The position numbers and the translations under genes were made by a program. The notes under the pieces were generated by a model. That model saw only the letters and a list, made by a program, of their open reading frames with translations. It ran no database searches and was not told where the DNA came from. Shown piece after piece: positions 1 to 33,737 of a stretch of 33,737 nt of DNA. The stretch comes from Acetobacteraceae bacterium (GTDB lineage Bacteria; Pseudomonadota; Alphaproteobacteria; Acetobacterales; Acetobacteraceae): NCBI GenBank assembly GCA_027459285.1, contig DAIDIQ010000069.1:1-33737 (forward strand), read 5' to 3'. Each line of letters begins with the position of its first letter. Within the stretch, counting starts at the first letter, position 1.

Positions 1-932
1 TCCAGGAATTTTTGTCGCCGCCGCGCCTTCAGGGTGGCGGTGTCCAGGCCAAGCAGCAGCACCAGGCTGTCCTGAATGGCCGCGCCGACGGCGTCGATCG
101 TCTCGGCCGGGTTGCGTTGGGCGCCGCCCACCGGTTCCGGCACGATCTGGTCGATGATGTGCAATTGGCGCAGGTCCTCGGCGGTCATGCGCAAAGCCTC
201 GGCCGCGGTTGGTGCCTGACCCGCGTCCCGGAACAGGATCGAGGCGCAGCCTTCCGGCGAGATCACCGAATAGATCGCGTGTTCCAGCATCAGCACCCGG
301 TCGGCGCAGGCCAGGGCGACCGCGCCACCCGACCCGCCTTCACCGATGATGGTGGCGATGATCGGCACCGGCGCATCGAGGCAGGCTGAGATCGCGCGGG
401 CAATCGCCTCGGCCTGGCCGCGTGCCTCGGCCTCGACGCCCGGAAAGGCGCCGGCCGTATCGACGAAAGTCAGGATCGGCAGGCCGAATCGCCCGGCCAA
501 CTCGATCAGCCGGCGCGCCTTGCGGTAGCCTTCCGGGCGGGCCGAGCCGAAATTATGCTTGATCCGCGTATCCGTGTCGGTGCCCTTTTCGGTGCCCAGC
601 ACCATCACCGGCTGACCGCGGAATCGGCCCATGCCGCCGATGATGGCGGCATCATCGGCATAGGCACGGTCGCCGGCCAGAGGCGTGAAATCCGTGATCA
701 GCGTGCTGACATAGCTGAGTGCCTTGGGCCGGTCCGGGTGACGGGCGACCAGGGTTTTCTGCCACGGTGTCAGCTTGCCATAGATGGCGCGCAACTGCTT
801 GTCGGCCTTGTCGGCAAGCTTTTCGACCTCGTCGGCAATATTGATGCCGCCGGGCTCGGACATGGCGGTCAATTCGCCAATCTTGCTCTCAAGCTCGGCG
901 ACCGGCTTCTCGAATTCCAGGAACTGGCGCAT
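1..932 (-). CDS. accA: Acetyl-CoA carboxylase carboxyltransferase subunit alpha (3' end outside window)
   Basis: Translation from the ATG at 932 begins MRQFLEFEKPVAELESKI, the usual AccA N-terminus, and stays open for 310 codons to the left edge. Family AccA is about 315-320 residues, so only the last few residues are missing. Visible family segments include the helical N-terminus, RIKHNFGSARPEGYRKA, TFVDTAGAFPGVEAEARGQ and GEGGSGGAVALACADRV, the last two being crotonase-fold oxyanion and CoA-binding regions. With AccD it transfers the carboxyl group from carboxybiotin on AccB to acetyl-CoA in the cytoplasm, giving malonyl-CoA for fatty-acid synthesis. It lies 41 nt downstream of xerD on the same strand and is probably co-transcribed with it. 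accB and accC are at 19331-21158; accD is not in the window. Confidence 0.97.
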   Translation of the reverse strand, partial: MRQFLEFEKPVAELESKIGELTAMSEPGGINIADEVEKLADKADKQLRAIYGKLTPWQKTLVARHPDRPKALSYVSTLITDFTPLAGDRAYADDAAIIGGMGRFRGQPVMVLGTEKGTDTDTRIKHNFGSARPEGYRKARRLIELAGRFGLPILTFVDTAGAFPGVEAEARGQAEAIARAISACLDAPVPIIATIIGEGGSGGAVALACADRVLMLEHAIYSVISPEGCASILFRDAGQAPTAAEALRMTAEDLRQLHIIDQIVPEPVGGAQRNPAETIDAVGAAIQDSLVLLLGLDTATLKARRRQKFL

Positions 933-973
933 GGGCCAAGTTTTAAGCCATAGATCGGGCGCAAAGCCAAGCG

Positions 974-1858
974 TCAGCCATTCGTCTCCCGCTTGCCCGC
1001 CGTCTTGCCCAGCGGATGATGCGCGGCCACCGCGTCGCGCAAGCGGTCGGCCTGAACGTGGGTGTAGATCTCGGTGGTGCTGATATTGCTGTGACCCAGC
1101 AGCATTTGCAGGCTGCGCAAATCAGCGCCGCGCGCCAGCATGTGGCTGGCGAAGGAGTGGCGCAGCACGTGCGGCGAAACCCGCTCCGGCGCCAGCCCGG
1201 CTTCCAGGGCGGCGCGCTTCAGGGCCAGAAAGAACGCCTGCCGGGTCAGTGCCCGGCGCGGGTCGCGCCCCGGCAGCAGATACCGGCTTGGCGGCAGCCC
1301 GGCCTCGTCGCGTGCGGCCAGCATCGCCGCGGTGGCGTCCCGCGCCGCGGCCGAGAGCGGCACCAGCCTTTCCTTGCCGCCCTTGCCACGCACCAGCAGC
1401 ATGGCGCGCGCACCGCCCAGCGCGTCACGGGGCAGCGCCAGCAATTCCGAAACCCGCAGCCCGGTCGCATACAGCACTTCCAGCGCCGCCCGCAGCGTGA
1501 GCCCGGCGAGGCCCGGACGCGCGCCCGCCGCCTCGATCAGCGCGGTCACCTCCGCCTCGGACAGAAGCTTCGGCAGGCCCCTGCCGGGTCGTGGCGCCTC
1601 GGTCAGGCTGGTCGGGTCATCGCTCGCCTCGCCGTCACGCAACAGGAACCGATGAAACTGACGCAGCGCCGAAAGCCGCCGCGCCTGGCTGCGCGGCGAC
1701 AGCGTGCCCGCAAGGCTTGCCATGTAGGCGTCGATCGTGGCCGCCGATGCCTCGGCCAGACCCAGCCCGCGCGCCGCGACGAAGCCGGCGTAATCCTGCA
1801 AATCCCGCGCATAGGCCAGCAACGTGTTGCGGGCGCGGCCACGCTCAGCCGCCATCAT
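974..1858 (-). CDS. xerD: Site-specific tyrosine recombinase XerD
   Basis: A tyrosine recombinase of 294 residues from the first ATG. It has an N-terminal SAM-like core-binding domain (about 1-75) and a C-terminal catalytic domain. Numbering from that ATG, the catalytic residues are visible as R135 (ATGLRVSELL), the lysine of RGKGGKERLVPL, H230 and R233 (HVLRHSFASHML), H256 (LLGHSNISTTEIYTHV) and Y265; the spacing matches E. coli XerD. The family role is resolving chromosome dimers at dif with XerC and FtsK. Start problem: the codons just upstream read LIESFLEM in frame, matching the first helix of XerD (IEQFLDAL in E. coli). No ATG, GTG or TTG occurs in frame between 1858 and the stop near 1966, so the protein is about 13 residues short or uses a non-canonical start such as ATT near 1912. 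Confidence 0.95.
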   Translation of the reverse strand: MMAAERGRARNTLLAYARDLQDYAGFVAARGLGLAEASAATIDAYMASLAGTLSPRSQARRLSALRQFHRFLLRDGEASDDPTSLTEAPRPGRGLPKLLSEAEVTALIEAAGARPGLAGLTLRAALEVLYATGLRVSELLALPRDALGGARAMLLVRGKGGKERLVPLSAAARDATAAMLAARDEAGLPPSRYLLPGRDPRRALTRQAFFLALKRAALEAGLAPERVSPHVLRHSFASHMLARGADLRSLQMLLGHSNISTTEIYTHVQADRLRDAVAAHHPLGKTAGKRETNG

Positions 1859-1892
1859 CTCAAGGAACGACTCGATAAGCCCGGACGCCGCC

Positions 1893-2039
1893 TTATTGCT
1901 CGGCGGGGAAATGCGCGCTGTCCAGCTTGTGATCGACGGTCTGGCTGTGCGGCGGCGGCGGATGCAGGCCCAGCATCACGAAGCCGCCAAGCCCGGCCAG
2001 CACGGCGACAAGCACGGCAATCAAAAAGGCAAGTCGCAT
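1893..2039 (-). CDS. Small single-pass membrane protein, 48 aa, function unknown
   Basis: A short ORF beginning MRLAFLIAVLVAVLAGLGGF, one hydrophobic segment at about residues 3-26, then a proline-rich PPPPHSQTVDHKLDSAHFP tail ending in AEQ. It could be an uncleaved membrane anchor or a signal-like peptide; there is no lipobox. It sits between the divergent aroKB start and xerD, and its stop (1893) lies in the region that appears to encode the missing XerD N-terminus, so the two genes probably overlap and may be translationally coupled. A start 12 codons upstream (2075) is possible, but the segment before residue 1 here is not hydrophobic or family-like. It is probably real because of its position and clean membrane segment, but no function can be assigned. 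Confidence 0.6.
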   Translation of the reverse strand: MRLAFLIAVLVAVLAGLGGFVMLGLHPPPPHSQTVDHKLDSAHFPAEQ

Positions 2040-2159
2040 GGCGGCAACGGTCCGGCAGGGCAGGGTAAAAGGCACGCGGAGCGCGCGCGTGCGAAAGTGC
2101 GGCGCCTGGCCCGAGAAGGCGCCTTTTCGCCCGCGCCCATTGCTGTAGCTTTGCCGGAA

Positions 2160-3818
2160 ATGACACGCAACACCGATCGGCGCGCCGCGGCGGCGAGTAT
2201 TGTGCTGGTGGGCTTGATGGGCGCCGGCAAAACCGCCATCGGCCGCCGCCTTGCCGCCCGGCTAGGCCTGCCCTTCATCGATTCCGACCGCGAGATTGAA
2301 CGTGCCGCCGGCTGCACCATCACTGACCTGTTCGCCGAGCATGGCGAGGCGAGCTTTCGCGATGGCGAACGCCGCGTCATTGCCCGCCTGCTGGAAGGCG
2401 CGCCGATCGTGCTGGCCACTGGCGGCGGCGCCTTCATGGATGCCCGCACCCGGGCCGCGGTCCGCGCCGCCGGCGCGATTTCGGTATGGCTGCGCTGCGA
2501 TCTGCCCACGCTGTTGCGCCGCACCGCTGGCCGCACCCATCGCCCCTTGCTGGCCAAGGGCGATCCGGCCGAGATATTGGCGGCGCTGATGCAAACGCGG
2601 CACCCGATCTATGCCGAGAGCGACGTGATCGTCGATTGCGACGATCAGAGCCAGGAAAGGACGACCGAACGCGTGCTGGATGCGATCGATGCCTACGAGG
2701 CGCCGCGCCAGGTCCCGGTGGCGCTGGCGGACCGCGGCTATACGGTCACCATCGGGGCCAGGCTGCTCACCCGGGCCGGTGGGTTGCTGGCGCCGGTATT
2801 GCCGCACCGGCGGGTGGCGTTGGTGGCGGATGCGACCGTGCTCGCCTTGCACGGCGCCGCGTTGCGGCACGGGTTGCGGGAAGCCGGCATCACCCTTGCG
2901 GTTGAGCTGTCGGTGCCACCTGGCGAGGCCAGCAAATCCCTCGCCCAGTATGGCGCGCTGGTGAACGGCCTGATCGATGCGGGGCTTGACCGCGGCACCG
3001 CGCTGCTGGCCTTCGGCGGCGGGGTGGTGGGTGATCTGGCCGGCTTTGCCGCCGCCACCACGCTGCGTGGGCTGCCCTTCGTGCAGATTCCCACCACCTT
3101 GCTGGCGCAGGTCGATTCCAGCGTCGGCGGCAAAACCGGGGTGAACACGCCGGGCGGCAAGAACCTCGTCGGTGCCTTCCACCAACCCATCGCGGTGCTG
3201 GCTGATACCGATGTGCTGACCACCCTTGGCGCGCGGGAAATGCGCGCCGGCTATGCCGAGATCGTCAAGGCGGCGCTGATCGGCGATGCCGCCTTTTTCA
3301 CCTGGTGCGAGGCCCATGCGCGTGCCGCCCTTGGCGGGGATGCCGACAAGCTGCGTGAGGCCATTGCCCGCGCTGTCGCCTTCAAGGCCGCCGTGGTGGC
3401 GTATGACGAGCTTGAGCTACGCCCCGATGGCGGGCGCGCGCTGCTCAATCTGGGTCACAGCTTCGCCCACGCGCTCGAAGCCGAGCTGGGCTACGGCACC
3501 ATTCTGCACGGCGAGGCGGTGGCCATCGGCATCGGGCTCGCGTTCCGCCTGTCGGCCCGCCTCGGCCTGTGCCCGCCCGACCTGCCCGCCCGGATCGAGG
3601 CGCATCTGGCCCATGTCGGTTTGCCGGCGCGCATCGCGGGGCTCGATGCCAGTGTGTCGGCCGCGGCGCTGATGCACCGCTTCGGCCGCGACAAGAAGAT
3701 GCGCGATGGCCGGCTGACTTTCGTGCTGGCGGAGGGAATCGGCCAGGCCTGCACCCGGCGCGATGTGCCGGACGATGCGGTGCGGGCGATATTACAGGAA
3801 AGCGGCGCCGCCGGCTGA
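2160..3818 (+). CDS. aroKB: Bifunctional shikimate kinase / 3-dehydroquinate synthase (fused AroK-AroB)
   Basis: A single ORF of 552 residues from the ATG at 2160 carries two complete shikimate-pathway enzymes. Residues about 12-180 are shikimate kinase: Walker A GLMGAGKT (18-25), DSD (41-43) for Mg and shikimate, GGGAFM (88-93) and the lid RTHRPLL. Residues about 184-552 are 3-dehydroquinate synthase: PPGEASKSL, FGGGVVGDLAGF (NAD region), PTTLLAQVDSSVGGKTGVN, and the expected metal ligands E367 (GYAEIVK), H433 (LGHSFAHALE) and H450 (LHGEAVAIG). AroB closes 3-deoxy-arabino-heptulosonate 7-phosphate to 3-dehydroquinate; AroK phosphorylates shikimate at O3. In most bacteria these are adjacent separate genes; no stop or start interrupts this frame between the domains. 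The frame is open back to 1824, but the kinase fold begins only after 2160. No strong ribosome site is seen. It is divergent from the xerD-accA block and convergent with rpmB (21-nt gap). Confidence 0.95.
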   Translation: MTRNTDRRAAAASIVLVGLMGAGKTAIGRRLAARLGLPFIDSDREIERAAGCTITDLFAEHGEASFRDGERRVIARLLEGAPIVLATGGGAFMDARTRAAVRAAGAISVWLRCDLPTLLRRTAGRTHRPLLAKGDPAEILAALMQTRHPIYAESDVIVDCDDQSQERTTERVLDAIDAYEAPRQVPVALADRGYTVTIGARLLTRAGGLLAPVLPHRRVALVADATVLALHGAALRHGLREAGITLAVELSVPPGEASKSLAQYGALVNGLIDAGLDRGTALLAFGGGVVGDLAGFAAATTLRGLPFVQIPTTLLAQVDSSVGGKTGVNTPGGKNLVGAFHQPIAVLADTDVLTTLGAREMRAGYAEIVKAALIGDAAFFTWCEAHARAALGGDADKLREAIARAVAFKAAVVAYDELELRPDGGRALLNLGHSFAHALEAELGYGTILHGEAVAIGIGLAFRLSARLGLCPPDLPARIEAHLAHVGLPARIAGLDASVSAAALMHRFGRDKKMRDGRLTFVLAEGIGQACTRRDVPDDAVRAILQESGAAG

Positions 3819-3839
3819 CCCCGCGCCGCGTCTGTCCGG

Positions 3840-4130
3840 TCAGGCCTGCCGGGCGCGGGCGCGGGTAATGCGGCGCTTCAGGTCCAGCGCCTCGGGCGGC
3901 AGCTTGCGGGCCGGGGTATTCAGCAAAAACGCATCGATCCCGCCCTTGCTTTCCACCGTGCGCAGCGCCCGGGTGGAAACGCGCAAGCTGACCTTCTGCC
4001 CCAACACTTCGGACAGCAAGGTCGCGGATTGAATATTGGGCAGGAAGCGACGGCGGGTCTTGTTGTTGGCGTGGCTGACGTTATTGCCGGTCAGCACACC
4101 CTTGCCCGTGACCTGGCAGCGGCGAGACAT
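3840..4130 (-). CDS. rpmB: 50S ribosomal protein L28
   Basis: 96 residues beginning [23 protein letters not shown], the standard L28 N-terminus, with [17 protein letters not shown] and the [16 protein letters not shown] segment expected of the bL28 fold. It is a structural protein of the large ribosomal subunit. The length fits the alphaproteobacterial form of about 95-100 residues. An AGGA-type ribosome site (GGAAGGA) lies about eight bases before the ATG, and a promoter-like pair lies 50-80 nt upstream. It is convergent with aroKB. Confidence 0.97.
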
Positions 4131-4182
4131 GCGAAAATCCTTCCCAAACCCAAGCCCGACCCGTGGTCGATGCGAGCGCGCG

Positions 4183-4211
4183 CCTTACAGGCACACCGGC
4201 GCAAAATCAAG
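4183..4211 (-). promoter_or_regulatory. Candidate sigma-70 type promoter for rpmB
   Basis: Reading the minus strand, CTTGATT (about 4205-4211) is followed after 15-16 bases by TGTAAGG (4183-4189). This resembles the TTGA...TATAAG pattern of strong alphaproteobacterial ribosomal and tRNA promoters. It lies about 50 nt ahead of the rpmB ATG. Based on pattern only; the spacer is slightly short. Confidence 0.4.
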
Positions 4212-4251
4212 GGCGGGCAACGAAACGACGTGATGCTGTTGGAAAAGGAAC

Positions 4252-4370
4252 GTCCGGCACCGGCCCGCACCCCCACCCGGCCACCCACGAGCGTACACTG
4301 TCATGGGTGGCCGGGTGGGGGTGCGGGCCGGTGCCGGACTTGAAACAAAGCACGCGGGCCGGTGCCAGAC
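4252..4370. repeat. Large palindromic intergenic repeat, copy A (perfect 36-bp arms)
   Basis: Arm 4252-4287 is the exact reverse complement of 4304-4339 (36 of 36), with a 16-base loop (4288-4303, CGAGCGTACACTGTCA). It is followed by TTGAAACAAAGCAC and a partial third arm, GCGGGCCGGTGCCAGAC (4354-4370). The same composite unit recurs at 4686-4806. It lies between the 3' end of tRNA-Leu(CAA) and rpmB on the minus strand, so it could end or process the tRNA transcript, or be a REP/BIME-like or miniature mobile element. Confidence 0.9.
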
Positions 4371-4391
4371 CTCAAACTCAGACACTACCGG

Positions 4392-4478
4392 TGGTGCGGG
4401 CGGTCGGAATCGAACCGACACTCTGTTGCCAGAACCGGATTTTGAGTCCGGCGCGTCTACCAGTTCCACCACGCCCGC
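4392..4478 (-). tRNA. tRNA-Leu (anticodon CAA)
   Basis: On the minus strand the acceptor arm GCGGGCG pairs with CGCCCGC, followed by discriminator A and an encoded CCA (4392-4394). The anticodon stem CCGGA/TCCGG holds the loop CTCAAAA, giving anticodon CAA. A long variable arm (TTCTGGCAACAGAG region) and the T-arm GGTTCGATTCC are present. The length of 87 nt is normal for a class II tRNA. Confidence 0.96.
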
Positions 4479-4514
4479 ATCCGTGTCCGGGCGCTTGCGC
4501 GACCGGATTATGTC

Positions 4515-4588
4515 TGGAGGTCCGGGCCGGAATTGAACCGGCATTCGCGGATTTGCAGTCCGCTGCATCACCACTCTGCCACCGGACC
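4515..4588 (-). tRNA. tRNA-Cys (anticodon GCA)
   Basis: Minus strand, 74 nt: acceptor GGTCCGG pairs with CCGGACC, then U as discriminator (typical of tRNA-Cys) and an encoded CCA. The anticodon loop CTGCAAA gives GCA, and the T-arm contains GGTTCAATTCC. It is 36 nt upstream of tRNA-Leu(CAA) on the same strand, so the two may be co-transcribed. Confidence 0.96.
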
Positions 4589-4685
4589 GAAGGCGCGCTC
4601 TTCATTCCAGCCTGTTGCCCCGCGGTCAAGAGAGGCATGGTATATGCCTACTTGAAGTCCGGCGTGAGTCTTTGAGTGGCGCGCA

Positions 4686-4806
4686 GTCCGGCACCGGCCC
4701 GCACCCCCACCCGGCCACCCACGAGCGTACACTGCCATGGGTGGCCGGGTGGGGGTGCGGGCTGGTGCCGGACTTCAAACAAAGCACGTGCGGGCCGGTG
4801 CCGGAC
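4686..4806. repeat. Large palindromic intergenic repeat, copy B (35/36 arms)
   Basis: Arm 4686-4721 pairs with 4738-4773 in 35 of 36 positions around a 16-base loop (4722-4737). The only difference from copy A in the arms is C to T at 4763, which leaves a G-U pair in a plus-strand RNA. The loop differs from copy A at one base. The downstream TTCAAACAAAGCAC and a partial arm (4790-4806) are also shared. It lies between the divergent tRNA-Cys and tRNA-Leu(UAA) genes. In the rest of the 4589-4892 gap only a short inverted repeat (AGGCAT/ATGCCT, about 4632-4650) is seen. Confidence 0.9.
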
Positions 4807-4892
4807 TGCGCGCCGGGCAGGTGCGCCGCGCTTAGACACCATCATGGTTTCCCTGCCGCCGGTTCCGCATTATGGGGGCAAGGCGGCACCGT

Positions 4893-4980
4893 GCGGGCGT
4901 GGTGGAATGGTAGACGCAGCAGACTTAAAATCTGCTTCCTGAAATCAGGAGTGCGGGTTCAAGTCCCGCCGCCCGCACCA
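4893..4980 (+). tRNA. tRNA-Leu (anticodon UAA)
   Basis: Plus strand, 88 nt: GCGGGCG pairs with CGCCCGC, then A and an encoded CCA ending at 4980. The anticodon stem GCAGA/TCTGC holds loop CTTAAAA, giving UAA. The long variable arm TCCTGAAATCAGGA identifies a class II tRNA, and the T-arm GGTTCAAGTCC is present. It shares the acceptor stem with the CAA isoacceptor at 4392-4478. Confidence 0.96.
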
Positions 4981-4999
4981 GCCTCGATTTCTCGCGGCC

Positions 5000-5458
5000 T
5001 CAGTTTTTCCCAGGCTCAGCCAGTTCCGCCAACAGCCGAAGCACCCGGCGGAACCCATCGACCGAGCTTCCGCCGGCCAGCCGGAACGCCCGCGCCAGGG
5101 CCTCTCGCTCAGCCTCGAAAACACGCCGTTCCAGCGCCAGGCCGACCTCGCTGAGGCTGAGTTTGCGCGCCCGCCTGTCTGCCCGTCCCTGATCGGAGAC
5201 AATCAGCCCCCGTTGCGCCAGTGGCTGCATGGCCCGCCACAGGCTCTGCTTGGAAATGCCGAGCCTCGCCTGCAAGTCACCCACCCCAAGGCCGGGGTGG
5301 CGCCCGATCAGATACAGTATCCGATACTGTGCCCGGCTCAGGCCCTCGGGGCGCAACACGGTCTCGGCCGCCTGATTCAGTCGGAAATTGGCCAGGAACA
5401 GCATATGCTGCGCCTGGCGCAAATCCTCCTCGCGCAAGAAAAGCAGCGCCTCGCTCAT
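5000..5458 (-). CDS. MarR-family winged-helix transcriptional regulator
   Basis: 152 residues from the ATG at 5458. The middle carries the MarR winged helix: LSRAQYRILYLIGRHPGLGV, LQARLGISKQSLWRAMQPLA (recognition helix), RGLI and the wing DQGRADRRARKLSLSEVG, flanked by helices suited to dimerisation. MarR proteins bind palindromic operators as dimers and are usually released by small phenolic or oxidising ligands; no ligand can be inferred here. The start codon overlaps the stop of the glycosyltransferase gene (ATGA), implying translational coupling as the last gene of the 10785-5000 operon. It may regulate this operon. It ends 20 nt from the tRNA-Leu(UAA) gene, in convergent orientation. 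Confidence 0.9.
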   Translation of the reverse strand: MSEALLFLREEDLRQAQHMLFLANFRLNQAAETVLRPEGLSRAQYRILYLIGRHPGLGVGDLQARLGISKQSLWRAMQPLAQRGLIVSDQGRADRRARKLSLSEVGLALERRVFEAEREALARAFRLAGGSSVDGFRRVLRLLAELAEPGKN

Positions 5459-7275
5459 GGTCCGCCGTAGGCCAGGGTGTCCCAGCGCGGCGGGCAGGCC
5501 AATGCCGGCGGGCCCTCGGTATAGGCCAGGTTCGGGCTCCAGAACCGGTCGCGGCGCAAGGCTTCGGGCCAGCGGGCCGCAAGCACCGCCTGTTCCGCCG
5601 CCGCCCGCAGCGCCTTTTCCGCGTCCTGGTCGGCGCGGCGCGTTGCCAGTTCCAGGTGCATCAGGCGCGCCTCGGGCGTCCAGATGATATCCAGCCCCAG
5701 CGCCGCGACCCGCAGGCACAAATCCGTGTCGCTGCACGTAATCCGGTAATGCTCGGTATCCAGCCCGCCCGCCGCCGACAGCACCGTGCGGCGAATGGCC
5801 ATGCACGCCCCGGTCACCGCGCTCACCGCGCGCCGGTGCCGCAGCAAATCCTCATAATCCCGGCATTCGGCCCGGGCGTGCCGCATGACGTGGTGCGCCG
5901 TGCCGTCATCGCGCAGCACCATGCCGGCATGCTGCACGCGGCCATCCGGATAGAACAGCGCGGCGCCGGCAATGCCCGTGCTTTCCCGGCACGCCTCGGT
6001 CACCAGCGCGGCCAGCCAGCCCGGGTCCAGCACGCGCATGTCATTGTTCAGAAAAACCAGCACCTCGCCGCTTGCCTCCCGGGCGGCGTGCTGGTTCGCG
6101 GCGGCCCAGTTGAACAGCCCTGGCATGGGCAGCACGCGGCAGCGCGCGTCACGCCGGTTCAACCGGTCCAGATAGGCGCGGCTCAACGGCTCCCGGCTGC
6201 CATTGTCGATGACAATGATCTCCGCCGGTGCCGGCCAGGTCCGAAACAGCAGATCCTCGATAAACGGCGCCAGCAGGTCCATCCGCTCCCGCGTCGGAAT
6301 CAGCACCGAGGCCGCCGGCATGCCGGCCGACCCAGGGCCGGGTTTGACGGGCGCGGCGGGCCTTGCCGGCACCGGCGCCACCGCGCCAATCCGGTGCGTC
6401 AGCACACGGGGAATATGGCGCCGCGCCGCGGGCGGCACCATTGGCGCCAGCCGGGGCAGCAAGGCCTCGCCGTCGCCAAGCGCCGTCCTCAGCCAGGCCA
6501 GGCCCACTGCCTCCACCAGGTCGCGCCGCAGCGCCAGCAACCCGTCATGGCCGCGCGGCCGCGCTGTCATCTGCCAGTCGGCGTCGCATTTGAACCACGG
6601 GGCGCGGCGTGTGCCATCCGGGCCGATGCAATCCTCATCGGCAATCATCAGCCGCGCCGCGCCATCCGCCCCGCATGCCAGAATTTCCGCGAAGCTGGTA
6701 TCGGCCAGCAGGCACGGCGCCGGCAGCACCACCAGCCAGTCCGCCTCGCCCAGATCGGCTGTCGCGCCGTCCGCGAACAGGATCGGGCCATGCGCCACGC
6801 TTTGTGCCGTGATGGCGCCGATCATGCCCGGCGGCGCCTCTGCCTCCGCCGCGCCGATCAGCGTTGCCATGCGCGCGGGCGCGATGGCCGCGCCGCGCAG
6901 GCTCGCGCGGAACGGCGCCTCGAACGCCTCGATCCACCATTGATAGGCTACCGGATCGTTCGCTGACAGCACCGGTGCCGCCGGCGGCACCGGGCATGCG
7001 CCGCCGCCCAGCGCCCGCAGCCCCGCGGCGTAAGCGGCAAGATCGGGCGGCGGGGCCACGCCGCGCCCGCGAAATTCATCGCCACTGAGGAATTCCGCGA
7101 TGATGCTCTCGATCGTCTTGCCGGCTTGCAGCCCCGCCACATAGGCGCCAAGGCCGCCAGCATCGGGGGGGCGACCCAGCAGGTCCCGGTACAGGCGGTC
7201 CATCATGTAGGCATGGCCGCGCGCCGCGCCGCCGGGCGGCAAATCCGGCAGGCGGCCGTACAGGGGCTCAGCCAC
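5455..7275 (-). CDS. Family 2 glycosyltransferase with N-terminal DUF4214 domain
   Basis: 606 residues. Residues about 25-70 (DRLYRDLLGRPPDAGGL ... EFLSGDEF) match the DUF4214 repeat, often attached to secreted or surface-glycan proteins. Residues about 110-300 look like the remnant of a first GT-A domain: YQWWIEAFEAP and ADEDCIGPDGTRRAPWFKCD recall the SDEDxID..G..xxPxFKPD signature of tandem GT2 proteins, but the SVxxPVYN nucleotide-binding start is missing. Residues about 322-560 are an intact GT2 domain: SVLIPTRERMDLL, IIVIDNGS, FLNNDM (410-413, metal/nucleotide sugar) and DTDLCLRVAALG. It probably adds a sugar to a surface or exported polymer; donor and acceptor are unknown. It overlaps the upstream gene by 8 nt and the downstream MarR gene by 4 nt. 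Confidence 0.9.
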   Translation of the reverse strand: MAEPLYGRLPDLPPGGAARGHAYMMDRLYRDLLGRPPDAGGLGAYVAGLQAGKTIESIIAEFLSGDEFRGRGVAPPPDLAAYAAGLRALGGGACPVPPAAPVLSANDPVAYQWWIEAFEAPFRASLRGAAIAPARMATLIGAAEAEAPPGMIGAITAQSVAHGPILFADGATADLGEADWLVVLPAPCLLADTSFAEILACGADGAARLMIADEDCIGPDGTRRAPWFKCDADWQMTARPRGHDGLLALRRDLVEAVGLAWLRTALGDGEALLPRLAPMVPPAARRHIPRVLTHRIGAVAPVPARPAAPVKPGPGSAGMPAASVLIPTRERMDLLAPFIEDLLFRTWPAPAEIIVIDNGSREPLSRAYLDRLNRRDARCRVLPMPGLFNWAAANQHAAREASGEVLVFLNNDMRVLDPGWLAALVTEACRESTGIAGAALFYPDGRVQHAGMVLRDDGTAHHVMRHARAECRDYEDLLRHRRAVSAVTGACMAIRRTVLSAAGGLDTEHYRITCSDTDLCLRVAALGLDIIWTPEARLMHLELATRRADQDAEKALRAAAEQAVLAARWPEALRRDRFWSPNLAYTEGPPALACPPRWDTLAYGGP

Positions 7276-8401
7276 GCCGGCCCCATTTCCGGACCGCGGC
7301 GCGCCGCAGCGGCGCGGTCAGCCGCCATGAGGTGGATTGGTGCACCGAATCGAGCGCGCTTTGTAATGCCGCCACCTGCTGCGCGAGCATTTCCGCGCGT
7401 GTGCGCGTGCGCTCAAGGCCCGCCAGTTCGCTGAACAGCGCATGCAAGCCTGGCACCGCGTCCGGGTGCAGCAACCAGGCCGGGTCTGGCATGGTCAAGG
7501 TCTCCACGCGGCTGCCCGCTTCATCAAGGCCGGCGGTTCCGTCCATCCGGTCCCGGTAGGTCGCGCCGAATTCCGCGTGCAGGGACCGGAATGGCTCGAT
7601 GCCCAGGTCGAGCCTGAAATCGCGGCTTTCATTTGCCGCGAGCCTGATGATGCCCGCGCAGGGTTCGCTCGTGGCCACCGCCTCGACCGCGTCCACCATG
7701 CACCGAGGCAGTCCGGGCGGCCGAGGCACATGCGCGTGGGCAATACGCATCAACGCCCTTGCCACCTCCGAAAGGGCGACCGAGGGTGATGGGTGCACGC
7801 GCCGCTCCGTCGCGCGCACTGGCATGAGCCCGCATGCCCGCAACACGGCGTCGAGTAAATTCCCGCCACAAGCCAGACAGTCGGGATACGAGACGATACG
7901 GATCGCCGCGTGCCCGAACACGCTGGCATAGGGCGCCAGACTAAGGGCGGGGTTCATCAACGGGTCTCGCCATGGGTCAAGCAGCCGGTCCGCCAGAAAG
8001 CTGCCGAAATCCTCCGCCGCGCCGTGCCGCAGCCTTTCCTGCCAATGCGCCCGCAAAAGCTCTGGCAGCGGCCGCCAGACGAACACGATGGTCACCTCGG
8101 CATCACCGAGAAAGCCCGCCAGGAATCGCAGCGAGGACTCGTCCAGCAGACAAAGCGACTCCGCGGAAATAATCACATGTCGCGCCGGATGCGCCGCGAT
8201 TGCCGCGAACTGCGCCGCGAGTGTTTTGGTATCTCTGGCCCTGATCAGGTCTGGCAATTCATATTGGCTGACTGAACGGTCCGGGCCACGCCAGAAATGG
8301 GGCCGCCACGCATCCTGTGTCTGCAACGCGGCCGTGGCTTTGTCCAACCCCTCCTGCACGAAGGTGGAACCAGTTTTGTATGGACCGATATGCAGCAGCA
8401 C
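7268..8401 (-). CDS. Sulfotransferase-like P-loop protein
   Basis: 377 residues starting with GTG at 8401; no in-frame ATG, GTG or TTG lies upstream before a stop near 8510. HIGPYKTGSTFVQ (residues 4-16) resembles the 5'-phosphosulfate-binding loop of PAPS-dependent sulfotransferases. VIISAESLCLLDE and VTIVFVWRPLPELLRAHWQE correspond to the 3'-phosphate-binding serine/arginine region of that fold. The C-terminus (AEMLAQQVAALQSALDSVH, then STSWRLTAPLRR) is a short coiled coil plus a tail common in enzymes encoded with surface-polysaccharide clusters. It would transfer sulfate from PAPS to a hydroxyl on a glycan or lipid, but the acceptor is unknown and catalytic activity is inferred. It begins 41 nt after the transketolase stop and overlaps the glycosyltransferase start. 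Confidence 0.72.
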   Translation of the reverse strand: MLLHIGPYKTGSTFVQEGLDKATAALQTQDAWRPHFWRGPDRSVSQYELPDLIRARDTKTLAAQFAAIAAHPARHVIISAESLCLLDESSLRFLAGFLGDAEVTIVFVWRPLPELLRAHWQERLRHGAAEDFGSFLADRLLDPWRDPLMNPALSLAPYASVFGHAAIRIVSYPDCLACGGNLLDAVLRACGLMPVRATERRVHPSPSVALSEVARALMRIAHAHVPRPPGLPRCMVDAVEAVATSEPCAGIIRLAANESRDFRLDLGIEPFRSLHAEFGATYRDRMDGTAGLDEAGSRVETLTMPDPAWLLHPDAVPGLHALFSELAGLERTRTRAEMLAQQVAALQSALDSVHQSTSWRLTAPLRRAAVRKWGRRG

Positions 8402-8442
8402 ATGCCGCCGTCGGACCGGATCCGCGCCGTGCTCCCGCTGGC

Positions 8443-10785
8443 TCAGAGCAAAAGCTCCGCCATCGCCTCGATGATCGCATCCGCGTCCAGCCGATAGGTC
8501 CGGTACAGATCAGGCAATTGCCCGGTCTGGCCGAAACTCTCCACGCCAAGCGGGCTCACCCGGTGGCCGCGCACCCCGCCCAGCCACGAAAGTGCCGCGG
8601 GGCTGCCATCCAGCACCGTCACCAGCCCGGCATCGCGGTCGAGCGGCGCCAGCAGCGTCTCGATATGGCTCCGTGTCGCCGGCCGCCCGCGCCAGCGCGC
8701 CGCCCGCGCCGCCATGAAGCCCTGGTGCAACAGCCCGGGTGACGTCACCGCCAGCAGCCCAAGACCGGGAATTTCCTCGCGCATGGCGACGAACGCCGCC
8801 TCCGCCTCGGGCGCGATCGCCCCCATATAGGCAATCGCCGCCCGCGCCCCGGGCGCCGGCGCAACCCGCCAATAGCCACCGCGCAGCATGTCCGCCCGCC
8901 ACGCATCGTCGGCCCGCGCCGCCTGCTCGATCTGCCGGGTGGACAGGCGCAGATACACCGACCCGCCGGATTTTTCCTGCATGTGGGCAAACGCGAATTC
9001 CAGGCATGCCGCCAATTCATCGGCATAGGCCGGCTCGAACGCGGTAAGCCCCGGCTGCCCCATGCCGATCAGCGGTGTATTGATGGACTGGTGCGCCCCG
9101 CCCTCCGGCCCCAGCGTCAGGCCGGACGGGGTTGCCACCAGCAAAAATCGCGCATCGCTGTAGCAGGCATAGTTCAGCGCATCCAGCCCGCGGGCAATGA
9201 AGGGGTCGTACACGGTCCCGATCGGCAACAGCCGCGCGCCGAACAGCGGCGCCGCCAGCCCCGCCGCCGCCAGCAGCAGAAACAAATTACTCTCGGCGAT
9301 ACCCAACTCGATATGCTGCCCGGCCGCGTGCCCCGCCCATTTCTGGGCCGATGGAATTTTTGCGCGCGCGAACACGTCCGGCAGTTCCGCCCGCCGGAAC
9401 AGCCCGCGCTGGTTCACCCACGCGCCGAGATTGGTCGAAACCGTCACATCCGGCGAGGTGGTGACGATTCCATCCGCGATCGGCGCGCCGGATTTCGCAA
9501 GATCGAGCAATATTCGCCCGAACGCCGCCTGGGTCGATTGCGTCTTCGCGTCCGGCACCGCAAGCGCCGGCATGGGCAGGGCAGGGGCCTCGGCCGACCC
9601 GCGCGCCCGCGCCACCGCACTTGCGTCGACAAAAGCTTGCAGCCGGGCCGCGGCATTGGCGCCAAGCCCGGCCCAGGCGTCCCATTCCGCGCCTGGCGGA
9701 ATGTTCAGCCTTGTGCGCAGCGCATCCATCTGCGCCTCGTTCAGCAGTCCGGAATGATTGTCCTTGTGCCCGGCCAGCGGCAGCCCGTAACCCTTGATCG
9801 TGTAGGCAATGAACAAAGTCGGCCGGTCGTCAGCCGCGGCATCGAACGCCTGCACCAGGGTCGCCGGGCAATGGCCGCCCAGATTGGTCATCAGCGCCGC
9901 CAGCGCCTCATCGTCGTGGGCGGCAATCAGCGCCCGCGTGTCCGGGTCATGCAAATCCGCCAGCAGCCGCGCCCGCCAGGCCGCGCCCCCCTCATAGGTC
10001 AGCGCCGCGAACTCGGCATTGCCACAGTCATCGATCCAGCGCGCGATCGCCGCCCCGCCCGGCTTGCGGAAGGCCTCGCGCTGCATCGTGCCATGTTTCA
10101 GCGTCACCACCCGCCAGCCGCAGGTGCGGAAAATATCGTCGAACCGGTTGAACATCCGGTCGGCGGTCGTCGCATCCAGCGATTGCCGGTTGTAATCGAC
10201 AATCCACCAGCAGCGCCGCACATCGTGCTTATAGGCCTCGATCAGCGCCTCATAGATATTGCCCTCGTCCAACTCGGCGTCACCCAGCAACGCCACCATC
10301 CGCCCCGCGCGGTCAGACGCCATCGCGCCATGGGCAATCAGGTAATCCTGCACCAGGCTGGCAAAAACCGTCACCGCCACGCCAAGCCCGACCGATCCGG
10401 TGGAGAAATCGACCGGTATCTTGTCCTTGGTCCGGCTCGGGTAGCTCTGCGCCCCGCCAAAGCCGCGAAACCGCTCCAACTGCTCGCGCGTCTGCTGGCC
10501 GAGTAAATAATGTATGGCATGCAGCACCGGAGACGCGTGCGGCTTCACCGCCACCCGGTCATTCGGCCCCAGCGCATGAAAATACAGCGCCGCCATGATC
10601 GCCGTCATCGACGCGCACGATGCCTGATGCCCGCCCACCTTCAGCCCGTCCGGGTTCTCGCGCAGATGGTTGGCGTGATGAATGGTCCAGGCCGAAAGCC
10701 AGCGCAGCCGGGCATCGATCTGCCCCAGCATGGCCACCAGATCCTCGGGCGGCGCGGCGATATGGTCGGTCACCTGATCCATCAT
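8443..10785 (-). CDS. Transketolase / AceE-like thiamine diphosphate enzyme
   Basis: 780 residues from the ATG at 10785, preceded by AGGGG; a GTG at 10878 would add 31 residues but has no ribosome site. The N-terminal ThDP domain has GGHQASCASMTAIMAALYF and the cofactor motif GDAELDEGN (168-176) with N199, the usual GDG-X26-N spacing but with A for G. The sequence WWIVDYNRQSLDA...FDDIFRTCGW resembles homodimeric pyruvate dehydrogenase E1 (AceE) more than classical transketolase. The pyrimidine domain contains HIELGIAESNLFLLLAAAGL with the conserved Glu. It may decarboxylate a 2-oxo acid or transfer a two-carbon unit; there is no E2 or E3 gene nearby. First gene of a probable operon with the sulfotransferase, glycosyltransferase and MarR genes, which is unusual company for central metabolism. 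Confidence 0.85.
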   Translation of the reverse strand: MMDQVTDHIAAPPEDLVAMLGQIDARLRWLSAWTIHHANHLRENPDGLKVGGHQASCASMTAIMAALYFHALGPNDRVAVKPHASPVLHAIHYLLGQQTREQLERFRGFGGAQSYPSRTKDKIPVDFSTGSVGLGVAVTVFASLVQDYLIAHGAMASDRAGRMVALLGDAELDEGNIYEALIEAYKHDVRRCWWIVDYNRQSLDATTADRMFNRFDDIFRTCGWRVVTLKHGTMQREAFRKPGGAAIARWIDDCGNAEFAALTYEGGAAWRARLLADLHDPDTRALIAAHDDEALAALMTNLGGHCPATLVQAFDAAADDRPTLFIAYTIKGYGLPLAGHKDNHSGLLNEAQMDALRTRLNIPPGAEWDAWAGLGANAAARLQAFVDASAVARARGSAEAPALPMPALAVPDAKTQSTQAAFGRILLDLAKSGAPIADGIVTTSPDVTVSTNLGAWVNQRGLFRRAELPDVFARAKIPSAQKWAGHAAGQHIELGIAESNLFLLLAAAGLAAPLFGARLLPIGTVYDPFIARGLDALNYACYSDARFLLVATPSGLTLGPEGGAHQSINTPLIGMGQPGLTAFEPAYADELAACLEFAFAHMQEKSGGSVYLRLSTRQIEQAARADDAWRADMLRGGYWRVAPAPGARAAIAYMGAIAPEAEAAFVAMREEIPGLGLLAVTSPGLLHQGFMAARAARWRGRPATRSHIETLLAPLDRDAGLVTVLDGSPAALSWLGGVRGHRVSPLGVESFGQTGQLPDLYRTYRLDADAIIEAMAELLL

Positions 10786-11133
10786 GACCCCTGATAGCGC
10801 GCGGGCCTTGTCGGTCAAAGAGCGACCTGTTCGCGGCGTGTCCTGGATAGCAGAAAGGGTGGACGTTGCGCCTTTCACATAAAGCGGCCGAAGCGCGACG
10901 ACTTCCGGCGTTTGAAATCAGATCGCTGCCAGGTCAACGCACAGGGCGCGGCAAGGCCGCGGCCTGGCGGTGGACGCGACCGGCCTTTTTTTCATCCGGG
11001 CCGTGAAGGCAGGCGGCTGACACACGCGCGCGCCTGCCGCCGCACCGAGGCGGGCAAGCCTGCCCGCGATCGCGCGCCCGCGAGGACAGCGCGTAGACTG
11101 ATGGGACGGGCTTTGCCCGTCCCGCAGCGTGCG
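10786..11133. other. Non-coding stretch with several hairpins; no convincing gene
   Basis: A gap of about 350 nt between the transketolase start and the wrbA end. GGGACGGGC (11103-11111) pairs perfectly with GCCCGTCCC (11115-11123) around TTT, and GCGGGCA/TGCCCGC forms another hairpin near 11050-11067. A GC-rich stretch ending CCGGCC followed by seven T (10986-10992) looks terminator-like on the plus strand, although no plus-strand gene precedes it. ORFs here are low-complexity and not protein-like. It could hold a small RNA; nothing firmer is visible. Confidence 0.4.
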
Positions 11134-11167
11134 AAAATTTTCTGGTTGTTTTCCGTCAAAAAAGAAC
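11134..11167 (-). repeat. AT-rich 3'-end stem-loop repeat, degenerate copy downstream of wrbA
   Basis: On the minus strand, 8 nt after the wrbA stop, the sequence GTTCTTTTTTGA, ACAACCAGAAAATTTTC follows the pattern of the full copies at 17215, 25692 and 27654 (GTTCTTTTTT-loop-AAAAAAGAAC-CAAAAAACTTTT) with several changes, so the stem is weaker. It probably acts or acted as a transcription terminator. Confidence 0.55.
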
Positions 11168-11175
11168 GCGCTTCG

Positions 11176-11775
11176 TCATCCGAACAATTTCGTGGCGATC
11201 GTCGCCACGTGCCGGCCCTGGAAGCGAGCCGCGTCAAGCTCGTTGTCGCTGGGCTTCCGGCTGCCATCGCCCGCCGCGATGGTCGTGGCGCCATAGGGGC
11301 TGCCGCCGGTGACTTCGTCCAGTCGCAACTGCCCCTGGAAGGAATAAGGCAGGCCGACGATCACCATGCCGAAATGCAGCATGTTGGTGATCAGGCTGAA
11401 CAGGGTCACTTCCTGCCCGCCATGCTGGCTTGCCGTGCTGGTGAACGCCGACCCCACCTTGCCGTTCAGCGCCCCGCGCATCCACAGCCCGCCCGCCTGG
11501 TCGAGGAACGAGGCCATCTGCGCATTGACGCGCCCGAACCGCGTGCCGCAGCCGATGATGATCGCGTCATACTGTTCAAGCTCGGCAATGCTCGCCACCG
11601 GCGCCGCCTGGTCGAGCTTGAAATGGGCGCCACGGGCAATTTCCTCCGGCACCGTCTCGGGCACCCGCTTCACATCCACCATCGCCCCCGCGCCGCGGGC
11701 CCCTTCGGCCACGGCATGCGCCATCGCCTCGATATGCCCATAGGCCGAATGATACAGCACCAGGATTTTTGCCAT
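11176..11775 (-). CDS. wrbA: NAD(P)H:quinone oxidoreductase, WrbA type
   Basis: 199 residues from the ATG at 11775, the usual WrbA length. It starts [19 protein letters not shown], the flavodoxin-like FMN phosphate loop, and contains [37 protein letters not shown] and [10 protein letters not shown] followed by [17 protein letters not shown], all characteristic of WrbA. The tetrameric cytoplasmic flavoprotein reduces quinones by two electrons and protects against redox cycling. The reading frame is open upstream to 11922, but the flavodoxin fold starts at this ATG. A perfect 14-bp palindrome (11794-11807) overlaps the likely -10 element TATAGT, suggesting control by a dimeric repressor. It is divergent from the VOC gene. 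Confidence 0.96.
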
Positions 11776-11793
11776 CGTCCACTCCGACAGTTT

Positions 11794-11807
11794 GTTCGAT
11801 ATCGAAC
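11794..11807. promoter_or_regulatory. Perfect 14-bp palindrome, candidate operator of wrbA
   Basis: GTTCGATATCGAAC is self-complementary and ends 18 nt before the wrbA ATG. On the minus strand it directly follows a TATAGT-like -10, so a protein bound here would block transcription start. Size and symmetry suit a MarR- or HxlR-type dimer; which regulator binds is unknown. Confidence 0.6.
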
Positions 11808-11972
11808 TATACCCGCGGTCGCCAGGCCGCAAGCGCGTCCGCCTCATGCCGCCAATGCGTCCGCCGCGTCCCCGCCGCCCGCCATGCGGCGCCGTGCCAT
11901 GGGCCGCGACAAGTCTGGGCAAGGACCCTGCCCACGTCTATGCTGTCTTGGTGGATGGCGAAGGGCTGTGGC

Positions 11973-12395
11973 ATGACCAGGCTGATCCCCTACCTCACGT
12001 TCGACGGTGACTGTGCCGAGGCCATGCGGTTCTATGCCGGGGCGCTCGGTGGCACGCTGCGGGCCATGACCCACCGACAATCACCGCAGGCGGCCGACAT
12101 GCCGCCCGACTATCTCGATCGCATCATGCATGCCGAACTGCACCTGCCCGATGGCGGGCTGCTGTATGGCGCCGATTGCCCGCCGCACAAGCCGTTCCAG
12201 GGTCGGCATGGCATGGCGGTGTCCCTCAACCTCGACAGTGTCGCGGCCGCGGCGCCATTGTTCGGCGCGCTTGCCGATGGTGGGGAAATCACCATGGCAT
12301 TCGGCCCCACCTTCTGGGCGCGCGGCTTTGGCATGGTCACGGACAAATTCGGCGTGCATTGGCTGGTGAATGCCGAGATGCTGGGGCCGGGTTAG
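11973..12395 (+). CDS. VOC-superfamily (PhnB/glyoxalase-like) protein
   Basis: 140 residues from the ATG at 11973, with GAAGGG as ribosome site about 9 bases before it. The fold is recognised from MTRLIPYLTFDGDCAEAMRF, FYAGALGGTL, MHAELHLPDGGLLYGAD, GMAVSLNLDSVAAAAPLF, FGPTFWARGFGMVTDKFGVHWLVN; the last segment is the typical PhnB/3-demethylubiquinone-methyltransferase-like ending. These small dimeric proteins usually have paired beta-alpha-beta-beta-beta units, and many bind metals or small hydrophobic ligands, but most PhnB-type members have no proven reaction. It is divergent from wrbA, about 197 nt apart, so both could respond to the same electrophile or redox stress; that is inference. 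Confidence 0.88.
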   Translation: MTRLIPYLTFDGDCAEAMRFYAGALGGTLRAMTHRQSPQAADMPPDYLDRIMHAELHLPDGGLLYGADCPPHKPFQGRHGMAVSLNLDSVAAAAPLFGALADGGEITMAFGPTFWARGFGMVTDKFGVHWLVNAEMLGPG

Positions 12396-12421
12396 GCCAG
12401 CCGGACGCCGCGCTTTTTCGG

Positions 12422-12456
12422 ATGGCGGTCGCGCGGGAAGCCGCCGCGACCGCCAT
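12422..12456. terminator. Bidirectional terminator-like hairpin between convergent genes
   Basis: ATGGCGGTCGCG (12422-12433) pairs perfectly with CGCGACCGCCAT (12445-12456) around an 11-base loop. It lies one base beyond the trehalase stop and 26 nt after the VOC stop. A short T/A run flanks it on each side (CTTTTTCGG on the left, TTTCA on the right), so it can serve both genes. Confidence 0.7.
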
Positions 12457-12457
12457 T

Positions 12458-14125
12458 TCACGTTCCGCAGCGCACGCCCGCCAGGGCACGCTGCACGCCG
12501 TTGGTCCAGCCGAAGCCGTCCTGCAGCCTATATTCCCCACCGCCACCGAACCGGCGTTGTTCCACATTGTATTTTTCGACGAGCTTGCCCGTTTCGGCAT
12601 ACGCGTCCGCGACCGTCGCGCGCCAGCGGCAGGCGATCGCGCGGGCCAGGTCCGCCTCGCCATAGTCGCGCAGGCCCACATAGGCGATCCATTGCAGCGG
12701 CGCCCAGCCGTTCGGCGCGTCCCATTGCTGGCCGGTTTGGTTCTGGGTGGTGCGCAGCCCGCCCGGCGCCAGCAGATGCGCGCGCGCATAGGCGGCGATC
12801 CGCCCTGCCTCGGCTTTATTGGCAAGATGGGTGAATAACGGATAGAGCGTTGCCGCGCTGGCAATTCCGGTCAGTTGGTTCGTCTGCCAGTCGCGGTCAC
12901 GGAACAGCCCGCCAGCCGCGTCCCACAGATAATGGCGCATGGCCGATGCCCGGTGCCTGGCCGCGGCGGCGAAGCGTTTGGCGCAGGCCGGGTCGGCCAG
13001 GCGCTGGCACAGTGCCACGATCGTGCGTTCCTCGGCGTAGAGCAGGCTGTTCAAATCCGGCTCGACCAGGGCGGTGGTGTCGATGCTCGCCAGGGTTTTG
13101 CCGTCCGCCAACCAGCGGGAGCTGAAATCCCAACCGCTTTCCGCCCCCGCGCGCAAATCCCGATACACGATCGCGGCCGGGCGGGTGGTTTGCGCGGCAA
13201 TGGCCACATCATTGGCCCAGCTTTCGTCGCGCGGGGTATCGCGCGCATCGTAATAGCGGTTCAGCACGCTGCCATCAGGCATCGCCACCACATGCAGCCG
13301 CGCCTCGCCCGGCGCCAGATGCGCACGTCCCGCCATCCAGAAAGCGTGCTCCTGCTCGAGCGCCGCAAGCCGTGCCCGCAGCCTGGCCATATTCCGCGTC
13401 GGCACCGCGTCGAACATCGCCCACAGAAAGGGCGGCTGCGAGCGGCTCAGATAATAGGTCCGGCTGCCGTTCGGCACATGCCCGTAGCGGTCGATCAGGC
13501 TGATGAAATCGGCAATCATGTCGCGTGCCAAATCTGCCCGCCCATCACGCACCAGGCCCAATATCGTGAAATAGCTGTCCCAGTAATAAAGCTCGGTGAA
13601 GCGGCCGCCGGGCACCACATAGGGGCGGGGCAGCGCCAGCGCGGACCCGGCTTGTGGCGGGTTCAGGCTTTGCCGCACCAGGCGCGGCCAAAGGGCGGCG
13701 ATATGCACCGCCATCGGCGGGGGCGGCAGCTTTGCCGCCATGGCCTTGGGTGGCGGCGATGGCAGGCGGAAATTGCGGCGCACGAAGGCGCGCAGCGCGG
13801 TGTCGTCCGCCGGCGCCGCGGCCCGCCAGTCATGCAGAATAGCCGCCGGGTCGCGCAGCGGCACCGCGTCGGCGAATGTTTTTTGATCGGGGAATATGCG
13901 CGCCTGTTCCACGCGTGCGTACAGCGCGCCGAAACGATCGTGCGGTGTCGGCACCGCCGCCGCCGCCGCATAACGTGCCGCCGCGTCCTCGGGCCGTGCC
14001 CGGGCCGGCGGCGCGTAGATTACAAAAAGCGCGAGGGCGCCGGCCAGAGGGGAGAGTTCGGGCCGGCGCCCTCGCCAACGGCCAAGGCGCACACCCCGCA
14101 ACCGGAGCCCGATCGGGGCCTGCAT
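12458..14125 (-). CDS. treA: Exported trehalase (glycoside hydrolase family 37)
   Basis: 555 residues from the ATG at 14125. This start places a basic region and hydrophobic core (LSPLAGALALFVIYAPPARA) at residues 25-43 as a signal peptide, so the enzyme should be periplasmic; the frame extends to 14299 but that part is not family-like. Both GH37 signatures are present: PGGRFTELYYWDSY (172-185) and QQWDAPNGWAPLQW near the C-terminus. The catalytic Asp is in ESGWDFSSRW and the Glu in GGGGEYRLQDGFGWTNGV. It splits alpha,alpha-trehalose into two glucoses, allowing use of external trehalose or recovery after osmotic stress. It is a single-gene unit ending at a hairpin shared with the VOC gene. 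Confidence 0.95.
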   Translation of the reverse strand: MQAPIGLRLRGVRLGRWRGRRPELSPLAGALALFVIYAPPARARPEDAAARYAAAAAVPTPHDRFGALYARVEQARIFPDQKTFADAVPLRDPAAILHDWRAAAPADDTALRAFVRRNFRLPSPPPKAMAAKLPPPPMAVHIAALWPRLVRQSLNPPQAGSALALPRPYVVPGGRFTELYYWDSYFTILGLVRDGRADLARDMIADFISLIDRYGHVPNGSRTYYLSRSQPPFLWAMFDAVPTRNMARLRARLAALEQEHAFWMAGRAHLAPGEARLHVVAMPDGSVLNRYYDARDTPRDESWANDVAIAAQTTRPAAIVYRDLRAGAESGWDFSSRWLADGKTLASIDTTALVEPDLNSLLYAEERTIVALCQRLADPACAKRFAAAARHRASAMRHYLWDAAGGLFRDRDWQTNQLTGIASAATLYPLFTHLANKAEAGRIAAYARAHLLAPGGLRTTQNQTGQQWDAPNGWAPLQWIAYVGLRDYGEADLARAIACRWRATVADAYAETGKLVEKYNVEQRRFGGGGEYRLQDGFGWTNGVQRALAGVRCGT

Positions 14126-14185
14126 CGATCTGCCTTGGCCAGCCATCCGGGCAGGGGCCATGCCGCCCCCGCCCAAGCCTGTCTC

Positions 14186-14309
14186 ATACCAGCGGTCATG
14201 GCCGCTGACGCTTGCAAAACCCATGACCGTTGGCATTGCGCGCCGGGTTGGTGGGCGGCGGCGCGCCAGACAAAGACTGATTCCAACGGTCATTCGCAAT
14301 GACCGTTGG
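14186..14309. repeat. Cluster of related short inverted repeats
   Basis: Three related elements lie between the trehalase start and the TonB receptor stop. CCAACGGTCATT (14283-14294) pairs perfectly with AATGACCGTTGG (14298-14309) around CGC. ATACCAGCGGTCATGGCCGCTG (split here as ATACCAGCGGTCATGG plus CCGCTG, 14186-14207) is similar, and CATGACCGTTGGCATTGCG (14222-14240) is a half copy. The complete hairpin starts 2 nt after the receptor stop and probably ends its transcript. The family likeness suggests REP-type repeats. Confidence 0.65.
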
Positions 14310-14311
14310 TA

Positions 14312-17077
14312 TCAGAATCGATAGGCGGCGCTGAACTGATAATCGGCCCCGAACAGCGGCCGGCCGAGGAATACCCCACCCGGTGAAACGCCGCTGCCCA
14401 GCACCCGGACATTGCCTTCGGTGATCGCCAGGGTGTTGGTGACATTGGTGCCGGTGAACTCCAATTCTATGCCGTCCGGCAATGTCAGCTTCGCCCCCAC
14501 ATCCAGCGTGGTATATTGAGGCAGGGATTGCGTGTTCTGCAAATCCGCCCAACGCTGCGCCACATAGGTGACGGTGGCGAAGGCATTGAAATCACCGAAG
14601 CTCAGGGGCATGCCATAGCTCGGCGTGAAGCGGAATTGCAAATTCGGCTGCCGCGCCACCTCGTTGTTCTGAATGCCCGGCCCGCCCGATGTGTAGGTGC
14701 CGGCCTGATAATCGCCGGAAAACGCCAGTTCCAGCCCCGGCAGCGGCCGCAGCGCGCCATCGAGTTCCACGCCCTCGGTCTCGGCGTTGGTGATGAAGGT
14801 GACCTGCTGCCCGCTCAGGAGGATCTGCGATGTCGGCTGACCCTGGAACCGTTCGTAGAAGCCGGTGATGTCGGCCGAATAATACCGCCCGAATGTCTTG
14901 AAGCCACCCTGCGCCTGATCGACATAGGTGGTGTTCGTCACGCCACTGCGCAGATCATCGAAGGTCGGCAGGGCATAGCCGTGGTTGAAGCCCACGAATC
15001 CGCTCAGCCGCTTCATGAATTGATAGTTCGTATCCACCGCGAACGAGCTTGCCTCGCCGCTGAAATTCAGCCCGTGCGACGTGCCGGTCAGGACCGAGGC
15101 GCCATTATCGTATATCGCCAGCGGGTTCGACGACAAATTCTCGGTCGTGATGTTGCCGATGGTCGCGTTGGTGTTGTCCCACTCGTTGCGGAAGCCGGCA
15201 TCGATGCGCCAGCGCGGATTGATCCGCCAGGTGTCGGAAATGAAGGCGGCGACGTTGCGGGCGTCGTATTCGTTTTGTAACGCGAACGAAACCGGGGATG
15301 CGATGCCGTCCGCGCTGGTGGCCAAGACGCCGTTGTTCAGCGTCACCGCCACGGGAATGGCGTTGTTCTGCACCGTCATCAGCTGGTTATTCCCCAGATA
15401 CCATACGTCATGCGAGGAGAACGCGGCGAAATACAGCCCCGCCGTCAGCGTGTTGCCGTCGAACAAATCCCGCGAGAGCCTGGCTTCGTCCTGGAAGCCC
15501 TGCAAATGCTTGTCCACGTCCCACACGCCGATTTCCTCGACCTGCTGGTTCAGATTGGTGAGCACGCGGCCATTGGTCACGAACCGCGCCGTGCCGCCGC
15601 TGGCAAGCCCCGCCGCCGCCACCGCCGCCGGGTCCGCGTTTGCCGCCGCCACCGCGCCGCTGATGAAGCTGCCCAGCGTCTCGGGGTTGGCGCCGGTGAA
15701 TTGCGCGATCGTCGGCGCATCCTCATCGACATACGACATGCGGTTATCGAAATGGAACGGGCCGAAATCCTTCTCGAAATCGAACCCGATCACCTTGCTG
15801 TCGATGCCGCGCCCCTGCGAGAGGTCAACGGTTTTGCTGATCGGGTTGCCGCCCGGCCCGCCTGGCGCGATATCGAACGTCACCATCCGGTTGGCATTGC
15901 CGAGGAACGTCGCGGTCAGCGGGTTGAAGCCGGGGAAGGGATGAATTTGCACATTGGCGCCGCTGCCGCTCGAAATCAGCGGTATCGGCGTGAAGAACGC
16001 GTTCTGGTCGTGCGTGTAGCGCGCGTAGAAGGTGAGCTTGCCATCCTCGATCGTGTGCACCAGCGTGCCCACCACCTGCCCGCCCTGGTCGGCGGGGAAT
16101 TGTGTGTCGCGCACGCCCTGGTCGGTGCGCCAGAACCCGCCCAGGCTCGCGTACCAGCCATCCGCGATCTTGCCGCCATAATAGCCATCGATGCGGAACA
16201 GGCTGCCCGTGCCCGTGGTCACGCGCATGATGCCGCCGGGGTCGGTCTGACCGGTTTTCTGAATGATGTTCACGGTGGCGCCTGGCTGGCCGTTGGCCAG
16301 CAACACGGCCGGGCCGCCGATCGTCGCCTCCACCGAGCGTATCGTGTCGTCCAGGCGGAGCTGCGTCGAGTTATCCAGGAACGACAGGGTCGGCACCGGG
16401 AATATCGGCAGCGAATCGAGCTGGAAGGTCACGAACGGCGCATCGCCCGCGGTCGGAAAGCCGCGCACCTCGATATTCGGCCCGGAAACACCGCTCGTCG
16501 TCTCGACGAAAATCCCCGGCACCACCTTCAGCAAGTCCGCCGTGCTCGATGGGATGGCCTTGCGGATTTGTGATGCGTTCAGCGTGGTGATGGCATAGCC
16601 GGCGGCAATTTTGCGCGTGCCTTGCGGGTTGGCCGACCCCACCACCACCACTTCCTCGGCCGCCGGCGCCGTCTTGGTGCCGGCGGTGCGCGCCGGCGGC
16701 GGGTCGGCCGGCGGATCGGCCGGGGCTTGCGCCGCCGCGGCGTTGCGCACCACCAGCGCGCCGTTCGCGGTTTCGCTCACGGTCAAATGCGTGTTCGCCA
16801 CCAGCCGCAGCGCCGCCTGCCGCGCCGACATGGTGCCGTGCAGCGCGGCACCGCGCACACTGCCCACGGCACTCGGTGAAAACAGCACGTCTCGCGCCGT
16901 CTCGTGCTGCAACATCACCAGTTGCTGCGCCAGCGGCGCCGACGGGATATCGATCGTCACCGCCGCATCCGCGGTCGCCGCCCGCGCCGGCAGCACCGCC
17001 AGGCCGGAAAGCGCGCTCGCGCAAATCAACACCGCGCGCCGCGCGCGCCACCGCTGGTTAAACCCTGTCCGCTGCAT
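14312..17077 (-). CDS. TonB-dependent outer-membrane receptor with STN signalling domain
   Basis: 921 residues from the ATG at 17077, which has AGGGGGAAC immediately before it; the frame runs upstream into an AT-rich repeat and is not coding there. A signal peptide (about 1-33, ending PARA) is followed by an STN domain (about 37-88, IDIPSAPLAQQLVMLQHETA ... LTVSETANGALVV), a proline-rich linker, a TonB-box-like EEVVVVG near 120, a plug domain (LLKVVPGIFVETTSGVSGP, IEVRGF, GATVNIIQKTG) and a beta-barrel ending in YQFSAAYRF with terminal Phe. It imports a substrate, probably a ferric siderophore, using TonB energy. The STN domain is the part that contacts a FecR-type anti-sigma factor. The receptor lies directly downstream of the fecI- and fecR-like genes, the usual order for a cell-surface signalling triad. 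Confidence 0.95.
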   Translation of the reverse strand: MQRTGFNQRWRARRAVLICASALSGLAVLPARAATADAAVTIDIPSAPLAQQLVMLQHETARDVLFSPSAVGSVRGAALHGTMSARQAALRLVANTHLTVSETANGALVVRNAAAAQAPADPPADPPPARTAGTKTAPAAEEVVVVGSANPQGTRKIAAGYAITTLNASQIRKAIPSSTADLLKVVPGIFVETTSGVSGPNIEVRGFPTAGDAPFVTFQLDSLPIFPVPTLSFLDNSTQLRLDDTIRSVEATIGGPAVLLANGQPGATVNIIQKTGQTDPGGIMRVTTGTGSLFRIDGYYGGKIADGWYASLGGFWRTDQGVRDTQFPADQGGQVVGTLVHTIEDGKLTFYARYTHDQNAFFTPIPLISSGSGANVQIHPFPGFNPLTATFLGNANRMVTFDIAPGGPGGNPISKTVDLSQGRGIDSKVIGFDFEKDFGPFHFDNRMSYVDEDAPTIAQFTGANPETLGSFISGAVAAANADPAAVAAAGLASGGTARFVTNGRVLTNLNQQVEEIGVWDVDKHLQGFQDEARLSRDLFDGNTLTAGLYFAAFSSHDVWYLGNNQLMTVQNNAIPVAVTLNNGVLATSADGIASPVSFALQNEYDARNVAAFISDTWRINPRWRIDAGFRNEWDNTNATIGNITTENLSSNPLAIYDNGASVLTGTSHGLNFSGEASSFAVDTNYQFMKRLSGFVGFNHGYALPTFDDLRSGVTNTTYVDQAQGGFKTFGRYYSADITGFYERFQGQPTSQILLSGQQVTFITNAETEGVELDGALRPLPGLELAFSGDYQAGTYTSGGPGIQNNEVARQPNLQFRFTPSYGMPLSFGDFNAFATVTYVAQRWADLQNTQSLPQYTTLDVGAKLTLPDGIELEFTGTNVTNTLAITEGNVRVLGSGVSPGGVFLGRPLFGADYQFSAAYRF

Positions 17078-17214
17078 TGTTCCCCCTGGGTCAGCTTTTG
17101 CCGGGGCGTTGTCGCCACCCCTGTGATGATCGACGCGCGAGACGGGGCGTTTCCTCACCCCGTGTCGTGGATTTTTTTGGGGGGATGGGGGCGGGCTAAC
17201 GGGGAGAAAGATCT

Positions 17215-17257
17215 GTTCTTTTTTGAAAAAAAGAACCAAAAAACTTTTGTGACTCCG
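17215..17257. repeat. AT-rich 3'-end stem-loop repeat, copy 1
   Basis: GTTCTTTTTT (17215-17224) pairs perfectly with AAAAAAGAAC (17227-17236), followed by CAAAAAACTTTTGTGACTCC (17237-17256). Copies at 25692 and 27654 are nearly identical. It lies about 25 nt after the fecR-like stop, between fecR and the receptor gene, and both sides are T/A-rich, so it may attenuate or end fecR transcripts. Confidence 0.85.
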
Positions 17258-17281
17258 GCGCGGGCATGGGGGGTGCTGCCA

Positions 17282-18205
17282 TCATTGCCGTCTCAGCGTC
17301 AGGTGGGTGGGTGTTTCGTTGACATGCAGCCCGAACAGCAGCGCCACCGCGTGCGCGAAATCCGCCGTCGCGTGCGCCCGATACGACCCGCTGATGCGCA
17401 GCCGGCCGAGATCTGGCGCGCCCAACACCAGCCGCCGGTGCGTATAGCGGTTCATCTCGGCAATCGCCTGGGCCAGCCTTTCATTGGCAAAGTCCAGCCG
17501 GCCGCTCTGCCACGCGGTCACCGTGGCCAGGGCTGGGCGGTCGGTCACCGGCGCGGCACCGCCGGCCTGCGTCAATCGCTCGCCGCCCGTCAGCGTCAGC
17601 GTGCCGGCGCCCGGCACATCGGTCACCACCGCGCCGTCGAGCGCGGTCACGCTCACCGCCCCATCAAGTTCGGCCACCTGCACCGTGCGCCCCAGCGGAA
17701 ACAGCCGGACATGCCGCCCGGTAATCAGGAACGGCCGGCCCGGGTCCGGCGCCACGGTCAGCGCAATCCGCCCCCGGTGCAAAACCACCTCGCGCAGCCG
17801 GCGGCTGAACGCGCAGGTCACGCGTGAACACGCATCCAGAAACAGCATGCTGCCGTCCGGCAGCCGCACCTGCTTCTGCTCGCCAATGCCGGTGGCATAG
17901 GCCTGTCGCGGCAGCAGGCTCAGCCCCACCCCGCCCAGAACCATGGTGGCCGCCGCCGCGCCGGAAAGTGCCAGCACGCCGCGCCGCCGCCAGGGGGGCG
18001 CGCCGGTGGCGTCCGGCTTCCGCCATTGGCCGGCCAGCCCGCCGGTTGCGTCCCACATCGCGTTCGCCTCGGCCATCGCGGCCCGGTGCGCCGGCGCCTC
18101 GGCCAGCCACGCGGTGCAGGCGGCACGGTCTGCGTCGGTCGCGTCATCGGCGTGCAGCCGCGCGAGCCAAGCCGCCGCTTCCGCCCGCACATGCCGCGCG
18201 CTCAT
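17282..18205 (-). CDS. FecR-family anti-sigma factor / signal transducer
   Basis: 307 residues. An N-terminal DUF4880-type segment (about 6-50, EAAAWLARLHADDATDADRAA ... HRAAMAEANAMWDA, here split) is cytoplasmic and should hold the sigma factor. A basic stretch WRRR precedes a membrane helix at 76-97 (VLALSGAAAATMVLGGVGLS). The periplasmic FecR domain spans about 102-200 (QKQVRLPDGSMLFLDACSRV is its hallmark), and the C-terminal region, 228-305, resembles the STN-like domain (FANERLAQAIAEMNRYT ... GSYRA) that contacts the receptor. It starts inside the sigma-factor stop (ATGA overlap), so the two are coupled. It relays receptor occupancy to the sigma factor. The ligand is unknown. Confidence 0.93.
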   Translation of the reverse strand: MSARHVRAEAAAWLARLHADDATDADRAACTAWLAEAPAHRAAMAEANAMWDATGGLAGQWRKPDATGAPPWRRRGVLALSGAAAATMVLGGVGLSLLPRQAYATGIGEQKQVRLPDGSMLFLDACSRVTCAFSRRLREVVLHRGRIALTVAPDPGRPFLITGRHVRLFPLGRTVQVAELDGAVSVTALDGAVVTDVPGAGTLTLTGGERLTQAGGAAPVTDRPALATVTAWQSGRLDFANERLAQAIAEMNRYTHRRLVLGAPDLGRLRISGSYRAHATADFAHAVALLFGLHVNETPTHLTLRRQ

Positions 18206-18693
18206 GCGCCGGGGTCCAGCGCGTGCATGGCCTCAGCCAGCAAAAACACGCCACGCGCGATGTGCTTTTCCACGGCGCTCTGGCTGATCGCCATGCGCTC
18301 GGCGATTTCCCGATATTTCAGCCCCTCGACCCGGTGCAGCAGAAACGCCATGCGGGTGCGCGGCGGCATGCGGGCCAGCACCGCCTGCACCATGCGCAGC
18401 CGCTCGCGCGCGGCCAGCACCTCATCCTGCAACGGCGCCTCGTCGTACAGCGGCACCGAAAGCGCATCCAGCGCCTGCCAGCCCTGGCGCTGGCCGCGCC
18501 GCCGCGCATCCCGCGCCAGATTGGCGGCGGTATGGGCGATCAGGGCATGCGGGGCGCGAATGGTCTGGGTGCGGCCATAATCCGCGACCCGCACGAATGC
18601 CGCCTGCAACGCATCCTCGGCCGCGTCCGGGCAGCCGGCCAGCCGGTCCAGCCGGCGCCGCAGCCCCGCCCATTGCTGCCCCCAGGCGCTCAT
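18202..18693 (-). CDS. ECF RNA polymerase sigma factor, FecI-like
   Basis: 163 residues, typical of iron-starvation ECF sigma factors. Region 2 is visible at about 15-75 (CPDAAEDALQAAFVRVADYG, then PHALIAHTAANLARDARRR for -10 recognition). Region 4 is at about 105-155 (RMPPRTRMAFLLHRVEGLKY with REIAERMAISQSAVEKHIAR as the -35 helix-turn-helix). It would direct RNA polymerase to the receptor promoter when the FecR-like protein is triggered. A short acidic linker (YDEAPLQDEVLAARERL) joins the domains. It is the first gene of the minus-strand sigma/anti-sigma/receptor set and divergent from aroQ, with a 9-bp hairpin in the shared upstream region. Confidence 0.93.
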   Translation of the reverse strand: MSAWGQQWAGLRRRLDRLAGCPDAAEDALQAAFVRVADYGRTQTIRAPHALIAHTAANLARDARRRGQRQGWQALDALSVPLYDEAPLQDEVLAARERLRMVQAVLARMPPRTRMAFLLHRVEGLKYREIAERMAISQSAVEKHIARGVFLLAEAMHALDPGA

Positions 18694-18765
18694 GCGTCAG
18701 CCCGGCCCATGCCGATAACCCACCGAAACCATGTGCTTTCCTATCATGTATTTTTTCGCCCCGCA

Positions 18766-18790
18766 CCAGCCCGGTGCATGGCCGGGCTGG
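18766..18790. promoter_or_regulatory. Hairpin between divergent fecI-like gene and aroQ
   Basis: CCAGCCCGG (18766-18774) pairs perfectly with CCGGGCTGG (18782-18790) over a 7-base loop. It lies in the 138-bp divergent intergenic region, 41 nt before aroQ and 72 nt before the sigma gene. It may be a protein-binding palindrome or a leader hairpin; no convincing Fur-type box was recognised. Confidence 0.4.
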
Positions 18791-18831
18791 CATTGGACCG
18801 CGCCCTTTTCCCATGCTAACCGCCCCCGGCC

Positions 18832-19272
18832 ATGAGCGCGCCGCTGATCGTCATCCTCAACGGGCCCAACCTCAACCTGCTCGGCCAGCGCGAGCCGGAA
18901 ATCTATGGCCACGCCACCCTCGCCGAGATCGACCAGATGTGCGCGCGAACCGCCGGTGGCCTGGGCCTTACGGTGGAATGCCATCAGAGCAACCATGAGG
19001 GCGCGCTCGTCACCCTCGTGCAGGAGGCGCGTGGCCGCAGCCACGGGCTCATCATCAACCCGGCCGGCTATACCACGAGCTCGGTCGCCCTGCTCGACGC
19101 GCTGCTCGCCTATCCTGGCCCGATCATCGAGGTTCACCTGTCGAACATTCATAAGCGTGAGGCGTTCCGGCGCGACTCCCTCGTCTCACGCGCCGCCACC
19201 GGCGTGCTGTGCGGGTTCGGCGCGCGCGGCTATGCGCTGGCGCTGCACGCCATCGCCGGCTTATTGCTGTAA
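18832..19272 (+). CDS. aroQ: 3-dehydroquinate dehydratase, type II
   Basis: 146 residues, the normal size of the small type II enzyme. It begins LIVILNGPNLNLLGQREPEIYG, with the lid loop carrying the catalytic Tyr and Arg (GQREPEIYG). Further motifs are ECHQSNHEG, LIINPAGYTTSSVALLDAL (active-site NPAGYTHTS motif, here TTSS), and IEVHLSNIHKREAFR with HLSN. It dehydrates 3-dehydroquinate to 3-dehydroshikimate in a dodecamer, one step after AroB. The reversed order aroQ-accB-accC on the plus strand is widespread in Proteobacteria, supporting an operon; accB starts 58 nt downstream. Together with the aroKB fusion it supplies three shikimate-pathway activities in this window. Confidence 0.97.
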   Translation: MSAPLIVILNGPNLNLLGQREPEIYGHATLAEIDQMCARTAGGLGLTVECHQSNHEGALVTLVQEARGRSHGLIINPAGYTTSSVALLDALLAYPGPIIEVHLSNIHKREAFRRDSLVSRAATGVLCGFGARGYALALHAIAGLLL

Positions 19273-19330
19273 TTCATTCTGGTGCCGGGCCGCCTTCTCG
19301 CCCGGCCGCCCTGCGGGAGCTGTAGTGTCC

Positions 19331-19783
19331 ATGAGCGTGCCGTTCGATGCCGAGGCTATCCGCGCCCTTGCCGGCATACTGACCGAAACCGGCCTCACCG
19401 AGATCGAAATCGGCGACAAGGAGTATCGGCTCCGCGTCGTCCGCGCGCCCGCCCCCATCATCGCCGCTGCCCCCGCCTCCCAGCCGATGCTGGCCGTGCC
19501 CGAGCCACCCGGCATGCCGCCTGCCTCCGCCGGCAACGAGGCGGGCCACCCCGGCGCGGTCAACAGCCCCATGGTCGGCGTGGTTTATCTGTCGGCCGAG
19601 CCTGGCGTGCCGCCCTATGTCACGCTCGGCCAGCAGGTCTCGGCCGGCCAGACCCTGCTGCTGATCGAGGCGATGAAAACCTTCAACCAGATCAAGGCGC
19701 CGCGCGCCGGCACGGTGAAGCGCATTCTGGTTCAGTCCGGCGTGCCGGTCGAATTCGGCGAGCCGTTGATGATCATCGAATAA
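19331..19783 (+). CDS. accB: Biotin carboxyl carrier protein of acetyl-CoA carboxylase
   Basis: 150 residues from the ATG at 19331. The N-terminal part (FDAEAIRALAGILTETGLTEIEI) is the region that docks to AccC, followed by an alanine/proline-rich flexible linker (about 38-78) and the C-terminal biotinyl domain. The biotin lysine is K116 in IEAMKTFNQIKAP, and NSPMVGVVYLSAEPGVPPYV carries the thumb region of the domain. BirA attaches biotin to this lysine; AccC carboxylates it and AccA/AccD pass the carboxyl to acetyl-CoA. It is 7 nt from accC and downstream of aroQ in the same probable operon. Confidence 0.97.
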   Translation: MSVPFDAEAIRALAGILTETGLTEIEIGDKEYRLRVVRAPAPIIAAAPASQPMLAVPEPPGMPPASAGNEAGHPGAVNSPMVGVVYLSAEPGVPPYVTLGQQVSAGQTLLLIEAMKTFNQIKAPRAGTVKRILVQSGVPVEFGEPLMIIE

Positions 19784-19790
19784 GCCGCCG

Positions 19791-21158
19791 ATGATCCACA
19801 AAATCCTCATCGCCAACCGCGGCGAAATCGCGCTGCGCATCCAGCGCGCCTGCCGCGAGCTCGGCATAGCCTGTGTCGCGGTGCACTCCACCGCCGACGC
19901 CGAGGCCATGCATGTCCGCCTGGCCGACGAAAGCGTGTGCATCGGCCCGCCCAACCCGCGCGATTCCTACCTCAACATGGCCGCGATCATCGCCGCCGCC
20001 TCCATCACCGGGGCGGACGCCATTCATCCCGGCTACGGGTTTCTGTCCGAAAACGCCATTTTCGCCGAGATGGTCGAGGATCATGGCCTGACCTTCATCG
20101 GGCCCAGCCCCGAGCATATCCGGATGATGGGCGACAAGATCACCGCCAAGACCACCATGGCCGATCTCGGCGTGCCCCTCGTGCCCGGCTCCGCCGGCGC
20201 GCTTGCCAGCCTCGAGGAGGCGCGCGCCTGCGCCGCCCGCATCCAATACCCGGTGCTCATCAAGGCGGCCGCCGGCGGCGGCGGGCGCGGCATGAAAGTG
20301 GCACTGAGCGAGGCCGGGCTGGAGGAGGCATGGCGTGTTGCCCGCGCCGAGGCCAAGGCCGCCTTCGGCAATGATGCCGTCTATATGGAGAAATATCTCG
20401 ATCGTCCGCGCCATATCGAAATGCAGGTGCTGGGCGATTCCTTCGGCAATGTCGTGCATCTGGGCGAGCGGGATTGCAGCCTGCAGCGCCGCCACCAGAA
20501 ACTGCTCGAGGAGGCCGGCTCCCCCGCCATAACCGCCGCTGAGCGTGATGCGCTCGGCGCCACCGTCACCGCGGCCCTTCGCCGCTTCGGCTACCGCAAT
20601 GTCGGCACGCTCGAATTCCTGTATCAGGACGGGCAATTTGCCTTCATCGAGATGAACACGCGGCTTCAGGTCGAGCATCCGGTCACCGAAATGGTCACCG
20701 GCATCGATCTCGTCGCCGAACAAATCCGCGTCGCCGGCGGCGAGGCGCTCGGCTATGAACAGGCCGACATCCAGTTCCGCGGCCACGCCATCGAGGTGCG
20801 CATCACCGCGGAAAACCCGGAAACCTTCATGCCGACGCCAGGCCGCGTCACCGCCTATCACGCCCCGGGTGGCATCGGAGTGCGGGTCGATTCCGCGCTG
20901 TACGCGGGTTGCGTCGTGCCGCCTTATTACGACAGCATGATCGCCAAACTGATCGTCCACGCCGCGACCCGCGAGGCCGCCATCGCCCGCCTGTCCCGCG
21001 CGCTCGAGGAATTCGCGATCGTCGGCATCGAAACCACCATCCCGCTGCATCTTCGGATTCTTGCCGATGGCTCGTTTCAGTCCGGGGATTATACCATCCA
21101 TTGGCTCGAACAATATGTCGAGCATCTGCGTAATCTCGATGCGGATGCCTTGGAATAG
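19791..21158 (+). CDS. accC: Biotin carboxylase subunit of acetyl-CoA carboxylase
   Basis: 455 residues, close to the usual 447-455. It begins HKILIANRGEIALRIQRACR; the ATP-grasp core shows KAAAGGGGRGMKV (flexible lid), MEKYLDRPRHIEMQVLGD, ERDCSLQRRHQKLLEEAGS and FIEMNTRLQVEHPVTEM, which hold the catalytic Glu and Arg residues. The C-terminal domain has GHAIEVRITAENP and YYDSMIAKL. It carboxylates biotin on AccB with ATP and bicarbonate. It lies 7 nt after accB. Downstream, at 21177, lies an AT-rich repeat resembling the 3'-end elements seen elsewhere, probably ending the operon. Confidence 0.98.
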   Translation: MIHKILIANRGEIALRIQRACRELGIACVAVHSTADAEAMHVRLADESVCIGPPNPRDSYLNMAAIIAAASITGADAIHPGYGFLSENAIFAEMVEDHGLTFIGPSPEHIRMMGDKITAKTTMADLGVPLVPGSAGALASLEEARACAARIQYPVLIKAAAGGGGRGMKVALSEAGLEEAWRVARAEAKAAFGNDAVYMEKYLDRPRHIEMQVLGDSFGNVVHLGERDCSLQRRHQKLLEEAGSPAITAAERDALGATVTAALRRFGYRNVGTLEFLYQDGQFAFIEMNTRLQVEHPVTEMVTGIDLVAEQIRVAGGEALGYEQADIQFRGHAIEVRITAENPETFMPTPGRVTAYHAPGGIGVRVDSALYAGCVVPPYYDSMIAKLIVHAATREAAIARLSRALEEFAIVGIETTIPLHLRILADGSFQSGDYTIHWLEQYVEHLRNLDADALE

Positions 21159-21176
21159 GAAAGAATAAATAGAGAC

Positions 21177-21211
21177 GTCTTTCAAAAAAATGAACCTAAT
21201 TTTCACGATGG
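21177..21211 (+). repeat. AT-rich 3'-end element, degenerate copy after accC
   Basis: GTCTTTCAAAAAAATGAACC followed by TAATTTTCACGATGG, starting 18 nt after the accC stop, aligns with the full repeats (GTTCTTTTTT-AAAAAAGAAC-CAAAAAACTTTT-xTGACTCC) with several substitutions. The stem is shortened. It lies between accC and the convergent SGNH gene. Confidence 0.45.
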
Positions 21212-21234
21212 CGGCTTTGTCACGGCGCCATATT

Positions 21235-22071
21235 TTATTCCCCAGTCCTGCAGATCTCTGCCCCCCCACCGAGTGTTGCGATGATTTCGGGTTCGATCGC
21301 CCTGGCAATCCGGGTCCAGCCCGCCGCGTTGGGGTGCAGCAATGGCCGGTCAAGACTGGCTTCCCGGTAATAGGCGGGGTCGGGCTGACCGTCTTGACCC
21401 AGCACGTCGCTGACATCGCGATACCGGGCGCCCAGTGCCGACCAGGCCATATGGGAAAGTTTCCGGTTCACCTGCCGCCGCAGCCGGTTGCGCTTCTGCC
21501 GCGGCAACAGCCCAAGCAGCAGGATATGCGCATGCGGCACTGCGTCATGCACGGCTTTCACGACTGACCAAACCCCGGTCGTCGTCTGCGCGGGGCTGGC
21601 GTCCCAACGGGGGCTTAGATCATTGGTGCCGATCAATACCACCACCAGCCTGGGGTCGGTGCCAGCGAGTTCTCCGTGCCGCAGGCGCCACAGCACATTG
21701 CCGGTGGTATCGCCGCCAAACCCCAAATTCAGGGCACCGCGGCAGGCATAATAGCGCCGCCAAACCTGGTTGATGTCGCCAAAGCGCGGGCTTGTGTTGC
21801 GTAGCTCCTGGATGATGGAATCGCCCAAAAACACCAGTCTGGGTGGATGCGCATGCTGCTCACGCAGGGTCGCCTCGAAATGCGTCTGCCAGCCTGGCTT
21901 GCGCCGCGGCGCCGGCGCCTCGGCGCTGAGCGGGGCCGCTCCAGCTCCCAGCAATGTCAGTGCTATCCCAAGCCCCATCGCCGGCCTCAACACGGTGGCA
22001 AAGCGACGGGCCATTCGGCTCACGGCGTTTCCTACTTGCAGCTTCGCTATGGCACTGCAAAGAATGGTCAT
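21235..22071 (-). CDS. Exported SGNH/GDSL-type esterase or acylhydrolase
   Basis: 278 residues from the ATG at 22071, which has GGAG eight bases upstream; an upstream in-frame start at 22143 lacks this. A hydrophobic segment (about 31-49, MGLGIALTLLGAGAAPLSA) looks like a signal peptide with a long basic n-region. Block I is LVFLGDSI with the nucleophile S85, block II is GFGGDTTGNVLWRL, and block III is GTND (148-151) with N150. Block V reads LDRPLLHPNAAGW, with H246 but the only nearby Asp at 241, two residues further away than the canonical DxxH. It may remove acyl or acetyl groups from a glycan or other exported molecule; the substrate is unknown. It is divergent from the TPR-ACP-ligase genes, which suggests a functional link. 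Confidence 0.85.
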   Translation of the reverse strand: MTILCSAIAKLQVGNAVSRMARRFATVLRPAMGLGIALTLLGAGAAPLSAEAPAPRRKPGWQTHFEATLREQHAHPPRLVFLGDSIIQELRNTSPRFGDINQVWRRYYACRGALNLGFGGDTTGNVLWRLRHGELAGTDPRLVVVLIGTNDLSPRWDASPAQTTTGVWSVVKAVHDAVPHAHILLLGLLPRQKRNRLRRQVNRKLSHMAWSALGARYRDVSDVLGQDGQPDPAYYREASLDRPLLHPNAAGWTRIARAIEPEIIATLGGGAEICRTGE

Positions 22072-22129
22072 GTCAGGCTCTCCCCCGCCGTGCGGCACGT
22101 CGCGGCTAACAGACGACGAGGTAACACGC

Positions 22130-23713
22130 GTGAACGAGAACATGTCCGAAATTCGCGCGGCAATCGAGGCGGCGAAATCCCAGCAGGATTGGGCAGCGAT
22201 GGCGAGCCAGGCCGCGCTGTTACGGGATGCCGAACCAGAAAGCGGTGATGGCTATTTTTTTGGTGCCTCGGCGCTATATCGTTTGCGGGACGCAGACGCT
22301 GCGCATGCGTTAGCGCAAGAGGGCCTTAGGCGCTTCCCCAAGCATCGCCGCCTGCAAGGTCTGGCCCGCATGCCATCGCGTCCGGCGCAGCCCCGGCCCA
22401 CGCCTGATATCGTGGCCGAGGCCAAACCGATGACGCAAGAGCAGCTCCAGGCCTTGCGTCGAAAAGCCGAGCAAGCTGCCCGGGAAAATGATTGGACTGC
22501 TTTGGCAAGCGCGGCCACGACTCTGTGCGCCCAACTTCCCGAGGAGCCACTTGGCTACCGGCTCCAGTGTGTCGCCTTGCGCCAAATGCGCCGTGTGAAA
22601 CAGGCCGACAAGTGGTCCGCCCTGGCAATGACGCGTTTTCCCAACGACATCGGCATAATCGAGGAGCGGGCACAGATCCTGCATCGCGCCAACCAGCACG
22701 CGGCCGCGCTGGACTGCTTCCGTAAAATAATAGAGCTGGATCCGACGCACCTCGCGGCCTGGACCCGCGCTTCCGGCGAATTGATACTACTCGGTCGCTT
22801 CGATGAAGCCGAAGCCGTCATGACCGAGGCGCTGGTTCACTTCCCAAATAATCGAAATATCCTTGTCAATCAGATACTTTGCGCCCGACGCCGCCTCGAC
22901 CTGCCTCTCGCCCGTACCCGGCTCGATATTCTGAAGAAGATCGCTCCAACCGACCGGCGGATATTGGGTCTTGAAGCCCGTCTCGAAATCGGGGCACGGG
23001 TTACCGAACTTGCTGACAACGATTTTCAGGCCGAACAGGATCTCACCGCCGCCGATGCGCTTCCCCTCTCAGCCGATGCCAACCCGGATGCCCAGGAAGC
23101 TGCGCTGCTGAAGCGTTTCGAGTCCCTTGGTGCAAACTGCGAATTTGGTCTCGTGCAGAGAGTCGGCGGAATCGAGCCGCTCGGCCTTCTTCGCTTTTCC
23201 GCCATCACGGAACGAGAACTGGCTGAGATGCTTGAAGCCGGCTTTGCAGATGTCGGTTCGCCCGAGACAATGACGATCTCGCTCAACCGCGCCAAGGAAT
23301 ATATGCTGGAAGACCGGCGCTATTTTCGGACTCATACCTTCATAAATTTTGGTGCCGAATCCGAGGAGACACTCTTTCCAAAGCTATGCAAGCGCACGGT
23401 TTTCTTGCGGGAAAAGCTCATCAAGGAAATTCAGGAAGGCAAAAAGCTCTTTCTCTACCAGACTGTCTCCGGCTCTCTGCAGCCACAAATCGTGGCCCGG
23501 CTCCACGTCGCGCTGCGTGCCATCGGCCCGGCCACGCTCGTCTGCGTCGGACACGATGGTGCGGACCAGGTCGTGGCACACCGCGCTGATGATGGCCTCA
23601 TTCTAGCGACACTGCCCGGGACAATGCCAAAACTCAGTCTGCAAGCGGTTTACGGCGAGCGTTACCAGGCTTGGCTGCAACTCTGCCGCGCCGTGCTCGA
23701 TTGTGCCACCTGA
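22130..23713 (+). CDS. TPR-repeat protein with C-terminal GANCEFG-type domain
   Basis: 527 residues from the GTG at 22130, chosen because GACGAGG lies about 8 bases before it; an ATG at 22142 would remove four residues. Residues about 5-300 are helical tetratricopeptide-like repeats, for example ALDCFRKIIELDPTHLAAW and RFDEAEAVMTEALVHFPNN. Residues about 328-527 form a separate domain opening with FESLGANCEFGLVQRVGGIE (C337), which recalls the LGxNC start of the DUF1796-like putative cysteine-peptidase-fold proteins found with surface-polysaccharide genes. It then has LGLLRFS and a central YRTHTF-like region and ends with HVALRAIGPATLVCVG. No signal peptide is visible, so it is probably cytoplasmic. 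Codon choice is less GC-skewed than in its neighbours, suggesting later acquisition. It is followed by the ACP gene after 27 nt. Function unknown. Confidence 0.8.
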   Translation: MNENMSEIRAAIEAAKSQQDWAAMASQAALLRDAEPESGDGYFFGASALYRLRDADAAHALAQEGLRRFPKHRRLQGLARMPSRPAQPRPTPDIVAEAKPMTQEQLQALRRKAEQAARENDWTALASAATTLCAQLPEEPLGYRLQCVALRQMRRVKQADKWSALAMTRFPNDIGIIEERAQILHRANQHAAALDCFRKIIELDPTHLAAWTRASGELILLGRFDEAEAVMTEALVHFPNNRNILVNQILCARRRLDLPLARTRLDILKKIAPTDRRILGLEARLEIGARVTELADNDFQAEQDLTAADALPLSADANPDAQEAALLKRFESLGANCEFGLVQRVGGIEPLGLLRFSAITERELAEMLEAGFADVGSPETMTISLNRAKEYMLEDRRYFRTHTFINFGAESEETLFPKLCKRTVFLREKLIKEIQEGKKLFLYQTVSGSLQPQIVARLHVALRAIGPATLVCVGHDGADQVVAHRADDGLILATLPGTMPKLSLQAVYGERYQAWLQLCRAVLDCAT

Positions 23714-23740
23714 CCTGCCAGAACCTGCAAGGACTCCGAC

Positions 23741-23992
23741 ATGACCGAGGCCGAAAGCTTCACCTTCCTTACCGCCATGCTGCAACGCGTGTTCGAACGC
23801 AAGGACATCGTCGCCACCCCCGAGCTAACCGCCAAGGACGTGTTCGGCTGGGATTCCTTCAAGCAGGTCGAACTGATCATGGAAATCCAGGATCAGCTCG
23901 GCATTGAATTCACGACAGAGGAGATGGACAATATCGAGAATGTCGGTGTCCTCGCCCGCATCGTGCGCACCCACGCCAACAACAAGGCCTGA
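23741..23992 (+). CDS. Acyl carrier protein
   Basis: 83 residues. The phosphopantetheine attachment serine is S39 in FGWDSFKQVELIMEIQDQLG, with the usual four-helix ACP layout and an acidic helix II/III region (TTEEMDNIENVGVLARIV). A phosphopantetheinyl transferase would be needed to activate it; none is seen here. It is not the housekeeping AcpP, whose surrounding is typically fabD/fabG/fabF. It sits 27 nt after the TPR protein and 5 nt before an acyl-AMP ligase, so the ligase presumably loads an acyl or aryl group onto this carrier. The eventual acceptor is not identified. Confidence 0.93.
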   Translation: MTEAESFTFLTAMLQRVFERKDIVATPELTAKDVFGWDSFKQVELIMEIQDQLGIEFTTEEMDNIENVGVLARIVRTHANNKA

Positions 23993-23997
23993 CCCAA

Positions 23998-25680
23998 GTG
24001 CCGGACGCAACCCCGCCCGCCGCCACCGATAACGCCTTCCTGTCCCCCATCCTGGCCCGTGCCCATGCGAGCCCGGCCAGCATTTTCGGCCAGTTCCACG
24101 AGGCCGGAACCTGGGTGGAAATCACCCTCGGCCAGGCGCTCGGCCGCGCCCGGCAATTCGCCGCGCTTTATGCCGCTCACGCCATCCCGCCCGGCGCCAC
24201 CATCATGCTCGCCATCCGCCAGGACCGTGACGCGCCATGCGCTTTTCTCGGCGCGATGCTCGCCGGCTGCGTGCCGAGCTTCCTGCCCTGCCCCTCGCCC
24301 AAGCAGGACCATGCGCTCTACTGGCACCAGCACAAAACCGTGCTCGCCTTCAACCGCCCGCCGCTCGTGCTCGTGCCCGATGATCTGCTGGCCGACATGC
24401 AAGCCTGCGCCGAAGGCTCGGGCGCGGCCGTCGTGCCCATCAGCGCGGTCGAGGTGCTCGGTCCGGCACCCGTGCCCGTCACCCTGCCCACCTCGGAGAA
24501 AACCGGCCTGCTGCAACACAGCTCCGGCACCACCGGCATGAAAAAAGGCGTCGCGCTTTCCTATGGCAGCATCGCCCGGCAACTCGCCGCCTATCGCGCC
24601 GCGCTGGGGCTAAATCCCGACAGCGCGAAAATCGTCTCCTGGCTGCCGCTCTATCACGATATGGGGCTGATCTCGAGCTTCCTGCTGCCGGTCTGGCTCG
24701 GCGTGCCGATCCTGTCGATGGACCCGTTCGTCTGGGTTTCGCAACCCGATCTGTTCCTCGAGGCGATCGAGCGTTTCGGTGGCACCCATGCCTGGCTGCC
24801 TAATTTCGCCTTCCTGCACCTCGCGCGCCGCATTCCGCGCAAAAAAACCTGGGCCCTCCAATCCGTCATCGCCCTCATCAGTTGCTCCGAACCCTGCAAG
24901 GCCGCCGCGTTCGACGCGTTTCTGGCGCGCTTCGGCGACGAGGGTATCACCGCCGAGACATTGCAAACCTGCTACGCCATGGCCGAGACCGTGTTCGCCG
25001 TCAGCCAGAGCGACCTTGCCCGCCCGGTCCGGCGCCTCGCGGTTGACCCTGCCTGCATCAACACGCTCGGCCCCGTGCTGCCACCACCGCCCGGGGCCGC
25101 ACCGCTCACCCTGCTCTCCAACGGCAAGCCCATCGACGGTTGCACGGTCGGCGTGCTGCGTGATGGCCAATTCCTCGGTGAGCGCGAACTCGGCGAACTC
25201 GCCATCCGCGCCGACTATATGTTCTCCGGCTATCACAACAATCCTGCCGCAACCGAGGCCGCCTTCCACGATGGCTGGTATCGCACCGGCGATATCGGAT
25301 TTCTCGACCAGAACGAGGTTTTCGTCGTCGGCCGCACCAAGGACATCATCATCATCAACGGCAAGAACGTCTTCGTGCACGATATCGAGGCCGCGGTCTC
25401 GCGCGTCACCGGCGTCAAACCCGGCCGCGCCGTCGCCTTCGGCCGCTACTCGGAAAAATCCGGCTCCGAACTGCTCATCGTCGTCGCCGAGCGAGACGGC
25501 GCCACCATCCCCGACCACGACATCCAACGCGACATCAACCGCGCCGTGGTCGAGGAGGTCGGCGTGCCCTGCTCCGATATCCGCGTTGTCGAGCCGGGCT
25601 GGCTGGTCAAAACCACCAGCGGCAAAACCAGCCGCTCGGAGAACGCGGTGAAATACACAAGGGATTTCGTGGAAGGATGA
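23998..25680 (+). CDS. AMP-dependent acyl ligase (fatty-acyl-AMP ligase type)
   Basis: 560 residues starting with GTG at 23998, five bases after the ACP stop. It is an adenylate-forming enzyme of the ANL superfamily: P-loop LLQHSSGTTGMKKGVALSY (171-189), WLPLYHDMGL (A4-type), YAMAETVFAV (A5), GWYRTGDIGFLDQNEVFVVGRTKD (A7/A8, here described together), IIINGKNVFVHDIE, and the adenylation lysine K543 in TTSGKTSRSENAVKY. The HDMGLI element and the long N-terminus resemble fatty-acyl-AMP ligases, which hand the acyl group to an ACP rather than CoA. It probably activates a carboxylic acid and loads the adjacent ACP. The chain type is not readable from sequence. An AT-rich repeat starts 11 nt after its stop. 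Confidence 0.9.
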   Translation: MPDATPPAATDNAFLSPILARAHASPASIFGQFHEAGTWVEITLGQALGRARQFAALYAAHAIPPGATIMLAIRQDRDAPCAFLGAMLAGCVPSFLPCPSPKQDHALYWHQHKTVLAFNRPPLVLVPDDLLADMQACAEGSGAAVVPISAVEVLGPAPVPVTLPTSEKTGLLQHSSGTTGMKKGVALSYGSIARQLAAYRAALGLNPDSAKIVSWLPLYHDMGLISSFLLPVWLGVPILSMDPFVWVSQPDLFLEAIERFGGTHAWLPNFAFLHLARRIPRKKTWALQSVIALISCSEPCKAAAFDAFLARFGDEGITAETLQTCYAMAETVFAVSQSDLARPVRRLAVDPACINTLGPVLPPPPGAAPLTLLSNGKPIDGCTVGVLRDGQFLGERELGELAIRADYMFSGYHNNPAATEAAFHDGWYRTGDIGFLDQNEVFVVGRTKDIIIINGKNVFVHDIEAAVSRVTGVKPGRAVAFGRYSEKSGSELLIVVAERDGATIPDHDIQRDINRAVVEEVGVPCSDIRVVEPGWLVKTTSGKTSRSENAVKYTRDFVEG

Positions 25681-25691
25681 AAGGCAAGATC

Positions 25692-25795
25692 GTTCTTTTT
25701 TGAAAAAAAGAACCAAAAAACTTTTATGACTCCATCATGTGCCACACCATCCAGGAATAAAAGTTTTTTGCGCGACTTTTTTACAAAAAAGTCGC
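25692..25795. repeat. Composite inverted pair of AT-rich 3'-end stem-loops
   Basis: The first stem is GTTCTTTTTT (25692-25701) with AAAAAAGAAC (25704-25713), followed by CAAAAAACTTTTATGACTCC (25714-25733). After a 20-bp centre comes GGAATAAAAGTTTTTTG (25754-25770), the inverted counterpart, and a second stem GCGACTTTTTT (25772-25782) with AAAAAAGTCGC (25785-25795). The outer stems have different sequences but each is perfectly paired. The element lies between the acyl ligase and the EamA gene and is probably a bidirectional terminator or a structured transcript end. Confidence 0.85.
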
Positions 25796-25812
25796 CCTTC
25801 CTTCCCTCCCCC

Positions 25813-26739
25813 ATGAACAAGAACCACACCGCCCTCGGCCTGTTCCTGCTCGTCTGCCTGCTCTGGGGCGCCACCTGGGTGCCGCTGAAATACGATCTGC
25901 GGCAAATTCCGCCGCTGCTGCTCGCCGGCACCCGCTTTTCCACCGCGGGCCTGCTGCTGCTCGGCGGTCTCGCCACTCGCGGCGCCCTGCCGCGCCCCGC
26001 CCGCGCTCATCTGCCGCGCTTTCTCATCGTCACAGCACTGCTCATGGTCGGCACCTATTCGTTGCTGTTCTGGGGCGCGCAGTTCGTCGCCTCCGGCCTC
26101 ACCGCCGTGCTCGATCTCGCCTTCATGCCCGTCGCCCTGCTGCTGCTCGGCGTCTCCTGCCGCCAGGACCGTCTCACCTGGCCGCGTGCGCTCGGCGTCG
26201 CGGTCGGCGTGGCGGGCCTGCTCGTGCTGTTCTTTCCCGCCATCGCCGCCGCCCTCGCCGGCCGTGGCGGTCACGGCGGCGGCGCCGGCGTGCCGGTGCT
26301 TGGCGGCGGCGCCATCATCCTCAGCGCGCTCAGCTACGCGCTCGGCAGCGTGCTCTCCCGTCCACTGGTGCGCCAATACGGTCCGGCGCCGCTCTCGGGC
26401 GCCACAATGCTGCTCGGCGGCCTCACTTTGCTTATCGCCGCCCTCGCGTTCGAACCCGGCGCCAGCCTCGCCGCCCCCCTCGGCTGGACGCGCGTCACCT
26501 GGGCCAATTGGCTGTTCCTGGTGCTGTTCGGCTCCATCGTCGCCTACACCGCCTATCTCGAACTGCTCCGCCTGTGGGGCGCCACCCGCGCCGGCGCCTA
26601 TGCCTTCATCTCGCCCATCGTCGCCGTTCTGCTCGGGTTGCTGGCCTTTCACGAACCCATCGTGCCACGCTCGGCGCTCGGCATGCTCATCATGCTCGCT
26701 GGCGCCTACCTCACCCTCCGGCCAGCAGCGCCGCCATAA
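25813..26739 (+). CDS. EamA/DMT-family inner-membrane transporter
   Basis: 308 residues from the ATG at 25813; the upstream in-frame ATG at 25726 would add a repeat-derived segment. About ten hydrophobic segments are seen, in two EamA halves: the first (about 5-135) with LLWGATWVPLKY and the second (about 150-300) with LSALSYALGSVLSRPL and the family ending YAFISPIVAVLLGLLAFHEP. DMT proteins export amino acids, metabolites or drugs across the inner membrane; substrate cannot be predicted. It is convergent with the alpha/beta-hydrolase at 26774 and follows the acyl ligase after a strong terminator-like repeat, so it is probably a separate transcript. Confidence 0.93.
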   Translation: MNKNHTALGLFLLVCLLWGATWVPLKYDLRQIPPLLLAGTRFSTAGLLLLGGLATRGALPRPARAHLPRFLIVTALLMVGTYSLLFWGAQFVASGLTAVLDLAFMPVALLLLGVSCRQDRLTWPRALGVAVGVAGLLVLFFPAIAAALAGRGGHGGGAGVPVLGGGAIILSALSYALGSVLSRPLVRQYGPAPLSGATMLLGGLTLLIAALAFEPGASLAAPLGWTRVTWANWLFLVLFGSIVAYTAYLELLRLWGATRAGAYAFISPIVAVLLGLLAFHEPIVPRSALGMLIMLAGAYLTLRPAAPP

Positions 26740-26773
26740 CGGCAGCTACGGTCAGCCGCCGCCGCTCAGCGCG

Positions 26774-27604
26774 TCATTGCCGCGCGAACTCCAGAATATC
26801 CGCGTTGATGATGTCCGGATGCGTGGTGCACATGCCGTGCGGCAAGCCAGGGTAGGATTTCAGCACACAATGCCGAAGCAGCTTGGCGGTAAGCGGCGCG
26901 GAATCGGCATAGGGCACAATCTGGTCATCCTCGCCGTGCATCACCAAAACCGGCACCGTGATCGCCAGCAGATCCGCGGTGAAATCGGTCTCCGAGAATG
27001 CCTTTATGCAGTCATGCTGCGCCTTCGCGCCGCCCATCATGCCCTGGCGCCACCAATTGCGGATGGTGGCCTCGCTGCGCCTGGCCTCCGGGCGGTTGAA
27101 GCCGTAAAACGGACCGCTCGGCAGATCCAGAAACAATTCCGCCCGGCTGTTGACCAGCGCGGCTCGGAACCCGTCGAAAACCTCGATCGGCAACCCACCG
27201 GGATTGGCCTCGGTTCGCAGCATGATGGGCGGCACCGCGCCAATCAGCACCGCCTTCGCCACCCGCCCCGGCGTCGCCCGCGCCACATATCGCGCCACCT
27301 CGCCGCCACCGGTGGAATGGCCAACATGCACCGCGCCCCGCAAATCCAGATGGTCGGTCAACGCCGCCACATCCGCGGCATACATATCCATCTCGTTGCC
27401 ATGGTCGGTCTGGCCGGACCGACCATGGCCCCGCCGATCATGCGCGATGACACGATACCCCTGCCCTAGAAAAAACATCATCTGGGCATCCCAATCATCC
27501 GCGTTCAACGGCCAGCCATGATGAAACATAATGGCCGGCGCCTCTTTCGGCCCCCAATCCTTGAAAAAAATCTCCGTGCCGTCGGCGGCTGTGACAAAAG
27601 CCAT
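26774..27604 (-). CDS. Alpha/beta-hydrolase, non-heme chloroperoxidase-like
   Basis: 276 residues from the ATG at 27604 (MAFVTAADGTEIFFKDWG), the typical length and start of cofactor-free haloperoxidase-type esterases. It shows the oxyanion loop HHGWPLNADDW, the nucleophile elbow VGHSTGGGEV (Ser), the acid in HGEDDQIVP (Asp), and the base in GLPHGM (His). The segment PPIMLRTEANPGGLPIEVFDGFRAAL (here split) is a subfamily signature region after the lid. These enzymes hydrolyse small esters and can form peracids that halogenate; physiological role is usually unknown. The upstream frame to 27667 runs into an AT-rich repeat and is rejected as a start. It is the first of three neighbouring hydrolases. 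Confidence 0.92.
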   Translation of the reverse strand: MAFVTAADGTEIFFKDWGPKEAPAIMFHHGWPLNADDWDAQMMFFLGQGYRVIAHDRRGHGRSGQTDHGNEMDMYAADVAALTDHLDLRGAVHVGHSTGGGEVARYVARATPGRVAKAVLIGAVPPIMLRTEANPGGLPIEVFDGFRAALVNSRAELFLDLPSGPFYGFNRPEARRSEATIRNWWRQGMMGGAKAQHDCIKAFSETDFTADLLAITVPVLVMHGEDDQIVPYADSAPLTAKLLRHCVLKSYPGLPHGMCTTHPDIINADILEFARQ

Positions 27605-27653
27605 GGGATGCTCCGGGGTCAGGCGGACAAAAGGGACAGCACAGACAAAGTAC

Positions 27654-27696
27654 GTTCTTTTTTGCAAAAAAGAACCAAAAAACTCTCATGACTTCC
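27654..27696. repeat. AT-rich 3'-end stem-loop repeat, copy 3
   Basis: GTTCTTTTTT (27654-27663) pairs perfectly with AAAAAAGAAC (27666-27675) around GC, followed by CAAAAAACTCTCATGACTTCC (here 27676-27696). Same layout as the copies at 17215 and 25692. It lies between two minus-strand hydrolase genes and is read, on the minus strand, about 65 nt after the stop of the upstream one. Confidence 0.85.
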
Positions 27697-27760
27697 GGTG
27701 CCGCCCCAGTCGTGTCCCGGCGTCCACCGTATATTCAACGAAGCGGAAATCGCCTCGGCT

Positions 27761-28639
27761 TCAATACGCCGCGCTCGCACTGCGCGAGTCGAGAAACGCC
27801 TCCGCCTGCCGCGCGAATTCCGCATGGAACTGAAACAACGCGCCATGTCCCGAATCGGGGTAGGTCAGCAGCACGGCGTTCGGCAAATGCGCGCTCAACC
27901 AATAGGAATTCACAACCCCGATCATCTCATCCCGCACCCCGTTCATCACCAGCACCGGCTGTGTGATCTGCCGCAACGCCGCGAAGCGTTCCCCGCTCAC
28001 CTGCTCCCAGTCACGAAACGCCGCCATCTGCGCCTGCGCCACGTCATTGCCCGAAATCGGCTCGCGGTCGCGCTGGCGCAGCATCAGCCGGCCGATGAAC
28101 GCGGCACCGGCCGCTTGCCCCGCGGCACTCGCGGTAAAAAACAATTTCTGCAAAATCTGATAGCCCTGCAGGCTCGGGTCACCGAAATGCACGGCCAGGC
28201 TCGGCTTCTCCAGATGCATGATATCCTCGCCACCCCGCGGCGCCGTGCCCGCCAGGATGATCCGCCGAAAAATCCCGGCGCGCTTCAGCGCCATCTCCTG
28301 CGCAACCATCCCGCCCAGGGAAAAACCCAACACATCGCATGTCGTAATCCCCAGCCCCGCAAGAAACGCCAGCGCATGGTCGGCCATGTGCCCAACATTC
28401 GTCGGCACGATCCCGGATGACCGGCCGATACCGGCATTCTCGAACAGAATGACCTCGCGCCCCGCGGCAAGTGCCTCGGTCAGCGCCGGGTCCCAATTAT
28501 CCAACGTCCCCGTGAAATGCTGCAGCAGAAGCAGAGGCAGTCCGCCGCCGGCGCCGAATCGTCGATAGGCATAGCGCGCACCCTCAACCTCCACAAATCG
28601 TGTCGGCGCGTTCAGGCTGTTGTCGTAGGTCGGGCTCAT
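27761..28639 (-). CDS. Alpha/beta-hydrolase (Ser nucleophile)
   Basis: 292 residues from the ATG at 28639, with GGAG seven bases before it; GTG at 28642 is the alternative. Motifs: oxyanion region LLLLQHFTGTLDNWDP, nucleophile elbow GFSLGGMVA (Ser), acid in NGVRDEMI (Asp) and base in SGHGALFQFH (His). The strand preceding the elbow is TTCDVLGF, standard for the fold. A helical cap lies between about 140 and 210. It belongs with the wide group of monoacylglycerol-lipase or 3-oxoadipate-lactonase-like hydrolases; the substrate is unknown. The gene stands 40 nt downstream of the Asp-nucleophile hydrolase gene and likely shares its transcript. Confidence 0.9.
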   Translation of the reverse strand: MSPTYDNSLNAPTRFVEVEGARYAYRRFGAGGGLPLLLLQHFTGTLDNWDPALTEALAAGREVILFENAGIGRSSGIVPTNVGHMADHALAFLAGLGITTCDVLGFSLGGMVAQEMALKRAGIFRRIILAGTAPRGGEDIMHLEKPSLAVHFGDPSLQGYQILQKLFFTASAAGQAAGAAFIGRLMLRQRDREPISGNDVAQAQMAAFRDWEQVSGERFAALRQITQPVLVMNGVRDEMIGVVNSYWLSAHLPNAVLLTYPDSGHGALFQFHAEFARQAEAFLDSRSASAAY

Positions 28640-28679
28640 CACCAGGCTCCTTGGAATAAGTCGTACAGAATCGCGTCAC

Positions 28680-29573
28680 TCATGGCTCGTCCAGCATGGC
28701 CCGCGCCACCTGCTCGGGCTCATCGACCTGCGGCCAGTGGCCCGCGTCGATCATCCGCAGCGTCCCATTTTTCACCTGGGCGCGGTAATATTCGGCAACG
28801 CTCACGTGCAGATACGGATCGAACCGTCCCCAGATCAGTTGGAACGGCACGTCCGATCGGCGCAGCGTCACCAGCCTGGCCGTATTCGCCGCCACCTCAT
28901 CGGCAAACTGAAAGGCCAAACGGGCAAAAGCCGGGGCCGCGCTCGGCATCTGCCTGAAATTCTCATCGATAATCGTGCCGAGAAAATCGTAATATCGTGC
29001 CTTCTGCGCCTCGGAAAGACCCGCCGCCAACTCGGCGCGCTGAAATTCCAGCAACCACGCGAATTGCTGCGGACTGCGCAGAAAATGTCCACTCAGGCTG
29101 CTCAGGCGTCGCTCCGAGAACAAGGTAATGATCTCCGGCACCCGCAACCCCGGCGCATCGCCATGAAAGCCATTGATCATGACCACCCGTTCCGTCCGCG
29201 CCGGATGCCGCAACCCGAAATTGACCGCTGCCGCCACCCCGGCATCGTGGCCCACGGGAATTATTCTATCCAGCGCCAGCGCATCCGCTACCGCCTCCAG
29301 CTCGCAGACCTGCTGCTCGAAGCTATACAAAGAATCGGCCGGCTTATCCGACGCCCCGAAGCCGAGAAAATCCAGCGCCACCACCCGGCGCCCGGCGCCA
29401 ACCAGATGCGGAATGACCGGGTCATAGATATGCAGATTATCCGGAAATCCATGCAGCACGACAAAGGCCGGTCCCGCTCCGGCAAAATCGCGCACATAGA
29501 GCCGGCCCCGCTCGCGCGGCACATAATGCTCGGCAAACGCCGGCAGCGGCAGCATATCGTCAGCCATCGTCAT
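28680..29573 (-). CDS. Alpha/beta-hydrolase with Asp nucleophile (epoxide hydrolase or haloalkane/fluoroacetate dehalogenase-like)
   Basis: 297 residues from the ATG at 29573, which has AGGAG five bases upstream; a second ATG two codons on is possible. The nucleophile elbow reads PVGHDAGVAA with Asp110 instead of Ser, the hallmark of epoxide hydrolases and haloalkane dehalogenases. The oxyanion element is HGFPDNLHIYDPV (41-53), the acid is probably in LIWGRFDPYL and the base is H279 in DAGHWPQVDEP. RTERVVMING precedes the lid. Which leaving group it acts on cannot be told from the sequence; halide-binding Trp residues were not identified with certainty. It follows the SDR gene after 25 nt and precedes another hydrolase, so it is probably part of a small catabolic or detoxification operon. 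Confidence 0.88.
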   Translation of the reverse strand: MTMADDMLPLPAFAEHYVPRERGRLYVRDFAGAGPAFVVLHGFPDNLHIYDPVIPHLVGAGRRVVALDFLGFGASDKPADSLYSFEQQVCELEAVADALALDRIIPVGHDAGVAAAVNFGLRHPARTERVVMINGFHGDAPGLRVPEIITLFSERRLSSLSGHFLRSPQQFAWLLEFQRAELAAGLSEAQKARYYDFLGTIIDENFRQMPSAAPAFARLAFQFADEVAANTARLVTLRRSDVPFQLIWGRFDPYLHVSVAEYYRAQVKNGTLRMIDAGHWPQVDEPEQVARAMLDEP

Positions 29574-29598
29574 GCTCTCCTGGAATTGCACGCCCAAC

Positions 29599-30420
29599 TC
29601 ATCTGTCGCCGCCATCCGCGCCGCTCCCGGCGCGGGCATAACGGGAAGCGGAGTATTGGCGTGACAGGTTCGGGCCAAGCGTCAGTCGCGCCGCGTTATA
29701 CGCGTCCCAATCCGCCATATCCGGCAGGGAGGGAATGGTCACCACCTCCCCGGCATCGAACCCGGCCATCGCCGCATCCACCATCGTCTCGGCGTCCATC
29801 ATCATCTCGGCCGGAAACGCCGTGCCATCGGCACCGGCATTGGTCAAAAATCCGGTGCGGATAACGCCAGGCAAAACCACCTGCACCCGTACATTGCTGC
29901 CCGCCAATTCCTTATGCATCGAAAGCGAGAGATTGAGCACGAAGGCCTTGGTGCCGCTATAGACCCCATCGAATAATTCCGGCAGCACCGCCAGCGCCGA
30001 CGACATATTCACGATCGCGCCCCGACCCGCCGCCGCGAAGCGCGTTGCCGCCGTGGCGGCAAGCCGCGTCACCGCCGTCACATTCAGCATGATCATTGCC
30101 TCCAGCCTGTCGATATCGGCATTGATCAGCCCAGGCGGCGCGCCCACCCCGGCATTATTCACCAAAAAGGCAATCGTGTCGTCCTCCCGCAGCCGCGCCA
30201 CCACGCGTTGAATGCCCGCGCTCTCGGCTAGGTCGGCGCGCATCGTCTCCACCGCAACGCCGTGCCGCATGGCGGCATGCGCCACCTGCGTCAGCCGCCC
30301 GGTATCCCGCCCGACCAGCAGCAGATCATGGCCGCGTCGCGCCAGCCTGTCGGCATAAACCGCGCCAATCCCGCCCGACGCGCCGGTAATCAGCGCCGTG
30401 CTCCGAACCGATGGAACCAT
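29599..30420 (-). CDS. Short-chain dehydrogenase/reductase
   Basis: 273 residues from the ATG at 30420; an in-frame TTG at 30438 is the only other start. It has the Rossmann glycine motif TGASGGIG (about 12-19), the cofactor-binding D in RADLAE, NNAGVG, the serine in NMSSALAVLPE, and the catalytic YSGTKAF (Tyr-x-x-x-Lys). The motif and length match the classical SDR family; NAD or NADP preference is unclear, though R after VG in LLLVGRD suggests NADP. It oxidises or reduces an alcohol/ketone of unknown type. It lies directly upstream of two hydrolase genes on the same strand and probably heads their transcript. Confidence 0.93.
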   Translation of the reverse strand: MVPSVRSTALITGASGGIGAVYADRLARRGHDLLLVGRDTGRLTQVAHAAMRHGVAVETMRADLAESAGIQRVVARLREDDTIAFLVNNAGVGAPPGLINADIDRLEAMIMLNVTAVTRLAATAATRFAAAGRGAIVNMSSALAVLPELFDGVYSGTKAFVLNLSLSMHKELAGSNVRVQVVLPGVIRTGFLTNAGADGTAFPAEMMMDAETMVDAAMAGFDAGEVVTIPSLPDMADWDAYNAARLTLGPNLSRQYSASRYARAGSGADGGDR

Positions 30421-30486
30421 CGCCTCACATCCTCTCAATTCCGCCAGATTGGCGCGCCTGCATCGGTTGGGCGCCCGGAACCGCTC

Positions 30487-31059
30487 TCAGCGCGCCGCCG
30501 CCTGCATTTCGCCCTGCAAATCCTGCAACCGCTTCAGGTTGGTCTTCAGCACCGCCAAGGCTTTTTTTGAAATCGCGCGCAATTTCGGGTCGCCATTGGG
30601 TTCGCCCGCCATCTGCTCGGCGCGCTGTATCACCTGCTTGTGCAGGTCGATTTCATCCTCGAAGAACTGCTGGTCGTAATCGTAAGATCCCGTGGTCAAA
30701 ACCGACCCCAGCCGGGTCTGCAGATCGGACCGGCTCTCGAATGTCGCCTGGTCCGGCCAGATTATTCCGTCCTGTGCCGCAATCGGCTGCACCGTCGCAT
30801 AAACCGTGTTCGCCTCCGACAGCAGGTCGCTCGCCAACGCCGCGATGCGCGGATCCGGCTTGCTCGCCAGCTCATTGCCAAGCAAATCCCGGTCGGTCTC
30901 GACCAGATTGTACAAATTCGTGATGAACGCGAGGTCGAACGCGCTCGCATGGCTGCTTGCCGCCGTCGTCGCCTCGGTTTGCCCACAACCGGCAAGCCCC
31001 GCGCAAATCAGCGCCGCCGCGACCAGGCCGCGGCCGTGAAAACTCTCGAACATAGCCAT
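30487..31059 (-). CDS. DUF4142-family outer-membrane or periplasmic lipoprotein
   Basis: 190 residues from the ATG at 31059 (a second ATG at 31053 is equally plausible from spacing to GGGGA). The N-terminus has a basic residue then a hydrophobic core ending in the lipobox LAGC (VAAALICAGLAGCGQTEA), so it should be lipid-modified on Cys. The rest is helical and looks like DUF4142 (FITNLYNLVETDRDLLGNELA, YDYDQQFFEDEIDLHKQVIQ, KTNLKRLQDLQGEM, described separately). DUF4142 proteins are ferritin-like helical bundles of unknown function, common in Proteobacteria and sometimes linked to stress. It is divergent from the LysR gene, with about 160 nt between starts. Confidence 0.85.
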   Translation of the reverse strand: MAMFESFHGRGLVAAALICAGLAGCGQTEATTAASSHASAFDLAFITNLYNLVETDRDLLGNELASKPDPRIAALASDLLSEANTVYATVQPIAAQDGIIWPDQATFESRSDLQTRLGSVLTTGSYDYDQQFFEDEIDLHKQVIQRAEQMAGEPNGDPKLRAISKKALAVLKTNLKRLQDLQGEMQAAAR

Positions 31060-31221
31060 GATCCCCGTCCTATCGGTGGGTTGACGCAGTGTGTGTCGCC
31101 CCCGGGCTCCGTGCCTGAGGCCAGTCGGCACCTTGGTCCGACGCCTGGCAAATTTGTTGCTGCGCACCCGCCGCACAATCTGCTAATCGCTGCAATCACT
31201 TTTCCGTGGAATGGAAAAATC

Positions 31222-32115
31222 ATGGATCGGCTCGATGCAATGGCGACGCTTCTCGCCGTCGTGGATACCGGCAGCTTCACCGCCGCCTCCCGCAAGCTGC
31301 ACGTGCCCATCACCACCGTCAGCCGGCGCATCGCCGAGCTCGAGGCGCATCTGCGCACCCGCCTCCTGCAACGCACCACCCGCAAACTCACCCTGACCGA
31401 TGCCGGCATCCCATATATCGCCGCGTGCCGCAGCGTCATCGAACAGCTGGAGGAGGCCGAGCGTGCCGCGGCCGGTGAATATCAAAGCCCCCGCGGCGAC
31501 CTCACCATCAGCGCGCCGCTCATCTGCCGCGCGCACCTGCTGCCCGTCATTGCCGAATTCCTCACCCAATTCGTCGATATCCGCGTCAATTTCCGCTTCA
31601 CCGACCATCTGGTCGATCTGCACGATGACCGGATCGATGTCGCCATCCGCGTCGGCAACCTGCCTGACAGCAACCGCCACGCGCGCCGCGTCGGCACCAT
31701 GCACCGCATCGTCTGCGCCAGCCCCGATTATCTCGCCCGGCGGGGCGAGCCAAAATCACTGACCGATCTCGATGCGCATGATTGCATCTGCAACGAGCTT
31801 TTCGACCCACAGGGAATCTGGCGCTTCGTCACCCCGACCGGCGTGGCGGACGTGCCGGTCAGGCCGCGGGTCACCTTCAACACCACCGAGGCCACGATCG
31901 ACGCGGGCCTCGCCGGCCTCGGCCTGCTCCGCGTCTATTCCGCCCTCATCACCCCCGCCATCCGCGCCGGCGATCTCCGCCCCGTGTTGTCCGAATTTCC
32001 TCAACCCGGCGTCCCGGTGCACCTGCTGCACGACGGCGCCAGCATGGCGCCACTCAAGGTCCGCGCCTTCGTCGATTTCTGCGCCCCGCGCATGCAGGCC
32101 CGCATCATGGCCTGA
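31222..32115 (+). CDS. LysR-family transcriptional regulator
   Basis: 297 residues from the ATG at 31222, the typical length. The N-terminal helix-turn-helix is MATLLAVVDTGSFTAASRKL with VPITTVSRRIAELEAHLRTR, followed by the LLQRTTRKLTLTDAG wing. The C-terminal effector domain (about 90-295) includes GDLTISAPLICRAHLLPVI and DVAIRVGNLPDSNRHARRVG, characteristic of the LysR subgroup that often acts next to quinone or aromatic-compound oxidoreductases. LysR proteins usually activate a neighbouring gene when a co-inducer binds and repress their own. Candidate targets are the divergent DUF4142 lipoprotein and the downstream amidase, 96 nt away; neither is established. No operator was recognised. 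Confidence 0.94.
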   Translation: MDRLDAMATLLAVVDTGSFTAASRKLHVPITTVSRRIAELEAHLRTRLLQRTTRKLTLTDAGIPYIAACRSVIEQLEEAERAAAGEYQSPRGDLTISAPLICRAHLLPVIAEFLTQFVDIRVNFRFTDHLVDLHDDRIDVAIRVGNLPDSNRHARRVGTMHRIVCASPDYLARRGEPKSLTDLDAHDCICNELFDPQGIWRFVTPTGVADVPVRPRVTFNTTEATIDAGLAGLGLLRVYSALITPAIRAGDLRPVLSEFPQPGVPVHLLHDGASMAPLKVRAFVDFCAPRMQARIMA

Positions 32116-32211
32116 CCCCCACACAAGGCCAGCCATTTTTCAGGCTTGACCTTCCTCCCGCCCCACCCTGATGAGAGGGGCAAACACCGCCAGACAAGGA
32201 AAGCCAAGCGC

Positions 32212-33737
32212 ATGGGTCTCGCCTCTCGTCTCACCTGGCTCGCCGGCCTTGTCGGCGCCGCCGTCTGGCTCACCAGCCCGGCCGAGGCCGCCCGCCTCGA
32301 TCTCGCCACCGCCACCATCCCTGAGCTTCAAGCCGCATTGCAAGGCGGCCGCCTCACCTCGGTCCAACTCGTCCGCTTCTATCTCGCCCGCATCGCCCGG
32401 ATCGATCGTGGCCCGCACGGCCTGCACGCCGTGCTCGCCATCAACCCCGACGCACTGAAGGATGCCGCGGCGCGAGACCGTGAACGCCACGAGACGGGCG
32501 CGCGCGGCCCGCTGTTCGGCATTCCCATCCTGGTCAAGGATAATATCGACACGGCCGACCCCATGCCCACCACCGCCGGCTCCCTGGCGCTCATCAGGAA
32601 TTTCCGGCACGATTCCCCCGCCATCGCGCATCTGCGCGCCGCCGGCGTCATTATTCTCGGCAAAACCAATCTCAGCGAATGGGCCAATTACCGCTCCAGC
32701 AATGCAAGTTCGGGCTGGAGCGCGGTCGGCGGCCTCACCCGCAACCCGTACGATCTCTCGCGCACCGCCTGCGGCTCCTCCTCGGGCAGCGCCGCCGCGG
32801 TCGCCGCCGGCCTCGCCCCCGCGGCACTCGGCACCGAAACCGATGGCTCCATCACCTGCCCCTCCGCCATGCAGGGTCTGGCCGGCCTCAAGCCCTCGGT
32901 CGGCCTCGTCTCGCGCACCGGCGTCGTGCCCATCTCCCACAGCCAGGATACCCCCGGCCCCATCGCCCACACCGTCGCCGATGCCGCGCTGCTCATGTCC
33001 GTCATGGCCGGGCACGACGCGGCAGACCCCGCAACCCTCGCCGCGCCCAGCCTCAACCACCAATTCGCCACCCTCACCCCCGCCTCGCTCAAGGGCGTGC
33101 GCCTCGGCGTCTGGCACTACCCGCCCAACCAGTTGCCGATGGTCGATCCGCTCTACGCCGCCGCGCTCGACCGCCTGAAAAAAGCCGGCGCCGTCCTGGT
33201 GCCCGTCGCCATGCCCGACACCACCAAAATCGGCCAGGACGAAGCCATCGTGCTGAAAACCGAAATCAAGCCCGACATGGCGCATTACCTCGCCGGCGCG
33301 CCCAAATCCGTCGCCAGCCGCACCTTGGCCGATCTCATCGCCTTCAACGCCGCAACCCCGGCCGAAACCCGCTGGTTCGGCCAGGACCTGTTCATCGCCG
33401 CCGAGCAAACCAACGGCCTGACAGACCCCGCCTACCTTACCGCCCGCGCCGAATCCGCCCACCTCGCCGGGCCGGACGGCATCGACAAACTCCTCACCGA
33501 AAACCACCTCGCCGCCCTCATCGCCCCCACCACCGGCCCTGCCTGGAAAATAGACCTGATCGACGGCGATAACGGCGGCATCCCCGCCGCCTCCACCCTG
33601 CCCGCGGTCGCCGGCTACCCCCACCTCACCGTGCCAATGGGCCTGGTGGACGGCCTGCCGGTCGGCCTCAGCTTCATCGGCACACGCTGGGACGACGCCC
33701 ATATTCTCGCCCTGGGTGAGGCATTCGAGGCCATCAC
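32212..33737 (+). CDS. Exported amidase-signature-family enzyme (3' end outside window)
   Basis: The frame is open for 508 codons to the right edge. A signal peptide (about 1-26, [20 protein letters not shown], ending SPAEA) precedes the catalytic part. Amidase-signature residues are visible: the Lys in [14 protein letters not shown], the cis-Ser of [20 protein letters not shown], and the nucleophile Ser in [19 protein letters not shown]. The later segment [10 protein letters not shown] and [22 protein letters not shown] is usual near the C-terminus, so only a short tail is missing. These Ser-cisSer-Lys hydrolases cleave amides; the periplasmic location, with no GatB/GatC-like partner, argues against tRNA-dependent transamidation. 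It may be co-regulated by the LysR protein just upstream. Confidence 0.95.

Follow-up and report, generated by a model that had tools for sequence, protein, structure and literature searches.

What is the origin and function of the palindromic sequence between two tandem genes of this Acetobacteraceae bacterium? Within the stretch of DNA analysed here (33,737 nt, called the window; host genome G000), a palindromic element fills nearly all of a 132-bp gap (25681–25812) between an AMP-binding and an EamA gene. An earlier note, made from the sequence alone, had described two AT-rich hairpins arranged head to head at this locus.

Structure of the palindromic element

The element and its surroundings consist of the following parts.

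23998..25680, + strand: upstream gene encoding an AMP-binding (acyl-AMP ligase-like) enzyme, with its stop codon ending 11 nt 5' of hairpin 1
25678–25680, + strand: TGA stop of the AMP-binding gene
25681..25691, + strand: purine-rich outer tip AAGGCAAGATC, directly 3' of the TGA stop
25692..25713, + strand: T1-end hairpin GTTCTTTTTTGAAAAAAAGAAC, 22 nt; the same hairpin occurs in many copies
25714..25727, + strand: conserved inner segment CAAAAAACTTTTAT, 14 nt, left strand of the central helix
25728..25756, no strand assigned: variable centre, 29 nt, weak fold
25757..25770, - strand: inverted inner segment ATAAAAGTTTTTTG, 14 nt, right strand of the central helix
25772..25795, - strand: T2-end hairpin GCGACTTTTTTACAAAAAAGTCGC
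25797..25805, - strand: pyrimidine outer end CTTCCTTCC (= GGAAGGAAG on the - strand)
25813..26739, + strand: downstream tandem gene, EamA-family transporter
17215..17249, + strand: second T1 arm in the window, single, between FecR-like and TonB-receptor genes
27654..27688, + strand: third T1 arm in the window, slightly diverged, single

Elsewhere in the window, three closely spaced tRNA genes lie on both strands at 4395–4977.

Both perfect hairpins and the exact inverted partner of the 14-nt segment are present as first described; the centre between the 14-mers, given as 20 bp, in fact measures 29 nt. The T1 hairpin is laid out as GTTCTTTTTT-GA-AAAAAAGAAC (25692–25713) on a GTTC/GAAC foot and the T2 hairpin as GCGACTTTTTT-AC-AAAAAAGTCGC (25772–25795) on a GCGAC/GTCGC foot, the latter separated from ATAAAAGTTTTTTG by a single C. 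The outer tip AAGGCAAGATC is able to pair with the CTTCCTT end of the element, and the outer-end consensus in several genera is GGAAGGAAG-like.

The minimum free energy of the element is -32.9 kcal/mol, compared with a mean of -14.4 kcal/mol for 200 shuffled sequences, none of which folded as stably (z -6.1). This fold contains both hairpins and the central helix together. Hence these are not exclusive states, as had been proposed, and the real competitor is a single long inter-arm hairpin, which is about 3–7 kcal/mol worse in the window copy and is preferred over the three-helix fold in most other complete copies. The centre of the window copy holds a CTT..AAG core of -4.7 kcal/mol (z -0.7); the centres of some copies form strong GC-rich hairpins (for instance, L291, L236 and L258).

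A repeat family in the host genome

A BLAST search with positions 25685–25800 (116 bp) yielded 73 matches in the host genome; the E-value was 1.9e-55 for the self-match and 7.5e-27 for the second-best copy. The exact arm pattern occurs 34 + 36 times (about 70), with no occurrence of the reversed control; when one mismatch was allowed in the 13-mer core, 40 + 38 occurrences were found vs 2 + 1 for the reversed control. The earlier note had held that few further copies would argue against a functional family, and many exist. Its statement that the arrangement was not chance duplication is right as to chance, because of these 73 matches and the 34 + 36 exact arms against a control of zero, and wrong as to duplication: this is a dispersed repeat, with sites that are present in one congener and absent from another.

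One arm comprises about 50–55 nt. A purine-rich tip resembling GGAAGGAAG is followed by a T6/A6 hairpin, whose foot of 4–5 bp varies between lineages, and then by CAAAAAACTTTTR. Two arms, head to head around a variable centre of about 30 to about 200 nt, make up a full element of about 105–300 bp, the ends of which often carry different hairpins. Copies have the arms in common, not always the centres, and arms are also found singly, without an inverted partner. Sixty regions of the host genome revealed T1 (GTTC) and T2 (GCGAC) as the main arm types, along with degenerate or related third types. The second stem of the window copy, initially taken for a compensated version of the first at one locus, thus belongs to one of two standard end types with many copies each. 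Seventeen of the 20 complete T1/T2-class pairs in G000 are heterotypic T1/T2, two are T2/T2 and one is T1/T1; therefore, the two ends are distinguished in this genome. In another genome, G193, the corresponding mix of ends looks random, unlike in G000.

Long centres bear an extra GGCCGC..GCGGCC palindrome module, seen in long elements (L042, L055, L057, L062, L066–L068, L072) as a nested GC-rich module with GGCCGCTWCGCGGCCAAG and GGCGGGC..GCCCGCC palindromes. This module has 11 genomic sites, at least 10 of them beside or inside palindromic elements, and is possibly a second repeat or a long form of the element. Some arms of G193 lie tail to tail, facing outward and about 10 nt apart (L172 at 11749, L175 at 16318, L174 at 16469).

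Covariation of the stems

The feet of the stems differ among copies (GTTC/GAAC, GCGAC/GTCGC, CTTC/GAAG, CCGC/GCGG and others). In an alignment of 29 distinct hairpins from several genera, 95.5% of the cells were paired vs 84.6% after shuffling, and the covariation score was 0.258 vs 0.063; neither value was reached in any of 500 shuffles. Cells with a double change numbered 29 vs 9.1 in the shuffled sets, and the pairing signal was lost when the partner was slid by 1–3 columns. The six A-T pairs are invariant as part of the search pattern and are hence uninformative on covariation. A set of 210 arms was picked solely for having the T/A core and the CAAAAAACTT motif. Of these, 207, 200 and 195 form stem pairs 2, 3 and 4, respectively, vs shuffle means of 142, 142 and 96. 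The idea that pairing is kept where sequence is not is thus borne out, for stems from several genera. Such covariation can also stem from quasipalindrome correction during replication, without selection. At the R base of the inner arm (A or G) no coupling across the centre was found (P = 1), so that selection on the central helix is unsupported.

Distribution across bacteria

Exact arms are present in 78 out of 299 Acetobacteraceae genomes, representing 34 of 102 genera, with the reversed control at zero in every genome, and in none of about 380 genomes of Alphaproteobacteria from outside this family. G193 has the most arms, 956 (485 + 471), followed by G097 with 767, and in the densest genome there is about one arm per 4–5 kb. 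Copy number is very unequal among members of one genus (g66), with 17, 376 and 956 arms.

The only two plasmid matches are pL11-A and pL11-B of Pseudoroseomonas cervicalis. The pL11-B copy separates two convergent genes and lies 9 nt 3' of a stop codon. Both plasmid copies (L226, L227) resemble a classical terminator more closely than does the copy in the window: a long, perfect, GC-rich hairpin forms the centre (GGCGTCCCGC..GCGGGACGCC in L226), and at the second end stands a CTTCTTTTTCTTCAGAAAAAGAAG hairpin. Exact arms also occur in viral-classified contigs (IMG/VR; 69 stretches, L228–L296), which may be prophages or host DNA miscalled as viral.

A comparison with Rfam gave no match at the gathering score, only matches with sub-threshold E-values, and the exact arm strings were absent from the open-access literature searched. 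This abundant repeat family is apparently undescribed, its general kind being already known.

Genomic location and a possible role at gene 3' ends

Where a gene end lies on the outer side of an arm, the arm faces a stop codon in 34 of 46 cases in G000, 38 of 68 in G193 and 19 of 25 in G097. The distance from stop to arm is mostly within 30 nt, usually 4–30 nt; these distances are short and varying, and in the logos the tip contains no stop codon of its own at a constant position. Across 20-kb stretches taken without selection from G193 and G097, with genes called by a simple codon-model script, elements occupy 24 of 42 convergent, 42 of 136 tandem and 8 of 43 divergent gaps. Convergent gaps are enriched (odds ratio 3.4, P 5e-4) and divergent ones depleted (odds ratio 0.39, P 0.03). 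This placement fits a 3'-end function or a purging of insertions from promoters alike, two readings that these data cannot tell apart.

The earlier note had suggested a bidirectional terminator or an RNA 3' end. The latter fits, because copies sit just 3' of stop codons and favour convergent gaps; as for the former, a simple terminator scan called no canonical terminator inside the element. A bidirectional role of the element as 3' end or terminator is plausible, at well below an even chance.

A rival reading, likewise well below an even chance, is a family of bidirectional intrinsic terminators, in which RNA polymerase is stopped both ways by a palindrome with A-tracts at one side and U-tracts at the opposite one, and copies are kept at gene ends by selection, not by mobility. 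It would account for the location 3' of stop codons and the convergent-gap enrichment, for the U6 tracts read in both directions and for a strong overall fold, with strong GC-rich hairpins in some centres. However, the scan result speaks against it, the hairpins are AU-rich, and the window copy, which lacks a GC-rich hairpin with a U-tract in each direction, folds weakly just before the U-tract. Furthermore, termination does not need a 35-nt sequence that is identical across genera and varies from 0 to more than 900 copies among relatives.

Insertion sites and search for a transposase

In another genome of the same genus (G001, contig JAJXVA010000006.1) the same gene pair flanks a gap of similar length without any arm. 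The C-termini of the upstream proteins differ, DFVEG in G000 and DFVAADPVLPSG in G001, the latter protein being longer. In a second genus, G193 carries the element at sites A and D of L175, where both G144 and G066 lack it; other G193 sites are common to G144 or differ in the centre. From these comparisons we infer that copies were probably gained by insertion close to stop codons.

With MITEs the element shares inverted terminal arms, the lack of coding capacity and present/absent insertion sites. The arms might be the terminal inverted repeats of a DDE-type IS, the full form of which exists or existed in the family. The TIR-like ends, the size of about 105–300 bp and the missing tyrosine transposase would agree with this. 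Yet ten proteins scanned between far-apart arms contained no transposase domain, and neither a target-site duplication nor an exact insertion boundary could be read at these loci, where congeners are only about 70–83% identical. Also, each arm holds a palindrome within itself, and arms are found singly and tail to tail. We regard this origin as rather unlikely.

That the palindromes are not mobile at all, old copies being maintained by quasipalindrome correction and by gene conversion between them, is very improbable: templated repair can maintain perfect hairpins, and the copies do share arms and not always centres, but new sites in one congener only, right at the stop codon, and very unequal copy numbers within one genus argue against it.

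Relation to known repeats

The closest likeness is to REPINs (Bertels and Rainey 2011, PMC3116915). Shared with these are a conserved unit with a hairpin, arranged as an inverted doublet around a variable spacer, the singlets, the extragenic location in hundreds of copies, the compensatory changes and the occurrence of both clover and long-hairpin folds. In contrast to REPINs, the Acetobacteraceae element has no GTAG tag but an AAGGAAG-like outer logo followed by variable bases; its T6/A6 hairpin is AT-rich, its two ends differ in their hairpins, and it is strongly placed 3' of stop codons. The Y1/RAYT transposase (PF01797) is present in just four of 20 element-rich genomes; the other 16, some of them near-complete, lack it, as does the host. 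Because the tests for the GTAG tag and for RAYT failed, the element is not a REPIN member, and a classical GTAG REP/REPIN moved by a RAYT (TnpA-REP) tyrosine transposase is, despite the shared architecture, mostly refuted and has hardly any likelihood left.

ERIC (enterobacterial repetitive intergenic consensus) is a short intergenic palindrome comparable in size to the Acetobacteraceae element. It is likewise patchy in copy number within one bacterial family. Its sequence is unrelated as far as known, and it differs from the element described here, which has a separate hairpin at each end and is confined to Acetobacteraceae in the sample. Since ERIC is a sequence-defined family, our element is not a member. 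ERIC is regarded as a MITE (PMC10969869), and altered mRNA decay has been reported for its insertions at gene 3' ends.

The CGTC and GTAG REP superfamilies (Di Nocera 2013, PMC3733652) are also short palindromes in high copy, but the Acetobacteraceae family has neither tag as a fixed feature. CGTC REPs are without a dedicated transposase and were reported missing from Acetobacteraceae (PMC3733652). The element thus works like a dispersed palindrome of the REPIN/ERIC type and is a member of neither.

Conclusions

The feature in the window is probably one copy of a dispersed, non-autonomous, REPIN/ERIC-like palindromic element, restricted to Acetobacteraceae in our sample. Direct support comes from the repeat family itself, the covariation of its structure, its confinement to one bacterial family in the sample and the present/absent sites 3' of stop codons. 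What the earlier note had observed is real and more than chance; it does not concern a single locus, and the length that it gave for the centre and the exclusivity of its folds do not hold.

Copies of such an element would spread when its DNA is copied in single-stranded or cruciform form, moved by a trans-acting enzyme, as RAYTs are thought to move REPINs, and would persist chiefly where they land 3' of genes. Once transcribed, the palindrome would form a 3'-terminal structure, which may halt transcription or shield the mRNA, in either direction. More specifically, and only tentatively, the family may be REPIN-like, spread by a single-strand or hairpin-guided transposition that uses a non-RAYT enzyme and targets gene 3' ends, with two distinguishable hairpin ends. 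If this is so, there would be two independent solutions to REPIN-style dispersal.

The finding would add a very abundant class of repeats, missing from Rfam and the open papers searched, to the genomes of acetic-acid bacteria and their relatives. It raises the questions which enzyme moves a REPIN-like element without a RAYT, and whether this element sets the transcript ends of the many genes that precede it.
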